Assembly: GCA_020831485.1 (NCBI GenBank)
Contig: JAFIGG010000001.1
Coordinates: 124,001 to 188,000 of the forward strand
Direction of reading: 5' to 3'
DNA: 64,000 nucleotides
Source: Opitutales bacterium
Lineage (GTDB): Bacteria > Verrucomicrobiota > Verrucomicrobiia > Opitutales > Oceanipulchritudinaceae
How positions within the stretch are numbered: the first letter of the stretch is position 1; every line of letters starts with the position of its first letter. Below, piece after piece: positions 1-64,000 of the stretch. The position numbers and the translations under genes are program-made. Below the pieces are notes generated by a model, which saw only the letters and a list, made by a program, of their open reading frames with translations, made no database searches and was not told the DNA's origin.

Positions 1-409
1 AACCTCCCGGGTCTTTCTGCTTCAGCATCTGCCGGGCGCACAATTGGGTCAGAAAGAAGGAGCCTTTGAGGTCAACCGCCATCACCCGGTCCCATTCCTC
101 CTCGGTCACCTCGAGTGCCGATTTCACATAATTGACTCCAGCGTTGTTGATCAAGCCGTCGATGCGTCCAAAGGCATCGACAGCACTTTCAACCAGGTGC
201 TTGAGATCGGCTGGCTTCGACACGTCACAGATGACCGACAGTGCTTCGCCTCCCGCTTTCTTGATTTTCGATTCGAGTTCCTCAAGCAATCCTTTCGAAC
301 GCGCAGCCATCACAACCCGCGCACCTTGTTGGGCACAGACCTCGGCCATCGCAACGCCCAGGCCTTTGCTCGCACCAGTAATGATAATTACTTTATTCTT
401 CAATAGCAT
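1..409 (-). CDS. Short-chain dehydrogenase/reductase (SDR), 3' part outside window
   Basis: This is the N-terminal part (about 136 residues) of a classical NAD(P)-dependent short-chain dehydrogenase. The gene reads leftwards from an ATG at 409 and leaves the window at base 1. The visible part is a Rossmann fold with TGASKGLG at residues 11-18 (cofactor phosphate loop) and NNAG at 88-91, both classical SDR signatures. The catalytic Ser-Tyr-Lys part is not visible, so substrate and completeness cannot be judged. It starts three bases after the stop of the epimerase-like gene and is the last visible gene of the leftward operon that contains the microcompartment shell gene. An oxidoreductase for a sugar acid or aldehyde in that pathway is a reasonable inference, not more. 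Confidence 0.85.
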   Translation of the reverse strand, partial: MLLKNKVIIITGASKGLGVAMAEVCAQQGARVVMAARSKGLLEELESKIKKAGGEALSVICDVSKPADLKHLVESAVDAFGRIDGLINNAGVNYVKSALEVTEEEWDRVMAVDLKGSFFLTQLCARQMLKQKDPGG

Positions 410-412
410 ATT

Positions 413-1363
413 TCAATCCTTTCTATTCAGGTCAGGTCCCACAGTGATGCGCATGCTCCAGCCACAGCTTGCACCAGCTTGAATTTTCGTATACCGATCC
501 CATTCGTTCACTGCCAAATCCAGAAGGTCAGGCGCCCCATTAGTGGGCTCGATCGCCACATGATGATAGCCGTTCCAGCCACCCCTGTTAAGCCAGACCC
601 CTAATGTGTCCAACAGCGAACCTTCGAAATCGAACCGAATATAGTCGCCGGTGACATCATTGGTAATTTCAGCAAATCGCTCGCCTTCGCCAAGGCTGGG
701 AGAAAAGCATTTCAAAGCCCGGTCATCCCCCCCGAGGTCCAGGTTGCTCAGGCTGCATGGATCCCCGAGTATCTCGCGAGGCACCCAGTCGCCCCGTTCC
801 GCTTCAAAACCAATTGCAGTATCCACCTGATAGACGCCCTGATGTTTTGGGATGACCAGACGATCCCCGGCCTCAATCCGCATCATTGGATGGAAAGCCC
901 AGAGAAAATCGAAGTCTCCTTCGCCCTTATTTTCGAGTGTGTAGCAGAAATTCAAAACCTGTTCACTCTCAAAGGATACTTCCCTTACCATTCGTAGGGG
1001 TGAGAGTGGAAAACAGACACTCGTAACAATTTTACCAGCGGCGAGCGCATCCCTGTCCAGTTCCCACTTCTCCGTCCAGATCTCGCCATGATCGGTCAAT
1101 TCCATTCCACGATGCCTGCAAGGGGCAATTGAGGGGCAGCACTCATCGGCTCCCGTGCGGGTGCTGTCAGGAAAGGCATCTCCCGTTTGATTTCGAAACA
1201 GCTTGGGCTTCTCGGTTGGCCACCACATCCACTCCCGTCCGGAATGCAGGGATCTAAGGCCGATAACCTTCGCCCCGAGATCTGGAACAACGGTCAGCTC
1301 ACACAATTTCGATGTCAGCTTTGCGCTTTGAAAGCCATCCACTTTACCCAGTGATCCTCTCAT
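413..1363 (-). CDS. Aldose-1-epimerase-like (galactose mutarotase-fold) protein
   Basis: The product of about 316 residues has the beta-sandwich pattern of the aldose-1-epimerase/DUF4432-like superfamily: an early V-x-D-L-G-A-K segment, a WWP stretch, a TGADECCPSI segment, a central FLWAFHPM segment where mutarotases carry a catalytic His, and a late H-H-V-A-I-E-P segment. Such proteins interconvert sugar anomers or are inactive sugar-binding relatives. The start at 1363 is chosen because its ATG overlaps the TGA of the upstream dehydrogenase (ATGA) and is preceded by GGAGG about 7 bases upstream; an in-frame start at 1387 would deepen the overlap without such a site. The next gene starts 3 bases after its stop, so it is an internal gene of the operon. 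The exact sugar is unknown. Confidence 0.75.
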   Translation of the reverse strand: MRGSLGKVDGFQSAKLTSKLCELTVVPDLGAKVIGLRSLHSGREWMWWPTEKPKLFRNQTGDAFPDSTRTGADECCPSIAPCRHRGMELTDHGEIWTEKWELDRDALAAGKIVTSVCFPLSPLRMVREVSFESEQVLNFCYTLENKGEGDFDFLWAFHPMMRIEAGDRLVIPKHQGVYQVDTAIGFEAERGDWVPREILGDPCSLSNLDLGGDDRALKCFSPSLGEGERFAEITNDVTGDYIRFDFEGSLLDTLGVWLNRGGWNGYHHVAIEPTNGAPDLLDLAVNEWDRYTKIQAGASCGWSMRITVGPDLNRKD

Positions 1364-2334
1364 GCCAAGACCTCCGGATTGATGCAACAGCGTAAGGGTT
1401 CTCTCCTGACGGCACGCAGTGCCTCCTCGCCCGCAAGGCGCTGTAAGGTCGGCAGCGCATCTTCACTGAACCAGGCTAGGTGGGGCGAGAGCATGACCCG
1501 GGGTGAACGCCGTATCGGGTGATCGGGCGTCAACGGTTCCTCGGCAAACACATCCAGAGCGGCACCGCCCAATAAACCCTCTTCAAGGGCCTGAACCAGC
1601 GAAAGCGTGTCCACCAGGCCACCACGCGCAGTGTTCACCAGAATCGAACCCTTTTTCATCCGACTGAACTCTGCGGTGCCAATGAAACCGCGGGTTTCAT
1701 CCGTCAGCGGAAGGTGCAATGCAATAATGTCCGATGTTTCAATCAACTGATCCTTGGTGACCGATTGGATTCCCAGGGTTTCGAATTGAGAAGCAGACAG
1801 ATACGGATCGTATGCCACCGACTTCACACCGAAAGCCTGCATCCGTCGATGGACCTCACGCGCAATTCTGCCGAGCCCAGCGGTAGCAAAAACCACTGAC
1901 CGGAGACTTTTCTGCGGCCGGACTATCGGAGAATCGGGCCAGTCACCGGCACGGACGGAATGGGTATAGTGGATCAATTGCCGGCTCAGGGCAAGACACA
2001 TGGCCGCAGTGTGGTCGGCAACTTCCTGGATGCCGTAATCCGGTATATTGCATACGGCAATGCCTTTCGCCTGAGCGGCTTCTACATCGATATTATCGAC
2101 ACCCATGCCATAGCGAATAATAGCCCGACAGCGATCCAGGGACTCAATTACCTTCCGCGTAATCGGCGCGTACTGAACAAGGATGACATCGGGGTCAGCG
2201 AGAACGTTCAGCACTTCTTCCTCAGTCCGGCATTGATACACTTCAAACTTACAGGCTGCCGCTGACAGGATCTTCTTTTCGATCAGAACATCCTGAAAAC
2301 CATGATCGGTTACCACTATTTTCGATTGCACCAT
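1360..2334 (-). CDS. D-isomer-specific 2-hydroxyacid dehydrogenase
   Basis: A 324-residue protein of the D-2-hydroxyacid dehydrogenase family (phosphoglycerate dehydrogenase/CtBP group). An N-terminal substrate half contains YGMGVDNID; a central Rossmann fold has a slightly atypical glycine motif (TAGLGRIA); the catalytic triad is visible as Arg in NTARGG, Glu in FAEEP and His in SPHLAW. These enzymes reduce 2-keto acids, or aldehyde-derived glyoxylate and hydroxypyruvate, with NAD(P)H in the cytoplasm. It begins 9 bases after the GHL6-type gene and overlaps the next gene by ATGA, so it is translationally coupled. In a sugar-acid operon it probably recycles NADH or handles a keto-acid product. 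The substrate cannot be told from sequence. Confidence 0.87.
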   Translation of the reverse strand: MVQSKIVVTDHGFQDVLIEKKILSAAACKFEVYQCRTEEEVLNVLADPDVILVQYAPITRKVIESLDRCRAIIRYGMGVDNIDVEAAQAKGIAVCNIPDYGIQEVADHTAAMCLALSRQLIHYTHSVRAGDWPDSPIVRPQKSLRSVVFATAGLGRIAREVHRRMQAFGVKSVAYDPYLSASQFETLGIQSVTKDQLIETSDIIALHLPLTDETRGFIGTAEFSRMKKGSILVNTARGGLVDTLSLVQALEEGLLGGAALDVFAEEPLTPDHPIRRSPRVMLSPHLAWFSEDALPTLQRLAGEEALRAVRREPLRCCINPEVLA

Positions 2335-2343
2335 TTCAGCTCT

Positions 2344-4377
2344 TTAAGAGTTGTCCTCAAAATAAGCAGCGACTTTCAGCAGCAAGCGCCCGCGCCCATC
2401 CGGCAGACGAAACGCACCGGAATCCGTGGCCTTCAATGCCTCACCACCGAAGCCTTCGGTCACCGTTTCAACCGGGCGATCGAAGGCGATCTCATAGCCT
2501 GCAAAGCTGTGAGCTGTATCGATCACATCAATGTCGAGTGCTTTGCGCTGAGGGATGTAGTGCAGCAGGGTCAGAAGCAGATCATTGCCTTTGCGCCGCG
2601 GTACGATCTGCACGGTCTGAGGCAGGTCGCCGCCCACCAGCGGTTTGCCTATCAAGCGCTCGACACAGCGCACCACTGCTTCGTAGCAAGCCTTGTTGCC
2701 GGTTTGTCGGTACTCGCGAAATACCGGATCGCCAAACCATATAACGCCATCGCCCTCCAGCACCGCCGCGTCGGCTTCCACTTCGGGCCGAGGTGGCGTT
2801 TGAAAGTGGGAGCAGTATTTGACGTCATTGCGCTTGAAATACGGTAGTTTGCGTTCAATCAGGGGGTTCCACTCACCCCCACTAATCACCGGCAGACGCC
2901 CGGGAGCATAGATCACGAAATCCGAGTCGGCCGCCTCCTTCCAGAAACTTTCTTTTGCACTCCAGTAGGAGGGATAGAGCGTAATCGCCTCACCCGGTTC
3001 CAAACCCAGCCAGGACAGTGCCCAATTGCCTTCGCTGTCGTAACCTGATCGATTGGAAATCAATAAGGTTCCACCCTTCTGATGAAAGGTCTGGATCTTA
3101 TCTCTCAGCTTTGGCTCGATCAGGGATGCGTCTGGAAGTATAACCAGCTCCAAACCGGAAAGGTCACTGTCGCCATCAATCATCGCAGCCTCGTAATGAC
3201 TTTCCGCCAGCATCATCAGCACTCCCTCGTCGCTCAAGCTGGAGGCAGCCACGTCCTCGGAAGCAGTCGCCTGGGCAGGCACCACCCCTACCCTGGCTAC
3301 AGGTGCACTGCCTTCGTAGAAGGGTTCCGCCGCTTCGCATTGTTCATAGACTTTACCAATCAGCCGATAGGCTGCTGGTTCCAGACGTCCCCGCGGGGGC
3401 AGTTGATCGCCGACGGAATTGCCGCCACCCAATGCCTGCGATCGGAAGCATTCGAATTCGAGCGCGGGCATGGGTTTGATGCCGCCAAAATCGCCCCACA
3501 TTTTCTGAAACCGTCCGGTCATGCCAATCCATGGATGCTCCTGAAACAACACGCCACGGGCCTGACGCGGAAAATGCTGGTAGCCCCAGAAGCCGGATGG
3601 CAGCGACTCCAGCTCAAAATGCGTCACAAACCGACCCAGGTGCCGCGAGCCCGAGCCTCCGTCGGCGCGCAGGTCATAGTCGGCATTGTAAAACACCGTT
3701 GCCTCGGGATGCTTTTCCCTTACCAGCGGCGTGAAGCGCGAGGCAAAATGCTCCTGTGCTTTGGCAATGAAGCGGCGCTGGGTGGTCGGGTCATCAGCCA
3801 TCAGGCCGTGTTTTTCACGGAAGGCCACCGAAGCTTCGCTCCAACAGGCTTCCTTGTGATAGGTGAAGATATCAAAGAAAATGCCATCCACCGCGTAGTT
3901 GTCCAACACCTCGCGCAGGTGTGCTTCCGTGTAGTCCATGAAATCCGGATGGATCCAGTTATTGAACTTCCAAAGCCCGGGAGCAACGGTCGTGCGATCG
4001 GTCAGGGTTTCCCTATTGGCGAAATTACCGTCTTTTTTCATCTGCCGCCACTGCGGGAAGCGGCGCGCGATGTCCTCTTCCCAGGCCAGAGTTGTGTAGA
4101 TCGGGCAGCGAATCCCCTCCCGGTGCAGCGCCTCGATCATCTCACCCAGCAGGTCGCGACCCTTGAGCGAAGGATGCTGTATGCCGACCTTGGTCGGATA
4201 GTAACACATACCGTGGTGGCATTTTGCAAAAATCGTTACGCTGTTGACGTGGGCTTCCTTAAACGTGCGCGCAAATTCAGCGGCATCGAATTCAGAGCCG
4301 ACATCCGGCAGGTATTCGGAAGTGTGAAAGTCCAGGTGAACCTGGCGCGTGGGCAGTGGTTTTATTTTTAGTTGCAT
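2344..4377 (-). CDS. GHL6-type glycosidase-like protein with beta-galactosidase trimerisation-like domain
   Basis: A 677-residue protein without a signal peptide. The first ~330 residues look like the hypothetical glycosyl hydrolase 6 (GHL6) TIM barrel: an early LDFHTSEYLPDVG strand, FAKCHHGMCYYP, and VDGIFFDIFTYH, whose Asp is a candidate catalytic residue. The middle part (about 350-560) resembles the glutamine-amidotransferase-fold trimerisation domain of GH42-type beta-galactosidases (ARVGVVPAQ, LVILPDASLI, GGTLLISNRSG). The C-terminus is a small beta domain. It would act in the cytoplasm on an imported oligosaccharide, perhaps a fucoside or galactoside. It lies 12 bases after the shell-protein gene and 9 bases before the dehydrogenase. 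Family assignment is by pattern only; activity is unknown. Confidence 0.7.
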   Translation of the reverse strand: MQLKIKPLPTRQVHLDFHTSEYLPDVGSEFDAAEFARTFKEAHVNSVTIFAKCHHGMCYYPTKVGIQHPSLKGRDLLGEMIEALHREGIRCPIYTTLAWEEDIARRFPQWRQMKKDGNFANRETLTDRTTVAPGLWKFNNWIHPDFMDYTEAHLREVLDNYAVDGIFFDIFTYHKEACWSEASVAFREKHGLMADDPTTQRRFIAKAQEHFASRFTPLVREKHPEATVFYNADYDLRADGGSGSRHLGRFVTHFELESLPSGFWGYQHFPRQARGVLFQEHPWIGMTGRFQKMWGDFGGIKPMPALEFECFRSQALGGGNSVGDQLPPRGRLEPAAYRLIGKVYEQCEAAEPFYEGSAPVARVGVVPAQATASEDVAASSLSDEGVLMMLAESHYEAAMIDGDSDLSGLELVILPDASLIEPKLRDKIQTFHQKGGTLLISNRSGYDSEGNWALSWLGLEPGEAITLYPSYWSAKESFWKEAADSDFVIYAPGRLPVISGGEWNPLIERKLPYFKRNDVKYCSHFQTPPRPEVEADAAVLEGDGVIWFGDPVFREYRQTGNKACYEAVVRCVERLIGKPLVGGDLPQTVQIVPRRKGNDLLLTLLHYIPQRKALDIDVIDTAHSFAGYEIAFDRPVETVTEGFGGEALKATDSGAFRLPDGRGRLLLKVAAYFEDNS

Positions 4378-4389
4378 GATTAATTAAAT

Positions 4390-5019
4390 TTATCCTGTGG
4401 TTATCATTTCAATCAGATCAGGGTGCGGGCGGGAAATCACACGGGAATCAATCAATTTGCCACCATGGGCCTCCACGTGGCGGCTTCCGGATTCGATCGC
4501 ATTCGCGACATTCGCCAGAGTTCCCCGAATGAAAATCGACACATACGCAGCGCCGATTTTCTCTTTGCGGACAATGTCTACCTCCGCGGCTTTAACCATT
4601 GCATCAGTGGCATCCAGGACAGAGGCGAGTCCCTGAGTCTCCAGAATTCCGATCGCCTGCCATTCGTGATCCACGATACGCTTATTTGTGCTACTTGTGT
4701 CTTTCATTATTTCCCTATTCTCCGTAATTCCATTGATAGATTGGCGACTCGCGATTACGTGGTCGCTCGAAGGGTCCGGGTTCAGGACCTTGCGTACTGT
4801 AAAATTCTCAAAATGCAGTTTCCCCTCTGCGGACAGCTCTTTGTGTGCGGTTGAGACGGCGGAAGCATCACCTGAAAAGAACAGCGTTATTTCACCTCCC
4901 GAAGTACCCTCGGCAAAGACAAGCTCCAGATCGTGGTTCTTATTCAAGTCATCCACGCACTGCACTGCCGGGGTCAGCCAGGGAGTTTCCACGAACAGCC
5001 AGTTGCGTTCTATTTTCAT
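4390..5019 (-). CDS. Tandem-domain bacterial microcompartment shell protein (BMC-T type)
   Basis: A 209-residue protein. Residues about 119-207 match a canonical BMC shell domain: AIGILETQGLASVLDATDA, then MVKAAEVDIV, KIGAAYVSIFIRG and a terminal ISRPHPDLIEMI. Residues 1-80 look like a second, degenerate copy (LFVETPWLTPAVQCVDDL, then GGEITLFFSGDASAV). Two BMC domains in about 200 residues is the length and layout of trimer-forming BMC-T proteins of the non-permuted (PduT-like) type, though the linker (about 82-118) is long. BMC-T proteins tile pseudohexameric facets of protein-shelled metabolic compartments and often carry pores. Its ATG overlaps the TGA of the lyase gene (ATGA), so lyase and shell protein are translationally coupled. 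No BMC-H or BMC-P gene is in the window; the operon continues past the left edge, where they could lie. Confidence 0.85.
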   Translation of the reverse strand: MKIERNWLFVETPWLTPAVQCVDDLNKNHDLELVFAEGTSGGEITLFFSGDASAVSTAHKELSAEGKLHFENFTVRKVLNPDPSSDHVIASRQSINGITENREIMKDTSSTNKRIVDHEWQAIGILETQGLASVLDATDAMVKAAEVDIVRKEKIGAAYVSIFIRGTLANVANAIESGSRHVEAHGGKLIDSRVISRPHPDLIEMITTG

Positions 5020-6053
5020 TTTTGCAGGCGCGAGAGCACCTCGCGTACAATGCGGTCGACAACATCAGCGTTGGAGGTCCCGTTCGAGCGGTGTTCGTTT
5101 TTAAATTCACGACAGATCTTTGCAGCATTCTCGGCACCGCATTCGGCCAGAAGACAGGCCATAGAACCTGCCACATTTTCCAGGGCCTGCTCCGCACTGG
5201 ATCCCAGCGGTTGCCTCGATTTGCCCATATCAAAGCCGCGCAAACGAACCGCCAGGCGAAAGCCGTCCGGAAAATTCCCCGTCGCAAACATGGCTTCGAT
5301 TAAAGCCAGCATCATGAATTGAATTTGCCGGGCTTCATCGATTTTACCCGCCTTGAAGCGCTCATACAGTTTCAACACAGCTTCGGGAACGACGCCACCG
5401 CTTGCAATCGTACCGCCATCGCAACCCATCAAAAGAGCCGGCAACAGTATCTCTTCCGTGCCAATAAAAACGGTGAAATCGGGGCGTTCGGATTTAATCT
5501 GCGCCAGTGTCGACATCACTCTAGGAAAATCACGACTACTGTCCTTGATGCCTATTATTCGCTCACAATCAGACGCCAGACCGCGCAGAACCGGCAAAGA
5601 AATTTCATTGGCAAACTGAGGGATATTGTAAACGAGAATATCAATCGGGCTGTTTCTGGCCATTTCACGGAAATAGGCATCAATGCCCTCCTGATTGACC
5701 TTGTAATAATAAGGTCCGGTCAGGGATACAGCAACACAGCCCAATTCATGGTAGCGTTGACACGCTTTCAAGCTCAGTTCAACATTGCCTTCCGCAGCTC
5801 CAGCTAGAATCGGAATTCTTCCCCGAACTTCATCAGCAATGATTTCGACCAGACGGAGTCTCTCTTCAAAACTGAGGCGGATAAATTCACCAGTACTGCC
5901 ATTTGGATACAAGCCACTGACTCCCTGGTCGATGAGCCAACGAATCATTCGGCGCAATTCGCGCTCATTAATGCGCCCTTTGTCGTCATAAGGGACCAGA
6001 TTTGGCACATAAATGCCTTTTAGAGGATATTTTTTTTCAGGAGGCATATTCAT
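5016..6053 (-). CDS. DapA/NanA-family Schiff-base lyase with putative C-terminal encapsulation peptide
   Basis: A class I pyruvate-dependent aldolase of the dihydrodipicolinate synthase/N-acetylneuraminate lyase family. The TIM barrel shows GSTGE at 52-56 (carboxylate binding), Tyr142 in VYNIPQ and the Schiff-base Lys170 in GIKDSS. The family normally ends near 300 residues; this protein has 345. After a polar linker (about 319-328) it ends in an amphipathic helix at 329-345 with VVDRIVREVLSRL, the spacing of hydrophobic residues seen in encapsulation peptides that target enzymes to microcompartments. It is coupled by ATGA to a BMC shell gene, which supports that reading. The start at 6053 follows the upstream stop by one base; a TTG at 6083 is less likely. 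Likely substrate, by inference: a 2-keto-3-deoxy sugar acid, giving pyruvate plus an aldehyde. Confidence 0.88.
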   Translation of the reverse strand: MNMPPEKKYPLKGIYVPNLVPYDDKGRINERELRRMIRWLIDQGVSGLYPNGSTGEFIRLSFEERLRLVEIIADEVRGRIPILAGAAEGNVELSLKACQRYHELGCVAVSLTGPYYYKVNQEGIDAYFREMARNSPIDILVYNIPQFANEISLPVLRGLASDCERIIGIKDSSRDFPRVMSTLAQIKSERPDFTVFIGTEEILLPALLMGCDGGTIASGGVVPEAVLKLYERFKAGKIDEARQIQFMMLALIEAMFATGNFPDGFRLAVRLRGFDMGKSRQPLGSSAEQALENVAGSMACLLAECGAENAAKICREFKNEHRSNGTSNADVVDRIVREVLSRLQK

Positions 6054-6054
6054 C

Positions 6055-7341
6055 TTAGGAAGCGGTTTGCAGGTAAGGTTCAACCAATGGCCAGAAATCC
6101 CTGGATCGGAAGGCGTTGATTCTAATTGTCGGGCGTACGCCTACCTTCTGGTGATACCTGCAGGCGGTGTGGAAGGCCGCTTTGGCTCCATGCTCAACAA
6201 TGTCGGGGAAGTTAGTCCAACTGTACAGGCTGGGCAATGGTCCCGGCGTCCCGAGGTGCCCGAACAGGGGCAGGTCAGCCTGGGTATTCGCGAAAAACAG
6301 GTCAGAAGGTTCTGCGTCCGCAAGGGCCGGCATGCCACACCAGGGAGGGCCCCAGAACTGCCAGAAATCGACGAGGTCCTGCAAGCTGGTGGAAAACGAT
6401 TCGCCACCGACTCTTAACTTTGGAAAGGCGCTGCGCAAATCGGTCAGGAAGAGTCGGAGATCTGGCAGCGAATGAATTCCCATGGGACCGATTTGATCCA
6501 TAAACAGGTGGTTGATGCCCCAGCCCTGAATCCGCTCGAGGCGGCTAAACAAAACAGCCTTCCAGGCCGGGTGGTTCGGGTTGATGTAGTACAATGGCTG
6601 TGTTGCACCGGACCAGGTTGCTCCAGGCCACATGCGCCAAGACCCCTTGTCGTCTTTGATGCGTGCGTTTTTTAATTCTGGATAATCTGGCAATCGATCT
6701 GCTGAAACCGCAGCATGATTTAAGTGCAACACCAGTCGCCCTCCTATGTCGTGTATCACATCCCGCAAACGCAGAAGCTCATCCTTGCCTCCTGCTGTGC
6801 TCCATGCGTCGTAATCCGGATAGGTTCCATCATAAGGTCCATCCCAGCCTGGAAGGTAAAATATACTGTCTCTGCCAAAGCCCCTCGCGTCCGCCATGGC
6901 AACGAAATCTGCAATGTCTTTGAACCCATTTACAATCTGACCCCTCGGGGTCGATACATCACAAATATAGCAACGCTTTTCAAGCGAATGAGAAACAAAG
7001 TGTTTGAATTGTTTTCCTATCGCTATGGAAAGCGCGTCCGAATCCAGCCATTCCGAGCTCTGGACGCTCAATGCTTCACCCGAACCATTGCTAAAAACAA
7101 GCATGTCCGCATCCAGCTTTATCGCCAGCTGCTTACAGCTTTCAAAGGCCTCCGGCCCAAACCGGATCAAGCAATAAGGCGTTTTACCGCCTTCGATTGA
7201 CTCCAAAACCAGCAAGGGCATACTCGGCGCATGAAAGCTTACAGCCTGCTCGGTCTGCTCAATGGAAATTTTCCAGGCACCTTGCGACGGCACATGGATC
7301 AAATCCTTATCAGGGACCACGAATGGGGGAAGTTTAAACAT
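6055..7341 (-). CDS. Glycosidase-like TIM-barrel protein (DUF6259-like), first gene of the BMC operon
   Basis: A 428-residue protein with no signal peptide. A small beta-rich N-terminal part is followed, from about residue 140, by a barrel-like region with FYLPGWDGPYDGTYPDYDAW, RLVLHLNHAAVS and INHLFMDQIGPMGIH, reminiscent of alpha-amylase-superfamily or DUF6259-like hypothetical glycosidases; the Asp in FMDQIG and Glu in VGGESF are candidate catalytic residues. I do not recognise an assigned GH family. It is the first gene of the leftward operon, with an 89-bp divergent promoter region to glcD, and its stop lies one base before the lyase start. It is probably a cytoplasmic hydrolase that frees the sugar acid fed to the lyase; that role is inference. 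Confidence 0.65.
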   Translation of the reverse strand: MFKLPPFVVPDKDLIHVPSQGAWKISIEQTEQAVSFHAPSMPLLVLESIEGGKTPYCLIRFGPEAFESCKQLAIKLDADMLVFSNGSGEALSVQSSEWLDSDALSIAIGKQFKHFVSHSLEKRCYICDVSTPRGQIVNGFKDIADFVAMADARGFGRDSIFYLPGWDGPYDGTYPDYDAWSTAGGKDELLRLRDVIHDIGGRLVLHLNHAAVSADRLPDYPELKNARIKDDKGSWRMWPGATWSGATQPLYYINPNHPAWKAVLFSRLERIQGWGINHLFMDQIGPMGIHSLPDLRLFLTDLRSAFPKLRVGGESFSTSLQDLVDFWQFWGPPWCGMPALADAEPSDLFFANTQADLPLFGHLGTPGPLPSLYSWTNFPDIVEHGAKAAFHTACRYHQKVGVRPTIRINAFRSRDFWPLVEPYLQTAS

Positions 7342-7430
7342 TCAAAAGCAACACAAAGAGAGGTCTTACAACAATAACTGTTGCCAACCATTACCATCAT
7401 TGTTTCTTACTGTTATCAATATAAAAATAG
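7342..7430. promoter_or_regulatory. Divergent promoter region of BMC operon and glcDF, with candidate operator
   Basis: An 89-bp gap separates the divergent starts at 7341 and 7431, so promoters for both operons must lie here. Bases 7395-7413 read CATCATTGTTTCTTACTGT. Nearly the same string (one substitution and one extra base) is found at 35223-35242 upstream of the GntR/LacI-type regulator gene, and GTTTCTTACTG (7402-7412) recurs in reverse complement at 35161-35171. A shared operator is therefore plausible. No convincing -35/-10 pair stands out by eye. Confidence 0.45.
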
Positions 7431-8807
7431 ATGAATCTAAAAAAATGCCCTGACTTTCTGAGAGCGGATCAGTGCCTGAATGACCGTGAAGACCTGACCA
7501 CTTATGCCTTTGATGGCACCGCTGGAATCCGACAGTTGCCCGCCCTGGTGGTCTTTCCGGAATCGACTGCCGAAGTGGCGGATTGCATTCGATGGGCCCG
7601 GGAATGGGGCCTGAATGTTGTTACCCGGGGTTCGGGCACAGGGCTTGCGGGCGGCAGCGTGCCTGCTGACAGCAATGACAGTCTGGTCCTCTGCCTCAAC
7701 CGAATGAACCGGATCCTGGGCCTGGATGTAAAAAACCTCACTCTCCGCGTGGAGCCAGGGGTGATCACCCAAAAGATCAACGAGCACATTGCTCCGCACG
7801 GGCTGTTCTATCCGCCCGACCCCAGTTCGCAGAAGATTTCAACCATCGGCGGCAATGTCGCCAACAATTCAGGGGGCTTGCGCGGGCTCAAATACGGGGT
7901 GACCCGGGATTACGTGATGGCCCTCGAGGTTGTGCTCGCAAGCGGCGAGATTGTCCGGCTGGGCAATGCCTGCGTCAAGGATGTCGCGGGCTACTCGCTG
8001 AAGGAGCTCTTTATCGGCAGCGAGGGAACTCTGGGCGTAGTTACCGAAATCCTGCTCAAACTCATTCCGGCCCCGGCCGCCAAACAAACCCTGCTCGCAA
8101 CCTACGACTCGATGGAAGCCGCCTCGGCAACGGTCTCCGCGATCATCGCCGCCAGGATCGTTCCCTGCACAATGGAGTTCATCGACCGCTTCACCCTGCA
8201 GAGCGTCGAGGCGTTTGCCAAGCTTGGCCTGCCAACGGATTGCGAGGCCGTGCTGTTGATCGAAACCGACGGCCATCCCCAGGCGGTGCAGGAGGAAGCC
8301 GCAGCCATGACTGACATTGCCAGGGCGCAGGGAGCCCTGCAAATCCAGCTGGCGAGGGACGCCGCGCACGCCGAGCAACTGGCCAGTGCACGCAGGTCGG
8401 CTTTTGCAGCTGTTGCCCGGATCCGGCCCACAACCATTCTCGAAGACATCACAGTGCCGCGCAGTCGGCTGGTTGAAATGGTCCGGTTTGTCCAGGAAAC
8501 GGCACGCCAGTACGACCTCAAAATCGCGACTTTCGGCCATTTTGGTGACGGCAATCTGCACCCGACCATTCTCACCGATGAAAAAGACGAAGCGGAAATG
8601 GAACGCGTCGAACAAGCCCTTGAGGCGCTGTTTCAAAAGACGCTCGAACTGGGCGGCACCATTACTGGCGAACACGGTGTTGGCCTGGCCAAGAAAAAGT
8701 TTCTGCAAAAACAGTTTAACGATTACAGCTACGAGCTGCTCAAGCTGGTGAAGCACTCTGTGGATCCGGACAACCTTTTAAACCCCGGAAAAATCTTCGA
8801 TGTCTGA
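7431..8807 (+). CDS. glcD: Glycolate/lactate oxidase FAD subunit GlcD
   Basis: A 458-residue FAD-linked oxidase of the vanillyl-alcohol-oxidase fold. The PCMH-type FAD domain contains GSGTGLAGGSVP near residue 64 and GGNVANNSGG near 142. The C-terminal domain holds FGHFGDGNLHP and GTITGEHGVG, typical of GlcD and D-lactate dehydrogenases. It oxidises glycolate or D-lactate and passes electrons, with GlcF, to the quinone pool at the membrane. The start ATG at 7431 has no clear ribosome binding site. It overlaps glcF by 8 bases. glcE is absent here, as in many two-gene versions, so glycolate versus lactate specificity is open. It is divergent from the BMC operon, which may supply its 2-hydroxyacid substrate. 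Confidence 0.88.
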   Translation: MNLKKCPDFLRADQCLNDREDLTTYAFDGTAGIRQLPALVVFPESTAEVADCIRWAREWGLNVVTRGSGTGLAGGSVPADSNDSLVLCLNRMNRILGLDVKNLTLRVEPGVITQKINEHIAPHGLFYPPDPSSQKISTIGGNVANNSGGLRGLKYGVTRDYVMALEVVLASGEIVRLGNACVKDVAGYSLKELFIGSEGTLGVVTEILLKLIPAPAAKQTLLATYDSMEAASATVSAIIAARIVPCTMEFIDRFTLQSVEAFAKLGLPTDCEAVLLIETDGHPQAVQEEAAAMTDIARAQGALQIQLARDAAHAEQLASARRSAFAAVARIRPTTILEDITVPRSRLVEMVRFVQETARQYDLKIATFGHFGDGNLHPTILTDEKDEAEMERVEQALEALFQKTLELGGTITGEHGVGLAKKKFLQKQFNDYSYELLKLVKHSVDPDNLLNPGKIFDV

Positions 8808-10095
8808 GCGGCTTAAGAAACTCGACTACTCAGTCCTTCAACAATGCATGCACTGCGGCATGTGCCTGCCAAACTGCCCGACCTACGACACCACTGGCAT
8901 TGAGCGCAACAGTCCGCGGGGTCGTATTTCGCTGATGCGGGCCATCGCTGACGATGAACTGGATGTTTCGAAAAAATTCAGTGATGAAATGTATTATTGC
9001 CTCGGCTGCCTGGCCTGCGTGAGTGCCTGTCCGGCTGGCGTCGACTACGCGCACATGTTCGAGAGCGCGCGGGCCGACATCGAGGATGCCGGTTTGCTCG
9101 ACAACCCGCAGCGGCGGTTCTGGCGCTGGTTCACACTGAAGGTTTTGTTCACCCGGCCAAGACTGCTGCGTATAGCTGGACGCTTCTTGTGGCTTTACCA
9201 GGTTTGCGGTCTGCAGCGGCTGCTGCGCAAGCTCCACTTCCTGGGCCTCATGCCGAAACGCCTGCGCGAACTCGAGCGCCAGACGCCATCCGTGCAGTCC
9301 CGATTCTCGCACCAGCTCATCGCCGAATGGGAACACCCGCAGGTTGAGGACAAGCCGCGTTACCGCGTCGGCCTTCTTACCGGCTGCGTCCAGGACCTCG
9401 CTTTCAGCGATATCAACCGCGACACAGCCGATGTATTGCTGGCCAACCACTGCAGCGTGTTCACCCCCAAAGCCCAAGGCTGCTGCGGATCCCTGCACGG
9501 ACACAACGGTGCACCCGATTTGGCTAAAACCCTGGCGCGCCGCCTGATCGATCAATTCCCGCTCGAAGAGCTCGACGCCATCATCTCCAATGCCGGCGGC
9601 TGCGGCAGCCATCTCAAGCATTTTGCCCGCTTGCTGGCGGACGATCCGGCCTATGCAGAACGCGCCCGACAATGGGATCAAAAGCTCAGGGACATTCACG
9701 AGTGGCTGATTGAGATCGGCCTTGCGCCATTCCCAACCCAAAAGGAAACCCTCTCCGCAACCTACCACCCGTCCTGCCATCTGCACCACGGTCAGGGCAT
9801 TCAGAAACAACCCCTTGAGCTTTTGCGCCAGGTCCCCGGGCTGAAGCTGATTCCATTAAAGGAAGCCGACTGGTGCTGCGGCAGCGCCGGCATCTACAAC
9901 ATCACTCAACCCAAACAGGCCGAACTCCTCCAGCAGCGCAAGGCATCCCATATCCGCGCCACAGGCGCCCAGGTAGTATTGACTTCCAACCCCGGCTGCC
10001 ACCTCCAGCTGCAGAATGCAACGGATGCAAAACAACCTGAGTGGAAGGTGATGCACCCAGTTTCACTGATCGCCCGAGCTTACCGACATTCCTAA
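8800..10095 (+). CDS. glcF: Glycolate oxidase iron-sulfur subunit GlcF
   Basis: A 431-residue iron-sulfur protein. Two ferredoxin-like 4Fe-4S motifs lie near the N-terminus (CMHCGMCLPNCP and CLGCLACVSACP). They are followed by two CCG domains of the heterodisulfide-reductase/GlcF type (TGCVQDLAFS with GCCGSLHGHNG, then SCHLHHGQGI with WCCGSAGIYN). It takes electrons from the FAD subunit GlcD and passes them to quinone. The ATG at 8800 overlaps the glcD stop, so the two are co-translated. The length is close to the E. coli protein (about 407), with a short insertion in the middle. The gene ends without a visible terminator, convergent with kbl. Confidence 0.9.
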   Translation: MSERLKKLDYSVLQQCMHCGMCLPNCPTYDTTGIERNSPRGRISLMRAIADDELDVSKKFSDEMYYCLGCLACVSACPAGVDYAHMFESARADIEDAGLLDNPQRRFWRWFTLKVLFTRPRLLRIAGRFLWLYQVCGLQRLLRKLHFLGLMPKRLRELERQTPSVQSRFSHQLIAEWEHPQVEDKPRYRVGLLTGCVQDLAFSDINRDTADVLLANHCSVFTPKAQGCCGSLHGHNGAPDLAKTLARRLIDQFPLEELDAIISNAGGCGSHLKHFARLLADDPAYAERARQWDQKLRDIHEWLIEIGLAPFPTQKETLSATYHPSCHLHHGQGIQKQPLELLRQVPGLKLIPLKEADWCCGSAGIYNITQPKQAELLQQRKASHIRATGAQVVLTSNPGCHLQLQNATDAKQPEWKVMHPVSLIARAYRHS

Positions 10096-10221
10096 GCACC
10101 GCTTTCAAAGGAAGAAGCCATACCGTACACCTATCCATCGGTATCCGCCACAACCTCAGCGAAGCGCTATCGCGCATCCGCCACTGCCTCACAACCCCAC
10201 AGCCAACAATTCCACCATCGA

Positions 10222-11424
10222 CTACTCCACCAACCCAAGCGCTTCTTTCACCTCCGCAAAAGCCGCCAAGGCTAAATCCAGATCCTCACGGCTGTGGGCG
10301 GCGGAAACTTGGGTGCGGATGCGGGCAAGTCCCTTGGGAACCACCGGATAGAAAAAGCCGACCACGTAAACACCTTTTTCCAGCATGCGGGAAGCAAACT
10401 TCTGGGCGAGCTTGGCGTCGCCAAGCATGATAGGCACAATCGGGTGTTCGCCCGGCAGGACCTCAAGGCCAACCTCCTCAAGACCTCGGCGATAATAAGC
10501 GGTGTTGGCCTGAAGGCGGTCCCGCAGGTCGGTCGACGCTTTCAAAAGTTCGATAACTTTCAAGGAAGCCGCTACAATCGGAGGTGCCAAAGTATTGGAA
10601 AACAAATAGGGCCGCGAACGCTGCCGCAACAGGTCGATAATCTCTTTCCTCCCTGTCGCGAAGCCTCCGGATGCGCCGCCAAGGGCTTTGCCAAGAGTTC
10701 CGGTAATGATGTCGACCCGGCCAAGCACATCACAATGCTCATGGGTGCCACGGCCCCTTCTACCCATGAATCCGGCACCATGGCAATCGTCGATCATCAC
10801 CAGCGCTCCGTAACGCTCCGCGAGGTCACAAATGCCTTTGAGGTCGGCGATAGTTCCATCCATCGAAAATACCGCATCGGTCGCAATGAGTTTAAAGCGC
10901 GCACCGTTGGCCTCTGCTTCCTTTAATTTCGCCTCAAGATCCTCAAGGTCATTGTTGCGGTAACGGTAGCGCTGGGCCTTGCACAGGCGAATGCCATCGA
11001 TAATGCTGGCATGATTAAGAGCATCGCTGATCACGGCATCCTCGTTGCTCAGCAGGACTTCAAACAAGCCGCCGTTTGCATCGAAACAAGATGGGTAAAG
11101 GATTGTCTCCTCCGTCTCGAAGAAGGCCGACAGTGCTGCCTCCAAATCCTTATGCTGTTGCTGCGTACCACAGATAAAGCGTACACTCGCCATGCCGAAC
11201 CCATACTTCTCCAAAGCTTCACTTGCAGCTGCAAGAACACTGGGATGATTCGCCAGGCCCAGATAATTGTTCGCACAAAGGTTCAGCACCGAGCGTCCAT
11301 CGGCAAGCGCAACGCGGGCATCCTGTGGCGTCGTGATCGCATGCTCATTCTTATGCAGCCCCGCACCGCGGATCGCATCCAATTCCCCTGACAAATAATT
11401 TCTAAAGTCCTCGTTCATATTCAT
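10222..11424 (-). CDS. kbl: 2-amino-3-ketobutyrate CoA ligase (glycine C-acetyltransferase)
   Basis: A 400-residue fold-type I PLP enzyme of the alpha-oxoamine synthase family, close in pattern to E. coli Kbl (398). Visible marks: [13 protein letters not shown] near residue 49, [11 protein letters not shown] with the PLP-contact Asp and His near 212-215, and the Schiff-base Lys246 in [10 protein letters not shown]. It cleaves 2-amino-3-ketobutyrate with CoA to glycine and acetyl-CoA in the cytoplasm. It lies downstream of tdh (83-bp gap containing short CACAGCC repeats), the usual threonine-degradation pair. An AGAGG site precedes two alternative ATGs at 11424 and 11418. It is unusual that the pair follows glycosidase and epimerase genes in one orientation. 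Confidence 0.93.
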
Positions 11425-11507
11425 TGCCTCTTTAATCCCGAACGGCTATCTCCCGTCCGCTACAAATCCCAATCCCAGCCCCACAGCCCACAGCCCACAG
11501 AAAACCG

Positions 11508-12542
11508 TCACTCCTGCTCCGCCCAGTCCATGACGATCTTTCCGGACTTGCCGCTTTTCATCAACTCAAAGCCCTTTGCAAAATCGGTATAATGGATGCG
11601 GTGAGTAATCACCGGCGAAATGTTGAGTCCGCCCTGGATCATCACGGTCATCTTGTACCAGGTCTCATACATCTCGCGACCGTATATGCCTTTAAGGGTG
11701 ATCATGTTGAAGATCACTTTGTTCCAGTCGATATCAACCTTGTCCGGCAGGATGCCCAGCAGGGCTATTTTTCCCCCGTGACACATCACGTCAATCATAC
11801 CATCCAGAGCTTGGGCGCTGCCCGACATTTCGAGGCCAACATCAAATCCCTCTTCCATGCCGAGGTCCTTCATAACCTCCTCGAGGCTCTTTTCCCGCGG
11901 ATCGATAGCCAGTGTTGCCCCCATCCTGCGCGCCACATCGAGGCGGTAGGGATTCAGGTCTGTCACCACCACGTGCCGGGCTCCGGCATGACGCACAATC
12001 GCCGCGGCCATGCAACCGATCGGGCCGGCACCGGTAATCAGCACATCCTCGCCCAGCACTTCAAAACTGAGGGCCGTATGAGTTGCATTCCCCAGAGGAT
12101 CAAAACAGGAAAGGATTTCCAGCGGGATGTTCGGATCGGCGTGCCAGACATTGGTTACCGGGATGGACAGGTATTCTGCAAAGCAGCCGTCACGGTTGAC
12201 CCCCACTCCGACCGTATCACGGCAAAGGTGGCGGCGACCAGCGCGGCAGTTGCGGCAGCGACCGCAGACGATGTGACCTTCACCCGACACGATCTCACCC
12301 TTGCGCACATCATGCACATTGCTGCCGAAGTCCACCACCTGGCCAACAAATTCGTGGCCGATGGTCATCGGCGGCTTGATCGTCTGCTGGGCCCAGTCGT
12401 CCCAACTGTCAATGTGCACATCGGTGCCACAAATGGACGTCTTCAGGATCCGGATAAGGACATCGTTGGCTCCCATCTTCGGTTCCGGCACATTGATCAG
12501 TTCAAGCCCGGGACCTAGTTTACTTTTAACTATTGCTTTCAA
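11508..12542 (-). CDS. tdh: L-threonine 3-dehydrogenase
   Basis: A 344-residue zinc-dependent medium-chain dehydrogenase. Catalytic zinc ligands Cys38, His63 and Glu64 are visible (SICGTD; IGHEFVG), and the structural zinc is bound by Cys93, 96, 99 and 107. The Rossmann glycine motif is GAGPIGCMA. Length and motifs match E. coli Tdh (341). It oxidises L-threonine to 2-amino-3-ketobutyrate, the substrate of the downstream kbl product. The start is a TTG at 12542, supported by the conserved MKAI beginning and an AAAGAG upstream; no suitable ATG lies nearby. It begins 6 bases after the GH105-type gene. Related sugar-alcohol dehydrogenases exist, so another substrate is possible, but the kbl pairing favours threonine. 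Confidence 0.9.
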
Positions 12543-12548
12543 TGTATT

Positions 12549-13646
12549 TTATCTCTTTAGCCGGGAATACGCTTCGCAGGCACTCAAAAAGGGGCCATGC
12601 CCCCAAGGCACAATGGCGTTCACCGGCATCTGTTTATAGTGTTCCACGTTGAGGCTCGGAAAGGTCTCAAAACTCACACCCAGAAAACGACCATCTTCCT
12701 TTGCATGCTTCCACATGGCAGCCCAGGCCTTTTCAAAAGCCTGGTCGTACTCAACCTCCAGCCATCCAGACAGCTTTGCCTCTGCATATCCCTTTACGAA
12801 GAAGGCAGCTACCGAACTTTCAAGATAAGCATCCGGAGCGTCCACCACTGTGTGCCAGTCTCCGGATGAATGCTGGTAGCGAACCATCGACTGGAAAAGC
12901 TGATTCAGAACCGGTACAAACTTATCGAGGAAACCGGAGTCATTTTTAAACACCTTGAGTGTTTCGATAATTCCGAGCATTGCCCAGCCCTGACCTCTGC
13001 CCCAGTGCACACCGTTAGGCTTTCCCTGTCGTTCAATCCAAAAATGGTGGAACAAACACGCGTCGTCATCCCAGACAAGCTCCATTTGGCCCGACAAGGT
13101 TGCGAAGGCTTCGTCCTTGTAGCGTCCATCCCCTGTGACTTCAAACAGGTGCGCAAAAAAGGGTGCCTGGAAATGCATGGAATCGACAAAGACACATGGA
13201 CCAGCCGAATCAGTTCTCAATTCTTGCCGCACGCTCTCCAGCTCAGGATCGTATTGCGGATGATCTTCAGGCAATTCAGGAGGCAATTCAATATGCGCAT
13301 CTTCATAATGCACCGGGCAACCATTGGGGAGCCTGCGAAAGGCACTCAAATACTCGGCAAGCCGAAGTGCAGCTTCAAGCAAGGCTGGATCTTTGTATTT
13401 TCGGTAGCTCTCTATCAAAGCCTGGCCCGCAGCCGTATGGTCAAACATTCGCCGGGGTTCAGACCGGGCAGACCAGCCTTTTAAAAGTCCGTAGACGTAA
13501 TCCCAGCAGGCGGGATCACCAGTCAATTCGGCGGCTCTTATTAAGCCCTCCAGGCCTGCCGAATCGCCCCAGAACCAAAGTTTCCACGGGTAGCCCATCA
13601 GTTTCTGAGCGGCGTTCTGACATGTTCTTATTGAAGTGGAATCCAT
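12549..13646 (-). CDS. GH88/GH105-type unsaturated glucuronyl/rhamnogalacturonyl hydrolase
   Basis: A 365-residue (alpha/alpha)6-barrel protein. HWGRGQGWAMLG (around residue 218) matches the W-G-R-G-N/Q-G-W signature of GH105 and GH88. Asp155 in VFVDSMHF fits the catalytic acid position, and Asp69 in MFDHTAAG is a second conserved Asp. These enzymes hydrate the 4,5-unsaturated uronate left by polysaccharide lyases and release a keto sugar. No signal peptide is seen, so the substrate would be an imported disaccharide. Neighbours at 12 and 6 bases show it is internal to the operon. It implies that pectin, ulvan or a similar lyase-cleaved polymer feeds this pathway. Confident at family level; the polymer is not known. 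Confidence 0.85.
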   Translation of the reverse strand: MDSTSIRTCQNAAQKLMGYPWKLWFWGDSAGLEGLIRAAELTGDPACWDYVYGLLKGWSARSEPRRMFDHTAAGQALIESYRKYKDPALLEAALRLAEYLSAFRRLPNGCPVHYEDAHIELPPELPEDHPQYDPELESVRQELRTDSAGPCVFVDSMHFQAPFFAHLFEVTGDGRYKDEAFATLSGQMELVWDDDACLFHHFWIERQGKPNGVHWGRGQGWAMLGIIETLKVFKNDSGFLDKFVPVLNQLFQSMVRYQHSSGDWHTVVDAPDAYLESSVAAFFVKGYAEAKLSGWLEVEYDQAFEKAWAAMWKHAKEDGRFLGVSFETFPSLNVEHYKQMPVNAIVPWGHGPFLSACEAYSRLKR

Positions 13647-13658
13647 AAGATAGAAATT

Positions 13659-14759
13659 TTATTTCTTAACAGCGATGCCAATCTGGTCGGACTTGAGGAA
13701 CTGACCTTCAAAAGGATTCAAGGCCGAACAAAACCCAAACTCAAAACGCGTGGATTTGTGTTCGCCAGGTTTCAGAACCGGCAACACGCCTTTCCCTGCG
13801 AGGTTGTGAAGTCCACCCCCAATCGGACAATTGAAGGGTTCGAGTGCCAATAAATACTCGCGACCCCAAAGCGGGTAATTCGGCCAGCCTGAGCAAACTT
13901 CCCACTCCCAGAGGTATGGAAAGGCCTCCCGGTCCCAACTCATCCCAAATCCAAAACCCAGATCCGGATTCCGGATCGCAACTCTGCCAGGTTCAGCACT
14001 GCTGAGTGCTACCTCAAAATTGTCCCAGGTGCCTGAATCGGCTCCTGGCACTGATCGCAGGTCGACATCGTCGCCGTCCACTGTTTTGACAATGGGTTTA
14101 TCCGATTTCTGATCCGGCATCAGCCGCGGTTGCGAGATTTCGCTCCGTTCCCGGGTCGAGTAATTGCCCGCGGGAAGGTCCAGGACACAAGCCTCGGAAA
14201 GAAACGGTGCTCCAAAGGATGGATGGTGACCCCAGGCGTACTCTAGTTCCAAAGGCGAAAGGTTCGTTATGGTTTCATCAAACGCCACTTGGGCCTCCCC
14301 TTCGTTCAAGGATATACGCCGCTCCAGGCGAAAAGGATTGCGCCGACATTCAACGAAAAATCGGACCTCAATGCGTTCCTTGCTCTGGCTGATGATCTCG
14401 TATTCCCATGGCAGGATTGAAACCTCTCCGTGCAGTGTCCCCTGCCCCAGCCGATGCGCTCCCACGGTGTTGCCCGTCGGAAAGCTTTCCTGCCATCCGC
14501 CGACAAAAAAATCAAAAAAAGAGTCCCAGCCTTGTGCAGTCTCAGGAATAAAGCGTTCAAGATTCGGCAGTTCCCGTTTACTGTGCCAGAGAACATCGAT
14601 GTCAAAAGGCTTGAAGCGGAACTCAGTTATGTCGGCGCCTTTGCTCAACAGAACCGTCAGGCGCACCAGCGAGTTTTCTATGGACACAACATCGTGGCCC
14701 TTGAGTCGATAACTCTGGAGACGGCATCCATGATATTTACTGTCTAATGTATTCGTCAT
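13659..14759 (-). CDS. Aldose-1-epimerase-like protein
   Basis: A 366-residue protein with the galactose-mutarotase beta-sandwich pattern: LLSKGADITEFRFKP early (residues about 37-51), GGWQESFPTGN, EYAWGHHPSFG with paired His in the mutarotase catalytic region, WEWEVCSGWP, and LALEPFN with a Glu near residue 316. It may interconvert anomers of the sugar released by the neighbouring hydrolase or be a DUF4432-like relative. It is a different subgroup from the epimerase-like protein at 413-1363. The gene lies between the SDR gene (25 bases) and the GH105-type gene (12 bases) in the same operon. Specific sugar unknown. Confidence 0.75.
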   Translation of the reverse strand: MTNTLDSKYHGCRLQSYRLKGHDVVSIENSLVRLTVLLSKGADITEFRFKPFDIDVLWHSKRELPNLERFIPETAQGWDSFFDFFVGGWQESFPTGNTVGAHRLGQGTLHGEVSILPWEYEIISQSKERIEVRFFVECRRNPFRLERRISLNEGEAQVAFDETITNLSPLELEYAWGHHPSFGAPFLSEACVLDLPAGNYSTRERSEISQPRLMPDQKSDKPIVKTVDGDDVDLRSVPGADSGTWDNFEVALSSAEPGRVAIRNPDLGFGFGMSWDREAFPYLWEWEVCSGWPNYPLWGREYLLALEPFNCPIGGGLHNLAGKGVLPVLKPGEHKSTRFEFGFCSALNPFEGQFLKSDQIGIAVKK

Positions 14760-14784
14760 AATTTGTCATTCTTGGTGATTAAAT

Positions 14785-15552
14785 TCAGACAGACAACCAG
14801 CCCCCGTCGACCCTCAGCACCGTCCCCGTAATGTAGCCTGCGAGGGGGCTCGCGAGAAAGAGAACGGCTTCAGCCACCTCCTCCGGTTTTCCTTCACGCT
14901 TGAGTGCAGTCATTGACCGCAATGCCTCGGCTGCCGCCTCTTCGTCGGCGAAGCTCCAGGCAACGCCCTCCGTGCGTATCCATCCAGGAGCAACCGCATT
15001 CACTCGAATCCCCAAGCCCCCCCACTCAATCGCCAGCTTTGAAGTTAAGTTTTCAATGGCGGCCTTTGTTGTGCTGTAGGATGCCGCATTGCGCGGGATG
15101 CTCGCATGGACCGAACTAATATTGACTATGTTTCCCCCGCTGTTCTCAGACATCAATTGCCTAGCCACTCTACACATGCGAACAGTACCCAAAACATTGA
15201 CTTTCCAATGGCCTTCCCACTCATCGTCAGTCAACTGATCAAAAGGCAGACTGGTGGCATCGCTGGTGACCGCCGCACAATTCACCAGGATATCGAGGCC
15301 CTGGTAAACCTCACGGACCAAGTCCGTAGCTTTTTGAATGTCCTTCGACTGGGTGAGGTCTCCGTACATGAAAAGGATCGCATCCGGGGTTTCCACGGAG
15401 GGTTTCACTTCCCGAAGCAATGCTTCAGCCTTTTCGGCATTGCAGTCCATGACCAAACCGCGGGCTCCCTTTTCAACAAGCTTTTTAACAACGGCCCGAC
15501 CAATGCCGGAGGCACCGCCGGTCACCAAAAATCGTTTTCCTTCCAAATTCAT
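14785..15552 (-). CDS. SDR-family oxidoreductase
   Basis: A 255-residue classical short-chain dehydrogenase of normal length. TGGASGIG at about residues 11-18 binds NAD(P); NCAAV stands in place of the more usual NNAG; the catalytic Ser is in NISSVHAS and Tyr/Lys in YSTTKAA. VNAVAPGWIRTEG and the C-terminal GTVLRVDGGW are standard late motifs. It probably oxidises or reduces a sugar, sugar acid or keto intermediate made by the operon. It lies 20 bases downstream of the glycosidase-like gene and 25 before the epimerase-like gene. The family is sure, the substrate is not. Confidence 0.9.
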   Translation of the reverse strand: MNLEGKRFLVTGGASGIGRAVVKKLVEKGARGLVMDCNAEKAEALLREVKPSVETPDAILFMYGDLTQSKDIQKATDLVREVYQGLDILVNCAAVTSDATSLPFDQLTDDEWEGHWKVNVLGTVRMCRVARQLMSENSGGNIVNISSVHASIPRNAASYSTTKAAIENLTSKLAIEWGGLGIRVNAVAPGWIRTEGVAWSFADEEAAAEALRSMTALKREGKPEEVAEAVLFLASPLAGYITGTVLRVDGGWLSV

Positions 15553-15572
15553 GCTATCGAGTGGGCTAAGAG

Positions 15573-17321
15573 TTAGCTGTCAGTTTTGGTCTCCAGTGAG
15601 CGGATATCCTGGAGCATACGTTTCTTCATTTCTGCGGGCAGACCTTTCAGGCCAGCGTATTCAATCCACCCATTGGCAACGCCGATACCGGTTCCCAGCT
15701 TGCGCGAAAGGTCAATCTGCGCATCCCAGAAGCGGCACTGCTGCCAATTACAGGGCAGCCAGGGCTTGTTCGAAAGCGCAGCCAGGTAGCGAATCGGAGG
15801 ATCCCGGTAACGCTCATCCCCAAGCAAACTGTCATAAGCGTGGTCCCCCCCTTCTCCATCGCACCAAAGGACAAATGAGCCCAGTGCACAATCCGAAGAG
15901 AACACGGCTTTGTCTTCGCCTTTGGCCCGAACAATTTCACGTAACTTTTTGAGGAACTCGATCATTCCGGTGGACATGGCTTCCGGCTTTCCATTGCGGT
16001 AATCATAACCAAGGCCTGCAAAGGTTTCATCAATGACTAAAGCGTCCGGATTCAAAACATCCATAATCGAGGCCGCATGTTTCAAGAGGTGCTCTCGCCA
16101 GAGCGGATTCGCCATCGACATTGACACGGTTTGACCGGGGACATCGGGCCCGTTCCAGGAATACGGGAAGGGCCGACCATTCACATCCAACCGCATCGCC
16201 GGTTCAATTTCTGCAAAATTCAACGCCTTGCGGTCGCACAGACTTGTATGGAGATAGATATTTGCCCGTGCACCCTGCTTGCGAGTCAACTCGATACGTC
16301 TGCGCAATTCATCGATCGACATGCTAAATCCTCCCATGTGATCATTGCTCATAGCATCCCAACTGCTGCGTCCGGGGACCAGATAATCCCCCATGCACGG
16401 GTAGTATCCATGCTGAGTCGCCATGCCAACCTTGAACTCCGAAAACAGCTCGGCATTCTGTGGGTAGCCCATGCCCCGTTTTCCATCCGGAAACCCCGGC
16501 GAAAGGAAGTCGTAATAGTGCACCCTCACCGCCTTGGTCCATTCAACTGACTTGGCTGCATCGGAGCAGTGAATGCGGTGAAAAGCCTCCCAGGAGGACT
16601 CAATGCGCTCCTCGCTTACAGCAAGAAACATTTCAAGATGGACCTCCTGGTTTCGGGCCAGACTTACCAGCGTCTGCGCCGAAAACTCCATTTTTCCCCG
16701 TACATCACCCGCGCAGCCAAAGCGCCATCCCAACTCTGGACTGCCAAAAAGGCTGATATGGACCGGCGAAACCGGTTGAAACCACTGCATTAGAGGAATC
16801 AACAATGTCGCGCGGCTGGTCAACTCATCAAAAGAACTGAGGGTCGGCTCCCTATAGTGCCCGACAAAGCCTTTGCCACCCTGTCCAGGCATTCCCAGAT
16901 CCAGCAGACAGGAAGCAATCTGCTCCGTCCCCAGATCCGTTAAGGTCGGATGCGACATCAAACCTTGCGCGGTCAGTGGAAGGTGCAGACGTGTCGTCCC
17001 GTAGGCCCCGGATGGCTGGGCACTGCTGACAAAACGAACGCGAAAGTCCTCCAGACGATCTCCCGACTGCCGGAGAGTCACCCGCAGGCGTAAAACGCCA
17101 CCCTCCAGAAGCTCCTGCTTTGAGTGCACAACCAGCGCGTCAGAGCACTCGGCCCCTCCCCGGTCAAAGACCTTGACACCCAACAACCCCGCACCACCTC
17201 GCTGAACCAGCGGGATGCCCCCAACAACCGCATTCGAGCGAAGTGAATCACTTTCATTAAGAGACCAATCAACTTTCATAAAGCTTTGTGATAATGCCAT
17301 TCCAGACGGAATCAAACACAT
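15573..17321 (-). CDS. Unclassified glycosidase-like TIM-barrel protein
   Basis: A protein of up to 582 residues that I cannot place in a named GH family. The N-terminal ~270 residues are beta-rich. The C-terminal half reads as an alpha-amylase/GH-D-like barrel: RANIYLHTSLCDRKALNF, DALVIDETFAGLGYD (candidate nucleophile Asp) and AVFSSDCALGSFVLWCDGEG (candidate second acid). No signal peptide is evident. ATGs at 17321, 17300 and 17279 are in frame and none has a good ribosome binding site; MKVDWSLNE at 17279 looks like a natural start. It is the first gene of the leftward operon, divergent from the enolase-superfamily gene, and so is probably a cytoplasmic hydrolase of an imported oligosaccharide. 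Confidence 0.6.
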   Translation of the reverse strand: MCLIPSGMALSQSFMKVDWSLNESDSLRSNAVVGGIPLVQRGGAGLLGVKVFDRGGAECSDALVVHSKQELLEGGVLRLRVTLRQSGDRLEDFRVRFVSSAQPSGAYGTTRLHLPLTAQGLMSHPTLTDLGTEQIASCLLDLGMPGQGGKGFVGHYREPTLSSFDELTSRATLLIPLMQWFQPVSPVHISLFGSPELGWRFGCAGDVRGKMEFSAQTLVSLARNQEVHLEMFLAVSEERIESSWEAFHRIHCSDAAKSVEWTKAVRVHYYDFLSPGFPDGKRGMGYPQNAELFSEFKVGMATQHGYYPCMGDYLVPGRSSWDAMSNDHMGGFSMSIDELRRRIELTRKQGARANIYLHTSLCDRKALNFAEIEPAMRLDVNGRPFPYSWNGPDVPGQTVSMSMANPLWREHLLKHAASIMDVLNPDALVIDETFAGLGYDYRNGKPEAMSTGMIEFLKKLREIVRAKGEDKAVFSSDCALGSFVLWCDGEGGDHAYDSLLGDERYRDPPIRYLAALSNKPWLPCNWQQCRFWDAQIDLSRKLGTGIGVANGWIEYAGLKGLPAEMKKRMLQDIRSLETKTDS

Positions 17322-17405
17322 AATAACATTATTTAAACACCGACAAACATTAATCTTGCATCCAATCTTTTACGGGTGTTACACATAGACTCGCCCGCCT
17401 TAGCT

Positions 17406-18542
17406 ATGAAAATTGACAGCTTGAAAATCGCCCATCTCGGAGGACCTTCAACATGCCTAAAAATTGAAACCGACACAGGGGTCTATGGCCTTGGAGAGCC
17501 ATCCGTTGAAACTTCGGTGGAAAGCGTGATCAAACTCGTTCAGTTAATTGGCGAGGAGTACCTGATCGGAAAGGATCCCTTCGAAATAGAAAAGCACCGT
17601 CGCACAATCCAGGATGCCCTTTGGTACCATGCGGATTTCACTGCCCGCGCCGTGCTGACCGGTATTGAAAACGCGCTGCTGGACCTTAAGGCACGCAGCC
17701 TTAACATCCCGCTTTATGAGCTTCTGGGAGGCGCGGTTCGCGACGAGGTACGCATTTACAAATGGATAGGAGCAGCTGATAGATCCAACCTTGTGGAACA
17801 GGCCACAGCCCGTGTGTCCGAAGGCATCAAAGCCATAAAGTTCAGCCCAACAAGCAACCGGCCGGCCCGTTTCCCCCAGGTTATTGACGAGGTCGAAGCA
17901 ATTGTATCCAGCGTGCGAAATGCAATTGGGCCAGCGGTCGACATTATGCTCGATCCTGCTTCCCGCTGGAAACTATCCGAAGCACGCGAGATACTGAAGG
18001 TCATTGAGCCCTACCGAATCCTTTTCGCCGAAGACTTCATTGCCGAGCTGGATGTTCTGAGCCAGGAAAAGCTTTCAGCGGCCACCTCCACACCCATCGC
18101 ACTGGGCGACCGCCTGATTGGTTTCAAGGACTTCGGACCACTGATAGCCCGTCAGGCAGTCGGCGTCATTCAGCCGGATATTTGCCATTCGGGCGGCCTT
18201 TTAGAACTCAAGGCGATCGCTCGCTATGCCGAACAGTTTGGCATCCGGGTCGCTCCCCACAATCCACAAGGCATCATCGCGACCGCGACAGCGATCCACT
18301 TCGACCTTACCGTTCCGAATTTCCTGATACAGGAAATCGCAGGAAGTGACTTTTTTGGGGCGTGGTCCAACAAGGATTTGATGCGAGCTCCGGAATATCA
18401 GATAAGTGAGGGCCACATCGCTCGACCCAGCCTTCCCGGAATCGGAGTTGAGGTGTCCGATGTCGTTTTCTCAGAGGACTTCAAGGCTCCACCGGCTCCC
18501 CGCTTCTGGGATCGAGACGACTTTCATGTTCCCGAATGGTAA
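17406..18542 (+). CDS. Mandelate racemase/muconate lactonizing enzyme family dehydratase
   Basis: A 378-residue enolase-superfamily protein. An N-terminal capping domain is followed by a barrel with GIKAIKFSP (the second-strand K-x-S in place of K-x-K, similar to galactonate-dehydratase relatives), metal ligands Asp in IMLDPAS, Glu in FAEDF and Asp in LGDR, and a His in APHNPQG. Members dehydrate sugar acids to 2-keto-3-deoxy acids. The His of the D-x-H motif used by D-galactonate dehydratase is not seen, so the substrate is unclear. ATG 17406 (MKIDSLK) is preferred to a GTG at 17376. It overlaps the transporter fusion gene by 7 bases, so dehydratase and importer are one operon. Confidence 0.82.
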   Translation: MKIDSLKIAHLGGPSTCLKIETDTGVYGLGEPSVETSVESVIKLVQLIGEEYLIGKDPFEIEKHRRTIQDALWYHADFTARAVLTGIENALLDLKARSLNIPLYELLGGAVRDEVRIYKWIGAADRSNLVEQATARVSEGIKAIKFSPTSNRPARFPQVIDEVEAIVSSVRNAIGPAVDIMLDPASRWKLSEAREILKVIEPYRILFAEDFIAELDVLSQEKLSAATSTPIALGDRLIGFKDFGPLIARQAVGVIQPDICHSGGLLELKAIARYAEQFGIRVAPHNPQGIIATATAIHFDLTVPNFLIQEIAGSDFFGAWSNKDLMRAPEYQISEGHIARPSLPGIGVEVSDVVFSEDFKAPPAPRFWDRDDFHVPEW

Positions 18543-21500
18543 CCGCCAACACCCGCACGACTTTGATTCAATGGCAAAAATGCTTTCGAGCCCTGCGGAA
18601 ATGGGCTCTCTACATCCTGATTCCGCTGATCACCATTCAGTGCCTGGCGCTTATCCTGCGCACCGAACTTTCAGACGAGCCACACTCCTACCCCCAAGAG
18701 CTGCTCGACTACCTGGATGACGCACGTCAGTTGCGGGGCCTTCCAGAGGAACTCCCACGCTTTCACATTCCGGTCGATTACGCTGACAGCGAAAGCAGTG
18801 ATTGGTTTCCCAGAGGGCAATCGCCGATTTTCCAAGCCATGGTTGAAGACGGTCTCTTGCCTGAAGTGCATTTACGCACAGGGCCGGAACCCATGGTTCT
18901 GGAGGGTCCGGATGGCATCGGCAACTACGGGGGCACTTGGTTCCGAATCGCGACCAACCCGAGCACCATTCGTTCTGTGCTTGAATGGCGACTCGGCGGG
19001 TTTTCGCTGGTTCGCTGGTCCCCAAAAGGCGAGCCCGTTGTGCCTCATATTGCCAGGGATTGGAGCGCGAACGAGGACGCCACCGAATGGACATTCTACT
19101 TGAGGGAAGGCATTCGCTGGTCCGACGGGCACCCTTTCACCGCTGACGACATCCTCTATTGGTGGCAGGACGAAGTAATGAATCAGCGAATCCGCGGACT
19201 GGCAGCGACCCCTCCGGATTTCATGGTAATCAACGGCCTTGAAGGCCGGATTGAAAAAGTCGACCGCTATACGGTTCGCTTTGTGTTCCCTCTACCCAAT
19301 CCGCTCTTCGTCGAACGCCTCGCGGGCACCTACGTCCGTCCGTTCAGTCCCCGTCACTTCCTGAAACCCTACCATCCCGATTACGGCGATCCGGATTTCA
19401 TGGAGGATGCCCGCCGAGCGCGTGGTTACGGCAATATTGAGCAGCACTACCAATTCCTTCAGGCCCCATCAAGCCTGATACCTGAAATGCCCACGATGAG
19501 CCCCTGGGTGTACCGCTCGTACAGCAGTTCGGGACCCTTCACTTTTATCCGCAACCCCTACTACTGGGCGGTCGACAGCCAGGGCAACCAATTGCCCTAC
19601 ATCGATCGGGTCTTTGTTGAAATCAAATCCCGCGAACTGATTCCCATCGCCGCCTCAAATGGAGAAATCACCTTTCAGTTTCGCTATTTGAGCCATGAGG
19701 ATTATCCCCAACTCATGACCCACAGGGACCGCGGAGACTACGAGGTCCTGCACTGGGTCCCTGGCTACGGCTCGGAATGGACTATCTGGCCGAACCTCAA
19801 CCGGAGGATTGAGCCGGACGACCCATCGACAAAAAAACGCCACGAGCTGCTCAACACCCGTGATTTTCGCCGGGCACTGTCCATCAGCCTCAATCGGCAG
19901 GAAATTATTAATAATTACTACGGTGGCGTCGGTCAACCCGCACAACTGGCACCGCCACGCTATTCGCAATTTTTCCGGCCCTCCCTGCAGACCCGGCACA
20001 CGGAGTTCAATCCAGATGAAGCCCGGAAGATTCTGGACCAGCTGGGACTCGATCAAAGGGATGCAGAGGGATTCCGGACGTTCCCGGATGGTTCAATGAT
20101 GACCTGGTTCATCAACTACATGGATTTCACCGGCGCGGGTCCCGTCGAATTGATCGCCGAATACTGGCGGGATGTTGGATTGAGAGTCATTCCGAGGGAG
20201 CGCGCACGCAATCTGTATGCAATCGAAAGCTCATCGGATCAGCATGACTTCTCCGTAATGGGAGGTGCGTCCGAATTCAACCCACTGCTCGAACCCAGGA
20301 GTTTTGTCCCGGTGCACAGCGCTAGTTTGTTCGCTCCTCGCTATGGCCGCTGGTACGCAGGCGGAGGCATGCACGGCAACCCGGATGCGCTGCGGGCCGG
20401 AAGGCCTCCACCGGAAGATCACCCGCTGCGGGAGAGCATGGAGGTGTTGAACCGGGCCAGTCTGACACTCGATCAAGGGGAACGGATCCAGATCTTTGAG
20501 CGAGCCCTGGAGATTGCCGAAGAAGAAATCCTCTCCTTCAGCATTGCCACCGCACCACCCATGCCGGTAGTCACCGACCGCAACCTGCGCAACGTTCCCG
20601 CTACAGCCCTGGTCGATTTTCGGCTTGCGTCGCCCTCCAACACGGCACCAGAGCTCTATTATTTTGAGCAACCGATTCATGGCCGGGGAATTGCCGAACA
20701 GATTCGAGAGGATACCCTCAGCCCGAAGCGGTCGCCAAGAGTTGAGCAAATTGCTTCAGCAGCGGACGGGTCTACTTCCAAATGGCGCCCCTTTCTTCAT
20801 TTCCTATGGATCGGCGGGCTGATTGGTGGAACCCTCGTGACCGCTATTCGGTTTCCTTTCATCGGTCGTCGATTATTGATCATGCTGCCGACCCTGGGGG
20901 TTATTTCATTCGCCTGCTTTGCCATCATTCAGATGCCGCCCGGCAATTACGTCGAAACCCAGATCCTGATGCTGCAGATGCAGGGTGCCCCAACCTCTGA
21001 AGATGAAGTGGCCCACCTGCGGGAACTCTACCACCTGGACGAACCTTTTCTCCAGCAATACGCACGCTGGGTGGGTTTGTATTGGTTCACCTCATTCTCA
21101 GCAGAAGACACCGGCTTGTTGCAGGGCGACCTCGGTCGCTCAATGGAGCATGGAGTATCCGTCAATCAACTAGTGGGAGACCGGATTCTCCTGACACTGC
21201 TGATATCCATTGGAACGATTTTGTTTACCTGGATTGTAGCTTTACCCATTGGCATCTATTCAGCGCTTCGACCCTATTCGCTCGGAGACTATGTAGCCAC
21301 ACTCATTGGGTTTATTGGCATGTGCATTCCCAATTTCCTGCTCGCATTGCTGGTGATCTACTGGAGTAACCATTTTCTGGGCATACAGGTAACGGGACTG
21401 TTTTCCTCTGAATACGCTGCACAACCCTTCTGGAACCTGGCTAAGGTTTGGGACTTCCTCAAACACGTCTGGGTTCCAGTGCTGGTGCTGGGCATTACCG

Positions 21501-21880
21501 GAACGGCCGGCATGATTCGTGTCATGCGGGGCAACCTGATGGATGAGCTGCGCAAGCCCTACGTCACCACGGCCCGGGCAAAAGGCGTGCGACCAATGAA
21601 ACTGGTTCTCAAATACCCGGTCCGCATCGCTCTCAACCCGTTTATTTCCGGCATCGGAATGATTTTTCCACACATTATTTCAGGCGGTGCAATCGTCTCC
21701 ATCGTATTGAGCCTGCCCACCGTAGGACCCATGATGCTGACCGCGCTGATGACTGAAGACATCTATTTCGCCGGCTCACTTCTAATGATCCTCGGCTTCC
21801 TGGGAGTGATCGGAACACTTGTCAGTGACCTGCTTCTCATGTGGCTGGATCCACGCATCCGCATGGAAGGTAAATCTTGA
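18536..21880 (+). CDS. ABC transporter family-5 binding protein fused to DppB/OppB-type permease
   Basis: A 1114-residue natural fusion. An N-terminal anchor (about 20-42, WALYILIPLITIQCLALIL) leads into a periplasmic family-5 solute-binding domain (about 110-700) with WTFYLREGIRWSDGHPFTADD and RNPYYWAVDSQGNQLPYID. An extra transmembrane helix (about 750-770) returns the chain to the cytoplasm. From about 776 a complete DppB/OppB permease follows (RRLLIMLPTLGVISF, GDLGRSM, RVMRGNLMDELRKPYVTTARAKG with the EAA loop). Binding protein and permease are normally separate. The topology is self-consistent, and no stop or frameshift lies between them. The other importer parts follow directly. Family-5 systems move peptides or oligosaccharides; the dehydratase next door suggests oligosaccharides here. 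Confidence 0.88.
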   Translation: MVTANTRTTLIQWQKCFRALRKWALYILIPLITIQCLALILRTELSDEPHSYPQELLDYLDDARQLRGLPEELPRFHIPVDYADSESSDWFPRGQSPIFQAMVEDGLLPEVHLRTGPEPMVLEGPDGIGNYGGTWFRIATNPSTIRSVLEWRLGGFSLVRWSPKGEPVVPHIARDWSANEDATEWTFYLREGIRWSDGHPFTADDILYWWQDEVMNQRIRGLAATPPDFMVINGLEGRIEKVDRYTVRFVFPLPNPLFVERLAGTYVRPFSPRHFLKPYHPDYGDPDFMEDARRARGYGNIEQHYQFLQAPSSLIPEMPTMSPWVYRSYSSSGPFTFIRNPYYWAVDSQGNQLPYIDRVFVEIKSRELIPIAASNGEITFQFRYLSHEDYPQLMTHRDRGDYEVLHWVPGYGSEWTIWPNLNRRIEPDDPSTKKRHELLNTRDFRRALSISLNRQEIINNYYGGVGQPAQLAPPRYSQFFRPSLQTRHTEFNPDEARKILDQLGLDQRDAEGFRTFPDGSMMTWFINYMDFTGAGPVELIAEYWRDVGLRVIPRERARNLYAIESSSDQHDFSVMGGASEFNPLLEPRSFVPVHSASLFAPRYGRWYAGGGMHGNPDALRAGRPPPEDHPLRESMEVLNRASLTLDQGERIQIFERALEIAEEEILSFSIATAPPMPVVTDRNLRNVPATALVDFRLASPSNTAPELYYFEQPIHGRGIAEQIREDTLSPKRSPRVEQIASAADGSTSKWRPFLHFLWIGGLIGGTLVTAIRFPFIGRRLLIMLPTLGVISFACFAIIQMPPGNYVETQILMLQMQGAPTSEDEVAHLRELYHLDEPFLQQYARWVGLYWFTSFSAEDTGLLQGDLGRSMEHGVSVNQLVGDRILLTLLISIGTILFTWIVALPIGIYSALRPYSLGDYVATLIGFIGMCIPNFLLALLVIYWSNHFLGIQVTGLFSSEYAAQPFWNLAKVWDFLKHVWVPVLVLGITGTAGMIRVMRGNLMDELRKPYVTTARAKGVRPMKLVLKYPVRIALNPFISGIGMIFPHIISGGAIVSIVLSLPTVGPMMLTALMTEDIYFAGSLLMILGFLGVIGTLVSDLLLMWLDPRIRMEGKS

Positions 21881-23013
21881 GCGTTATGGATCAGGACATG
21901 CTTCAATCATCGGAAAAGGCGACCCAGAGTCAATGGGCACTCATTCGGCGGCGTTTCTTCCGCCACAAACTGGGCGTCATTTCCCTGGCAACACTGATCA
22001 TATTGTATGTCGTTGCAGTGTTTGCAGAATTTTTCTCACCCTACCCGCCGGGGCATCGCAACCCGGATACACCGTATGCCCCTCCACAGACCGTTCGATT
22101 CTCCTTCGAACATGGCTTGCACGCCAAAGCCCAGGTTCCCAACATTGATCCGGTAACGCTCAATCATTACTACACAATCAGCGACGAGGTGGTCCCGCTG
22201 GGCTTCTTTGTGCGCGGTGAACCCTACCGCCTATGGGGGCTTTTCGAATGGGACCGGCGCTTTTTCGGTCCGGTAAATTCCGGTAATGGTGACGGGGAAT
22301 CAACACTGGATGCAGGCCTCAACACTTTCTTCTGGCTTGGGTCCGACAAGTTTGGCCGCGATCAGCTCAGTCGTTTGATCGCCGGTTCACGCATCAGCCT
22401 GTCCGTTGGCATGCTGTCGATTTTAGCGACCTTTCTGCTGGGAATCAGCATCGGAGGTATCTCCGGCTACCTTGGAGGGCGGGTGGACAACCTGATTCAG
22501 CGCATTATTGAAATCGTCAACGCTTTCCCGCAGCTTCCACTCTGGCTCGCCTTTGCAGCCGTATTGCCGGGACATTGGTCTTCACTGAGGATCTACTTCA
22601 TGATCACTCTGGTCCTCAGCCTTCTGAACTGGACAGGGCTGGCGCGGACCGTTCGCGGCAAGATCCTTGCGCTTCGAGAGGAGGATTACGCTGTCGCGGC
22701 ACGATTGCTGGGCGCTTCTCATTTCCGCATTCTATTCCGCCATTTGCTGCCCGGCTTCACGAGCCATATAATCGTCACACTGACCTTGAGTATCCCGGTG
22801 ATGATTCTCGGCGAGACGGCCTTGAGTTTCCTTGGCCTGGGATTACGCCCTCCCATCGTCAGCTGGGGCGTCATGCTTCAGGATTGCCTGAACATGGACC
22901 TTGTCGACGCATACCCATGGATCCTCGCACCGGTCTTTTTCATCATCATCACCGTGCTCTCGTTTAATTTCCTCGGCGACGCACTGCGCGATGCGGCCGA
23001 CCCATACCGTTAA
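21877..23013 (+). CDS. ABC transporter permease, DppC/OppC type
   Basis: A 378-residue inner-membrane permease. An N-terminal cytoplasmic stretch and TM1 (LGVISLATLIILYVVAVFAEFF) are followed by a long periplasmic insertion (about 50-140), then the BPD-transport core with GTDxxGRD-like GSDKFGRDQLSR and the EAA loop (LREEDYAVAARLLGASHFRI). It pairs with the permease half of the fusion protein. A TTG start at 21877 overlaps the upstream stop and sits 6 bases after GGAAGG; an ATG at 21886 is the alternative. It is the second membrane subunit of the importer operon. Confidence 0.9.
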   Translation: MSVMDQDMLQSSEKATQSQWALIRRRFFRHKLGVISLATLIILYVVAVFAEFFSPYPPGHRNPDTPYAPPQTVRFSFEHGLHAKAQVPNIDPVTLNHYYTISDEVVPLGFFVRGEPYRLWGLFEWDRRFFGPVNSGNGDGESTLDAGLNTFFWLGSDKFGRDQLSRLIAGSRISLSVGMLSILATFLLGISIGGISGYLGGRVDNLIQRIIEIVNAFPQLPLWLAFAAVLPGHWSSLRIYFMITLVLSLLNWTGLARTVRGKILALREEDYAVAARLLGASHFRILFRHLLPGFTSHIIVTLTLSIPVMILGETALSFLGLGLRPPIVSWGVMLQDCLNMDLVDAYPWILAPVFFIIITVLSFNFLGDALRDAADPYR

Positions 23014-23028
23014 GACAGGTCCAATCCA

Positions 23029-23976
23029 ATGCATGCAAACGTACTCGAAGTCGACCAGTTATCCGTTTCTTTTGATACAGACGATGGCCGCGTCGACGCG
23101 GTCAAAGAGGTTTCTTTTGTCATTCCCCGGGGCAAGTGCGTCGCCTTGGTCGGAGAATCCGGAAGCGGCAAATCCGTCACCAGCTTTTCACTGCTGCGAC
23201 TGATTCAGGATCCAGGCAAGATAACCGGCGGCCATATCCATATCTATCCGGGCGATGAACCTGCAATGGATATCGTTCAGTTGAAAGAAAATGACGAGCG
23301 TCTCTACCACCTTCGTGGAGGTTTGATAAGCATCATCTTTCAAGAGCCAATGACGGCCCTCAGCCCGGTCCACAGCATCGGCAATCAGATTACCGAGGCC
23401 ATACACCTGCACCGGGGCCTCAAAGGCAAACAAGCCGATGCGCTGGCAATAGAAATGTTGCGCCGCGTCGGGATCCCCTCTCCCGAGCAACGTCTGAAGC
23501 AGTACCCGCATGAGTTCTCCGGTGGCATGCGCCAGCGCGTGGTCATCGCGATGGCCCTGGCCTGCGAACCCGAATTGCTGATTGCTGACGAACCGACCAC
23601 CGCACTGGACGTCACCATTCAGGCACAGATCCTACGCCTAATCAAGAACCTGCAAAAGGAGACCGGAACCAGTGTGCTTTTCATTACTCATGACATCGGG
23701 GTCGTTGCTCAGGTGGCGGACGAGGTCTGCGTCATGTACAAGGGTCGGATTGTCGAATCCGGAACCGTGCGCGAAGTCCTTAAAAAACCCATTCACCCCT
23801 ACACAAAAGGCCTGTTGTCTGCAATCCCTGGACTCCATCAACCGGGCGAGCGCTTGCCGACAATTGATCAGGTGCTGGCGGGAAAAGACATCGCCACGCC
23901 GCACCCAATGGTAAGCCTTCCGGGCGGCCGCAAAGTCGCCTGGCCCGAAGCAGAAATACCCGCTGAATACCGATGA
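23029..23976 (+). CDS. ABC transporter ATP-binding protein, DppD/OppD type
   Basis: A 315-residue ATPase. Walker A GESGSGKS at about 42-49, Q-loop [11 protein letters not shown], signature FSGGMRQR, Walker [13 protein letters not shown] and switch His in FITHDIG are all intact. The C-terminal extension ([21 protein letters not shown]) is that of oligopeptide/dipeptide-type ATPases, which often carry an iron-sulfur Cys cluster; those cysteines are not evident here. It powers the importer together with the following DppF-type ATPase, whose ATG overlaps its stop by 4 bases. Confidence 0.92.
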
Positions 23977-24902
23977 CCCCAGCCGATTCAAAACAGTCTG
24001 AGCGCCTTCCTTTGCTGGAAGTCAAAAACCTGTGCAAATTCTTCCCGCTCAAAAAAGGGCCCTGGTGGAAACCCAGGGCCGAACCCCTGCGTGCGGTCGA
24101 TGACATTTCGTTTACCCTCATGCCGGGCGAGACCTTGGGCATTGTCGGTGAATCCGGAAGCGGAAAAACAACCGCAGCGAGGTCCATTCTGAGAGCCATT
24201 GATCCGACCTCCGGAGAAGTCTGGTTCAACAGCGATCGCCTCGGCCCCATCGATCTCGCACAGTTGAGCCCGAAGGCGCTCAAGCCGCTGCGCCAGGAAA
24301 TGCAGATGGTGTTCCAGGACCCATTCTCGTCGCTGAACCCCCGCTTGACCGTTGGAGAAACCGTTGCCGAACCCCTGCAGATACATGGACTTGGACGGCG
24401 CGGAGAAATCCGCGACAAGGTCGTCGACATGCTCGAACGCGTCGGCCTACAAGCCGACCACTACCAACGCTACCCCCATGCCTTTTCCGGCGGTCAACGC
24501 CAGCGCATCGGAATTGCGCGCGCACTGGTCATGCGTCCGAAGCTCATCGTCGCGGATGAAGCCGTTTCCGCTCTCGACGTGAGCGTCCAGGCACAGGTGA
24601 TCAATCTGCTCAAGGATTTACAGGATTCGTTTAACCTGACCTACATCTTTGTCGCCCACGACCTATCCGTGGTACGCCATATCTGCAACCGTGTAGCCGT
24701 TATGTACCTCGGCAAGATCGTTGAATTCGGCCCGACCGAAAGTGTCTTCAACGATCCGCACCACCCCTACACGAAGGCTTTGCTCAGCGCCATTCCAATG
24801 CCCGATCCAGACATCCCACTCAATCCTGAGCTGAACGACGAAATCGGCGACCCCAGCCGATTTAAAGGTTTGAACGTGGAACCCTATTTTCACGCAAGCT
24901 GA
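23973..24902 (+). CDS. ABC transporter ATP-binding protein, DppF/OppF type
   Basis: A 309-residue ATPase with Walker [11 protein letters not shown]-loop [12 protein letters not shown], signature [15 protein letters not shown], Walker [15 protein letters not shown] (Ala in place of the common Pro after Glu) and switch His in FVAHDLS. The C-terminal [16 protein letters not shown] tail is typical of OppF/DppF. It is the last gene of the rightward importer operon (dehydratase, binding protein-permease fusion, permease, two ATPases) and ends tail-to-tail with the PHP gene, overlapping it by 13 bases. No terminator is visible at this junction. Confidence 0.92.
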
Positions 24903-26128
24903 CCGGGAATCACCGGCTGCATCCAGGCTCGCTCAATTTCTCCTTCCGAAGAATAATTGGATTTGAGTCGAGATGATAATACCTCGGCTCTCACATACAA
25001 TTCGTCGCCCTGAAATTCATAACGTGCCTCATGGCCTTCATACTCAGCAAGAACCTCTCCGATGTCTGAGGAATATATGCGAGTCCGGCCTGTTACAATC
25101 TGACTATCGGGCTGTCGAAAAGGCTCACTCGACGGGTCGTAACCTTTCCTCGTCCCAATAAAACGAATCCTGTAATCAACACCGGCTTCAGCCTCAACTG
25201 AAATAGTGTAATGACTGGCGTCTACACTGATCGAATTTATTGAAACGCCATTGCTTGCATAAAAATGTCCTTTGCGGATACTGTCTATAATCGTTTCAGA
25301 ACTCAGAGAACTACAGCTGACACAAATCCATCCACGCCCCGGACGTCCCACATCCGAGTCACTTGTTTCATAGTTATGGGTATCATCTACACCCGTTGCA
25401 TAGACCAGCCCCAATCCCAACTCAGCAATACGTTTCGTTAATACGATATCCCATACGCGGCCTACCTCCAAAACTCCATCCTCACTGCCGAAATTGACTG
25501 CTCCCCTGAATCCGTTGTAGACCTCGATCAGCTCCAGGTTTTCGACCGGGGCGATACCTTCTGCAGTTGTCGCGTTGCGAAAGTTTGGATGATTGAGCTG
25601 AGCAAGCGTTGGCCGGCCAAGATTCCTGGATGTCTTGTTCACAGCTTCAACGTTTTGCCTGATTGTCTCCTCAACGGAGCTTGCGCGTATCGGTTCTATA
25701 GGGCTTTGAACATTATACGCATTGATGTGGATGCTTGGATCGCTCTGGGTAATTTCCACGCCTTCCAAAAGCAAGAATCGATTTTTTTCCTCAAAAAGGC
25801 CTCTAAATTCGGCCAGAGATTTTAACCTCACCTCGATGTTTCCCTCATCATCGATTCTTTGTTCCACCCAGTCTCTTCCCAGTTTTTGACGGTATAGCTC
25901 GACCACTCCAAGCCCCCCTCCTCTCTGAGCAAAAGGATTCGTCTCCGGAGTGATCCAATTCTCTCCAGTCTGACACTTATTATGGTCTGTAAGGCACAGG
26001 AAATGGTACCCCAAATCCTTGTACACCTGAGTCACAATCTCCGGAAACTGGTCACCATCCGACAAAAGCGTGTGCGCGTGTATGTTTCCCTTCCACCAGG
26101 GACTCCGACTGCTGTTCCATATTTTCAT
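24890..26128 (-). CDS. PHP-domain phosphoesterase-like protein
   Basis: A protein of 412 residues from the ATG at 26128 (MKIWNSS). The PHP metal motif H-x-H appears as [14 protein letters not shown] near residue 15-28, with CLTDHN, LEGVEIT, LNHPNF and ATGVDDTHN later, the usual metal-binding order of PHP phosphoesterases. These act on phosphate esters or related substrates and are often found in carbohydrate clusters. No signal peptide is seen. The open frame continues upstream to 26329, but that part is translated from the GATCAAGA repeat and is not protein-like, so it is excluded. The gene is convergent with the importer operon. Confidence 0.8.
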
Positions 26129-26575
26129 ATTCACAAAAATGCAAACACTTACATAACAATAACGCCAGGGAGGTGTCAAGCCTGGGTTGAGCAGCGAAAC
26201 TAACGAGGGTGCAATCAAGATCAAGAGGAAGGATTTCTGACATCTCCATTCTTGATCTTGGTTCTTTATCTTGATCTTGATCCCCCGGATAAAGAATAAG
26301 AATCGGACTGGAATTTGAGCTGCTACCAAGTGTGATTGCGCGACGAAGTGACCTTTTCAGATCAAGATCAAGACCCAAGAAAAAGATCAAGAGGAAGGAT
26401 TTCTGGCATCTCCATTCTTGATCTTGGTTCTTAATCTTGATCTTGATCCCCCGGATTTTGAGGGGAAAACATGCGAATTTACGGATTTGGGAATCCATGA
26501 TAACGATTCAGAGTGAATACATTTTAGATTGAAAATTTCTTGCTTATTTAATAACGTTTTAAAAATAAGTAATTA
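26129..26575. repeat. Intergenic repeat island, left side of S23 gene
   Basis: This stretch holds no recognisable gene. It contains two directly oriented copies of a structured repeat (26212-26290 and 26360-26456), each beginning and ending with GATCAAGATCAAGA / TCTTGATCTTGATC-like arms that can pair into a long hairpin. The first copy is followed by a tail beginning AAAGAATAAGAATCGGACTG (26291-26340), the second by a tail beginning TTTTGAGGGGAAAACATGCG (26456-26494). The last 60 bases before the S23 ATG are strongly AT-rich compared with the neighbourhood. Confidence 0.8.
26360..26456 (+). repeat. GATCAAGA structured repeat, copy 2 (full length)
   Basis: A full-length copy of the dispersed element. 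The outer arms GATCAAGATCAAGA and TCTTGATCTTGATC are exact inverted complements, and an inner pair (AAGATCAAGA with TTCTTGATCTTG) nests inside. Other copies in the same direction are at 26212-26290 (5' truncated), 26980-27077 and 27157-27240, and an inverted one at 41775-41840. Confidence 0.85.
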
Positions 26576-26944
26576 ATGCAAATTATATTTGATCATGAAA
26601 AACTGCACGTTTATCAGCTATCCCTCGATTTTGTTGCATTTTCCGAGGAATTGCTGGTCGATATTCCCTCTCGAATTGCGTCGCGCGACCAATTGGAGAG
26701 GGCTTCGACATCAATCCCCCTTAATACAGCCGAAGGTAACGGAAAATCAACAGTGAAGGACCGGTGCCGGTATTTCTATAATGCCAGAGGTTCTGCATTG
26801 GAATGTGCAGCATGTTTAGATGTTCTGACGCGAAAGAGGCTTATAAAGGAGGAAAAATCGATAATCGGAAAAGACATGCTTAAAGAAATTGTTTCAATGT
26901 TAGTAGGGCTAATTCGAAGCCAAGACGGTGATTGGGAATGCTGA
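26576..26944 (+). CDS. Four-helix-bundle protein (S23 / 23S rRNA intervening-sequence protein family)
   Basis: A 122-residue protein of the S23 family (TIGR02436-type four-helix bundle). It shows the N-terminal FDHEKLHVYQLSLDF, central RASTSIPLNTAEGNGK and RYFYNARGSALECAACLDVL that define the family. Members were first found encoded in intervening sequences of 23S rRNA; a function as RNA- or DNA-binding chaperone has been proposed but is not settled. Here there is no rRNA. The gene sits inside an array of structured repeats, and its last codons already belong to a 176-bp direct repeat (26934-27109 and 27110 onward). Base composition is AT-richer than the surrounding genes, which suggests acquisition with the repeat element. 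Confidence 0.88.
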   Translation: MQIIFDHEKLHVYQLSLDFVAFSEELLVDIPSRIASRDQLERASTSIPLNTAEGNGKSTVKDRCRYFYNARGSALECAACLDVLTRKRLIKEEKSIIGKDMLKEIVSMLVGLIRSQDGDWEC

Positions 26945-27307
26945 TTCCGATTGAGGTCGTGACTTGGATTGACCTTCTGAGATCAAGATCAAGACCCAGG
27001 AAAAAGATCAAGAGGGAGGATTTCTGACATCTCCATTCTTGATCTTGATTCTTTATCTTGATCTTGATCCCCCGGATTTTGAGGGGAAAACATGCGAATT
27101 TACGGATTTGGGAATGCTGATTCCGATTGAGGTCGTGACTTGGATTGACCTTCTGAGATCAAGATCAAGACCCAGGAAAAAGATCAAGAGGGAGGATTTC
27201 TGACATCTCCATTCTTGATCTTGATCTTGATCCCCCGGATAAAGAATAAGAATTGGACTGGAATTTGAGCCGCTAACAAGTGTGATTACACCCAACTAAC
27301 GAACCTT
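26945..27307. repeat. Intergenic repeat island, right side of S23 gene, with 176-bp direct repeat
   Basis: No gene is seen here. A unit of 176 bp starting GGGAATGCTGATTCCGATTG at 26934 is repeated from 27110; each unit contains one GATCAAGA structured repeat (26980-27077 and 27157-27240). The second core is about 12 bases shorter because one arm segment is missing. The last copy is followed by the AAAGAATAAGAATTGGACTG tail that also follows copy 1 on the far side of the S23 gene. The tail order is therefore A, B, gene, B, A, consistent with one repeat element having inserted into another. Confidence 0.85.
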
Positions 27308-28618
27308 TCATTTCCATGCCGATCCATTTTCAAAATCAAAACGGGCCAATGACTCCGGTTTCATTTCGATGCTGAAACCCGGTGCCCGGGGCAGCTGGTA
27401 ACAGCCCTTGTGAATCCGCACTGGGTCGACAAAGTGCTCGTGCAGGTGGTCGACGTATTCAAGCATGCGACCTTCGCGTTTTCCGCTGATGGCGACGAAG
27501 TCGAGCATCGAAAGGTGCTGGACGTATTCACACAGGCCGACACCCCCCGCGTGTGGACAAACGGGCACTCCGTATTTGGCTGCCAGCAGAAGGATGGCCA
27601 GGTTTTCATTCAAACCACCAACCCGGCAGGCATCGATTTGACAAACCCCCATAGCCTCCGCCTGCAGAAACTGCTTGAACAGGATGCGGTTGGCACAGTG
27701 TTCGCCGGTGGCCACCTTTATTGGCTGCACGGCCCTGGCGATCTCCGCATGCCCGAGGACATCGTCCGGGTGCGTGGGCTCCTCAATCCAAAGGGGATTG
27801 TAGACAGCCAGTTCCCGCATGTTGGCAATGGCTTCCGCTACTTCCCACTTCTGGTTGGCATCCATCATCAGGATTCTGTCGGCTCCAATCTCGGCGCGAA
27901 TCAACTGCGCCCGCCGAAGGTCATCCTGCAAATCCGCACCCACCTTCATTTTGAAACCGGTCCAGCCGTCTGATACGGCTTCCCGGCAGAGTTGCTGAAT
28001 GCGCTCATCGCTGTAACCCAGCCAGCCCACCGAGGTGGTATAAGCCGGATAGCCCGATCGCTCAAGCACCTCAATTCTTACGGCTTTTCCCGCTTCAGCG
28101 CTTTCGAGCAGCTCCAGGGCTTCGGCCCGGCTCAAGGCGTTGCCCAGGTAACTCAGGTCCACACATTTAAGGATTTGTTCCGGACGCATTTCCGCCACAA
28201 GGCGCCACAGCGGCTTGCCTTCAACCTTTGCATACAAGTCCCAGATGGCATTGATCAGAGCACCCAAGGCCATGTGCACGACCCCTTTATCCGGTCCCAG
28301 CCAACGGATCTGGCTGTCACCGTTCAAGTGCTTCCAGAAGCCACCAAAATCCTCCGTAATCGCGGCCAGTTCCATACCAACAATCTGGGCTGAAAACTGC
28401 CTCAGGGCCGCACAACAAAGGTCGTTGCCACGTCCAATTGTGAAGGCCAATCCATGCCCCTGACAGGCCGAATCGTCTGTTTTGAGGATGAGGTAAGCGG
28501 CCGAATAATCCGGATCCTTGTTCATCGCATCCGACCCGTGTGCGCCCAGGCTCGTGGGAAAGCGGATGTCACGCACCTTGTAGTTGCGAATAGTGATGCC
28601 CTTTCCACGCATTGCCAT
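27308..28618 (-). CDS. L-fuconate dehydratase (enolase superfamily)
   Basis: A protein of about 436 residues that matches the L-fuconate dehydratase family along its length: GHGLAFTIGRGND early, TTSVGWLGYSDE, the K-x-K base in GFKMKVG, metal ligands in MMDANQKW, WIEEPTHPDD and VATGEHC, and the catalytic His in CPHAGGVGLCEYVQHLSM. It dehydrates L-fuconate to 2-keto-3-deoxy-L-fuconate in the cytoplasm, feeding a lyase or dehydrogenase route to pyruvate plus lactaldehyde or lactate. ATGs at 28618 and 28612 are both possible; an upstream TTG (28657) is unlikely. It is divergent from the hydroxyacid dehydrogenase gene and shares its 83-bp promoter region. Confidence 0.88.
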   Translation of the reverse strand: MAMRGKGITIRNYKVRDIRFPTSLGAHGSDAMNKDPDYSAAYLILKTDDSACQGHGLAFTIGRGNDLCCAALRQFSAQIVGMELAAITEDFGGFWKHLNGDSQIRWLGPDKGVVHMALGALINAIWDLYAKVEGKPLWRLVAEMRPEQILKCVDLSYLGNALSRAEALELLESAEAGKAVRIEVLERSGYPAYTTSVGWLGYSDERIQQLCREAVSDGWTGFKMKVGADLQDDLRRAQLIRAEIGADRILMMDANQKWEVAEAIANMRELAVYNPLWIEEPTHPDDVLGHAEIARAVQPIKVATGEHCANRILFKQFLQAEAMGVCQIDACRVGGLNENLAILLLAAKYGVPVCPHAGGVGLCEYVQHLSMLDFVAISGKREGRMLEYVDHLHEHFVDPVRIHKGCYQLPRAPGFSIEMKPESLARFDFENGSAWK

Positions 28619-28701
28619 CTCAACAGACACAAAAGTTGACCCACACAGCAAAGGCAAACACTATCATACACAACAAGCTCAAAACTTTAAATCTGCGTAT
28701 T

Positions 28702-29688
28702 ATGCAACATCGATCCCTCAGTCTCGGACTGGAAACCGAGGCCCTTTCTTCGGAACAATGGCGTCAAGTCTCTGTACTGGCGAAGCAACTCAGGCTGAGC
28801 CTGAAGCACTTTGCAACGGCAGCAGAACGCGACGCTGCCGACCTGAGCGATGCTGAAATCATCATCGGTTCATTCCCTCCAAAAGCCCTGCTCAAAGCGC
28901 ACAAGCTGAAATGGCTTCAACAGATAAGCAGTGGCATCGACTGGTTACTCGATCAGCCTGAATTGCGGAACCGAGCCTTTGTCCTTACCAACGGTTCCGA
29001 TGCCAACTGCGTCCCCCTCGCGGAGCATGCGATGATGGGCTGGTTGGCATGGGCGCGACACTTTCCTCAGGCGATGGAAGCCCAACACAAAAGGGAATGG
29101 AGTCCCCCGCCCCGGAAAGAAGAGGTCTTCGAAATTGCCAACAGCACCCTCCTGATTGCCGGGATGGGATCCATTGGAAAGCATCTGGCAAGCATCGCTA
29201 AAGGCTTTGGCGCCAGAACCCTGGCCTTGCGCAATCGACCTGGAGGCAAACACAAACCCGATGCGATCGATGAAGTCTACCCTTCCAGCAACCTGCTGCA
29301 AATCCTGCCCGAAGCCGATGCAATCGTGAACACATTGCCCTATACCCCGGACACGCATCATTTGTTCGACCGCAAAGCCTTTGAGTCGATGAAACCTTCG
29401 GCGATCTTTATCAATGTCGGCCGCGGCAAAACCGTCAATGAGACCGATCTGGCAGAGGCACTCAACAGCAAGCAGATTTACGCCGCCTGCCTCGACGTTT
29501 TCCAACAGGAACCGCTACCGCCCGAATCACTCCTCCGCAGCTGCAGAAACCTCCTGATCACAAGTCACTACGCATGGTACACACCCCATTTCAAAACACG
29601 CATTGCCGAATTGATCGTCGACAACCTCAGCCGTTACGCCAATGGCCGGGAACTGCGAAACGTTGTTGATAAACATAAATGTTATTGA
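28702..29688 (+). CDS. D-2-hydroxyacid dehydrogenase
   Basis: A 328-residue D-2-hydroxyacid dehydrogenase. The Rossmann motif is GMGSIGKHLA; the catalytic residues are Arg in INVGRGK, Glu in FQQEPLP and His in TSHYAWYTP. The ISSGIDWLL segment fits the glyoxylate/hydroxypyruvate reductase subgroup rather than phosphoglycerate dehydrogenases. ATG 28702 (MQHRSLSLG) is chosen; an open frame extends to 28612 but would overlap the divergent fuconate dehydratase start. It probably interconverts lactate, glycolate or glycerate with the matching keto acid from sugar-acid breakdown. The substrate is unproven. Confidence 0.85.
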   Translation: MQHRSLSLGLETEALSSEQWRQVSVLAKQLRLSLKHFATAAERDAADLSDAEIIIGSFPPKALLKAHKLKWLQQISSGIDWLLDQPELRNRAFVLTNGSDANCVPLAEHAMMGWLAWARHFPQAMEAQHKREWSPPPRKEEVFEIANSTLLIAGMGSIGKHLASIAKGFGARTLALRNRPGGKHKPDAIDEVYPSSNLLQILPEADAIVNTLPYTPDTHHLFDRKAFESMKPSAIFINVGRGKTVNETDLAEALNSKQIYAACLDVFQQEPLPPESLLRSCRNLLITSHYAWYTPHFKTRIAELIVDNLSRYANGRELRNVVDKHKCY

Positions 29689-29708
29689 TCGCGGGTCTTG
29701 CCGTTAAA

Positions 29709-29740
29709 CAAAAAAAAGCCGGAGGGAAACCCCTCCGGCT
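29709..29740 (-). terminator. Rho-independent terminator of the TonB receptor gene
   Basis: A perfect 10-bp stem AGCCGGAGGG / CCCTCCGGCT (29717-29726 and 29731-29740) with a 4-base loop. On the minus strand it is followed by a run of T (A-run at 29709-29717 on the plus strand). It lies 46 bases beyond the TonB receptor stop and so ends that leftward transcript. It may also end the convergent dehydrogenase transcript, but no T-run follows in that direction. Confidence 0.85.
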
Positions 29741-29786
29741 GAACAATCGCTTAACTTTATCCTATGACTCCAAACAACCAGACATA

Positions 29787-32207
29787 TCAGTAGCTAAACG
29801 TAACAGAAAGCAATGCAGAGAATGGCATCATAGGCGCACCACCGTTCGACTCCCAATCCGTGTTGAGAGCATTCTGTATCGACAGGTTAATGCTTGTATC
29901 AACATTCCGAACCCAATCCACCTTATACCCAATCAAGGCGTCGACAACAAACTGGCTGTCTACGTCTGTTTGGAACAGGGGGTTCGCATGGGCAACGATT
30001 GAAGAAGTCTGATAGCGAAAACCAGCGCCCAAACTCAAATTCTCCAGAGCACCTTCGCCAAACGTGTATTTATTCCAAAAGTTAGCTATAAATTTTGGAG
30101 TCCTTCCCAACCTCCGATCGAGCAAAATCTCTAGATCTCGGCCTGTGAATGCTGGGTTTTCATTGACCCCCGATTTCCACATGTATGAACCGGAAAAGAC
30201 TGCTTGATACCGTTGATCTCGTGTCGTCCACATGAATTCGAGCTCCATGCCCTCGGTCTCTTCCGCACCACTGATATCATAAAGAATAACATTTGTCGTG
30301 GGATCTCCGTCGTTATTGCGTGGGTCGTCCTGAGTCCTCTGCGTATTCTGATTCCGGATATTGGAACGCTGAACGTTGTAGAATGTGAGGGTCCCTGAAA
30401 GCTGTCCGTCCATCCAATTCGCCTTAATGCCGACATCCACCGAGGATCCCTGTTCGTCCGGCATGTTGTCTACGAAATTATCACTGGGTAGAATTTGAGC
30501 GTTACCTCCTGCGAGGAATACATTCGGCCCATTCGATTGCCACGCCTCACTGGTTCCAGCAAAGAAGCTGAAACCGGGTATGAATTCATAGTTAAAGCCG
30601 AGTGAGTGACTGGTTCCCGTTCGCCGACGGTGGGGCTGTTCGTAGCGAATGCCTGCCATTACCCGCAAACGGTCTTCAAACATGTGCCCCGAATACTGGG
30701 CAAAATAGGCATTGGTCCAATTCGGCGTACCGACTGACTTTGGCTGATGCCCTACCCGGGCAGTCCGAAAATCAAACTGTTCATAACGCAATGGATCGAA
30801 CTCAGCAAACAGTGTATTCGCGTCCACCACAGTTCCGTCTTCCAGAGTTTGCTCGGGAATGCGGGAATTATCAATGCCCTCAGAAGCTTGACGGAAACGG
30901 CTTGCCGTCCGCTGATAGCCGACCAGAAAACGACTCCTCAAAAAGTTCGTTTCATGCTCATACAAGCCATCCACGAAGTGCACGTTTGTCTTTTGATTGC
31001 GGACGAGCCACAAAGCCCTCAACGTGTGTGTCCCCTGACCATGCCAGCTGGTCGCAGGGAAATGCTCATCGGTGTTCATGTCCTGCAGGAAGAAGCGATA
31101 CCGCAACGTTACGCCATCAAAAGGAACAAGATCGATAAAAGTATTAAAGAGGTGCTGATTATACTTCGCAGTGCTCCCAGGTCCGCTGGGGTTGTAATTC
31201 CGGGCATTGCCCGGGACCAGATGGTCCGGAATAACGCCTGAGGTGCCGCGGAACGGGAGCTCCCCGGTAGCGGCCAAGATGTCCTCTTGCCAGACTGGAC
31301 CAATATCGAGTCGCCAGCGATCCTGAACGAACTCAATGGCATCATCGCGATTGGCTATGCCTTCCTCGGCCATGAAGTAATCCACCACAGCATCCGGTGG
31401 ATTCTGAAAGTCCTCCAGTCGCTGCGGATTCAAAGTCGAGCCTCTGTTCGCCCTTTGATGTGAATTATACCACTGATAACTCGTGGTGATACGAAACCTA
31501 TGACCCGGACTCCAACTGAGGCTCGGTGCGACCACAACCTTGTCTTCGAAGGCAAAGTCCGAGAACTCTTTACGGTCGACCCGCGAAAAGACAAGACGAT
31601 GAGCCAGCGTGCCGCCCGCTACTTCACTTGTGCCCTGAGTATCGATGTAACCCCTCTTATCGTCGTATGAACCATAAGACAAGCGAACGCGCGTAGCGTC
31701 CATAAACTGTGGTCTCTTGGAAACGATATTAACGATCCCCCCCGGACGCGTTTGCCCGAAGAAGGTTCCCGTTGGCCCCTTAATGATCTCTACCCGTTCG
31801 GCATTGTCCATCGGGAGACCAAATGCGATGGTCACTCCATCCTGAATGGTAAAAGCCGGAAAACCTCTAATGATCGTTTCGTTGGTACCAGGGAAGAATT
31901 GCTCGCTCCCCTGCGCACCGGCAGTGTAGCGAACGATCTCGTCTTTTGTGTTCAGGTTCAAATCGTTGCGAAAATCCTCGGTAATGACCGAAATCATAAC
32001 CGGAACGTCGTAGATCGCAGCCCCGATTCTCGTAGCTGTAATCGTGTTTGTGGCTCGATAGCCAACATCCTGACGGGCAGAAACCTCAAACGGATTGAGG
32101 TCAACAATATCCCTGGGATCCAAGTCCGCATCCTGCGCACTCGCAATAGGTGTAACAATTAAAAACACCCAAGCAACATGCAGCCAGGCTTTTATGTGTT
32201 TTTTCAT
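29787..32207 (-). CDS. TonB-dependent outer-membrane receptor
   Basis: An 806-residue outer-membrane receptor. A Sec signal peptide (MKKHIKAWLHVAWVFLIVTP to ASA) is followed by a plug domain (PVMISVITEDFRNDL, TNETIIRGF, NAERVEIIKGPTGTFFGQTRPGGIVNIVSKRP) and a 22-strand-type barrel that ends in SVTFSY with a terminal aromatic residue as required for outer-membrane insertion. A possible TonB box lies near DLNPFEVSA. The plug resembles siderophore receptors of the FpvA/FhuA type, but in Verrucomicrobiota such receptors also sit in carbohydrate clusters, so the ligand is open. It is followed by a clear terminator. TonB, ExbB and ExbD are not in the window. Confidence 0.93.
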   Translation of the reverse strand: MKKHIKAWLHVAWVFLIVTPIASAQDADLDPRDIVDLNPFEVSARQDVGYRATNTITATRIGAAIYDVPVMISVITEDFRNDLNLNTKDEIVRYTAGAQGSEQFFPGTNETIIRGFPAFTIQDGVTIAFGLPMDNAERVEIIKGPTGTFFGQTRPGGIVNIVSKRPQFMDATRVRLSYGSYDDKRGYIDTQGTSEVAGGTLAHRLVFSRVDRKEFSDFAFEDKVVVAPSLSWSPGHRFRITTSYQWYNSHQRANRGSTLNPQRLEDFQNPPDAVVDYFMAEEGIANRDDAIEFVQDRWRLDIGPVWQEDILAATGELPFRGTSGVIPDHLVPGNARNYNPSGPGSTAKYNQHLFNTFIDLVPFDGVTLRYRFFLQDMNTDEHFPATSWHGQGTHTLRALWLVRNQKTNVHFVDGLYEHETNFLRSRFLVGYQRTASRFRQASEGIDNSRIPEQTLEDGTVVDANTLFAEFDPLRYEQFDFRTARVGHQPKSVGTPNWTNAYFAQYSGHMFEDRLRVMAGIRYEQPHRRRTGTSHSLGFNYEFIPGFSFFAGTSEAWQSNGPNVFLAGGNAQILPSDNFVDNMPDEQGSSVDVGIKANWMDGQLSGTLTFYNVQRSNIRNQNTQRTQDDPRNNDGDPTTNVILYDISGAEETEGMELEFMWTTRDQRYQAVFSGSYMWKSGVNENPAFTGRDLEILLDRRLGRTPKFIANFWNKYTFGEGALENLSLGAGFRYQTSSIVAHANPLFQTDVDSQFVVDALIGYKVDWVRNVDTSINLSIQNALNTDWESNGGAPMMPFSALLSVTFSY

Positions 32208-32602
32208 AATAATGAGTAGTTCGTATTTTAGTTAAGTCGGTCTGAGAAGGAATTTCTTACCATAAGGCAACCTTCTTGCAGACATAAGAAAAGGTTGGGA
32301 AATACAGGTCAACAAAAAAAAACACTTTTCAACAAAAAGAAACTTGTACCTGCATTCACTTCACTGCCTGCAGACGCTTTGACCTTTTTAAAAAGCAAAC
32401 AAGCGGCACCCTCCCCTTCAAAGACCCTCAAAAATCGCCACCACCCGCGCCGCTCAGGCCGCATAAAAACTGATCCCTTCACCATACCGACCTCATTAAA
32501 CCCTACCCAACGCCAGGCAAACCACCAAACAATCCAACCGTCCACACCAAAAATACTCAAATAAAACACTAATAAACTATTTAGCAGGTTCAAGGAACCC
32601 CC
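32208..32602. other. 395-bp non-coding region upstream of the TonB receptor gene
   Basis: No convincing gene. The part next to the receptor start should hold its promoter and has an inverted pair CAACCTT (32268-32274) / AAGGTTG (32291-32297). A palindrome CTTTTTAAAAAG lies at 32394-32405. From about 32400 to 32602 the plus strand is strikingly rich in A and C with very few G, and short open frames there on either strand read as low-complexity peptides. It could be a degraded region or a structured RNA; I see no direct support for either. Confidence 0.5.
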
Positions 32603-33913
32603 TCAACCCTCAAACAAACCCAGACCGGAACAAGCCTTAACGATACCGTTCTCAATATCAATAAAGTCTGCCTCCGAATACAGCGGCCCAACAGCAATAG
32701 CCACCATCGCAGAAAGGATTCCATCCGTCTCCGGACAGTCCGCCGGACTGTAGCGAACGGCCTCGCCTGGCTGCCCTTTCGCAAATGGAGGCATGGCTGG
32801 ATGCGGCATGCGGCGCTGCTTTACGTAGTCCAGATGCAGCAGATTGACCATACCCGAGGACGGCCCCACCCGTAATCCTTCAGCATTATACGCCTGCGAG
32901 AACAAGCGAGCCTTCTCGCCCGATCCAAAATCAATGAACATTGTTATCCCCAGATCGCCCGCCAGGTCATAACTTTGACGAAAGGAAATCCCAGGCAATC
33001 GCTGTTCGAGGTTTGACCGTAGACGATGCCACCATTTACGGCATTTACTGATCATCCCATCAAGTTTAGCGAACTGTGCGATACCCATCGCTGCGGTGAC
33101 CTCACTGATGCGGAACTGCAGACCAGAGAAACCGCCACTGGAATCGGCCACAATTCCGAGCTCTGAAGGCAATTGCGCAGCGAACACCTCCCGAAGAATT
33201 CCAAGGTCGTGAAAACGCACGGCCCGCTCAAAGATACGGGCGTCTTTGCACAACAGAAAACCGCCCTCACCCGTCGAAAGGATCTTATTCCCCTGCATGC
33301 TGAACACACCGATATCCCCCACAGTTCCCAACTTACGCCCATTCAAACTTCCGCCCATTGCCTGGGCCACATCCTCAACAAGTGCAATGCCCCCGGGGTC
33401 AAGCAGGCCCTTGATCGCTTCGAGATTCGCCGCGCTTCCCTGATAATGGACCACTAGAACCGCCTTGGTTTTTGAGTTCAGCTTTTCCCGCAAGTGGTCC
33501 GCGTCGAGATTCATACTCCGATCAATCTCACAGAAAACCGGCGTTGCACCTGCCAGCACAATTGAATTGTAACAGGAAAACCAACTGAAGGCCGGCAGGA
33601 CAACTTCATCCCCAGGACCAATTCCCAGAGCCGCCCACGCGCACTGCAGCGCCGCAGAACATGAGGTCAGACCCAAGGCATAAGGCACCTCGAAATACGA
33701 CCTCAACAATGCCTCAAAATCATCCGCAAAGTGCGACTTACCCAAGCCGTAATGCCTGAACAGATTGCGGTTTTCGACAACCTTACACAACGCCTCCAGC
33801 TCATCCGCACCCACCGAAGACGCTCCCAGCAAGGCACTCGGCAACGGCTCGGCTCTGATAGCAGCTCCACCATGAAGCGCCAACTTTGGGGTAAATAATT
33901 CATGCCTGTCCAT
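32603..33913 (-). CDS. DegT/DnrJ/EryC1/StrS-family aminotransferase
   Basis: A 436-residue PLP-dependent sugar aminotransferase-type protein. Visible are TSCSAALQCAWAALGIGPGDEVVLPAFSW (phosphate and ring contacts; broken here by the usual family order), LVEDVAQAMGG with the PLP Asp, and the Schiff-base Lys in SMQGNKILSTGEGG. These enzymes transaminate keto sugars, although relatives act on other keto substrates. No other sugar-nucleotide genes are nearby. It is the neighbour of the GntR/LacI-type regulator (58-bp gap, same strand), so it may belong to the sugar regulon or to an inositol-like pathway. Function beyond the family is unknown. Confidence 0.85.
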   Translation of the reverse strand: MDRHELFTPKLALHGGAAIRAEPLPSALLGASSVGADELEALCKVVENRNLFRHYGLGKSHFADDFEALLRSYFEVPYALGLTSCSAALQCAWAALGIGPGDEVVLPAFSWFSCYNSIVLAGATPVFCEIDRSMNLDADHLREKLNSKTKAVLVVHYQGSAANLEAIKGLLDPGGIALVEDVAQAMGGSLNGRKLGTVGDIGVFSMQGNKILSTGEGGFLLCKDARIFERAVRFHDLGILREVFAAQLPSELGIVADSSGGFSGLQFRISEVTAAMGIAQFAKLDGMISKCRKWWHRLRSNLEQRLPGISFRQSYDLAGDLGITMFIDFGSGEKARLFSQAYNAEGLRVGPSSGMVNLLHLDYVKQRRMPHPAMPPFAKGQPGEAVRYSPADCPETDGILSAMVAIAVGPLYSEADFIDIENGIVKACSGLGLFEG

Positions 33914-33971
33914 TATGGTGACAAACAGGAATCAGGCATTCCAACAAAAGACAACAAAATAAGAACAGTTA

Positions 33972-35120
33972 TCAACTCTTTTGTCCGGCCGCTGCCCTCA
34001 TCGATGAGCCCAACTCCAGATTGGGCACCAGCCGAGGCACCGAGTAAGGCTTTTCGTCGATAGCTGCCAAAAGCGTAAAGACCAGCTCCTGGCCCAGCTT
34101 ATAGAGAGGAGGCGATACTTTGGACAGTCCGTCCCAGGGCGCGGGCAAGCTGGGTATCTCCACACCACTCAGAACATTGAAAACAACCGCAAGCGCATCA
34201 GGGACAATCTCCGGAGAAGTTTCCATGACTTCCTTCAGGTTATGAATTGCATAAGTATAAAGAACCAGCAGGCCCGTAACATCGGAATTCTCCCTAAAGT
34301 AAGCCCTGACCTTCTCCGTCTCTAACTCAGGCTCCGAACCGCTGAAGGAAACAATGGCCGACGAAGGAATTGCCAGTCCAAACATTTCCGCAGTTTCCCT
34401 CAAGGCTTCTATCCGAGCTTTGTAGTAGTCGTCCTTTTCGTCATGAATGAACAACCCCACCTTGCGGTGACCTCCAAATTTGAACGCCGAAAGCACCTGA
34501 GAACTGAAGGCATACTCATCGTCGCGAAGAACTGGAATATCCAGGTCCCCGATTCTTCGTATAGTGGTCACCACTTTACAGCCCAGTGCCTGAATACGCC
34601 GCACCAGCGCCACATCACGATTCCCTCTTGCATGCAACCAGACCACCCCATCCGGTTTTTTTTCCTCAATTATTTTATAAAGCTCTTCCTGCTTTTCCTT
34701 GCTGCGGCCAATACCTTCCGGATAGCGCTCAAAAGAAATCGTGACATTCCGATCCTGAGCGGCGAACAGCATCCCTTCAATGATCTTCCCGGTAAACCAG
34801 TACTCATCATTCTTCACAAAATACGGAATCAGGACCAACAGCTCCCTGCGTCCGTTTTTCCTGAAACCCGCAGGCAGAGACTTAATGTAGTACCCGCTGC
34901 CGTGGCGCGCTTCCAACAAGCCTTCATCTTCAAGTATACCCAAGGCCTTGTGCACAGTGGAGAGGCTGTGTCCACTGCGTTTGACTAACTGCCGGATTGT
35001 TGGAAAACGCTGCCCAACCTCCATACCTCTTTCAGCCACATAGGTCTTTAATTCATTCGCGAAATCGCGGTAATGGGGTCCCGAGGCCTCTCCGAAATCC
35101 TGAATGTCTTTGTTCTGCAT
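33972..35120 (-). CDS. GntR-HTH transcriptional regulator with LacI-type ligand domain
   Basis: A 382-residue regulator. Residues about 15-80 form a GntR winged helix-turn-helix (RFPTIRQLVKRSGHSLSTVHKALGILEDEGLLEARHG is the diagnostic segment, read across its length). The remainder is a periplasmic-binding-protein-like sensor of the LacI/GalR type (KKPDGVVWL, HRKVGLFIHDEKDD, VTGLLVLYTYAI), the AraR-like architecture common for sugar control. Its upstream region holds an inverted repeat ACAGTAA-N15-TTACTGT (35214-35242) and a near match to a site upstream of the BMC operon, suggesting autoregulation and control of that operon. The effector is unknown but is probably a sugar or sugar acid. Confidence 0.87.
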   Translation of the reverse strand: MQNKDIQDFGEASGPHYRDFANELKTYVAERGMEVGQRFPTIRQLVKRSGHSLSTVHKALGILEDEGLLEARHGSGYYIKSLPAGFRKNGRRELLVLIPYFVKNDEYWFTGKIIEGMLFAAQDRNVTISFERYPEGIGRSKEKQEELYKIIEEKKPDGVVWLHARGNRDVALVRRIQALGCKVVTTIRRIGDLDIPVLRDDEYAFSSQVLSAFKFGGHRKVGLFIHDEKDDYYKARIEALRETAEMFGLAIPSSAIVSFSGSEPELETEKVRAYFRENSDVTGLLVLYTYAIHNLKEVMETSPEIVPDALAVVFNVLSGVEIPSLPAPWDGLSKVSPPLYKLGQELVFTLLAAIDEKPYSVPRLVPNLELGSSMRAAAGQKS

Positions 35121-35306
35121 TTATTAAAAGCTTACGGTTAGTAACTCTAAAAACTGTAATCAGTAAGAAACCTAATAGCAGAAAGTGTCAACGCTCCAGA
35201 CAAACAAATTCAAACAGTAAGACATCATTGTTTGTTTACTGTAAAGCCTCGAAAGGCACTTCGTGGCTTTGGGCGGACGAGGCGTCCGCCCTCCCTCCTT
35301 TTTCCC
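35121..35306. promoter_or_regulatory. Regulator promoter region with candidate operators and a hairpin
   Basis: It contains CAGTAAGAAAC at 35161-35171, an exact inverted repeat ACAGTAA (35214-35220) / TTACTGT (35236-35242), and CATCATTGTTTGTTTACTGT at 35223-35242, which nearly repeats a string at 7395-7413. Next to the tolB-type stop is a strong hairpin GGGCGGACG-AGG-CGTCCGCCC (35271-35291), one of the dispersed palindromes of this window. The leftward regulator gene starts at 35120. Confidence 0.5.
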
Positions 35307-36509
35307 TCAGTAAATAAAATGAGCCTGTTCGACGTTGCGGAGGTCGCTGGGGCTCAGGGGCACTGCGCGGCCGGTTTCGGTGTCGAGAATCATCAGGCGG
35401 CGGTTGCTGCGGGTACGCTCGGTGTAGATCAGGTGGCGGCCGTCGTTGAGCCACATGGGGTGCACGGCATCGCCGGGACTCTGGGAGATAAAGCGGCTTT
35501 CACCGGCTTCGAAAGAATAGAGCGCAATCTGGAAGGATCCACTGACAGCCGCCGTAAAGGCGATCAGGTCGGGATTGGCCTGATTCCAGTTGGGCTCGGA
35601 GCAGTTGCGGCTGATGTTGGTGGGGAGGCGGCGCATGTTGCTGCCGCTGGCATCGATGGTGTAAATCTGTGGGCGACCGGCCAGGTCGGAGGTAAAGACG
35701 ATGCGGCGGCCATCCGGCGACCAGGAAGGGTCGGCCTCGAGGCTGGGCGTTTCCGTCAGGCGACGCAGGTCGCGGCCGTCCGGGTCGGAGACATACAGCT
35801 GAGAGTTGCCCGTTCCGCTCAGGATCATTGCCACGCGGCGACCGTCGGGGCTGAAGGTGGCGCCCGTATTGGTGCCCCGGTAGGCGGCGAAAACGGTGCG
35901 CCTGCCGGTTTCAACGTCGACCTTGAAGATGTCCGGAAAACCGGTGCGGTGGTAACTGGTGTAAAGCAGGGTGCGGCCATCCGGAGACAGGTTGGGAAGC
36001 AGGCACTGGCGCTGATCGGAGGTTAGCTGGCGGACCTGCGTGAACAGGATGTCACTGCTGTAAATCTCTGAGTTGCCGCTGCGGTCGGAGACAAAGGCCA
36101 GACGGCCGCTGAAGAAACCGGGGATTCCCAAGGTTCTGCGGACGGCAAAATCACTGGCACGCGCAACCGCCTGGCGACGATTGGACGCCTCGAAGTTTTG
36201 CTGAAGCAGGTCCTGCCCGCCACTGCGAATGGTCAGGCGCACGGAACGCTCGCCGGTTGCATCGTAACGAAATTCGAAATCCGGGCGACCCGAGGCCGAA
36301 GTATCAATGCCACCATGCAGCTGAAACAGCGCGGTCGCTGTTCGGCGGATGTCAGCATCGTCCGCGGTGATCTGGACAGTGCGGACCAATCCCTGGGTGG
36401 CCCCGACCACATCCGGCAGGCGGATACTGTCGCCCTGCCCTATCAGGGACACGGAGCAAAGAATGGAGCAAAAGAGGGAAAGAAAAACGGTTCGTGTGGC
36501 GTGCATCAT
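35307..36509 (-). CDS. tolB: TolB-like periplasmic beta-propeller protein
   Basis: A 400-residue secreted protein. A signal peptide (residues about 1-24, with VFLSLFCSILCSVSLIG) is followed by an N-terminal domain and a six-bladed beta-propeller with TolB repeats (GRLAFVSDRSGNSEIYSSD, LSPDGRTLLYTSYH, FSPDGRRVAM, WSPDGRRIVFTSD). TolB works in the Tol-Pal envelope system in the periplasm. No tolQ, tolR, tolA or pal is in the window, so the symbol rests on the domain order only. It is divergent from mrp (112-bp gap). ATGs at 36509 and 36506 are adjacent. Confidence 0.85.
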   Translation of the reverse strand: MMHATRTVFLSLFCSILCSVSLIGQGDSIRLPDVVGATQGLVRTVQITADDADIRRTATALFQLHGGIDTSASGRPDFEFRYDATGERSVRLTIRSGGQDLLQQNFEASNRRQAVARASDFAVRRTLGIPGFFSGRLAFVSDRSGNSEIYSSDILFTQVRQLTSDQRQCLLPNLSPDGRTLLYTSYHRTGFPDIFKVDVETGRRTVFAAYRGTNTGATFSPDGRRVAMILSGTGNSQLYVSDPDGRDLRRLTETPSLEADPSWSPDGRRIVFTSDLAGRPQIYTIDASGSNMRRLPTNISRNCSEPNWNQANPDLIAFTAAVSGSFQIALYSFEAGESRFISQSPGDAVHPMWLNDGRHLIYTERTRSNRRLMILDTETGRAVPLSPSDLRNVEQAHFIY

Positions 36510-36621
36510 TGAATCTAAAGACTTCTCCGCATCACAAAGGTTCGATCAATCGGGCGCGATAAAAAAAATCAAGTTTGCGTAACCGGCCATTAGACTGCAC
36601 TTTTCCCACAAAATATAGCTT

Positions 36622-37698
36622 ATGGCGGACGAAAACAGCATCAAAGAAGCACTCAAATCGGTCAAGTATCCGGGGTTCAGCAGGGATATTGTATCCTTCG
36701 GCCTGGTTCAGGAGGTTGCAGTCGAAGGCAAAACAGCCCGGGTGAACCTGAGCCTGACAACCGGCAACCCGAAAATCCCGACCGAAATCAAACAGGCGGT
36801 GGAATCGACCCTTTCAGCCCTCGACGGCATCGAAGATGTCGAATGCAACATCGCGGTGCAGGCACCAAAGGGGGCGACCTCGGCCGCCAGCGGCCAGCAG
36901 AGCGCGGTCAAACTGCCCGGCATTCGCCGCATTATCGCCGTCGCCAGTGGCAAAGGCGGTGTCGGCAAGTCAACCGTCGCCACCAACCTTGCCTGCGCCA
37001 TCAGTCAGGAACTGAGCGAAAAAGGCAGCGACGGTAGAGTTGCCCTGCTGGACTGCGACATCTATGGCCCGTCGATCCCACAGATGATGGGCCTGCACGT
37101 GCGGCCGGAGATCGAAAATGAGAAGATCATCCCACCCGAGAATTTCGGCATCAAGGTTATGTCTATGGCGTTGTTGGTGGACGCCGATGCACCGGTTGTC
37201 TGGCGCGGCCCGATGATCAACAATGCCATTTCGCAATTTGCCCAGCACGTCAACTGGGGCGAGATCGACACTCTGGTTGTGGACCTGCCGCCCGGAACCG
37301 GCGATGCCCAGCTGTCTCTGGTACAGACTTTCCCGGTGGATGCGGCTTTGATCGTCACGACCCCGCAAAAGGTAGCTGTGGACGTGACCCGTCGCGGTGC
37401 CCGCATGTTTGAAAAGGTGTCCGTTCCGATCATCGGTATCTGCGAAAACATGAGCTACCTGGAGGCCCCGGACGGCAGTCGCCAGCACATCTTTGGCGAA
37501 GGCGGCGGCCTCCTGACCTCGAAGGATTTGAATGCCCCACTGCTGGCACAGATTCCCCTAGACAGCGATGTCCGCGAAGGCGGCGACCGCGGCCTGCCGA
37601 TCACGATATCCTACCCGGACAGCACCGCAGCCAAGGCATTCCGCGAAATGGCCCGGTCTGTAATGGTGCGTTTGGAGAGCAACAACCCTATGGGTTAA
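36622..37698 (+). CDS. Mrp/NBP35-family P-loop ATPase (iron-sulfur cluster carrier)
   Basis: A 358-residue protein. An N-terminal MIP18/DUF59 domain (about 1-80) precedes the Mrp/ApbC ATPase with deviant Walker A GKGGVGKST at 110-118, GLHVRPE, and VDLPPGTGDAQLSL. It carries or inserts iron-sulfur clusters in the cytoplasm. The C-x-x-C usually found after G-x-x-E-N-M-S-Y is replaced (ENMSYLEAPDGSRQ), a variant known in part of the family that raises doubt about cluster binding by the standard site. It is followed by a bidirectional terminator shared with rpmG. Confidence 0.9.
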   Translation: MADENSIKEALKSVKYPGFSRDIVSFGLVQEVAVEGKTARVNLSLTTGNPKIPTEIKQAVESTLSALDGIEDVECNIAVQAPKGATSAASGQQSAVKLPGIRRIIAVASGKGGVGKSTVATNLACAISQELSEKGSDGRVALLDCDIYGPSIPQMMGLHVRPEIENEKIIPPENFGIKVMSMALLVDADAPVVWRGPMINNAISQFAQHVNWGEIDTLVVDLPPGTGDAQLSLVQTFPVDAALIVTTPQKVAVDVTRRGARMFEKVSVPIIGICENMSYLEAPDGSRQHIFGEGGGLLTSKDLNAPLLAQIPLDSDVREGGDRGLPITISYPDSTAAKAFREMARSVMVRLESNNPMG

Positions 37699-37758
37699 CG
37701 TAGCAAAACGATCCCACTTACCACACCCTGCGCAGCGGGGACCGCCGCGCCTACGACC

Positions 37759-37792
37759 AAAAAAGCCGAATCCAACTGGATTCGGCTTTTTT
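37759..37792. terminator. Bidirectional terminator between mrp and rpmG
   Basis: A 15-bp perfect stem AAAAAAGCCGAATCC / GGATTCGGCTTTTTT (37759-37773 and 37778-37792) with loop AACT. It has a T-run on both strands, so it can end the rightward mrp transcript and the leftward rpmG transcript. Confidence 0.92.
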
Positions 37793-37814
37793 ATAAATTC
37801 TATCTCTGCTTTGC

Positions 37815-37982
37815 TTACTTGATTTCGCGGTGCAGGGTATGACGGCGCAGGTGCGGGTTGTATTTCTTCTTTTCAACGCGGCCCTGCTGCAGTTTCTTGT
37901 TGCGGCACGACATGTAGCGCGAAACAGGTTTGTTCTCCCCGCGGGCTTCGGTGCATTCCAAAATGATGTGTTCTCTCGGCAT
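37815..37982 (-). CDS. rpmG: 50S ribosomal protein L33
   Basis: A 55-residue protein on the minus strand with the L33 pattern: [19 protein letters not shown], then [29 protein letters not shown] (read consecutively). It binds 23S rRNA in the large subunit near the E site. The zinc ribbon is degraded: only the first Cys of the first pair survives (ECTEA), and the second C-x-x-C is replaced by NPHLR, so this is a zinc-independent (C-minus) form. Its length is normal. It lies 22 bases from the shared terminator. Confidence 0.93.
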
Positions 37983-38061
37983 GGTATAAATTCTGGTGAA
38001 AAGGGAAGGAAGCTAGGGCTAATTGCGATGCTGACAAGCAAAAAGATCGCAAATGCAGGCT

Positions 38062-38301
38062 TCAGGCATTCTCAACCAAACTGTCTTCGCGGCGGGAGGT
38101 CCGCCAACCGTCACGGTGCCTGCGAATCCAATCAAGCAGAGCCCGTTCAAAGCCAATGTCACGACCTGCTTTCTCCGACTCGATCCATTTATGTTTAAGA
38201 ATCTCCTCACGCTCAGCCAAGAATTCCTGATAAAGGCTCGAACGCGCCAGAAATGCTCCGGAGCTATCCACTACTTTGTCTTTCTTGATATGTGCACTCA
38301 T
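38062..38301 (-). CDS. Small conserved-type protein of unknown function (79 aa)
   Basis: A 79-residue basic and acidic helical protein from the ATG at 38301. The core EILKHKWIESEKAGRDIGFE and RALLDWIRRHRDGWR reads like a conserved motif (a Lys/Arg-rich recognition pattern followed by a Trp-rich helix) that I recall only loosely from other bacteria, so no function is given. It lies between rpmG and the divergent glycerate kinase gene. The frame is open to 38481, but the upstream part is not protein-like. No signal or membrane segment. Confidence 0.6.
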   Translation of the reverse strand: MSAHIKKDKVVDSSGAFLARSSLYQEFLAEREEILKHKWIESEKAGRDIGFERALLDWIRRHRDGWRTSRREDSLVENA

Positions 38302-38492
38302 TAACACTGCAGCCCAATCTGTGATGTCCCAGCCAAGTATGCAAATCGATTTTAATTTGCCGGTAAGAAAAGTTGCCTGGTAGTATAACTTATAACAACT
38401 ATTAGTAGGACAAGTTTCCCGAAATGTCCAACAAGGAGGCTTTTTACTTCTACGGCTTGACCCTTCGTTTGAAGCATTCACTTTCTGAGCCT

Positions 38493-39689
38493 ATGAAAAA
38501 GGCCTTGCTCGCATTCGACAAGTTCAAGGACGCGCTTGACGCCCTCGGCGCCTGCGAAACCGTTTCGGCGGTTATTCGCGAACACAGTCCGGACACGGAA
38601 ATTCGACGGATGCCGCTCTCCGATGGAGGCGAAGGCTTTGCCCAGATCCTCACGGCTGCAGCGGGTGGTGAACTAAAGGAGCTCAAAGTTGCGGGTCCCC
38701 GCCTTAAACCAGTGCAGGCCCAGTATGGCTGGGTCCAGATAGAAAAACTTCCCTCTCAGGTCGCGGATATACTGCAAATCCCAGCGCAGGGCAGGCTTGC
38801 AGTAATTGAAATGGCTCAAGCCGCCGGCATCGAAAGCCTGCACGCTTCGGAACGCGATCCCTGGCACACCAGCAGCTTCGGCGTAGGCGAAATGATGGCC
38901 GACGCTGTGGCCAGCGGGGCCGACGCAATCCTGCTGGGGATCGGTGGCAGCGCGACCATTGACCTCGGCGTTGGCGCCCTCGAGGCGCTGGGATTGCAAT
39001 TTTATGACCGTGATCTGCAACCCGTTCGGCAAATGACGCCGGCACGCTGGAAACTCGCGGCCACTGTCGGCAGCACCTTAAAACTGGCCGGCAAGATGCC
39101 ACCGGTCCGAATTGCCTGCGACGTGCGCAACCCCTTGGTTGGGGACAAGGGCGCAACGCGTGTCTTCGGACCGCAAAAAGGCCTGAAAGCCAGGGATATC
39201 CCGCGGATGGAGCGTTGGGTCGACAAAATGGCCCGCCGCCTTCTGGGCTGCTTTGGCACCGACTGGGATTCCTACGAAACAGAATTGAACCGCCCCGGCA
39301 GCGGTGCAGCCGGCGGCATTGCCTTCGGACTGCGGACTGCCCTCGCCGATGTCGAGCTGGTGGCGGGCTTTGAGCTCTTCAGCCTCTGGTGTCGACTCCC
39401 TGAGAATCTGGACTGGGCCGACACCATATTCACTGGTGAAGGTGGGTTGGACGCAGGCACCTTGAACGGCAAAGGGCCCGGTTCACTGATCCAGCGGGCA
39501 CGCCCCGACCAACAAGTCATTTTTATGGCTGGACGGATAGACGCGGAAGTCCAGTCTCGGCTTTCCAACGAGTATCCCTGGGTTTCCTGTAACGCTCTCA
39601 GCCCGGCCCACTGGCCTCTGGAAAAAGCACTGCGAGAGACCCGGAACCAACTGGCCAGTCGAGCACGCGATTACATTCTGCATTCATGA
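38493..39689 (+). CDS. Glycerate kinase (GarK/GlxK family)
   Basis: A 398-residue glycerate kinase of the PF02595 type. The start ATG 38493 gives MKKALLAFDKFKDAL, the family's typical opening (substrate-binding F-K-x-x-L/A). Later motifs are PLSDGGEGF, ILLGIGGSATIDLG, GSGAAGGIAFGL and FTGEGGLDAGTL. It phosphorylates glycerate to 2-phosphoglycerate and so could close the pathway from glyoxylate or hydroxypyruvate. An open frame from 38424 is possible but less likely. The downstream DUF2062 gene overlaps by ATGA. Confidence 0.92.
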   Translation: MKKALLAFDKFKDALDALGACETVSAVIREHSPDTEIRRMPLSDGGEGFAQILTAAAGGELKELKVAGPRLKPVQAQYGWVQIEKLPSQVADILQIPAQGRLAVIEMAQAAGIESLHASERDPWHTSSFGVGEMMADAVASGADAILLGIGGSATIDLGVGALEALGLQFYDRDLQPVRQMTPARWKLAATVGSTLKLAGKMPPVRIACDVRNPLVGDKGATRVFGPQKGLKARDIPRMERWVDKMARRLLGCFGTDWDSYETELNRPGSGAAGGIAFGLRTALADVELVAGFELFSLWCRLPENLDWADTIFTGEGGLDAGTLNGKGPGSLIQRARPDQQVIFMAGRIDAEVQSRLSNEYPWVSCNALSPAHWPLEKALRETRNQLASRARDYILHS

Positions 39690-40351
39690 CCATCGATCCC
39701 GAAGAAGAAAACCTCCAGACTCTGCGTCGCGAGCGCATTGCCCGGACCAAGCGTTTCCTTCGCAAGCTGCCGCGGCGCACAAATATCCACCGCTACCCTG
39801 TCCTGAAGTGGTTCGCCGCCTCGGCACGCAAGCGGTCCTACCTTTGGAGCTTTCGGGTGCAGGCGGTCACGCCAGCGCTTTATGCGGGTTTCATCCTGGC
39901 CTTCCTTCCCCTGTATGGAATCCAGCTAATCCTCTCTTTTGTGCTGTCGCTGATCTTTCGTGCGAATCTTGCCGTTGTCGTCGCCCTACAGTTCATCACC
40001 AACCCGCTGACGGTCATACCCATCTATTTCACGGCTTTTCAAATCGGACGGCTCTTCCTACGACTGTTCGGGCTCGAAGGGCCCCATCTGAACATGACTC
40101 AGGCCCGAGCTCTTTTCAGTGGCATCCATCAGGGTGATTGGGGTTCAAACCTCCAGTTCTTTTTCAGCGTCATTGGATTGACCAGTCTGGGAGCACTCAT
40201 GATGGGCATCTTCTGCGCTGCAATTGCCAACGTTGTCTACAAGGCAACCGCCCGCGAGGTCACCCTCTCCTACCAGCGCCTCAAAGAGCTGCAGGCGCGC
40301 CGGGAGGCCGTTGCGCGTTCAGCCCAAGAAAACCATACTGAAAACCATTAA
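39686..40351 (+). CDS. DUF2062 membrane protein
   Basis: A 221-residue protein with a basic N-terminus (about 1-50) and then membrane segments at about 65-85, 90-120 and 160-185, including NPLTVIPIYFTAFQIGR, the DUF2062 core. DUF2062 proteins have no settled function. The ATG overlaps the glycerate kinase stop. An internal piece of this gene (39955 to about 40080) is present again at 49306-49424 as part of a mosaic pseudogene, with almost only synonymous differences. Confidence 0.88.
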   Translation: MTIDPEEENLQTLRRERIARTKRFLRKLPRRTNIHRYPVLKWFAASARKRSYLWSFRVQAVTPALYAGFILAFLPLYGIQLILSFVLSLIFRANLAVVVALQFITNPLTVIPIYFTAFQIGRLFLRLFGLEGPHLNMTQARALFSGIHQGDWGSNLQFFFSVIGLTSLGALMMGIFCAAIANVVYKATAREVTLSYQRLKELQARREAVARSAQENHTENH

Positions 40352-40404
40352 GCACTGCACCACTCACTTTAACACCTTGTCCTAAACCTCTGAATCCTCT
40401 CCCG

Positions 40405-41679
40405 ATGCCAAATCGCCGTTCCTTTATCCGCACCACCTCAATCGCAGCAGGCGCCCTTGCCTTCGCGCCCTTCAGCCTGGCATCCAATGGCCGCCGGGGC
40501 CAGACCCTCCCGGGCATCGATGTACTCGAACGTAGTGGCTTCCAATTACTTCGAAACCAGCGCGTGGGCCTCCTTACCAATCCGGCGGGCGTCAATCGCC
40601 AGGGCACCTCTACCATCGACGTGCTCAGGCGGGCATCGAACGTCAACCTGGTAGCCCTGTTCGGACCAGAGCACGGCATTTACGGGGATGAGCGAGCCAA
40701 TGTGCCGATACAGGACCGCGTCGACCCGCGCACCAATCTACCGGTTTACTCGCTGTATGGGCGCTTTCGCAAACCGACCCCGGAAATGCTCCAGCGCATC
40801 GACACCCTGGTCGTCGATCTGCAGGATGTAGGCTCCCGCAGTTACACTTACATCAGTTGCATGCGCTATGCGATGGAGGCCTGTTTTGAAAACAACAAGC
40901 GTATCGTCATCCTTGATCGCCCCAACCCAATAGGGGGATTGAAGATCGACGGCCCCTGGCTGGAACGGGAATGGATGAGTTATGTCGGGGCCTTTCAGGT
41001 CCCTTATGTGCACGCCCTGACGATTGGCGAAATCGCCCGCATGGCCAAAAACGAATCTGACGTGCTGCCCATTCCCGACGATGTTCGCCGCCGCGGCCAA
41101 CTTGAAGTGGTGCCGATGCAGAACTGGTCCCGAGACATGCTTTGGACGGATACAGGTATGAACTGGGTGCCGACCTCGCCGGCCATTCCGGATGTGGCTG
41201 CAGCCATGGGCTACGCGATGACCGGCCTGGGCTGTCAACTGGGCGGATTCAGCCACGGCTACGGCACCCGCCATCCCTTCCGCCTGTTGCAATTCAGCGG
41301 GCGTTCGCCGGAAGCCATCGCCGAAGCCTTGACCGCACGACGCATTCCCGGACTGGAGTTTCGGGTCATTTCCTTCCAGGAGAACGGCCGGACTCACCGC
41401 GGCACCTATGTGCTGGTCCGCAGCTGGCGCGACCTGCGGCCGACCGAAATCAGCTTCCACCTGATGGCCCTGGCAGCCCAATGGAACTCAAATAATCCCT
41501 TCTCAGCCGCCAGCCAGGGACTGCAGGAACTGTTCACCAAACATGTCGGCGAAGGTGCTGTCATGGAAGCCCTCAAACGCGACGGACCCAACTTCCAAGT
41601 TGCCCCCTTCCTCCGCCGTTGGGAACAACGCAACGCCCAGTACGCCCGCCAGAAACAGCGCTGGCATTTATACAGCTGA
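40405..41679 (+). CDS. Exo-beta-N-acetylmuramidase NamZ-like protein (DUF1343, GH171)
   Basis: A 424-residue protein. A twin-arginine-like signal (NRRSFIRTT followed by IAAGALAFAPFSLA) suggests export by Tat. The DUF1343 domain shows GLLTNPAGV, LFGPEHGIYGD, YSLYGRFRKPTPEML, LQDVGSRSYTYI, LDRPNPIGG and NWVPTSPAIP, the pattern of NamZ, which releases N-acetylmuramic acid from peptidoglycan ends. It probably acts in the periplasm in cell-wall recycling or scavenging. A 30-base piece of it (40946-40975) reappears in the mosaic at 49425-49454. No terminator is seen downstream; a repeat region follows. Confidence 0.88.
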   Translation: MPNRRSFIRTTSIAAGALAFAPFSLASNGRRGQTLPGIDVLERSGFQLLRNQRVGLLTNPAGVNRQGTSTIDVLRRASNVNLVALFGPEHGIYGDERANVPIQDRVDPRTNLPVYSLYGRFRKPTPEMLQRIDTLVVDLQDVGSRSYTYISCMRYAMEACFENNKRIVILDRPNPIGGLKIDGPWLEREWMSYVGAFQVPYVHALTIGEIARMAKNESDVLPIPDDVRRRGQLEVVPMQNWSRDMLWTDTGMNWVPTSPAIPDVAAAMGYAMTGLGCQLGGFSHGYGTRHPFRLLQFSGRSPEAIAEALTARRIPGLEFRVISFQENGRTHRGTYVLVRSWRDLRPTEISFHLMALAAQWNSNNPFSAASQGLQELFTKHVGEGAVMEALKRDGPNFQVAPFLRRWEQRNAQYARQKQRWHLYS

Positions 41680-41774
41680 GGTTGCCGAAAGGATTTGTTG
41701 GGCTGTGGGGGCTGTGGGCTGTAGCGAGCCAACGATAGTGGTTCGTTGGATACGCACAGGCAACCCATCCCAAA

Positions 41775-41840
41775 CCAAGATCAAGAATGGTGATGCCAGA
41801 AATCCTCCCTCTTGATCTTTTTCTGGCGTCTTGATCTCAG
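41775..41840 (-). repeat. GATCAAGA structured repeat, inverted copy
   Basis: Read on the minus strand this matches the core of the repeats around the S23 gene (AAAAAGATCAAGAGGGAGGA, then TTTCTGGCATCACCATTCTT), about 15 kb away and in the opposite direction. Just before it, 41699-41760 holds GGGCTGTGGG repeats and a CCAACGA/TCGTTGG hairpin. No S23 gene is attached here, so it is a solo copy. Confidence 0.8.
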
Positions 41841-41922
41841 ATCTCAGAGTTGATCAGTCCTGCTGGGTTGAGAACTGGATAATCAGCAGATACCTATTTT
41901 CGGTTAAGCAGTATGCATGAGA

Positions 41923-42324
41923 TCAGATCGCTTGAACCGCTTCCACCGGCGTCATAATCCGCGCTGGTCTGCAAATTTCTTCCGGAAAATGAGCGGTGTT
42001 CCCGGTAACCAGAACTTTGTCAGCTGTCGCCAGAGCAGTTCCAAGAAATACGGTGTCGTCCGGGTCGGGCAAATCGGGTGCGTCCAGCGGAAGAATTTGA
42101 TCGGAGGGACCGAAGCAATTCAAAAGATTCGCCACCACCAATGGCGATAGTTTGAACTTCGGGCGCATGAGAACCGTGCGGTATTCGGCGAGCATGGGCG
42201 GCGACCACGCCAAGCGAATGCGACCTTCCACCGCCGCCCGCATGATGCGGTCGCAGTTGCCTCCAGCCGTAAGAGCGGCGGAGACCAGCACGTTCGTGTC
42301 GATAACCCAAACAGGAACCGTCAT
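41923..42324 (-). CDS. PIN-domain toxin (COG1569-type)
   Basis: A 133-residue PIN-domain protein, probably a toxin RNase. Acidic residues of the metal site are Asp9 in VIDTNVLVSA, Glu47 in LAEYRTVLMRP and the DPDD cluster at about 87-90, with VTGNTAHFP close to the C-terminus; this matches the TIGR00305/COG1569 toxin family. It follows the antitoxin gene with a one-base overlap (TAATG), the usual order and coupling of a toxin-antitoxin operon. Target RNA unknown. Confidence 0.87.
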   Translation of the reverse strand: MTVPVWVIDTNVLVSAALTAGGNCDRIMRAAVEGRIRLAWSPPMLAEYRTVLMRPKFKLSPLVVANLLNCFGPSDQILPLDAPDLPDPDDTVFLGTALATADKVLVTGNTAHFPEEICRPARIMTPVEAVQAI

Positions 42325-42653
42325 TAGGACTGGCCTTTACCACGCTTCGCGTGGCGCTCTTTCCTGGAAGCGGCAATCTCCGAATCGATCTCCTCCAGAG
42401 TGGTCTCGGAGGTTCCGGCGCGTGCCGCCTCGGCTTGAGCGGCATCCAATGCACGGCCCAATAAAAGGCGACGCAATGCATCCAAATCGGCCTCGATCCC
42501 CAATCCACTTGTGGGAATCAAGTAGGCGGCCGGAACGCCGTTTTTCGTGACGACCTGAGCCCCCTCAGCAGAAACCTTGGCCATGACTTTGCCCGGTTGC
42601 TTGGAAAGTTCACGCGTGGAAATGAATGAAGTCATGGATGCAATATCGGACAT
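42324..42653 (-). CDS. Phd/YefM-like antitoxin
   Basis: A 109-residue protein. The N-terminal half (FISTRELSKQPGKVMAKVS, then VVTKNGVPAAYLIP) is the Phd/YefM DNA-binding fold in which a nearby gene encodes the toxin; the C-terminal half is helical and acidic and would cover the PIN active site. ATG 42653 (MSDIAS) is chosen, with 42635 as an alternative. It directly precedes the PIN toxin and probably autoregulates the pair. The Phd-type antitoxin with a PIN toxin is a common but not universal pairing. Confidence 0.82.
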   Translation of the reverse strand: MSDIASMTSFISTRELSKQPGKVMAKVSAEGAQVVTKNGVPAAYLIPTSGLGIEADLDALRRLLLGRALDAAQAEAARAGTSETTLEEIDSEIAASRKERHAKRGKGQS

Positions 42654-42730
42654 TTGTCCGTCTTTGTCAACGGTGATGAAGTTGGGGGTAGTGAACCAAC
42701 AGAGTAGTAGGGTTAGGGCTTGGTTCTCTA

Positions 42731-42780
42731 TCGGGCACGAGGCGTGCCCGACCCCGGGGCGGTGGACGCCCCCGTCCACC
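42731..42780. repeat. Two-hairpin palindromic element
   Basis: Two neighbouring hairpins: TCGGGCACG-AGG-CGTGCCCGA (42731-42751) and GGTGGACG-CCCC-CGTCCACC (42761-42780). The layout resembles the 90-bp elements at 49545 and 50391 and the hairpin at 35271, pointing to a family of palindromic intergenic elements. It lies between the toxin-antitoxin pair and the GH4 gene. Confidence 0.65.
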
Positions 42781-42832
42781 GATGCATGAAGCATACCAGA
42801 ACCGACACCACCCCAAACAGTTAAAATAGCGA

Positions 42833-44206
42833 TTACTTAAAACCCGGCAAAAATGTCTTTTCGGCCTCGAACAATTCTTCGGCCATTTGCTTGATTTCCG
42901 CTGGGCAGAGAACGGCTGCGGTCAAGGGATCGAGCATCAGTGCGTGAGTGGCGGTTTCCAGGCTCTTTTCAATGATGGCGGTGGCACCGAGGTCAAACAT
43001 GGCCATGTTGCTGGCGCAAAGGTGAGCCATCTGCGGTGGCAGCGCGCCGTAGCGGCAGGGATTGATCCCGTTGGCGTCAACCATGGTGGCCACCTCCACG
43101 CAGCCATCGGCCGGGAGGTTGCTGATCAGGCTGCCGCCGCCGTCCTGCTGGTTGTAGACGTTGCCGTGGATTCGGAACGGAGTGTCCTTCTCGCGGGCTT
43201 CTATAATCCAACTACCGTATTCCCAGGAGCGCTCACTGGGTAATTCCTTTTCACCTTTGATCATGCTTTCGCGCTCTTCATCGGCAGCCTTTCGCCATTG
43301 TGGCCAACCGTTGGCGTAAAAGCGCGACTCGCCATCGTAGCGCTCACGCATGTAGTGAGACTTGGTGGCATCCTTCGTCCGGTAATAGGGAAGGTATTCG
43401 GAAAGGTGTCCACTGGACTCCGTAATAAAGGCTCCGAAATGCAGGGCCATGTCCTTGCGCACGAGGTCCTTGTCCCGCTTGGTCGCGGTATCGTCTTTGC
43501 GAGCCGCGAAGACGCCTTCGACTTCTGGACGAAACTTCTCGAACAGCCGCGGATAGAGATCTTCTCCCTGGTGCTTCAACTTCGTGAACCAGGCCAGATG
43601 GTTGATGCCGGCGCATTCCCATTCGATTTCATCCAGGGGCAGCCCGGCATATTCCGCCAGCAGCTGACTGGTCCCCTGAACGGAGTGGCAGAGCCCGACA
43701 ACCGCAACCTTTGGAACCGCACGAAATGCCGCCAGGCAGAGCATATTCATGGGATTGGTGTAATTCAGAACAAGCGCCTGCGGGCAGATGCGTTCGATAT
43801 CACGCAGGATGTCCAACCAGACCGGCCCTGTACGCAGCGCCTTCATCAGACCTCCGGGCCCAATCGTATCGCCGATGCACTGGTCTACACCGTATTTGAG
43901 CGGGATGTCGTTGTCGAAGGCCACACATTCGACCCCGCTGACCTCGATCGAGTTAACGATGTAGTTCGCGTCCTTGAAAGCTTCTGTCCGGTCCGTGCTT
44001 GCGGTAATTTTCCAGTTCTCACCGCCGGGAATTTTTTCGCGCAACTTTTCAATCAAGCGCCGCATGCGCTCGAGTCGCTCTGCGTCGATGTCCACCATGA
44101 CGATTTCACCGCCGACATTGCCGGGAATCAACATCGTGTCTTTGGAAATTTGCAGACAGAAAAAGCTGCCCGCTCCGAGAAAAACAACCTTGATCGGGCG
44201 TTTCAT
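42833..44206 (-). CDS. GH4-family glycosidase (alpha-galactosidase MelA-like)
   Basis: A 457-residue NAD- and manganese-dependent glycosidase of family GH4. The N-terminal Rossmann motif is FLGAGS; NYTNPMNM and the Cys-His pair in GLCHSVQGT form the metal site; GINHLAWF is the next signature. Size and motifs fit MelA-type alpha-galactosidases or alpha-glucuronidases rather than the phospho-glycosidases, but that choice is inference. It acts in the cytoplasm by an oxidation-elimination mechanism. ATG 44206 (MKRPIKV) is preferred; an ATG at 44275 gives a polar extension not typical of the family. It diverges from the large surface protein gene. Confidence 0.87.
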   Translation of the reverse strand: MKRPIKVVFLGAGSFFCLQISKDTMLIPGNVGGEIVMVDIDAERLERMRRLIEKLREKIPGGENWKITASTDRTEAFKDANYIVNSIEVSGVECVAFDNDIPLKYGVDQCIGDTIGPGGLMKALRTGPVWLDILRDIERICPQALVLNYTNPMNMLCLAAFRAVPKVAVVGLCHSVQGTSQLLAEYAGLPLDEIEWECAGINHLAWFTKLKHQGEDLYPRLFEKFRPEVEGVFAARKDDTATKRDKDLVRKDMALHFGAFITESSGHLSEYLPYYRTKDATKSHYMRERYDGESRFYANGWPQWRKAADEERESMIKGEKELPSERSWEYGSWIIEAREKDTPFRIHGNVYNQQDGGGSLISNLPADGCVEVATMVDANGINPCRYGALPPQMAHLCASNMAMFDLGATAIIEKSLETATHALMLDPLTAAVLCPAEIKQMAEELFEAEKTFLPGFK

Positions 44207-44290
44207 TTCGCCTGCCAATCCGATGGCATTTGCAGATTGGGAGTGAGCGGCGTGTCCAGTGTCTTTTTTGGGCATAATAGTATTGGAATG

Positions 44291-44322
44291 GATGGTTGGA
44301 TGGTTGGATGGTTGGATAGTTG
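44291..44322 (+). repeat. Short tandem repeat (GATGGTTG)4
   Basis: Four consecutive 8-bp units GATGGTTG, the last with one substitution (GATAGTTG), between the GH4 and surface-protein genes. The piece copied to the mosaic at 49451-49510 begins within the last unit (44313), so this microsatellite marks a breakpoint. Confidence 0.85.
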
Positions 44323-44492
44323 GAAGGGAGCTATCCCAAAATCGGGGTAAAAACTCAAGCGATTGTTGTGAAGCCTGTCCATACACTGGAAGGGGCTTTC
44401 GCCCAAAGCCCCCAAACACCACCTACCAAAGTAGGTATCCCATGCTCAGCTTTGCATTTGAGACGAGACACAAGGGCGGTTTGGATATCAAT

Positions 44493-47400
44493 ATGTCTGC
44501 GTCTCCAAGCTCTTTACTCAGGTTAACCGCTGCCTGTCCAGTGGTGATTTACAGTGTGAGCGTCTATGTGTGCCTTGCACTTTTCGCCTCGCCCGCTTAC
44601 GGGCTCTTCGACGACGAAGATCCCTGGGGCTGGGACGATTTTGACTACATCATCGACGACGATTCTCCGGATCCCTTCGACATGGATTCGTTCGTGCCGG
44701 ATGAGTGGAACATAGTAGAGCGAACCCTCGACCAGACATGGACCGGTTCGGCGAACATCAGCCACTTGGAGTTCCTTGAGAATCCGAACATCCTCATCTC
44801 CGGCGATCTCTATGCCACGATTGTCCAGGGATGGCACCATCCGGATTTTAATCCAAGCATCACCGTGACGGGCTCATTCCACATGGAGGAGTTCTCCTGG
44901 ACGAATACGGTAGGTGGCGAAATACGAATGGGAGATGGTGGCACGACCGGTTCGTTCCACATCGACGATTTCATGGTGCACACTCTCAGTCTGTTCGAGG
45001 TCAACCGGGCAGATGATATCGACTTTGATCCAGGTATCCTGAACACCAGCATTTTCCGACAGGCCGGCAGCGGAACCACCACTTTGACCGGCCAGGTTAA
45101 GGTCCAGGACAGAATCGAAGTGACCGCTGGCCGACTCAATATTCACCAGAATGATCTGTTCGATTTCGATGAAGGCACGGTTTCGGTGGCCGAGAACACG
45201 ACGCTGGATATGACGGGTACTTCGGGCGGGGTATATCAGCTCGAATCAATCGATGAGGGCGGCCTGATTCTTTCAGGGGGCAATGAATTTATCCATAGCG
45301 GAAGTATTAATGCTCAGCGCGGTACAATTAATAATCAGCTGGTGCCTGTTGATCTCGAATTGGATGAAGGGAGCACTTTGCGATTACAAGGCCCTTTTGG
45401 CACCATTTTTTCCGCACGTGACAATAATGCGCTCTATTTTCCGGGTGATGGCGACATCGTACTGGAAGGAAACTTGATAGAAGCGACGAGAGTGGATTTT
45501 GGGCAGAACACGGTCCACAACAAAACAGATTTAAGAGCTTTCCCCATGGATGGAGCAGTAACGGCGGAGAATATCGTCAACGATGGCACAATCGACGTGA
45601 TTCGAATCTTAACAGTGCATGATACCATTTCCGGATCTGGAGAGGTGATTTTCAGAGGGACCCTTCCGGAGGTCTCCGCCTGGATGGATTTTGGGCATTT
45701 CACCGGGGAACAAAAGTTGACCGTTCGCGGCGAATCCTTGGATGTGGGAACAGCTGAGAGGAGAAGGATAGGCGGCCATTTTGACAACAGTAGAGGAATC
45801 GATATCATTGCCACTGCATCAGTCGCAGGGAGTTCGATCATTGAAACCGATATCGAACTGATTGAATTCGCGGGCCAAGACCGGTTCGGTAATGACATCG
45901 AATCGAGTCTTACTTTTCTGGGAAGGGATATCATACTTTCAGGAACGGTTTTTGGAGAAGGCACCGCATTTGCGAGGTCCGGTTCCATGACCACTCTGGA
46001 AGCGGGAGAAATGGATTTGTCCGGGGGCTTGGTTATTCAGGGCGGCACATTTCAGGTGGGCGATTTCAATACGCAAGGAAATCTGGCAAACCCAGTGGAT
46101 CTGGAGGGGGGCAACTTACAATTCGCCAGAAACGATCTCTACGTGTTTGATGAAGCCATCTCTGGAAACGGTGTGGTCCGGCAGTTGGGCCAGGGTGAGT
46201 TGCTTCTTTCCGGCGACAGCACTTATACGGGCCTGACCGTCGTCGAAAATGGAAGCCTGCGTGTCGGTCACGAAAATGCCCTGGGGGCAAGTTCCGTGGA
46301 GATTTACGCGGGAGCAGTTTTCGATACCGGTGACTATGACTTCGATTTGAGCCGGGTGAACGGAACAGGCGAATTTCGCAGTGAACGCGATTACGTATTC
46401 GATAGCGGCGAAAATCACACGTCCGAAGTACAACTGACCGGCGATAATGCGTTAATTAAGCGCGGAGAAGGCATCTTGACGCTCACCAGGGAACAGAACG
46501 ATTACACCGGCGGCACGATTGTGAGCGAGGGTCTATTGCAGGCCGGTTCGGAGGCGGTTTTTGGTGCCTTACCGAATAATATTGTCCTGAAAACCGGAGG
46601 TGCCATCGGAAATCTTCAAGATTCCCTCAGTTTGGGCGAAGATCGAAACATTATTCTGGCCGAAGGCGGAGGGCGTTTGCGGGCGGGCGGCGGCAATACC
46701 CTTTCCGTCGCTGGCGTCATAAGCGGTACCGGCGATTTGCGGGTGGTGAACGAAACAGGAACCGTGACGCTCTCCGGGACGAACACCTACGAGGGCTCCA
46801 CGATTATAGGCGGTAGCGAGGAAAATGGCGGTTATGCGGGAAGCGATCAAGCACGTCTTCGTCTGGAAAGTAACAACGCCTTGCCTTATGGAAACGTGGT
46901 GAATTTCGACGCAGGCAGCGATAACACGGGTATACTCGATTTCGACGGGCAAACGGTAGCGGTCGAGGGAATGCAGGTCTCTTCCGGAACCGGACGATTG
47001 GAGAATGCATCCGGGGCGACAATCGGCTCGGGAGGAATAGCCATTGCTGAAGGAGCTGTATTCGATTCGCTCGGGCAGGCCTTTGACCTCGGCATGTTTT
47101 CGGGTGACGGAGACTACCACACGGGTGCGGGATATGTGTACAACGGCGACGAAGAGAAGGAGTTGACCGTCGGTTTGTCCGGAAACAATGAATTGCGGGT
47201 GGGCGGCGGTGGACGTTTGATCGTCAACAGGGAGACAGCGCACACCGGCGGGACAGTTATCGAGTCCGGCGAACTGCAACTTGGCGATGGAGAAACGCTT
47301 GGCACAGTAGTCGGCAGTCTAAATATCGACGCTGCCGGAATGCTCGCGATAATGCAGAACGAAGACTTGGCGTTTTCAAATAACACAGCCGGCGAAGGTG

Positions 47401-48368
47401 GCCTTATTAAACGCGGGAGCGGCATCGTAGAGATGACGGGAGCAAACAACTACAGCGGAATCACCCGCATCGAAGAAGGCGGTCTTCGCCTGGGTCCGGC
47501 AAGCTATCCCTCTGGCATGGGTGTAGTGGAAATCCTCGAAGGAGCGACCTTCCACGCGAGCCGGGGTCCGGTAACTCAAGGCATACGCGGAGGAGGCAAT
47601 GTAGACATCGAGGGACCAGTTCTCTGGATGGATGTATCGGAAGCGGAGACTTTCGTGGGGACTATTTCCGGAACGGGCGATTTAAACAAACGCCAAGCGG
47701 GAATACAGAGTCTGCAAGGCGAAGTCGGGCACAGCGGTCAAACAAACGTGCTTAACGGTAGGCTCGAAATTGCAGGCGGACTGGAAACTACCGGTGGACT
47801 TGTCGACGTGAGCCCGGGGGCAACCCTCGCAGCCGGAGGCACTGTTGTACGCAACCTGAGCAATTCAGGGACAGTAACAACAATGAATGGAGAAGCTCTG
47901 ACCTTAACAGGTGAAGTCTCTGGCAGCGGTCGATTCGAGGGCGATTTTGTTTTCTCCGGAGCGACCTACCCGGGCACTAGCCCGGGCTTGATCGAAGTCG
48001 AAGGCAACTTGAGCTTTGCGCCAGAACATTTTCTTAAGATGGAAATCGCCGGTCCTTCCCGGGGCCAGGAATACGACGCTTTTGATATAAGCGGCGATCT
48101 GCTCCTCGACGGGACGCTAAAGGTGGTTTTCCTCGACGGTTTTCAACCGCAGGAAGGTGACACATTCCTGTTTTTCGACGTCGGCGGTTCGATAGACGGC
48201 AGCTTCGCTGACCTCATCCTACCGAACCTAAACGACACTGATTTGATTTGGGATGCCGGGGAGCTGACTACGACCGGGAGTCTGGGCGTCATTCCAGAGC
48301 CCCGCACCTACGCACTGATTTTCGGTCTGGCAGCACTGGTAGTAGCCTTCTTGAGGAGGAGATCCTAG
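44493..48368 (+). CDS. Large autotransporter-repeat surface protein with PEP-CTERM tail
   Basis: A protein of about 1291 residues. A signal peptide (LRLTAACPVVIYSVSVYVCLA, residues about 9-37) is followed by an acidic Asp-rich start, then beta-helical sequence with autotransporter-associated beta-strand repeats from about residue 570 on (LLSGDSTYTGLTVVENGSLRVG, LTREQNDYTGGTIVSEGLL, MTGANNYSGITRIEEGGL). The C-terminus is a PEP-CTERM sorting signal: IPEP, a hydrophobic helix and RRRS, so it should be handled by an exosortase (none in this window) rather than by its own beta barrel. ATG 44493 is chosen because the frame upstream (to 44259) is not protein-like. It is probably a large adhesin or matrix protein. 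No partner gene is adjacent. Confidence 0.87.
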   Translation: MSASPSSLLRLTAACPVVIYSVSVYVCLALFASPAYGLFDDEDPWGWDDFDYIIDDDSPDPFDMDSFVPDEWNIVERTLDQTWTGSANISHLEFLENPNILISGDLYATIVQGWHHPDFNPSITVTGSFHMEEFSWTNTVGGEIRMGDGGTTGSFHIDDFMVHTLSLFEVNRADDIDFDPGILNTSIFRQAGSGTTTLTGQVKVQDRIEVTAGRLNIHQNDLFDFDEGTVSVAENTTLDMTGTSGGVYQLESIDEGGLILSGGNEFIHSGSINAQRGTINNQLVPVDLELDEGSTLRLQGPFGTIFSARDNNALYFPGDGDIVLEGNLIEATRVDFGQNTVHNKTDLRAFPMDGAVTAENIVNDGTIDVIRILTVHDTISGSGEVIFRGTLPEVSAWMDFGHFTGEQKLTVRGESLDVGTAERRRIGGHFDNSRGIDIIATASVAGSSIIETDIELIEFAGQDRFGNDIESSLTFLGRDIILSGTVFGEGTAFARSGSMTTLEAGEMDLSGGLVIQGGTFQVGDFNTQGNLANPVDLEGGNLQFARNDLYVFDEAISGNGVVRQLGQGELLLSGDSTYTGLTVVENGSLRVGHENALGASSVEIYAGAVFDTGDYDFDLSRVNGTGEFRSERDYVFDSGENHTSEVQLTGDNALIKRGEGILTLTREQNDYTGGTIVSEGLLQAGSEAVFGALPNNIVLKTGGAIGNLQDSLSLGEDRNIILAEGGGRLRAGGGNTLSVAGVISGTGDLRVVNETGTVTLSGTNTYEGSTIIGGSEENGGYAGSDQARLRLESNNALPYGNVVNFDAGSDNTGILDFDGQTVAVEGMQVSSGTGRLENASGATIGSGGIAIAEGAVFDSLGQAFDLGMFSGDGDYHTGAGYVYNGDEEKELTVGLSGNNELRVGGGGRLIVNRETAHTGGTVIESGELQLGDGETLGTVVGSLNIDAAGMLAIMQNEDLAFSNNTAGEGGLIKRGSGIVEMTGANNYSGITRIEEGGLRLGPASYPSGMGVVEILEGATFHASRGPVTQGIRGGGNVDIEGPVLWMDVSEAETFVGTISGTGDLNKRQAGIQSLQGEVGHSGQTNVLNGRLEIAGGLETTGGLVDVSPGATLAAGGTVVRNLSNSGTVTTMNGEALTLTGEVSGSGRFEGDFVFSGATYPGTSPGLIEVEGNLSFAPEHFLKMEIAGPSRGQEYDAFDISGDLLLDGTLKVVFLDGFQPQEGDTFLFFDVGGSIDGSFADLILPNLNDTDLIWDAGELTTTGSLGVIPEPRTYALIFGLAALVVAFLRRRS

Positions 48369-48428
48369 GTGCTTGACCCCTCCCCTTCCTCGATGTCTAA
48401 TCGCTGCTAAAAGGTATTAGGCAGTTTA

Positions 48429-49304
48429 ATGCCGTACCGCGATGCAATGCGAGAGGATCATTGGCAAAGATTGCAAAACTCGGTCACCCGGCTCTTCAGA
48501 TCTGGTCTCCGACTTGAGACCTTTATGTCCCGAACGGCCAAAGCTGTGCGGGGCACCATTGACTGCGACTTGTGCACGGTCGGGGTTTTGGACCTGCGCA
48601 GCCGTAATCTGAAGGTCTATTATGATGAGCAGCATGCGGACTTCAGTCAGGCTATGGAAGGCTACGCCGCTCACATGCACAAATACCCACTTTTCCGATT
48701 CGACCCTTGGGTGGCTGAGGGGAAACCCTTCCTGCGCAGCGATTTCTACTCGGAACGTCAGTTTCGTGACCTGGACATCTATTCGGACTGCTTCCGCGTA
48801 GCCGGTGTTTCAGAGCATGCAGCCATTCCAATATTTACAGACAAAAACACAATTGTCTTTGCCGGACTGGAGAGGTCCGGCAGGAGTTTCTCCGATGAAG
48901 ACCGGGAAAGACTGACCCTCCTTCAGCCGCATCTGACAAACGCGCGAAGAACAGCCCTTGCCTGCTCCAAGATCAAGCCAGAGAACATCCAGGAGGAACA
49001 TTTCGCCATGACTGAATTAAGTGCGCGTGAAGCGGAAGTGCTGACTTGGATGATCAGGGGAAAAACTCATGCAGAAATCGGCGCCCTGTTGCGACTGCGC
49101 ACTCAGACAATAAAAGGCTATGCGCAAAATGTTTACCAAAAGCTCGGCGTAGACAACCGTCATGCAGCCATATTGCGCGCCCTCGAAATCGCCTCTTTCG
49201 AATCGGTACCGAAGTTACTTCTTCAAGTTAAGAGAGCTAAGATCAAAGCTCGGCTAAAGCTCAGACAAAACTCACAATCGGGTCTTCGACAAAATCGGCT
49301 CTGA
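48429..49304 (+). CDS. LuxR-type transcriptional regulator with altered C-terminal tail
   Basis: A 291-residue regulator. A GAF/autoinducer-like N-terminal region (about 1-190) precedes a LuxR helix-turn-helix (LSAREAEVLTWMIRGKTHAEIG, then TIKGYAQNVYQKLGVDNRHAA) at about 197-255. The ligand is unknown. The last 13 residues (from about 279) and the stop codon are encoded by a 40-base piece that is 38/40 identical to the 3' end of mtaB (50499-50538), read in another frame. The natural C-terminus was therefore replaced or extended by recombination. It could regulate the large surface protein upstream, but no operator was found. Confidence 0.85.
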   Translation: MPYRDAMREDHWQRLQNSVTRLFRSGLRLETFMSRTAKAVRGTIDCDLCTVGVLDLRSRNLKVYYDEQHADFSQAMEGYAAHMHKYPLFRFDPWVAEGKPFLRSDFYSERQFRDLDIYSDCFRVAGVSEHAAIPIFTDKNTIVFAGLERSGRSFSDEDRERLTLLQPHLTNARRTALACSKIKPENIQEEHFAMTELSAREAEVLTWMIRGKTHAEIGALLRLRTQTIKGYAQNVYQKLGVDNRHAAILRALEIASFESVPKLLLQVKRAKIKARLKLRQNSQSGLRQNRL

Positions 49305-49510
49305 ACTTTCGTGCGAATCTTGCCGTGGTCGTCGCCCTACAGTTCATCACCAATCCGCTGACGGTCATCCCTATCTACTTCACGGCTTTTCAAATCGGAC
49401 GACTCTTCCTGCGCCTGTTTGGAGTCGACGGCCCCTGGCTGCAACGGGAATGGAAAGTTGGAAGGGAGCTATCCCAAAATCGGGGTAAAAACTCAAGCGA
49501 TTGTTGTGAA
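49265..49510 (+). pseudogene. Mosaic of four copied pieces (mtaB end, DUF2062, NamZ, intergenic)
   Basis: A chimeric stretch made of segments found elsewhere in this window, all on the plus strand: 49265-49304 matches 50499-50538 (end of mtaB, 38/40); 49306 to about 49424 matches 39955 to about 40075 in the DUF2062 gene (about 91%, differences nearly all synonymous); 49425-49454 matches 40946-40975 in the NamZ gene (29/30); 49451-49510 matches 44313-44372 (59/60). Junctions fall in short shared strings (CTGA, TCGA-GGCCCC, TGGA). The last three pieces keep their genomic order. An open frame here encodes a chimera and is not a functional gene. Confidence 0.88.
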
Positions 49511-49703
49511 ACGTATCCACATGTGATGGTTCCCGCCTTCGGCCAGCGGCGCTCTCGGCGAGAGCGCCCTACCCCATTCCGATGTTTTTCACGCACACAG
49601 AATGGTGGGGCAGTTTCGCCGAAACCGCAGCGTACAATCAGGAGCAATGGATCTTCTCTGATAAAAATATTGAAATAATCAGATTTTAGAAGACAATATT
49701 GTC
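49511..49703 (+). other. Non-coding spacer with REP-like element before vapBC
   Basis: No gene. It holds the first 90-bp palindromic element (49545-49634). The last ~60 bases before the antitoxin start are AT-rich (ATAAAAATATTGAAATAATC) and probably contain the vapBC promoter. Confidence 0.6.
49545..49634 (+). repeat. 90-bp palindromic element, left copy flanking vapBC
   Basis: A 90-bp element with two hairpins: GGCGCTCTCG-G-CGAGAGCGCC and a second GTTTCGCCGAAAC stem. An equally long copy lies at 50391-50480 in the same orientation. The first hairpin differs from the other copy at two stem positions on each arm, and pairing is kept (GC/GC versus AG/CT), so the structure itself appears conserved. 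Confidence 0.87.
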
Positions 49704-49910
49704 ATGAAATTCAGCGTAGAGATGGAGGATTCGACCCTCGAAAAGATCATGCTGGCAACTGGTATACCCAAAAAAGGTCCTGCCGTAGCCAAGGCTGCTA
49801 CTGAATACTTGCGTCGAGCGATGGCCAAAGAATTTGCCTCCATGGTAATGGAGGGCAAGTTCGAGGACTACCCCCTGACCAACGACGAAATAGAGCAGTC
49901 CGACCGCTAG
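49704..49910 (+). CDS. VapB-like antitoxin
   Basis: A 68-residue protein with an N-terminal strand and helix (MKFSVEMEDSTLEKIMLATG) that resembles ribbon-helix-helix antitoxins such as those of the VapB group, followed by a charged C-terminal half (EFASMVMEGKFEDYPL). It starts 52 bases before the PIN toxin gene and would bind and inhibit it. The small size and pairing are the main support. The pair lies between two 90-bp direct repeats. Confidence 0.75.
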   Translation: MKFSVEMEDSTLEKIMLATGIPKKGPAVAKAATEYLRRAMAKEFASMVMEGKFEDYPLTNDEIEQSDR

Positions 49911-49962
49911 TGGTGCGAACCACTAGATCGGAATTATCCCGTAACAAGTAATTGCTAAAGCC

Positions 49963-50379
49963 ATGGTTCTTGTCGACACCAGCGCATGGATTGAGTTTTT
50001 CCGGCGGGACGGAGACCCGGCTGTCAAACTAGCCATGAAAGCATTGATTGAAGAACTCGAAGCCACACTCTGCGGACCTGTGGAGATGGAATTCCTCGGA
50101 GGCGCACTGCCCCACGAGCGTCCCCGGATCCAGAATCGCTTCGATATACTCCCTTACCTCAAGAATGATCAAAAAATCTGGCGCGAAGCGGCCACCAATT
50201 ACGCAATCCTGCGCGGCAAAGGCATCACATTGCCCTGGAACGATGCGATTATCGCCTCTCTTGCCCTCCGCAATGACTGCCGAACCTACGCTGTCGATCG
50301 CCACTTCAAGGCGATGGAAAAGCACTTGGGTCTACGCCTCTACAAGCCGAGCTACAATGGCAATTTTCAGCCAGAATAG
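49963..50379 (+). CDS. VapC-like PIN-domain toxin
   Basis: A 138-residue PIN-domain RNase. Asp5 in VLVDTSAWIEFFR, Glu41 or Glu43 in VEMEFLGG, Asp94 in WNDAIIASLALR and Asp112 in AVDRHFKAM give the four acidic residues of the metal site. Length and motif order fit VapC, which cleaves tRNA or rRNA when free of antitoxin. It follows a VapB-like gene, and 11 bases after its stop the second 90-bp palindromic element begins. It is the second toxin-antitoxin pair in the window and belongs to another PIN subgroup than the first. Confidence 0.9.
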   Translation: MVLVDTSAWIEFFRRDGDPAVKLAMKALIEELEATLCGPVEMEFLGGALPHERPRIQNRFDILPYLKNDQKIWREAATNYAILRGKGITLPWNDAIIASLALRNDCRTYAVDRHFKAMEKHLGLRLYKPSYNGNFQPE

Positions 50380-50390
50380 TCGGAATGGTC

Positions 50391-50480
50391 AGCGGCAGTC
50401 TCGGCGAGACTGCCCTACCCCATGTCGATGTTTTTCACGCACACAGAAAGGTGGGGCGGTTTCGCCGAAACCGCCGCGTA
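50391..50480 (+). repeat. 90-bp palindromic element, right copy flanking vapBC
   Basis: The direct repeat partner of 49545-49634, same length and orientation. Hairpins are GGCAGTCTCG-G-CGAGACTGCC and GGCGGTTTCG-C-CGAAACCGCC, joined by CTACCCCATGTCGATGTTTT and 20 further bases that are conserved in the other copy. It ends 9 bases before the mtaB stop and could also act as a terminator for convergent transcripts. Confidence 0.87.
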
Positions 50481-50488
50481 TCCATCCA

Positions 50489-51823
50489 TCAACCCCCTAC
50501 AAAACTCACAATCGGGCCTTCGACAAAATCGGCGCTGATGCGGTCGAGACGTACGCGCACAAGTTGATTGCGAATGTCGGAGGATTGCGGATTTTCCGTG
50601 AGGACGCGGATGTAGTTGGCGGTGTAGCCGGGGAAGCGATCGTCGCGGGGGTCTTCGAGCAGGACATTCATTTCCTGGCCGAGGTAGCGCTGCATGAAGT
50701 CGTAGCGTTTCTGGCTGCTGTAGCGACGCAGCTGCAGGCAGCGGCGGTTGCGTTCTTCAATCGGCACTACGTCGTTTGCACGCTTTACTGACAATGTCCC
50801 CTCACGCTCGGAATACGGAAACACATGGGTATAGGCGAAGCGCAGATCGTTGAAAAATCGACAGGTCTCCTCAAAATCCGCTTCTGTTTCGCCGTTGAAA
50901 CCGACCAGGATATCGGTGCCGACGCAGAGGTCGGGCACCTGCTTCACTGCCCGCTGAACAAAATCCGCATACTCCCCGGTTGTGTAGCGGCGACGCATGG
51001 CTTGCAGGACCTTGTCACAGCCCGACTGCAGAGGCAGGTGCAGATACGGCAGCAAGACATGCTCCCGGTCGCCCATGCGGTCGATCAAGGCCCAGGGCAC
51101 GGTAGTCGGCTCAATGCTGGAAATCCGCACCCTCAGCAGGCCGGGAATGTCGTTCAGGGCATCGACCAGGTCGACAATGTCGTGCCCCTCGTGCAGGTAG
51201 GTGCCGATGTTAACTCCGGTTAGCACCAGCTCGCGCACTCCCTTGGCAACAGCCGCGCGGGCTTCGTCCAGAGTGTTTTCCCATTGTCGGACGCGGGCAC
51301 GGCCACGGGCAAAGGGAATGATGCAGAAACTACAGAGAAAATCGCAGCCATCCTGAATCTTCAGGTTGGCCCGTTTGTCGAAGGGCAAGTCGCCAACAAA
51401 CTGGATGCTGAAATCCTTGCGGTCAATGCGGTCACGAACGATGACCGGCTTCTCATTTTTTCCCAGGCGGGCGTAATCGACAACGCTGAGCTTGTCCTGA
51501 TTACCGATGATCAGGTCGACGCCCGGAATCGAGGCAATCGCCTTGGCACCCATCTGCGAGTAACAACCAATGACGGCCGTGAAGGCCTGAGGATTGCGGC
51601 GAACAAACTGCCGGATCATCTTCCGGCATTTCGCATCCGCCTCCCGCGTCACCGTGCAGGTGTTGATGATGCCCAGGTCTGCATCCTCACCGAAGGGCAC
51701 CATTGCATAACCGGCGACCTCCAGCTTCTCCTTAATGATTTGGGATTCCGCCTGATTCAAGCGGCAGCCCAGCGTCGTCACCGACGCCCGCAAAGGTTTA
51801 GCACTGCCCTTCAGGTTCACCAT
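50489..51823 (-). CDS. mtaB: tRNA threonylcarbamoyladenosine methylthiotransferase MtaB
   Basis: A 444-residue radical-SAM methylthiotransferase. The N-terminal UPF0004 domain carries three Cys for the auxiliary cluster (LGCRLNQAES, INTCTVT, VIGCYSQMG); the radical-SAM C-x3-C-x2-C is CDFLCSFC; a TRAM-like region ends the protein. The LGCRLNQAE start marks the MtaB/YqeV subgroup, which converts t6A37 to ms2t6A37 in tRNA. The last codons are the source of the 40-base copy found in the LuxR gene tail. It is convergent with vapC. Confidence 0.92.
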   Translation of the reverse strand: MVNLKGSAKPLRASVTTLGCRLNQAESQIIKEKLEVAGYAMVPFGEDADLGIINTCTVTREADAKCRKMIRQFVRRNPQAFTAVIGCYSQMGAKAIASIPGVDLIIGNQDKLSVVDYARLGKNEKPVIVRDRIDRKDFSIQFVGDLPFDKRANLKIQDGCDFLCSFCIIPFARGRARVRQWENTLDEARAAVAKGVRELVLTGVNIGTYLHEGHDIVDLVDALNDIPGLLRVRISSIEPTTVPWALIDRMGDREHVLLPYLHLPLQSGCDKVLQAMRRRYTTGEYADFVQRAVKQVPDLCVGTDILVGFNGETEADFEETCRFFNDLRFAYTHVFPYSEREGTLSVKRANDVVPIEERNRRCLQLRRYSSQKRYDFMQRYLGQEMNVLLEDPRDDRFPGYTANYIRVLTENPQSSDIRNQLVRVRLDRISADFVEGPIVSFVGG

Positions 51824-51875
51824 GAGAAAGGCGAAAACCTTTGGACCGCTTCAGCCCGGAATTCAAATCAAAAAA

Positions 51876-52445
51876 TCATTCCGGAATCCGGTATCCGGCG
51901 ACAACCCAGGTTCCATCGGCCCCACGCATGAGGGTCACGACCTCAAGAACTTCTTCCGCCTCAGAAAAATTGCTCATGAATGTCAGCTTCGCGTATTCGC
52001 CATCAGGAACGATAGGTGGCAGCTCTGAGTAGTAGGCCGAACTTTCCAGCTCACGCTCTTCAAGAGTCCCCAAAGGTTGACGGCTTGAGCGCACTTCCTG
52101 ACTCCAATCGCCTTCATCCAGACGCTCACGGAAGAATGCAGCAGCGGCATTCCAGGCAGCACCCAGTTGATCTCTGTCCACACGCTCGAGCCACGACTGC
52201 CCCACTGCAATTGCCTCAGTCAAATCGGGATCCCGGTCTCCGGGCAAAGGGAGTTCGCTGTCGAAGTCAAGGGGCTCTTCCTCAAGAGCCACGCCTTCAG
52301 TCTGCTGCTGCAGATCCTGTACAGCCATACCCGGACCTGCGCCCCCTTCTGCCTGCTGTGGCGCAGCTCCCGGTTCCTGCCCATGCACCACGGACACCAT
52401 GAGGACCAAACTGAAAAAGTAACTCAGGGTTTGAATAGTTTTCAT
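51876..52445 (-). CDS. Secreted DUF4019-domain protein
   Basis: A 189-residue exported protein with signal peptide (IQTLSYFFSLVLMVSVVHG), a Gln/Glu/Pro-rich linker (about 23-75) and a C-terminal domain with AIAVGQSWLERVDRDQLGAAW, FFRERL and EVLEVVTLMRGADGTW, the DUF4019 pattern. The domain's function is unknown. It lies between the mtaB and EF-G-like genes on the same strand (52 and 79 bases away) and may be transcribed with them. Confidence 0.82.
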   Translation of the reverse strand: MKTIQTLSYFFSLVLMVSVVHGQEPGAAPQQAEGGAGPGMAVQDLQQQTEGVALEEEPLDFDSELPLPGDRDPDLTEAIAVGQSWLERVDRDQLGAAWNAAAAFFRERLDEGDWSQEVRSSRQPLGTLEERELESSAYYSELPPIVPDGEYAKLTFMSNFSEAEEVLEVVTLMRGADGTWVVAGYRIPE

Positions 52446-52524
52446 AATCTTAAGATAGCTAAAAACACAAAAACCGCACGCCCTTTTTTACATAACATCC
52501 CGTAAACCTTTATTTTCCAGCACC

Positions 52525-54594
52525 TTAGACACCAGTCAAAGACTGAATCACCCGCATCTCAGCCTCCTTGGGAAGTTCCTCATAATGCGAAAACTGTTCG
52601 GAGTGCAGCCCACGTCCCCCGGTCAGTGAACGCAGCCTCGTCGAGTAGCGGTACATCTCCATTTGCGGAATCTGCGCCCGGATCACTTGGAAGCGGCCAT
52701 CGCTATCCATGCCCTGAATGCGCCCGCGGCGACTTGAAATATCGCCCATCACGTCACCCATGTAGGCGTCCGGCACCTTGATTTCGACATCCAGAATCGG
52801 TTCCAGCAGACAAGGTCTGGCGTCTTTGAAAGCCTGCCTGAAGGCCTCTTTGCCCGCTATCTGGAAGGCAATGTCCTTAGAGTCGACCGGATGCATTTTG
52901 CCATCGTAAAAATCGATTTTCAGGTCCGTCACCCTGCAACTAGCCAGGATGCCTTCGTTGGCGGCGGCCAGGACTCCCTTTTCCACAGAGGGCACAAATA
53001 CCCGGTCCACATTCTGTCCCACCAGGGATTCTGTAAAGATCAGCCCGCTGTCGCGTGGGCCGGGTTCAATGCGCATCCAGACTTCGGCAAACTGACCCGC
53101 CCCACCCGATTGCTTTTTGTGCCGGTAACGCGCCTCGGCCCTCGTGCTGATTGTTTCCCGAAACGGCACCCTTGGTTCAGTCAGTTCGATGTCCACATTG
53201 AAGCGCCGCTTGAGCCGTCCGCGAATCACTTCCAAATGCAGTTCACCCTGCCCCGAAATCACCATCTGTCCCGTCTCGCTATTGTTGACGAAGAGGAAGG
53301 TCGGATCCTCCTCGTGCAGAGTCGCCAGGCCCTCGGCCAGTTTGTCCTCATCGCCCTGAATCAGGACCCTGAGAGCTCCGTGAATATTCGGCTTGGGATA
53401 GCGCACTGCCGGCAATCGCAGTTTGCGCTTCGGACTGCATAGAGTATCGCCGGTGTGGGTATCCTTGAGCTTCACCATTACGCCGATGTCACCGGCCGCG
53501 AGGGTTGCCATTGGCTCCCGCTGATGGCCCTGCAGCGTATAGAGTGCGGCGATCTTTTCCGCACGGCCACGGCTGCTGTTGAAACACTCAATCCCGGACT
53601 GAACCGCACCCGAATACATGCGACAGAATGACAGCTCACCGACATGCGGTTCGCTGATCGTCTTAAAGATATAACAAGTGGGATCCGGATCCTTCAGCGC
53701 CACTTCAACAGCCTGCCCCTCCAGATCTTCCGCCTGCACCACTTTGCGGTCCACCGGCGAGCTGCCGTATTTCGCGATAAAATCCATTAGCCGGGCCACA
53801 CCTATATTCTGGGTAGCCGAAGTTGCAAAAACCGGAATGAAGGTCTGCGACTGAATAGCCGCATGCACCCCCGCCCGCAACTGATCCTCTGACAGGCTCC
53901 CCTGCTCAAAGAAAGTTTCGAGCAGACCGTCGTCGGTTTCCGCTACGTATTCGATCAATTCCCGGTGCAGGGTCTGCACCCGCTCCTTCCATTGTCCCTG
54001 CGCCGGCTTCTCGCTGAACTTGCCGGAAGCGTCCGGCGCATAGTCAATCTCCTCACTGCGCATGACATCCAGCAATTGGTTGAAGCCCGGCCCCGGATTG
54101 ATCGGCACCGTCATCGGCAAGACCTGAGACCCATAGCGCGAGCGGAGGTCTTCGACCACAGCATCAAAATCCACGTGCTCCCGGTCAAGACCGTTGACCA
54201 CTATCATCTTCGGAATGCCATACTGCCCGGCATAATCCCAGACCTGATCCGTCCCCAATTCCGGCCCGTTACTGGCATTCACTACCACCAGGGCAAAATC
54301 GCCAACGCGCAAAGCCCCGAGGCCTTCACTGATAAAGTCGAGGTAACCGGGCGTATCGATCACATTGAACTTCCGCCCCATCCAATTACAGTGCAGCAGC
54401 GACGCATGGATGGATATCTGCCGCTCCTTCTCACTGGCATGATAATCCGAAGCCGTGCTCCCGGCCTCAATGGAACCCATGCGCTTGAGCACTCCCGCGC
54501 TCATCAACATGGCTTCAGTTAGCAGAGTTTTGCCGCTCGCCTGATGGCCCACCACAGCAAAGTTACGAATCAAATCCGGGGTAAACGTTTTCAC
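52525..54594 (-). CDS. Elongation factor G-like GTPase (EF-G paralogue)
   Basis: A 689-residue translational GTPase with all EF-G domains. G1 is GHQASGKT (Gln where EF-G usually has Ile/Val or Asn), G3 DTPGY, and G4 reads NGLD instead of NKxD, so the canonical Lys is lost. Domain IV and V (GGAGQFAEVWMRIEP, GDISSRRGRIQGMD) are present. It resembles the EF-G-like/FusA2-type paralogues, not the main EF-G. The start is GTG at 54594. A regular fusA should exist elsewhere in the genome. The cellular role is uncertain (recycling, or a factor of poor GTPase activity). Confidence 0.88.
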   Translation of the reverse strand: MKTFTPDLIRNFAVVGHQASGKTLLTEAMLMSAGVLKRMGSIEAGSTASDYHASEKERQISIHASLLHCNWMGRKFNVIDTPGYLDFISEGLGALRVGDFALVVVNASNGPELGTDQVWDYAGQYGIPKMIVVNGLDREHVDFDAVVEDLRSRYGSQVLPMTVPINPGPGFNQLLDVMRSEEIDYAPDASGKFSEKPAQGQWKERVQTLHRELIEYVAETDDGLLETFFEQGSLSEDQLRAGVHAAIQSQTFIPVFATSATQNIGVARLMDFIAKYGSSPVDRKVVQAEDLEGQAVEVALKDPDPTCYIFKTISEPHVGELSFCRMYSGAVQSGIECFNSSRGRAEKIAALYTLQGHQREPMATLAAGDIGVMVKLKDTHTGDTLCSPKRKLRLPAVRYPKPNIHGALRVLIQGDEDKLAEGLATLHEEDPTFLFVNNSETGQMVISGQGELHLEVIRGRLKRRFNVDIELTEPRVPFRETISTRAEARYRHKKQSGGAGQFAEVWMRIEPGPRDSGLIFTESLVGQNVDRVFVPSVEKGVLAAANEGILASCRVTDLKIDFYDGKMHPVDSKDIAFQIAGKEAFRQAFKDARPCLLEPILDVEIKVPDAYMGDVMGDISSRRGRIQGMDSDGRFQVIRAQIPQMEMYRYSTRLRSLTGGRGLHSEQFSHYEELPKEAEMRVIQSLTGV

Positions 54595-54835
54595 AAAATC
54601 AGAGCATAATCAGATGCAGCACTTATTGCCAAGTCTGAACGGCCAGGACTCGGTGAGACTGCTGATAGTGGACAATGGGTGGACGTAGTGGACCTTGGTG
54701 GACGGGAATAATCTCAGATTCCACAGTCCAAAGCCCCGTCATTGGACCTAAATGCCAGGCTACAGCAAATAACCCAACAACCCTCTCGCCATTTCAGGTT
54801 GCGGTACTAGGTTGCGGATGTTCAATTGTGGGCGC

Positions 54836-55741
54836 ATGGATTTGACCCTTGATACCCTGGATTCCCTTAATTCAAACAAGCCCCACCTGGCAGTGCTCGG
54901 TTTTCCGGTGCGGCACTCGCTGAGCCCGGCGATGCACAATGCGGCCTTGCAGGCTATGGCGCAGCAGGGGGTGGATGTGGGCGCTTTGAGCTACCATGCG
55001 CTGGAGCTGCCGGTTGAACGACTGGCAGAGGCGCTTGAAAAGCTCCACGCTCATGGATTTGCCGGCCTCAACCTCACCATCCCGCACAAGGTCGAAGTCC
55101 TCAAGCTGCTCTCCGAAGTGGACCCTGAAGCGGCGCGCATGGGGGCGGTCAATACTCTGGTGCGCAAGGAAAAAGGTTACGCCGGCTTCAACACCGACGG
55201 TTACGGTATCCTGAAGGCAGTCGAGCAGTGCCTGAAGCGGAGTTTCGATGGCGCTGACGTGCTGCTTCTTGGCGCTGGGGGAGCTGCGCGGGCGATTGCG
55301 GTGCAATGCCTCGCTTCCGGCTGCCAACGCCTGAGCATCGTCAACCGCTCCAATGACCGCCTCGAGCAGCTGGGGCAGCACATGCGTAGCAGCGGCACGC
55401 CCCTGGACCGGGTTCGCTTTGCCACTCCAGAGGAGCTGCCGGGCGACTGGGCCGGCGATTTATTGGTCATCAATGCCACCGCTCTGGGCCTCAAGCCAGA
55501 CGACCCGGCGCCGGTGGATGTGCGGCGACTCCCGGCTGGAAGCAGCATCTTCGACACGACCTACGGATGCCGCAACCAATTGGCCGCGGATTGCGAGGCC
55601 AGAGGCCTACCCTATGCAGACGGGCTTTCGATGCTGGTCTGGCAAGGAGTGCGCAGTCTGGAAATCTGGACCGGTTCCGAGGTTCCGGTAGAGGTTATGG
55701 CCGATGCCGCTGCGCACGCACTCAAGGAACGCCAAAAATGA
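54836..55741 (+). CDS. aroE: Shikimate dehydrogenase
   Basis: About 301 residues from the ATG at 54836. Substrate-binding GFPVRHSLSPAMHNAAL at the N-terminus, the catalytic Lys in NLTIPHK, the Asp in FNTDGYG, the NADP Rossmann motif LLGAGGAARAI with NRS after the second strand, and ADGLSMLVWQG at the end. It reduces 3-dehydroshikimate to shikimate in aromatic amino-acid synthesis. An upstream TTG (54812) and ATG (54818) are possible starts. The stop overlaps the prepilin peptidase ATG. Confidence 0.93.
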   Translation: MDLTLDTLDSLNSNKPHLAVLGFPVRHSLSPAMHNAALQAMAQQGVDVGALSYHALELPVERLAEALEKLHAHGFAGLNLTIPHKVEVLKLLSEVDPEAARMGAVNTLVRKEKGYAGFNTDGYGILKAVEQCLKRSFDGADVLLLGAGGAARAIAVQCLASGCQRLSIVNRSNDRLEQLGQHMRSSGTPLDRVRFATPEELPGDWAGDLLVINATALGLKPDDPAPVDVRRLPAGSSIFDTTYGCRNQLAADCEARGLPYADGLSMLVWQGVRSLEIWTGSEVPVEVMADAAAHALKERQK

Positions 55742-56571
55742 TCACCGCCTGGATATTTGTGTTCGGGGCCTGTATCGGAAGCTTCCTGAATGTTGTAATC
55801 TATCGTCTGCCACGGGGCGAGAGCGTTGTTCACCCGCGCTCGCACTGTCGCTGTGGCGTACCCATTGCCTGGTATGACAACATCCCTATCCTCAGCTGGT
55901 TCATTCTGCGGGGGCGCTGCCGCCACTGCAAGGAAGCCTTCAGCTTCCGCTATCCGCTAGTCGAGTTGGGCACCGCACTTGTTTTTGTTGGTCTGTGGCA
56001 CAGTCAACCCTTCCTTCCCTCCCTGGCATTTATGGCCTTTGCCTGCGGAATGATCGCAGCAGCCGTTATCGACTGGGACACCATGGAAATTCCAGACCGC
56101 TTTTCCATTGGCGGAATGCTTCTGGGTCTCTTGCTCAGCGCATTTATTCCGGAGATCCATGGGATTGTTGCAGATCAGACTTTCGCAATCGGCAGCCTGC
56201 TAAGTCTGACACAATCTCTGCAAGGTGCCCTGCTTGGATCCGGCCTGATGCTATGGATTGCCGTGATTGCGGAAAAGGTGCTGGGCAAGGAAGCAATGGG
56301 CTTTGGTGACGTCAAACTGATGGGTGCCATTGGTGCCTTTTGCGGTTGGCAGGGTGCCGTTTTTGCATTGTTTGGCGGTGCCTTTATTGGACTCGCACTG
56401 CTGCTGCCATATCTGTTGATCAACAAAAGCAAAGATGCCTCGCGACCAACCCTGGCTGGTCTGCGCATGCCCTTCGGCCCGGCTCTGGTGCTGGGCAGCC
56501 TGCTGTATCTCATCTTCTTTCAACCCTATGTGGATGCCTACTTTGAACCGTTTCAAAATCTATTTAATTAG
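55738..56571 (+). CDS. pilD: Prepilin leader peptidase/N-methyltransferase (A24)
   Basis: A 277-residue inner-membrane protein with about eight transmembrane segments. The N-terminal methylase part has the zinc-type Cys motif (HCRCG and GRCRHC); the catalytic aspartates lie in VIDWDTMEIPD and GFGDVKLMG. It cleaves and methylates type IV pilin-like prepilins at the membrane. No pilin gene is in the window. It overlaps aroE by 4 bases, and the next gene begins inside its last 38 bases. Confidence 0.92.
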   Translation: MITAWIFVFGACIGSFLNVVIYRLPRGESVVHPRSHCRCGVPIAWYDNIPILSWFILRGRCRHCKEAFSFRYPLVELGTALVFVGLWHSQPFLPSLAFMAFACGMIAAAVIDWDTMEIPDRFSIGGMLLGLLLSAFIPEIHGIVADQTFAIGSLLSLTQSLQGALLGSGLMLWIAVIAEKVLGKEAMGFGDVKLMGAIGAFCGWQGAVFALFGGAFIGLALLLPYLLINKSKDASRPTLAGLRMPFGPALVLGSLLYLIFFQPYVDAYFEPFQNLFN

Positions 56572-57562
56572 CCTGATCGGCTGCCTCCCGCTTGTCAGCC
56601 TGACGGCGGGCACGGTCGTCTGGCCAACCCCGTCGACTGCCTTCGAGGAGGGCTTGCCCTACACCGACTTTGTTCAGGCGACAGCCTCAGGTAACCCAGA
56701 GTCGGCTCTATTCGGCTGCGTGCGCAATGACGGACGCCGTTTTCATGAGGGGTTGGACATCCGCCCTATCCTGCCGCGCCAACGCGGTGAGGCTACTGAC
56801 CCTATCTATGCCGTGGCCGACGCCACTGTGGCGCACATCAACAGCGTGGCCGGCAACAGCAGCTATGGACGCTACATTGTGCTGGTACACGATCACCTGG
56901 AACCGGCCTTCTACACCCTTTACGCCCACCTGCGCTCCATCGACTCCGATGTTGAAGTCGGCCAGCGTGTAGACCAGGGTCAGGTTATCGGAGTCATGGG
57001 ACGCTCCGCCGGCGGCTACACCATACCGCAAAGCCGGGCTCACCTGCATTTTGAGACGGGACTGCGGCTGTCGGACAGTTTCCAAAACTGGTATGATCAG
57101 CAGCAATTCGGCAGCGACAACCATCACGGCGTTTACAATGGCATGAACCTGGTTGCCTGGGATCCGCTCGATTTCTATGAGTGGAAGCGGGATTTTCCCG
57201 GAGGAACCGTTAAGGAATACCTCGACGGCCTTATTGTCGGTGCCGTCATCCAGGTCCGCAGCAGTCGAGTCCCGGACTTCGTTCGCCGCTACCCTGCCCT
57301 GCTGACCCGACCGATCCCGCAAGACGGCGTCATTGGCTGGCAGATCGAATTCAGTCCCTGGGGCCTGCCTATGCGTTGGACCCCGCTCAACAAGCAGCAT
57401 CCCCTCTCAGCACGCGCTGAAGGGGAAGTGATCGTCACTGGGATCCACCCTAGTGCCCTGCAGGCCTACGGTTGCCGCCAGATCATTTCAATGAATGGCG
57501 AGCGAGCCGGCCTCGGCAACGGAAGTCAACGCATCATCCGCATACTGTTCGACTTCAATTAG
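56534..57562 (+). CDS. Secreted M23 (LytM-type) metallopeptidase
   Basis: A 342-residue exported protein. ATG 56534 gives a signal peptide (RFKIYLISLIGCLPLVSLTAG). The M23 domain follows at about 60-180: zinc His/Asp in FHEGLDI and the H-x-H in RAHLHFETG. These enzymes or their inactive relatives cut peptidoglycan cross-links in the periplasm. The zinc residues are present, so activity is plausible. It overlaps the prepilin peptidase gene by 38 bases and is convergent with clpP (4-base overlap of ends). Confidence 0.88.
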   Translation: MPTLNRFKIYLISLIGCLPLVSLTAGTVVWPTPSTAFEEGLPYTDFVQATASGNPESALFGCVRNDGRRFHEGLDIRPILPRQRGEATDPIYAVADATVAHINSVAGNSSYGRYIVLVHDHLEPAFYTLYAHLRSIDSDVEVGQRVDQGQVIGVMGRSAGGYTIPQSRAHLHFETGLRLSDSFQNWYDQQQFGSDNHHGVYNGMNLVAWDPLDFYEWKRDFPGGTVKEYLDGLIVGAVIQVRSSRVPDFVRRYPALLTRPIPQDGVIGWQIEFSPWGLPMRWTPLNKQHPLSARAEGEVIVTGIHPSALQAYGCRQIISMNGERAGLGNGSQRIIRILFDFN

Positions 57563-58158
57563 ACAACCTTGTCGACAACCGCGTCGGCCAGGCCGTAGTC
57601 AATTGCCTCCTGGGCGTTCAGATAGAAGTCGCGATCCGTATCCTTCTGAATCTTTTCCAGCGGTTGGCCGGAAGAGTCGGCAAGGATGCGGTTCAATTCT
57701 TCACGCAGCTTTTCCATCTCCTGCGCCTGTATGTGGATGTCCACCGCAGCACCACGCATGGTGCCCATGATCAGAGGCTGGTGAATCAAAATGCGGGCAT
57801 GCGGATAAACAAGGCGCTTGCCCTTGGTTCCGCCACACAAAAAGATCGAACCCATGCTGGCGGCAAGGCCTACCACCACTACACGGATCGGGCTGCTGAT
57901 CAGCTTCATCGTGTCGTAAACCGCCATGCCGGCAGTGATGGAACCCCCAGGGCTGTTCAGATAGAGCGTGATCTCCTTGCCCGGATCCATGGCTTCGAGG
58001 TAAAGCAATTGCTCAGTCGCAGCGCGTGCGGCGGCATCGTCCACTTCACCCCAGAAAAAGATTTTGCGCGCATCAATGAACTTGCGGCGCATCATTTCCG
58101 TCAGCGGCTGCTTCCACGGCGTGTTTTCGTTGGATTCGTCCTTTGAGATTGGTTCCAT
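57559..58158 (-). CDS. clpP: ATP-dependent Clp protease proteolytic subunit
   Basis: A 199-residue serine protease. The catalytic triad Ser101 (GLAASMGS), His126 (ILIHQP) and Asp173 (KDTDRD) is complete; LNSPGGSITAGMAVYDTM is the substrate-binding strand. It forms a tetradecameric barrel that degrades unfolded proteins together with ClpA, ClpX or ClpC. ATG 58158 is chosen since the preceding frame is not protein-like. No clpX follows downstream in the window. Confidence 0.93.
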   Translation of the reverse strand: MEPISKDESNENTPWKQPLTEMMRRKFIDARKIFFWGEVDDAAARAATEQLLYLEAMDPGKEITLYLNSPGGSITAGMAVYDTMKLISSPIRVVVVGLAASMGSIFLCGGTKGKRLVYPHARILIHQPLIMGTMRGAAVDIHIQAQEMEKLREELNRILADSSGQPLEKIQKDTDRDFYLNAQEAIDYGLADAVVDKVV

Positions 58159-58287
58159 AAGCAAAAGCTTACGTTTTATGCACAGAGCGCAAGGCTGACC
58201 AAGCAAAATCTGAGAATAGCAATGTGGAATTCGCACAAAGACCTATTTTTCAATTGTCATTTTTACAAAGTCGCTCACTTTTACCGC

Positions 58288-59649
58288 ATGCGGCTTGATC
58301 GCTATATATCCCGTTCACGAGTCATCGAAATCCAGTCCACCGACCTGGAAGGTGCGTTGGTGGAACTCATCAACACCGCCAACCGCCGGCTGCGTGATCC
58401 GCTGGATACCAAATCCATCGTCGGCCAGCTCATCCGACGGGAAAACACAATGACGACCTATCTGGGCAACGGGGTCGCCATGCCGCATATTCGTGTAAAG
58501 CTCAACCGCCCTTACCTTTTTGCCGTAGGCCGGGTGCGCGATGGTCTTGAATTCGAAGGACTCGCGGAATACCGCCGGGTCCGGCTTATTTTTCTTCTGC
58601 TCGCCTCCGAAGACGAAAAGAACTATCTGAACGTACTGGCCTCAATGGCCCGGCTGTTTCGCGACGAGGAACTGGTGCAGAACATTGTCTCGGCGCCGGA
58701 CACCGAAAGCTTCCGCGAACGCCTTTTCCTCGGCTTTGACGGCCTGCTGGCGCGTCCTGAACGCCGCCAGAACCGCTTCAACCGACTACTCCTTAAGGAG
58801 GCCGAGAAAATTGCCCGAGACTCCAAGTGCGCGGCCATACTTTTGTTCGCGGACACCTTTGCCGGCGGGATTGACGGTGGCAGCGGTCTGCCAAATTTCC
58901 GCACGGTCCTGGTTACCCGAGCGGCAAGCGATCGGATTCCCATGGGTGGTCAGGTGGAAACCTCCATCGAAGTCCGCTCTTTTAGCAAGCATCGGCTCTC
59001 ACAGGCCCGCAGTGCCATCCTCATTGGGTTGACCCGCGGAATCTTCAAACACACCGACCGCCTCTGCTGCATCGGCGGACTGCCTTCCAGCAACCAACTG
59101 GACAGTCTGGTGGTGGTCGACATCGAACGCGAGTTCCAGAGCGTGATTGACCGCGACAATGACCTGCTGCCGAAATCGGTGAAGATCGAAGTGGTGGAAC
59201 GTATGATCGCGATCGCAACCGAGCTTTCAGTCGAAGGCCGCGAAGGCAAACCGGTAGGCACCCTGTTCGTGATCGGCGATACCAAAAAGGTGAACAGCAT
59301 GATCAAACCGCTGGTTCTGAATCCATTCTACGGCTATAAGGCTGAGGACCGTAATGTGCTGAATCCCTTTATGGACGAGACTATCAAGGAATTCTCGGTA
59401 ATGGACGGTTCCTTTGTCATCCGCGGGGACGGCGTCATCGAATCTGCGGGCTCATTGATCCATACAGCCGCCGAACACTACGAAGATCTGCCCAGCGGCT
59501 TTGGTGCCCGCCACTCCGCCGCCGCCGCGATTACCCGGGCAACGGACTGCATTTCAATCTGCGTCAGCTCGAGCACCGGCCAGGTAACGCTGTTCCGCAA
59601 AGGGGTGATGTTCCCGCTGCTTGAGCGGCCAATTGGGTCGTCGTCCTGA
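58288..59649 (+). CDS. PTS EIIA domain fused to DisA_N-like (diadenylate cyclase-type) domain
   Basis: A 453-residue fusion. Residues about 1-150 form a PTS fructose/mannitol-type EIIA domain with the phosphorylatable His67 in GVAMPHIR. A middle region of about 150-330 is alpha/beta (AAILLFADTFAGG; SNQLDSLVVVDIEREF) and is reminiscent of a CBS or UspA-like regulatory domain. The C-terminal ~100 residues match a DisA_N diadenylate cyclase fold: MDGSFVIRGDGVIESAG and FGARHSAAAAIT, equivalent to the DGA and RHR motifs, but with Ala to Ser and Arg to Ser. Activity is thus uncertain. It may couple PTS phosphorylation to c-di-AMP or sense it. It is divergent from clpP. Confidence 0.82.
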   Translation: MRLDRYISRSRVIEIQSTDLEGALVELINTANRRLRDPLDTKSIVGQLIRRENTMTTYLGNGVAMPHIRVKLNRPYLFAVGRVRDGLEFEGLAEYRRVRLIFLLLASEDEKNYLNVLASMARLFRDEELVQNIVSAPDTESFRERLFLGFDGLLARPERRQNRFNRLLLKEAEKIARDSKCAAILLFADTFAGGIDGGSGLPNFRTVLVTRAASDRIPMGGQVETSIEVRSFSKHRLSQARSAILIGLTRGIFKHTDRLCCIGGLPSSNQLDSLVVVDIEREFQSVIDRDNDLLPKSVKIEVVERMIAIATELSVEGREGKPVGTLFVIGDTKKVNSMIKPLVLNPFYGYKAEDRNVLNPFMDETIKEFSVMDGSFVIRGDGVIESAGSLIHTAAEHYEDLPSGFGARHSAAAAITRATDCISICVSSSTGQVTLFRKGVMFPLLERPIGSSS

Positions 59650-59777
59650 GTTGGTGAAGTGGCGCTATGGTCCGGGTCCCGACGCTAAAGCGACGGGCTA
59701 CACCCTACTTCAACGGGGTCCAAACGCATCGATTTTACCTACTCAGAAATGTTCCTATCGGGTCCGGCTTGATTTGC

Positions 59778-60101
59778 ATGATTAACAGTATGTCAAAATC
59801 ACTGTCTGAACACTCATCCCTTTCGATATCCGACTTGGTCTGTGATATCGATGTTGCCGCAACGCTCCGCTGGATTCGGTCCAGGAAACAAATCACCATC
59901 GACGGCGATCCGCAGGATTCTCTGCTGCAGATCGATATGGGCAGTGCAGAGATTGATGGCCGTGGGCCCAGAATCGAAGCGGGCTACCTTACTTTACTTG
60001 AGGCTGAAGAAAATGGCCTTGAAGTCCTGCCAGCTCTGATCACTGGAGAGGAGAACCAGGCGCGGTCACTCGGTATTCTGATCGAGGTTGCGGTCGCCTA
60101 A
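59778..60101 (+). CDS. Hypothetical protein (about 107 aa)
   Basis: A soluble acidic protein of 107 residues (ATG 59778; alternative 59790) with DLVCDIDVAATLRWIRSRKQ and a DxGSAEIDGRG stretch in the middle. No family recognised. It overlaps the following convergent DUF457-type gene by 36 bases at the 3' end. The region just upstream holds a CCCGACGC-TAAA-GCGACGGG palindrome (59678-59697). Coding status is moderately uncertain. Confidence 0.5.
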   Translation: MINSMSKSLSEHSSLSISDLVCDIDVAATLRWIRSRKQITIDGDPQDSLLQIDMGSAEIDGRGPRIEAGYLTLLEAEENGLEVLPALITGEENQARSLGILIEVAVA

Positions 60102-61088
60102 TAACATACGGCGAAAGCGTTCCAATTCGGTCTCGCCGAAGTCCCGGGCAACACGATAGTCGACATGCCCCTCCGGTCGCTCCGGATTGAGTTCGATGAC
60201 CCACAAGGGTTCGAGACTGTCCGGTAGGAGCGCATAGCGCAAGTCGCCGATGGTGCCGTTCAAGCCACTTGGCAAATAGAGATAATCGTCTGAAAAAAAG
60301 GCGAAACGCTGGATATCCGTGTATTGAGGCGAGTCCTCGGGAATGCCCTGGCGCGCTTCTTCGACGCTCAGACGGTCGGTCGAAGCCCCTTCGTAAACCA
60401 TCGTGTTGCCCCACCAATTAACTCTCACCGCATCCACGTAGAAACGGTCATCGGTCTCATAGATCAGGCGAAAAAGAATATTGTTAAACACCGTCGGCTT
60501 GGCTTCCAGACGAACTGGCTCATGGCCTCTGCTGGCTGCAAGTTCGTAGCCAGCAAGTTTGGCCCGATGTGTTTGCAGAGCACCCAGACTGAGAAAAGCC
60601 GCGGCAAAAAGCAATGCGATGCGGGCCGGCACTGGACTGCGGCGCAGCAGGCCAACAATCACCAACAGCAGAATCGGCAATGTGTACAAGGGATCGACGA
60701 CCGCCACAATACTCCAGGATTCCCGTCGATCTGTAAAGGGCCAGAACAGGTGGGTACCGTAGCTGGTCATCGCATCAAGAATCCCGTGATGCAGCAGCGC
60801 CAGAAAGCTGAACAGGTAGCTGCGCCCAAAGCTCAACCAGCGCCGCACGAAGAGGTGCAAGGCGCCCGAAAGCAGCAATGCAAACACCGGAACCATGATC
60901 AATGCGTGGGTGAACTGCCGGTGGTATTCGATGTTCAGCAAGGGATCCGTTTCCGAGCGGATGAAGATATCCACATCCGGAAACATCCCGGCCAGCACAC
61001 CGACCACGGTCGCTGCAACCACCTCCTTGCGGCGGGCAGCGGATTGAGCCAATGCGGCTCCGGTTACAGCGTGGCTGAGAGGATCCAT
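60066..61088 (-). CDS. YdjM/YbcI-like membrane-bound metal-dependent hydrolase (DUF457)
   Basis: A 340-residue membrane protein of the YdjM/DUF457 family. It begins MDPLSHAVTGAALAQ with the conserved His, has GMFPDVD and YHRQFTHALIMVPV (metal-binding Asp and His motifs) and LLHHGILDAMTSYG, then several transmembrane segments up to about residue 190 and a soluble C-terminal part. Relatives in E. coli are LexA-regulated. The substrate is unknown. It is divergent from leuS (119-bp gap). Confidence 0.85.
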   Translation of the reverse strand: MDPLSHAVTGAALAQSAARRKEVVAATVVGVLAGMFPDVDIFIRSETDPLLNIEYHRQFTHALIMVPVFALLLSGALHLFVRRWLSFGRSYLFSFLALLHHGILDAMTSYGTHLFWPFTDRRESWSIVAVVDPLYTLPILLLVIVGLLRRSPVPARIALLFAAAFLSLGALQTHRAKLAGYELAASRGHEPVRLEAKPTVFNNILFRLIYETDDRFYVDAVRVNWWGNTMVYEGASTDRLSVEEARQGIPEDSPQYTDIQRFAFFSDDYLYLPSGLNGTIGDLRYALLPDSLEPLWVIELNPERPEGHVDYRVARDFGETELERFRRMLLGDRNLDQNTE

Positions 61089-61207
61089 AAACTGGAGAAC
61101 ATGTTGCAGCAGCGCGGATTGGCAAGAGCCCTCACGGAAAAACGATGCAGCATTGACGCAGCCGGTCCGGCCAGCCAGTATTTCGGGTTTTTCAGAATTT
61201 TATCATC

Positions 61208-63781
61208 ATGGCCGTAAACTGTAGCGACTACGCATTTCAGGAGATCGAATCCCACTGGCAGGGCTGGTGGAAAGCCAACCGCAGCTTTGAGGTTCGCGAA
61301 GACACATCCAAGCCGAAGTATTACCTTCTGGACATGTTCCCCTACCCGAGTGGAGCCGGCCTCCACGTCGGCCACGTGGAAAACTTCGCCGGCAGCGATG
61401 TCCTCGGTCGCTACAAAAAAGCCCGCGGCTTCAACGTGCTCCACCCCATGGGTTGGGACGCCTTCGGCCTTCCGGCAGAGCAGTATGCGGTCAAGACCGG
61501 AACCCACCCGGAATCCACCACCCGCACCAACATCGAGAATTTCCGCGGCCAACTGGATCGCCTCGGCCTGGCATTGGACTGGTCCCGCGAGGTCAACACC
61601 ACCGACCCTCACTACTACCGCTGGACCCAGTGGATCTTCCTCCAGCTGTTCCGCAAGGGCCTGGCCTATGTCGACGAGCGCCCGGTGAACTGGTGTCCGG
61701 CGCTGGGTACCGTCCTCGCCAACGAAGAAGTCATCGAGGGCAAATCCGAAGTCGGTGGCCATCCGGTCGAACGCCGCAATCTGCGTCAATGGGTCCTGCG
61801 GATCACCGCCTACGCTGACAAACTGCTGGCCGGTCTGGACGAGGTCGACTGGCCGGACTCCACCAAGACCCAGCAGCGCAACTGGATCGGCCGCAGCACG
61901 GGCGCCGAAGTGCGCTTTGCCCTGGAAAATGGCGAGGACAGCATCGAAGTCTACACGACTCGTCCCGATACCCTTTTTGGCGCCACCTACATGGTTCTGG
62001 CACCGGAGCATCCTCTGACTGCAAAACTCACCACGGCGGAAAACAAGGATGCCGTTGCTAAGTATGTGGAGGCCGCTGCGCACAAGAGCGATCTCGACCG
62101 CACGGAACTGGCCAAGGACAAGTCGGGGGTCTTCAGCGGCAGCTACGCAATCAACCCAGTCAATGATCAGCGCATTCCCATCTGGATCGCCGACTACGTA
62201 TTGATGGGCTACGGCACCGGAGCCATTATGGCGGTGCCGGCCCACGATGAACGCGACTTCGAGTTCGCACAGAAATTTGAGCTGCCGATCATCCCGGTCA
62301 TCCAGGGCAGTGAAGACGACACCCTGCCCTACACTGGCCCCGGCAAAATGGTCAACAGCGGCCGATTCGACGGCCAGGACAGCACGAACGCCAAGGCGGC
62401 AATCATCGACTGGTTGGAATCAGAGTCACTGGGCAAAGCTGCGGTTAATTTCAAACTCCGAGACTGGCTGTTTTCCCGCCAACGCTACTGGGGCGAACCC
62501 TTCCCGATCGTATGGGTCGAACGCGACGCCTTCGATGCGATTGCAAAGGCCGCCGGCGAAGTGGCCGAAAGCCTGCCCGAAAGCCCTGTCACCTACATGG
62601 ACGGCGATGTCGAACGCCTCGCCGTTCCGGTTCCAAATGGCCAACTGCCGGTCACTTTGCCGCCGACCGACGACTACAAACCCTCCGGATCTGGAGAAAG
62701 TCCACTGGCCCGCGTCGAGGGCTGGGTCGATGTCTGGTTCAACATTCAAACTGGCGAAACTCTGCCAGGCACGGACTCCGCGCCGAACAGCAACGACTGG
62801 GTCCGCGCCCGACGTGAAACCAACACAATGCCGCAATGGGCAGGCAGCTGCTGGTACTACCTGCGCTATCTGGATCCGAAAAACCCGGAACAGTTGCTCA
62901 GTGATTCAGCTCGCGACTACTGGGGTTCCCCCGACTTTTATCTGGGCGGCAACGAGCATGCGGTGCTGCACCTGCTGTATGCGCGCTTCTGGCACCGCTT
63001 CCTCTATGATGAGGGCGTTCTCAAGGAACCCGAACCTTTCCGCAAACTCTTCCACCAGGGCATCGTCCTGGCGGAGAACGGTGAAAAGATGTCGAAGAGC
63101 CGCGGCAATGTAGTGAATCCCGACGACTATATCAAGAGCCACGGCGCGGACAGTCTGCGCACCTTCCTGATGTTCATGGGGCCCCTGGAAGAATCCAAGC
63201 CCTGGAACACACAGGGCATTGAGGGTGTTTCCCGCTTCCTGAAAAAAGTCTGGCGCGAGGTGGCGGGACGCGATGGCGGCCTGTCTTCGAAGCTGAAAAA
63301 GGACGGAAAGGAAAGCGCCGAAACGCTGAAAATTCTACACCAGAGCATCCGCAAGGTAACCGACGACTTTGAGAACATTCGCTTCAACACCGCGATCTCC
63401 CAATTGATGATCCTGGTGAACCATCTGAGCCGCTGCGACAGCATTCACATCGACACGGCAAGAGCCTTGGTCCGGATGGTCGCACCGCTGGCACCGCACA
63501 TGGCTGAAGAGCTGTGGGAGCGCCTGGGCGAACAACCCTCTGTCTGCGATGCGGGCTGGCCAGAGTTCGACGGGAGTCTGCTTGTCGAGGATCAGGTTCA
63601 GATCGGATTTCTGGTGAACGGTAAGCCCCGTGGCGAAGGCGTTGTGGCCAAGGATGCGAGCCAGGAGGATGTGCTGGCTATTGCCCAGGCGAATGAAAAG
63701 GTTCAGGCCCATATCGACGGCAAAACCATCCGGAAAGTCATTTACGTTCCCGGTAAGATCCTCAATCTCGTTGTCGGCTGA
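61208..63781 (+). CDS. leuS: Leucyl-tRNA synthetase
   Basis: An 857-residue class Ia aminoacyl-tRNA synthetase. The HIGH-type motif is PYPSGAGLHVGHVENF, the CP1 editing domain lies at about 220-430 (TTRPDTLFGATYMVLAPEH, GTGAIMAVPAHDERD), the KMSKS loop is NGEKMSKSRGNVV, and the anticodon-binding and C-terminal domains follow. Length is typical (E. coli 860). It charges tRNA-Leu. Its stop overlaps the start of lpxI by one base. Confidence 0.96.
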   Translation: MAVNCSDYAFQEIESHWQGWWKANRSFEVREDTSKPKYYLLDMFPYPSGAGLHVGHVENFAGSDVLGRYKKARGFNVLHPMGWDAFGLPAEQYAVKTGTHPESTTRTNIENFRGQLDRLGLALDWSREVNTTDPHYYRWTQWIFLQLFRKGLAYVDERPVNWCPALGTVLANEEVIEGKSEVGGHPVERRNLRQWVLRITAYADKLLAGLDEVDWPDSTKTQQRNWIGRSTGAEVRFALENGEDSIEVYTTRPDTLFGATYMVLAPEHPLTAKLTTAENKDAVAKYVEAAAHKSDLDRTELAKDKSGVFSGSYAINPVNDQRIPIWIADYVLMGYGTGAIMAVPAHDERDFEFAQKFELPIIPVIQGSEDDTLPYTGPGKMVNSGRFDGQDSTNAKAAIIDWLESESLGKAAVNFKLRDWLFSRQRYWGEPFPIVWVERDAFDAIAKAAGEVAESLPESPVTYMDGDVERLAVPVPNGQLPVTLPPTDDYKPSGSGESPLARVEGWVDVWFNIQTGETLPGTDSAPNSNDWVRARRETNTMPQWAGSCWYYLRYLDPKNPEQLLSDSARDYWGSPDFYLGGNEHAVLHLLYARFWHRFLYDEGVLKEPEPFRKLFHQGIVLAENGEKMSKSRGNVVNPDDYIKSHGADSLRTFLMFMGPLEESKPWNTQGIEGVSRFLKKVWREVAGRDGGLSSKLKKDGKESAETLKILHQSIRKVTDDFENIRFNTAISQLMILVNHLSRCDSIHIDTARALVRMVAPLAPHMAEELWERLGEQPSVCDAGWPEFDGSLLVEDQVQIGFLVNGKPRGEGVVAKDASQEDVLAIAQANEKVQAHIDGKTIRKVIYVPGKILNLVVG

Positions 63782-64000
63782 TGACTTCCGCTATTTCAAG
63801 CTTCCTGCCTTCAGATTTCGACCCCAGCCAGCCGGTTGCGGTGGTCGCCGGTCAGCGGGACTACCCCAAAGCCACGGTCGCCGCGATCCGCGCCGCAGGA
63901 GTTCCTGTCCGCCTGATAGCTCTGGCCGGTGAAACGGATCCGGCACTGGTGGAGACATTTGCGGAGGATGAAGTGGCTCACATTAAAGTCGGTCAGATCG
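63781..64000 (+). CDS. lpxI: LpxI-type UDP-2,3-diacylglucosamine hydrolase, 3' part outside window
   Basis: The N-terminal 73 residues of a DUF1009/LpxI protein: VAVVAGQRDYPKATVAAIRAAG, then a segment with Leu-Ala-Gly-Glu. LpxI hydrolyses UDP-2,3-diacylglucosamine in lipid A synthesis and replaces LpxH in several Gram-negative groups. The ATG overlaps the leuS TGA. The rest is cut by the window edge; the symbol is given on the N-terminal motif only. Confidence 0.75.
   Translation, partial: MTSAISSFLPSDFDPSQPVAVVAGQRDYPKATVAAIRAAGVPVRLIALAGETDPALVETFAEDEVAHIKVGQI

Follow-up and report, generated by a model that had tools for sequence, protein, structure and literature searches.

We describe a two-gene unit that couples a class I (Schiff-base) lyase, bearing a putative C-terminal encapsulation peptide, to a tandem-domain microcompartment shell protein (BMC-T), in a 64,000-nucleotide stretch of an Opitutales genome (the window; positions 124001–188000 of contig C9 in an assembly of 3.86 Mb, 96.8% complete). 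The pair is real and probably functional. With a probability of roughly two in three, we read it as a satellite module of the Planctomycetes/Verrucomicrobia (PVM) bacterial microcompartment (BMC), in which the encapsulated lyase would act as a 2-keto-3-deoxy-L-fuconate or 2-keto-3-deoxy-L-rhamnonate (KDF/KDR) aldolase that releases lactaldehyde inside the shell.

A lyase and a BMC-T shell protein overlap in one operon

Both genes lie on the minus strand, and an ATGA common to the lyase stop (345 aa, 5016..6053) and the BMC-T start (209 aa, 4390..5019) joins them; coordinates, strand and sequence all confirm the overlap proposed in a first-pass annotation of this DNA. The shell protein matches PF00936 at 105.5 bits in two stretches, with the canonical domain at residues 121–197, and a genome-level search scored the two domains at 77.1 and 30.8 bits. 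An AlphaFold2 monomer model (pLDDT 86, pTM 0.52) contains two successive BMC folds with a disordered stretch between them, their relative placement being unsure because of the pTM. In Foldseek, the model matched PduT-type BMC-T structures and synthetic tandem BMC proteins, and its individual domains matched BMC-H. Tandem PF00936 domains, a hallmark of BMC-T, are therefore present, as the annotation had suggested. The pore loop of domain 2 (KEKIGAAY) is nearly invariant in the family, with K152, E153, K154, I155 and G156 invariant (n = 33), and differs from the loops of the BMC-H proteins at the main BMC locus of the genome (QVGSA, QIGGG and KVGSG, assigned by eye). BMC-T could plausibly form a pore reserved for a six-carbon acid.

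The lyase matches PF00701 at 204 bits over residues 11–295, and the roughly 50 residues left over bear out the excess length noted earlier. K170, Y142 and G52-S53-x-G55-E56 are invariant across 67 homologues; with its PF00701 fold, Schiff-base lysine and catalytic tyrosine, the protein belongs to the DHDPS/NAL superfamily. In the PDB, its closest matches by sequence are NanA and DapA. Assignment as the DapA of lysine biosynthesis or as NanA was nevertheless rejected, since every NCBIfam equivalog cut-off was missed (DapA TIGR00674, 157 bits against 206; NanA TIGR00683, 153.5 against 382, and NF003164, 169.8 against 281). In addition, an invariant Phe147 occupies what we take to be the Arg position after YNxP in DapA (YNxPxR). 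In the lyase tree, the window enzyme has a long branch (1.6). The best other DapA-family protein of this genome (L148) ends without a tag; for two further DapA-family matches the longest open reading frame of the locus was taken, and the PF00701 protein may be a different one.

Directly upstream of the lyase, the same operon encodes a 428-aa protein (6055..7341, minus strand) that has no Pfam or PDB sequence match. Beyond BMC-T, on the same strand, the run continues with a GHL6-type putative glycoside hydrolase 12 bp downstream (2344..4377; PF14871, 118 bits), a D-2-hydroxyacid dehydrogenase (1360..2334; PF02826/PF00389) and an unassigned protein (413..1387), without a Pfam match, that looks aldose-epimerase-like by eye only, an unverified impression. 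The run also includes an SDR and an SMP-30 lactonase, together with several large proteins that are heparinase-like by eye and have no Pfam match where tested. Left of the window on C9, four tandem large proteins of about 870–890 aa (L010:4706-16709), three of them closely alike, share the orientation of the lyase operon; they too are heparinase-like by eye, and the two that were checked gave no Pfam match. The D-2-hydroxyacid dehydrogenase recurs at distant loci (window 1360-2334; L082:7958-8938; L092:251-1303), directly preceding the lyase in L082 and L092, and the ACI type of BMC also carries such an enzyme (PMC8217296). Adjoining the operon is a divergent GlcD/GlcF-like pair of the glycolate/lactate dehydrogenase type (7431-10095), which perhaps oxidizes lactate downstream of the compartment; similar-looking FAD-oxidase and Fe–S genes also precede the lyase in a Latescibacterota locus (L131). 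Further along (10222-12542), glycine C-acetyltransferase and L-threonine 3-dehydrogenase, both above NCBIfam cut-offs, form an ordinary threonine degradation pair.

The C-terminal helix resembles cargo tags

The first-pass annotation had read lyase residues 329–345 (ADVVDRIVREVLSRLQK; 5019..5069, minus strand) as an amphipathic helix and apparent encapsulation peptide. In our model a terminal helix spans residues 328–344 (pLDDT 81–90) as a separate element behind a low-confidence linker (pLDDT 67). Across the 67 homologues, alignment entropy was 0.97 bits in the core, 3.28 in the linker and 1.98 in the tag columns (331–343), where I335, V336 and V339 are nearly fixed. Because the tag columns are conserved against a variable linker, we rejected a chance extension or mis-called tail. 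Amphipathicity alone is weak evidence for a tag, because shuffled versions of the window tag reach its hydrophobic moment (0.72) with P = 0.03.

The tag was kept in 70 of 77 distinct lyases, 65 by a strict pattern and five as variants recognized by eye. The seven tagless lyases are the outgroup L063, L062, the apparently truncated L095 and L130, and a small clade of L069, L143 and L088. L069 is the sole tagless lyase with an adjacent BMC-T, so the helix is seldom lost where the shell gene is retained (1 of 39 adjacent pairs). A copy of L062 (L125), likewise tagless, lies in G605, the one related genome with neither PF03319 nor BMC-T matches.

A position-specific score matrix built from 64 tails of other genomes ranked the lyase first among the window-genome proteins tested (24.5) and residues 4–17 of the aldehyde dehydrogenase (AldDH) second (13.5), against a null with mean −5.4 and s.d. 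6.8 over 55 open reading frames that include the lyase itself. An SDR N-terminal helix, presumably a false positive, came third, and the C terminus of the class II aldolase fourth (6.7). Elsewhere, AldDH tags of three genomes scored 9.4–18.8 and a single PduL tag reached 19.3, whereas scores were poor for the class II aldolase tags of two Latescibacterota. By inspection, the AldDH of the main BMC locus starts with a tag-like MDSQQIRSIVEEVLNQLQ and its class II aldolase ends with a tag-like ALVQEITDTILKQLQSN. The lyase thus carries a short terminal amphipathic helix, behind a variable linker, that resembles co-encoded cargo tags. That the helix is conserved and looks like the AldDH tag supports the encapsulation-peptide reading. 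The lyase is very probably cargo of a PVM shell.

A PVM-type locus on another contig

A genome-wide search placed three PF03319 (BMC-P) and three PF00936 (BMC-H) matches on a second contig, C129, in the order lactate/malate dehydrogenase, class II aldolase, BMC-P, BMC-P, AldDH, BMC-P, BMC-H, AckA, BMC-H, BMC-H, PduL, with PF00596, PF00171, PF06130, PF00871 and PF00056/PF02866 all above cut-off. The source genome therefore holds the BMC-P triplet, BMC-H, class II aldolase, AldDH, PduL, AckA and dehydrogenase of a PVM compartment; it departs from the PVM type as described, which has no BMC-T, by the two-domain BMC-T in the window. Functional metabolosomes without BMC-T are known (Axen 2014, citing the PVM paper). 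The first-pass annotation was right to expect other shell genes in this genome and wrong about where: the 18 kb left of the window contain no recognizable BMC gene. Its statement that a class II aldolase serves PVM compartments also holds, this being the PVM signature enzyme in BMC surveys (PMC4207490, PMC8217296), but the lyase is no substitute for it, since the source genome has both. Given the complete PVM-type locus on another contig, we take the lyase/BMC-T pair to be a satellite module. It has one shell pfam, is contiguous and accompanies a complete BMC locus elsewhere, as in the satellite-locus test of Axen 2014, in whose terms a locus with a cargo enzyme is 'satellite-like'.

The pair and its tag recur well beyond this genome. 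Searching 223 genomes from the order for BMC-T recovered long relatives, with the lyase as the neighbouring gene in nine; a BMC-T search of viral contigs gave no match. Scanning genome contigs with the lyase alignment yielded 80 loci, or the 77 distinct lyases (outgroup included) once duplicates were removed. Of these, 39 have a BMC gene on the same strand no more than 300 bp away, just downstream in all but one; their sources are Verrucomicrobiota, Latescibacterota (L131, L132) and metagenome-assembled genomes (MAGs) that carry the labels Omnitrophota (L092) and Ignavibacteriae (L082). Such a neighbour accompanies only about half of the tagged lyases. A Planctomycetota locus (L133) has BMC-T 270 bp from the lyase on the opposite strand. 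The lyase tail of a Hydrogenedentota-labelled locus (L107) is the same as that of an Opitutales locus (L111), and the phylum label looks like a binning problem. Among 31 genomes searched for BMC-T, picked mainly because none lay beside their lyase, about 11 encode a close full-length BMC-T and about seven a more distant one, the others having BMC-H only or none. BMC-T is therefore not obligatory, and we dropped the idea of an obligate lyase partner.

PF03319 was found in 46 of 49 lyase-bearing genomes, nearly always in three copies, whereas 82 of the 223 genomes sampled from the order had BMC matches (Fisher p ~4e-14, uncorrected for relatedness and with differing match definitions). The three exceptions are G605, whose lyase is tagless; G598 (L109), which has BMC-T and may be an incompletely recovered MAG; and G570 (L071), where the lyase shares its contig with PduL. 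A class II aldolase match (E ≤ 1e-40) was present in 43 of the 49 lyase genomes, so the lyase is an addition to that enzyme and its replacement by the lyase was rejected. Two Latescibacterota MAGs seemingly without a class II aldolase have a divergent one in the BMC locus, with a tag-like C terminus. The main BMC loci of two Latescibacterota genomes (L144 in G608, L145 in G607) comprise three BMC-P genes, AldDH, AckA and a short class II aldolase whose end is tag-like; no BMC-H was recognized within 16 kb.

Gene neighbourhoods point to fuconate or rhamnonate

In the large clade of the lyase family, the neighbouring genes encode an L-fucono-lactonase-like protein (NF052480, 132 bits, below cut-off), a FucD-like enolase, RhaM (rhamnose mutarotase), an SDR and SSF. 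The sister clade of the window lyase is flanked by L-rhamnonate-dehydratase-like enolases (261–303 bits, below the cut-off of 393), and one of its members (L070) has an L-rhamnose 1-dehydrogenase-like SDR and RhaT beside the lyase. Oxidative fucose breakdown ends in KDF, which an aldolase splits to pyruvate and L-lactaldehyde (PMC11199699). Lactaldehyde is the compound handled by PVM compartments (PMC8857213), which have been tied to lactaldehyde from fucose and rhamnose (PMC4207490, PMC8857213). Homologue neighbours, the KDF reaction and PVM lactaldehyde handling together favour a KDF/KDR aldolase. We consider a fuconate/rhamnonate-type substrate likely for the family and, with somewhat less assurance, probable for the window enzyme. 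Several fuconate-type lyases (L048, L106, L109, L113, L120, L121, L124 and L127) also have a CaiB-type CoA transferase beside them, together with one or two hydratases of the MaoC-like kind.

The window operon has no clear fuconate or rhamnonate pathway of its own. A FucD-like, enolase-superfamily dehydratase 21 kb from the lyase (27308..28657, minus strand) resembles the fuconate-dehydratase-like gene beside the lyase/BMC-T pair at L041 (44% identity over 410 aa) and could possibly supply the lyase substrate. RhaM lies on the same contig as the lyase, and no fuconolactonase was found in the source genome with the L041 query.

A proposed satellite aldolase for the PVM organelle

In the mechanism that we propose, the C-terminal helix would carry the lyase into the PVM shell encoded on C129, where it would yield pyruvate and toxic L-lactaldehyde. 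Its substrate would most likely be 2-keto-3-deoxy-L-fuconate or -rhamnonate, with which the oxidative (non-phosphorylating) breakdown of fucose or rhamnose ends. Encapsulated AldDH, PduL and AckA would then convert lactaldehyde through lactyl-CoA and lactyl-phosphate to lactate, the same route presumably serving lactaldehyde from the class II aldolase of the phosphorylating pathway. The co-encoded BMC-T would insert in the same shell, probably as a pore through which the sugar acid enters and pyruvate leaves.

The satellite module and encapsulation could hold while the window enzyme accepts a different 2-keto-3-deoxy acid, such as 2-keto-3-deoxygluconate/galactonate or a pentonate, and releases not lactaldehyde but glyceraldehyde or glycolaldehyde; a KDG-type substrate is the main rival for this family member. 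The GH88 gene and D-galactonate-dehydratase-like enolase (17376-18542) in the window region fit such chemistry, the branch of the window lyase is long, and NCBIfam models, with all best matches below cut-off, cannot separate the subfamilies. The L-rhamnonate-dehydratase-like neighbours of the sister clade, the L-rhamnose dehydrogenase and RhaT genes at L070 and the published tie between PVM compartments and lactaldehyde all point back to KDF/KDR, and we regard a different substrate as unlikely, though more probable than either of the readings that follow.

Those readings question the encapsulation itself or its destination. The helix might be an oligomerization or folding element of the lyase subfamily, BMC-T acting in the shell and the lyase not being cargo. 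Its fairly high model confidence would suit such a role, as would 29 loci whose examined stretch holds a tagged lyase but lacks any BMC gene. This is difficult to reconcile with a helix that is conserved behind a highly variable linker, matches the AldDH tag, is lost in a BMC-free genome and is accompanied by BMC-P genes in nearly all genomes that bear it, and we judge it very improbable. Slightly less probable still is a second microcompartment, separate from the PVM organelle, to which the pair would belong. BMC-T is indeed encoded away from the main locus and its pore sequence is unlike those of the main BMC-H proteins, yet the genome has a single BMC-P set (three copies, all on C129) and BMC-T domain 2 is 38–42% identical to the main-locus BMC-H proteins. 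At L085, moreover, the lyase follows a DeoR gene beside the PduL, BMC-H and AckA of a PVM locus, within 4 kb. We therefore retain the satellite module of the PVM organelle as the preferred reading.

If the satellite reading is true, a second aldolase of unrelated fold feeds the fucose/rhamnose organelle, tying the oxidative route to encapsulation. This would bear on why a cytosol-capable pathway is compartmentalized, on how organelles gain substrates by adding cargo and a pore, and on the consumption of algal fucose and rhamnose. More tentatively, the pair may be a portable two-gene plug-in, an encapsulated aldolase with a matched pore, that re-specifies the sugar route feeding an existing organelle; the PVM compartment would then be a lactaldehyde core served in several phyla by two unrelated aldolases, class II for the phosphorylating and class I for the oxidative route. 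The lyase tag and BMC-T are short parts open to direct testing.

Comparison with known systems

There is precedent for PVM metabolosomes, for satellite loci and for cytosolic KDF aldolases. What appears to be new is a tagged Schiff-base aldolase with BMC-T as a candidate PVM satellite: the literature searched, with partial coverage that leaves an earlier mention possible, yielded no report of this arrangement or of any DapA/DHDPS-family BMC cargo.

Characterized KDF aldolases (FucH) belong to the DHDPS/NAL family. The likeness of the window lyase to them lies in its predicted reaction; they differ in that the literature consulted describes no shell partner or encapsulation tag for them. With NanA, DapA and KDG aldolase the lyase shares the PF00701 fold family and the conserved Schiff-base lysine and tyrosine, but it falls below every NCBIfam equivalog cut-off, has an invariant Phe at the DapA Arg position and carries a C-terminal extension.

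The PVM metabolosome (the Planctomycetes/Verrucomicrobia BMC; Erbilgin 2014), as described in PMC4207490 and PMC8217296, is matched on C129 by the BMC-P triplet, BMC-H, tagged AldDH, C-terminally tagged class II aldolase, AckA, PduL and MDH, and a presumed lactaldehyde intermediate is common to both. For an L-fuconate pathway in microcompartment-bearing Verrucomicrobia, PMC12263773 cites a study of sponge Opitutales (Sizikov 2020). From the described PVM metabolosome the source genome differs in adding a class I (DHDPS-family) aldolase as putative cargo, together with a satellite BMC-T. Satellites of the EUT-module kind (EutABC with an EutL-type BMC-T, in HO, SPU3 and SPU6 BMCs; PMC8217296) follow the same logic, in which a signature enzyme and a BMC-T extend a BMC to another substrate, but differ from the lyase/BMC-T pair in enzyme family, chemistry and host BMC type.

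Follow-up and report, generated by a model that had tools for sequence, protein, structure and literature searches.

In S23-type intervening sequences (IVS) of 23S rRNA, an open reading frame (ORF) lies in the loop of a stem formed by complementary ends, and the units measure ~430-500 bp (PMC4990558). In the Coxiella IVS, as given in the available text of the same paper, GACAGAT heptamers lie directly upstream of the S23 ORF and RNase III cuts in vitro at the start of the first heptamer; its authors argue that in vivo the S23 protein is probably not produced (PMC4990558). S23/IVP genes have also been reported in CRISPR-Cas loci, the available part of one report counting 18 genes, often near cas4 or cas6 (PMC3936711). 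Thus S23 in rRNA IVS with complementary ends, heptamers in one IVS and IVP genes in cas loci are all known already. Among the papers listed in searches of the open-access literature, none was found that links S23 genes generally with inverted short-period arms, the Coxiella rRNA case being the single precedent, and neither a tie between repeat period and S23 lineage nor filled and empty sites of free-standing units were found there.

The heptanucleotide short tandem repeats of cyanobacteria are known as STRR, and small non-autonomous hairpin elements as MITEs or REPINs. The STRR and the TAACTGA repeats of the Beggiatoaceae (PMC4679880) resemble the S23 arms described below in being tandem 7-nt units of mostly intergenic location; the S23 arms differ in forming inverted pairs around S23 and in having many different units. 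In the available portion of the Beggiatoaceae paper, S23 has 0 occurrences (PMC4679880). The dispersed S23-less hairpins, terminal repeats and 9-bp duplication of the genome studied here recall MITEs and REPINs, from which S23 elements are set apart by a protein-coding S23 version and by arms that vary from locus to locus while the period is kept.

The window, by which we mean the whole stretch of 64,000 nucleotides analysed from an Opitutales bacterium (GCA_020831485.1), contains an S23-bearing unit of 1,087 bp at 26207-27293, its ends being set by comparison with other copies in the genome. Like a 23S rRNA IVS, it carries a PF05635 protein and complementary ends able to form a stem around the ORF. 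Unlike an IVS, it lies outside any 23S rRNA gene and is composite, having terminal repeats and a 9-bp duplication; no rRNA family match up to E 1 was found at 20000-34000 of the window, and protein genes flank the unit on both sides. The features, in window coordinates, are as follows.

26198-26206, no strand: left target-site duplication copy, AACTAACGA, 9 bp, an exact match to 27294-27302, adjoining the terminal repeat
26207-26217, plus strand: left terminal inverted repeat, GGGTGCAATCA (pattern GGGTGYAATCA in the genome)
26213-26284, plus strand: hairpin copy 1, with GATCAA arms
26285-26344, plus strand: tail A (GGATAAAGAATAAGAAT...) after hairpin copy 1, its end resembling the right end of the dispersed element (GTGTGATTGC)
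26360-26448, plus strand: hairpin copy 2, its 3' half being the S23 upstream arm
26457-26494, plus strand: tail B (GGATTTTGAGGGG...) after hairpin copy 2, including TTGGGAAT at 26487-26494
26576-26944, plus strand: S23 gene (23S rRNA intervening sequence protein, PF05635), 122 aa, four helices
26932-26939, no strand: second TTGGGAAT copy, which with 26487-26494 brackets the S23 core
26940-27115, plus strand: first copy of the 176-bp direct repeat, comprising the S23 3' end, hairpin 3 and tail B
26981-27069, plus strand: hairpin copy 3, its 5' half being the S23 downstream arm
27116-27291, plus strand: second copy of the 176-bp direct repeat, which includes hairpin 4 and tail A
27157-27232, plus strand: hairpin copy 4
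27283-27293, minus strand: right terminal inverted repeat (TGATTACACCC on the plus strand)
27294-27302, no strand: right target-site duplication copy, AACTAACGA, 9 bp, exact
41773-41837, minus strand: further hairpin copy in the window, without S23 and without terminal repeats

The architecture is as an earlier note on this DNA had described it, with four hairpins in the same direction around S23 and tails in the order A-B-gene-B-A (A after copies 1 and 4, B after copies 2 and 3), and with a 176-bp direct repeat whose first copy starts in the final codons of the gene. Against the reference copy at 26319-26494, the second repeat copy is 62% identical without gaps. That this repeat structure exceeds chance is borne out by the 89-nt arms around S23 (26360-26448 and 26981-27069), which are 71% complementary, and by the genome's 15 further copies, each 48 nt or longer. 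The composition is AT-rich as claimed, with 41.1% GC in the unit and 42.8% in the S23 ORF against 54.7% in the window. A check for target-site duplications, which the note had proposed, revealed the exact 9-bp AACTAACGA on both sides of the unit, directly outside terminal inverted repeats of 11 bp; with even base use, the chance of a 9-bp match at two positions fixed beforehand is ~4 in a million. In folding predictions for the unit's RNA, the minimum-energy structure consists of separate hairpins and the centroid of a long-range stem.

The S23 core (26495-26939) is flanked by the two TTGGGAAT copies, and a third, uninterrupted copy lies at 27108-27115, at the junction of hairpins 3 and 4. The core therefore looks like an insertion into tail B, with the uninterrupted version preserved alongside. 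Alternatively, a tandem duplication via 8-bp microhomology may have occurred, which would give an identical picture. Outside the unit, no hairpin match in a nucleotide search of the window's genome reached tail B.

The S23 protein of the window scores 71.9 bits against PF05635 (cut-off 33.8), and its predicted structure is a four-helix bundle with a mean pLDDT of 92. Structural matches include S23 proteins (2rld, Z 18.0; 2gsc, Z 17.4) and Avd, the accessory protein of diversity-generating retroelements (8ub8_C, Z 15.5; 4dwl_C, Z 14.4), with which the prediction shares the four-helix fold. Since Z values of 14 are also reached by unrelated helical bundles in that list, the Avd match is weak taken alone; a resemblance between PF05635 and Avd is also stated in the available text of PMC10053308. 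For Xcc0516, the protein of 2gsc, the title of the cited paper gives a quaternary structure of five four-helix bundles. The window protein differs from Avd in that their identity is ~10% and in its setting: a Pfam scan of seven neighbouring window genes, one of them without any match, found no reverse transcriptase, and the sole RVT_1 match of the genome sits on a different contig. A second S23 gene over the cut-off in this genome (L010, contig C141) has 8-nt arms of TGGAATG type and lies between genes for an SBF-family transporter and a low-molecular-weight phosphatase, which may be an arsenic-resistance pair.

The hairpin forms a dispersed family in this genome. A search with 26319-26494 returned 19 primary places, of which the unit holds four and the rest of the genome 15, as well as one 32-nt piece and palindrome self-matches, and the right end of the dispersed element, which matches tail A at 26322-26343 with three mismatches, occurs at 9 places in the 142-contig draft when up to three mismatches are allowed. 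The pattern GGGTGYAATCA has 12 matches in the genome, of which 11 lie at ends of this element family and the twelfth (C1:7412) is, by eye, apparently part of a coding region; the backwards control pattern has 0. A full, S23-less copy on contig C33 retains the two terminal repeats and is flanked by a 9-bp repeat that matches at 8 of 9 positions (by eye), and a copy on C46 has flanking repeats of ~10 bp (by eye). Several other hairpin copies have a different or missing end, some of them a different left end, with no duplication visible. The window's S23 block belongs to a composite constructed with this dispersed S23-less family, whose hairpins share its 6-nt arms. A further difference from MITEs may concern the autonomous partner: in the 142-contig draft, no larger element sharing the unit's ends was found among the places inspected. 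Y1_Tnp, the type of transposase to which REP/REPIN hairpins are tied through RAYT genes, has four matches in the genome, three over the cut-off, none on a contig with a hairpin match. The interval C1:7380-9020 holds a cluster of three GATCAAGA elements together with GACAGGATTAACAGGAT-type repeats.

The genome-wide search for GATCAAGA suggested by the earlier note thus gave a divided answer, in that the family is dispersed over 15 other places and none of them adjoins a PF05635 match. The note had named as its own counter-evidence repeats confined to this site with no other S23-associated copies; in part this is what was found, as there is no second GATCAAGA copy beside S23 in the genome, and in part it is not, as other S23 loci carry arms of their own. 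Among 16 other genomes of the window's family, the sole hairpin match measured 31 nt. The hairpin family alone is insufficient for the case, which is supplied by the other S23 loci.

Inverted arms flank S23 genes far more often than other ORFs; within a locus the two arms usually match, and the repeat units differ between loci. In the window's family there are 28 PF05635 matches in 7 of 17 genomes. Over the Pfam cut-off, 17/21 S23 genes had an inverted flank alignment of at least 15 (95th percentile of cross-locus comparisons, 14.65), and the aligned arms were short-period repeats that differed at most loci. Below the cut-off, 0/7 S23-like matches had such an alignment outside open frames. When eight loci, seven sub-threshold and L061, were rescored in-frame, only L012 had arms, of 9 nt; L011 scored 15.4 with 19.0 in its control, and the remaining six scored 10.0 to 13.6, about equal to their controls. 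L012 (C81, ~1300-1820) is a sub-threshold S23-like ORF with its inverted 9-nt arms, of GTCGGACTT type, inside the open frame, and its in-frame arm score is 27.2 versus at most 13.4 in four shifted controls.

A wider set comprised 80 loci from named genomes, being the best 80 of at least 439 relatives of one alignment; 77 were usable, three being dropped for short flanks, and some are near-duplicates by tree (L103/L114). The arm threshold of 16 and the threshold for period labels (a sum of 20, and 1.25 times the next) were chosen by us, and control ORFs were defined by length rather than by a gene finder. Within this best-80 set, 43/77 S23 loci had an arm score of at least 16 versus 18/764 ORFs of the same loci, the control total being 766 less two because two among the 13 best-scoring controls were S23 genes. 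In narrower controls the score was reached by 8/166 ORFs with intergenic space on both sides and by 5/245 of like length. S23 loci with arms occur in 12 of 20 named phyla; 34/77 loci score below 16. At the 55 of 96 loci with arms of at least 16, the median distance to the gene was 34 nt upstream and 16 nt downstream, and the upstream arm had more G than C in 44/55 and more C than G in 8. The strictly best right partner of a left flank among 91 candidates was its own at 46/91 loci, and at 27/47 of those labelled period 7. The units of the two arms agreed within one letter at 23/35 measurable loci, and the 48 seven-nt loci had 42 distinct units.

The reverse comparison gave the same association. 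In 92 loci (1.3 Mb) there were 77 inverted short-period pairs, of which 59 enclosed an S23 ORF, with 5.1 expected under random placement in these loci; several of the 18 pairs without S23 come from loci rich in arrays (L103, L114 and L207, for example). In RNA folds, at least 20 arm-to-arm pairs formed at 51/71 S23 loci versus 59/197 control ORFs (p 1.3e-9). A sense-strand preference, apparent in 12 printed loci, was rejected, since both neighbours were co-oriented at 47/76 S23 loci (those of the 96 for which the two neighbours could be called) and at 360/570 controls, so that there is no pointer there to an RNA-level role. A common motif across the seven-nt units was too weak to retain, at 3.19 bits versus a shuffled mean of 2.93 and a maximum of 3.17. 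The idea of S23 acting on repeats genome-wide was also set aside, period 7-8 arrays in the window's family being too rare to judge, with one in 336 kb of three S23-bearing genomes and 0 in 311 kb of four S23-free ones. In the genome of one relative, a search for (GTAATC)3 that allowed one mismatch gave 10 overlapping matches, all in a single array that is apparently an arm of that relative's own S23 locus. No S23 phage homologue was found among 50,697 records with one S23 query.

The period of the arms is tied to the lineage of the S23 protein. Without a threshold, the best-fit period was 7 at 63/96 S23 loci and 6 at 17/96; among controls, 7 was best for 183/766 ORFs. With thresholded labels, 9 loci have period 6, 48 have 7, 8 have 8, one has 9 and 30 have none. 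In a tree of 93 S23 proteins over 128 columns, many forks of which are unresolved (L071, L079 and L119 were left out for ORF length or stops), the window's protein falls in a clade of 12 members with 100/100 support. Nine of the 12 are labelled period 6, and the remaining three have no label, against 0/81 elsewhere (p 2e-10). Threshold-free, period 6 is best in 12/12 members versus 5/84 others (L079, L081, L116, L119 and L135; p 1e-11), the majority of these 84 having 7. The members come from Verrucomicrobiota, Kiritimatiellota, Bacteroidota, Pseudomonadota, Chloroflexota, Chlamydiota and Planctomycetota, and their units include TTAATC, GTAATC, CTCTTG and CTCATC, which are similar in type to the TTGATC of the window. 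The arms of L010 and of its relative L060 have a period of 8. The GATCAA hairpin is therefore a single case of a broader pattern, in which S23 lies between inverted short-period arms whose period follows the S23 lineage. Since the arms vary in their letters yet hold a lineage-specific period, the protein is suggested to sense spacing or fold, which is the boldest step of the analysis.

In cyanobacterial plasmids the block of arm, S23 and arm is present or absent as a unit, and the same anatomy recurs across phyla. One S23 query matched 45 of 72,556 plasmid records, 34/40 being cyanobacterial among the matches listed; of 12 plasmid loci retrieved, among which are two near-duplicate pairs, 9 had inverted arms of at least 15, with heptamers. 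Five filled sites have empty counterparts in relatives that lack the block and in which the flanking genes are continuous. The contexts are integrase/S23/hypothetical, TraM-like/S23/hypothetical, two adjacent junctions of one gene row, and nrdB/S23/nrdA. The edges lie at or near the arms, and one plasmid junction shows extra sequence beyond the arm. The empty sites reveal no clean constant target duplication, and at several of them a few to ~40 bases are replaced; a short TTCTA repeat at one plasmid site may be part of the arm. An element with CAGGAGT-type arms occurs at three contexts, at which the flanking genes are dissimilar by blastp and blastn and homology stops at the arms; Trichormus and Scytonema share a common context for it. 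In a fourth context (L231) a miniature has lost most of S23; the two ends of the frame are left, along with both arms, so that S23-less derivatives retain their arms. Such filled and empty sites in plasmid operons, along with locus-specific array arms, distinguish free-standing S23 elements from IVS.

At the TraM-like site, one plasmid (L223, ~800-1070) has inverted heptamer arms that enclose other sequence and no S23. The S23 gene of L227 is interrupted (~700-880) by an element that has CAGAAGT-type heptamer arms, a different core and no S23. Two cyanobacterial plasmids (L207 and L212) carry a heptamer-armed S23 gene between cas6 and cas4.

There is good support for the earlier reading of the locus as a free-standing mobile unit akin to the rRNA intervening sequence, namely the terminal repeats and 9-bp duplication of the window unit and the filled and empty sites of units of the same kind in plasmids. 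We think it probable that the unit is among protein genes what the S23 IVS is in rRNA: a free-standing element in which S23 lies between inverted short-period arms and moves with them as a block. Such a unit would insert as a block into intergenic spaces. By analogy with the rRNA IVS in vitro, its arms in RNA would pair into a stem cleavable by RNase III, so that the host could bear an insertion between genes at little cost. The S23 protein may bind this stem or its DNA form, reading periodic shape more than letters, and may act on its own arms as well as those of S23-less derivatives; its role in movement is putative. As no known nuclease is encoded in the element, it would depend on an enzyme from elsewhere for cutting and joining. 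Several results weigh against this reading: the 34/77 loci below the arm threshold, the 59/197 control ORFs whose flanks also pair, strand orientation no different from that of controls, the untidy junctions of the empty sites, the failure to find a larger element with the window unit's ends, the separate hairpins of its minimum-energy fold, the 15 hairpin places with no adjacent S23 match, and the doubt over S23 production in the Coxiella case.

Part of this evidence could be accommodated if the arms were MITE-like hairpins moved by an ordinary transposase in trans, with S23 picked up along the way and having no part in movement or repeats. The transposon-type ends and 9-bp duplication of the window unit, the identical ends of S23-less copies and the lack of an encoded nuclease all speak for this; nevertheless we consider it unlikely, as S23 is repeatedly the enclosed gene (the 59/77 pairs and 12/20 phyla above), the period is tied to the S23 clade, and the arms at other S23 loci vary by locus. 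Still less probable, in our judgement, is selection of the arms as a stem that serves the processing or stability of the S23 transcript, with rare spread by ordinary recombination and no mobile class active in its own right. Although the arm-to-arm pairing in RNA folds and the RNase III processing of the related rRNA IVS (PMC4990558) agree with it, it fits poorly with filled and empty sites whose edges lie at or near the arms, with one element at three contexts, and with a miniature that has kept both arms when most of S23 is gone.

Replication slippage, by which tandem repeats would arise in any intergenic space and their presence at S23 would be incidental, draws on the occurrence of seven-nt repeats away from S23 (period 7 is best in 62/166 intergenic control pairs), yet it leaves unexplained both why the two sides of a gene carry the same unit in inverted pairing and why one S23 clade has a 6-nt period, and background arrays are scarce in the window's family; we regard it as very improbable. 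Going beyond the free-standing S23 element that we favour, S23 elements might constitute a separate, very widespread and autonomous mobile class, in which a single Avd-like four-helix protein recognises the period and fold of the arms rather than their letters, keeps the arms alike, and thereby creates and spreads the so far unexplained heptamer repeats of cyanobacteria and other bacteria. This reading we hold only tentatively and with considerable doubt; under it, each S23 lineage would have its own period (6, 7 or 8 nt) as a geometric characteristic.

In about three decades no agreed function has emerged for S23 proteins, and no maker is known for the heptamer repeats common in bacteria. Should the two prove to be connected, one small unit of ~500 bp would make both questions testable. 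If this is true, S23 units could account for many of the puzzling short repeats in bacterial genomes, and the S23/IVP genes reported within CRISPR-Cas loci (PMC3936711, available text) would be recast; those between cas6 and cas4 in L207 and L212 may simply be insertions. The tie between period and lineage would furthermore amount to a sharp prediction of how the S23 protein sees nucleic acid.

Follow-up and report, generated by a model that had tools for sequence, protein, structure and literature searches.

Origin of a 246-base mosaic of nearby sequences upstream of an mtaB-type gene in an uncultured Opitutales-type bacterium

The question raised by positions 49265-49510 of the window, i.e. 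of the whole 64,000-nucleotide stretch of DNA analysed here, is how 246 bases of a chromosome came to consist of copies of four nearby sequences, and whether these were joined in a single event or are the remains of a larger duplication.

Composition of the mosaic

Self-BLAST of the window and a base-by-base display showed that the stretch is made up of four abutting direct copies of nearby DNA, with all four sources no more than 10.6 kb apart and all copies on the plus strand (Table 1). On one side the mosaic is bordered by a LuxR-type gene, of which shard 1 also forms the last codons and the stop, and on the other side by a PIN-type toxin-antitoxin pair (49704-50379, plus strand); the mtaB-type gene lies further downstream on the minus strand. 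The source order along the mosaic is 50499 > 39950 > 40946 > 44313, without any change of strand. The initial annotation had described four window-internal pieces within 246 bp, all in plus orientation and the last three in genomic order, and had proposed a comparison of the window with itself; the self-BLAST bore out all three points and recovered the reported pieces. For two shards the self-BLAST hits ran past the true ends, i.e. 49301-49435 matched 39950-40084 (90%, E 9e-46) with a true end near 49423/40072, and 49451-49519 matched 44313-44381 (94%, E 2e-23) with a true end at 49510/44372. The pieces are also less clean than had been claimed, as 11 of the 123 sites in the DUF2062 shard do not match the source. 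Additional shards were sought in the tail of the LuxR-type gene and in positions 49511-49526, where no convincing match was found. The names DUF2062, NamZ, GH4, LuxR-type and mtaB are backed by Pfam, the mtaB-type product carrying the UPF0004 and Radical_SAM domains that MtaB-type enzymes have, while the autotransporter name comes from outside the Pfam search.

Table 1. Positions in the window of the mosaic pieces, their sources, their joins and the neighbouring elements
Feature	Position	Strand	Description	Match
LuxR-type regulator gene	48429..49304	+	GerE domain; 3' end now runs into shard 1	
Shard 1	49265..49304	+	copy of 50499-50538, mtaB 3' end, antisense to mtaB	38/40 identical, 95%, E 2e-10
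Shard 2	49301..49423	+	copy of 39950-40072, DUF2062 gene, sense	112/123 identical
Shard 3	49425..49454	+	copy of 40946-40975, NamZ gene, sense	29/30 identical, 97%, E 4e-6 in window
Shard 4	49451..49510	+	copy of 44313-44372, divergent intergenic region GH4 gene/autotransporter-like gene	59/60 identical
Source of shard 1	50499..50538	+	inside mtaB (50489-51823, minus)	
Source of shard 2	39950..40072	+	DUF2062 gene (39686-40351)	
Source of shard 3	40946..40975	+	NamZ gene (40405-41679)	
Source of shard 4	44313..44372	+	between GH4 glycosidase gene and autotransporter-like gene	
Join 1/2	49299..49305	+	both sources in register CGCTGAT; mosaic CTCTGAA, two private substitutions	
Join 2/3	49425..49428	+	TCGA common to both sources; mosaic base 49424 matches neither	
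Join 3/4	49451..49455	+	TGGAT common to both sources; mosaic TGGAA	
R1, REP-like palindromes	49527..49634	+	49541-49634 pairs with R2	
R2, REP-like palindromes	50387..50480	+	between PIN toxin gene and mtaB	

Shared strings at the joins had been given as CTGA, TCGA-GGCCCC and TGGA. Microhomology is indeed present, but the strings common to the sources are CGCTGAT (seven bases), TCGA (four) and TGGAT (five), with substitutions in the mosaic. At a fixed single join, the chance of sharing at least as many bases is 0.0005, 0.018 and 0.005, respectively. All three joins carry or adjoin private substitutions of the mosaic (49300, 49305, 49424 and 49455), either as a result of later mutation or of error-prone joining. 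Beyond the local sources, the shards had no match elsewhere in the 3.86 Mb genome. A scan for patchworks, which covered 794 kb of the same genome (21%) taken as stretches, did not reveal a second four-piece cluster with unique sources. With these chance values at the joins and no other such cluster in the 794 kb, the pattern exceeds chance.

Other patchworks of this sample (C1 7.4-8.9 kb, C14 and C22) were tangles of dispersed or direct repeats and were rejected as unique-source mosaics. A mobile or gene-capturing element was also rejected, since neither the mosaic nor its pieces were found elsewhere in the genome, in relatives or on plasmids, and only the adjacent REP-like part is dispersed. 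The plasmid search with the mosaic gave no match, and the first junction had no exact match in public viral contigs. The nearest relatives examined belong to the same family only, with MtaB up to 71% and DUF2062 up to 56% identical; none of the matches in these relatives carries the mosaic and no synteny was seen.

The LuxR-type gene now finishes with codons of the mtaB shard, encoding NSQSGLRQNRL. The effect of this new tail is probably small, since similarity to the nearest relative already stops at residue 256. The gene neighbourhood of the closest LuxR match (G004, 44%) differs from the one here. No promoter was found by consensus in the shards, including the intergenic one, and apart from the new C-terminal tail of the regulator the scar is probably without function of its own.

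The REP-like palindromes of R1 start 17 bases downstream of the mosaic, and self-BLAST aligned 49541-49634 with R2 over 94 bp (89%). R2 folds at -26.4 kcal/mol (z -4.0). Although the hairpin halves of these elements are dispersed (52 matches in the genome), the linker between the two hairpins occurred only at R1 and R2 in the 794 kb. Since R2 (50387-50480) is the one other place with this 94-bp arrangement and linker, positions 49541-49634 probably represent a fifth local copy, derived from there. The palindrome beside the scar is a plausible hotspot. Direct repeats were also seen to flank toxin-antitoxin pairs: the PIN pair lies between the 94-bp repeats (89%), and on contig C14 (L123, 1229-2659) a CopG-antitoxin-like pair at 1542-2152 lies between 253-bp repeats (94%). 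Such pairs are possibly cassettes that are exchanged via their repeats.

Duplication with loss or a single event

The best explanation, to which we give about an even chance, is that the mosaic is what remains of a local direct (tandem) duplication formed by RecA-independent template switching, the second copy of which was mostly lost. During replication or repair, a strand end at about 50538, within the 3' end of mtaB, would have re-annealed 10.6 kb upstream at about 39950 via CGCTGAT, so that the 39.95-50.54 kb segment came to be present twice, with the junction 50538|39950. Two deletions at microhomologies (40072>40946 at TCGA and 40975>44313 at TGGAT) and a third one (44372>about 49511) would then have reduced this second copy to shards, while whatever lay between the LuxR-type gene and mtaB would have been deleted from the first copy (49264>50499). 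One copy of every functional gene would thereby remain, and the LuxR-type gene would probably have lost its own stop and come to end in mtaB-derived codons. The duplication intermediate, the order of these steps and a polymerase-slippage or template-switch chemistry are what we infer from the arrangement of the pieces.

Only one of the 24 possible piece orders is allowed by tandem duplication with deletions (1/384 if the strand is free too). As expected of a shredded duplication, the pieces have kept the orientation of their sources and follow one another in ascending order, with a single right-to-left wrap of the duplicated segment. On the basis of this order, tandem duplication with embedded deletions is preferred to a single multi-switch event. 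Template switching or a collapsed duplication had been suggested from the start, and as a class of mechanism it is supported by the locality of the sources, their common orientation, the cyclic genomic order and the join strings, although these features taken together do not separate the two versions. Ku (PF02735) was not detected in the genome, which is 96.8% complete, while the Bacillus subtilis control was positive; replication slippage or template switching is therefore likelier than classical end joining, and a product of classical bacterial NHEJ (Ku/LigD) is disfavoured.

Several points count against the duplication. One duplication and four deletions that leave small shards are needed, where RecA-mediated collapse to one copy would be easier, and the R1-R2 pair needs a further step. 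No relative shows the duplication intermediate or the state before the event.

A single multi-switch event, by FoSTeS/MMBIR or serial replication slippage, is the main rival, though a less probable origin, in which a templated insertion of 246-370 bp would have been made and nothing larger would ever have been duplicated. A 3' end at the LuxR/mtaB interval would have copied 40 bp at 50499, switched back to 39950, then to 40946 and 44313 (perhaps also to 50387), and returned. Such a path calls for one event as against five, takes in R1 as the last templated piece and accords with the microhomology of seven, four and five bases at the joins, as well as with the private substitutions at or beside every join, which error-prone joining would give. 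If 49264 were joined directly to 49511, the LuxR frame would meet a stop within a few codons. The common plus orientation and the ascending order are, however, not forced by this path, the observed order being one of 24, and the mixed order and orientation that are typical, but not obligatory, of MMBIR/FoSTeS were not observed. Serial pieces of 30-123 bp made in one event were not found in the bacterial literature consulted, where complex events are mostly of kilobase scale.

Divergence of the DUF2062 shard

Both of these explanations have to face the unequal divergence of the shards. Of the 11 sites at which the DUF2062 shard departs from the resident gene, ten carry synonymous third-codon changes, and the remaining one (49305) lies at the join. 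Under free drift since the event, such an all-synonymous outcome would occur with a probability of about 2e-4 (2e-3 when transitions alone are counted), or of 0.005 to 0.03 if two join-adjacent changes are included. Third positions were changed at 10 of 39 in this shard, as compared with 1 of 60 sites in the intergenic shard (Fisher p 0.0003). Equal neutral divergence of all pieces, which is expected of a shredded duplication but not strictly defining for it, was thus not found, and a single simple clock does not fit. Later allele replacement could explain the difference, so that the claim of a shredded duplication is lowered but not dropped; under a multi-switch event the unequal divergence is left unexplained.

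The synonymous nature of all ten internal differences, together with the contrast to the intergenic shard, suggests one of three histories: the shard might derive from a diverged functional allele, the resident gene might have been replaced later by recombination, or the assembly might have mixed strains. Rarer codons are present in both versions at different sites, indicating changes on both lineages, and distant relatives do not polarise the differences (codon agreements 38 vs 27). Codon adaptation of the resident gene is lower over the copied segment than at the gene ends, which might be a weak hint at allele replacement. A second full DUF2062 copy was not found in the genome.

It is unlikely that at least the DUF2062 shard was captured from a related species, by natural transformation and illegitimate recombination, instead of being copied from the resident gene. 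Capture from divergent DNA agrees with the exclusively synonymous internal differences and with the rarer codons on both sides; but resident sequence matches the other shards at 95-98% identity, the DUF2062 piece fits the local order, the genome offers no second full copy, and the same pattern would result if homologous recombination had later replaced the resident allele or if the consensus were strain-mixed. In Acinetobacter baylyi, short-patch double illegitimate recombination inserts short pieces of own or foreign DNA at microhomologies, but these events are single patches, as opposed to the chain of four ordered pieces found here. A mixed scar, in which DNA of another species templated the DUF2062 shard during a multi-switch repair and the cell's own chromosome templated the rest, in a bacterium lacking Ku, is quite improbable.

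An assembly artefact or strain-mixed consensus, which might be suspected in a draft genome of 142 contigs whose nearest named relatives are MAGs, is improbable, since the shards differ from their sources by 2-9%, and are therefore not copies made by an assembler, and since the joins share only 4-7 bases, far below assembly overlaps; the joins also carry private substitutions and the stretch lies inside a 208 kb contig.

Comparable rearrangements and other repeats in the genome

The mosaic is a real genomic scar of an ordinary mechanism, unusually legible, and both routes considered here, the shredded duplication and the multi-switch event, have already been documented in Escherichia coli (PMC3161906). 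That such structures are rarely seen in bacteria, as the initial annotation had put it, was too strong a statement, as joins at 3-30 bp of microhomology have been reported in E. coli along with direct duplications that were partially deleted and with REP hotspots, 24% of sequenced novel junctions being at REP (PMC3161906). Direct template switches with an embedded deletion, joins at a few bases of microhomology and a preference for REP palindromes are features that the mosaic shares with the rearrangements of starving E. coli (Lin et al. 2011, PMC3161906); the latter, however, are kilobase-scale amplicons fresh under selection, whereas the mosaic is an old scar, its shards measure 30-123 bp, and no selection on it is known. 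With MMBIR/FoSTeS (Hastings et al. 2009, PMC2621351) it has in common that several short templated pieces of nearby DNA are joined at short shared strings, but it is without inverted pieces, and nothing in its order conflicts with simple duplication and deletion. In evolving E. coli, remodelling of amplicons removes co-amplified genes, and most of an extra tandem copy is lost by secondary rearrangement, as would be the case here; that remodelling is driven by IS elements and RecA, while no IS was seen at the joins of the mosaic (PMC8763031).

The locus offers a natural record, in an uncultured lineage, of how duplications may arise and vanish at tiny shared strings beside REP-like palindromes and without Ku-type joining. 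Searches across genomes for such scars could measure their frequency outside laboratory selections.

Repeats of other kinds were observed elsewhere in the genome. Within the window, a family of direct repeats occupies 26217-27287, and an inverted fragment of it is found at 41773-41848, next to a second PIN toxin-antitoxin pair (41923-42794). On contig C1 (L112, 7414-8936), an intergenic tangle of nested direct repeats lies beside a PIN/Phd toxin-antitoxin pair, and positions 8738-8815 therein join two nearby pieces, 7935-7983 and 7414-7456. Contig C9 (L068 and L069, 114865-122580) carries tandem units of 2.6 kb, about 75-82% alike, which lie just upstream of the window. On contig C62, the two copies of a 5,617-bp direct repeat (L080 and L079, 22457-28073 and 29501-35117) differ from each other only once and lie within an open frame that spans 4,220 codons or more; the repeat either arose very recently by duplication within a gene for a giant protein or is due to the assembly.
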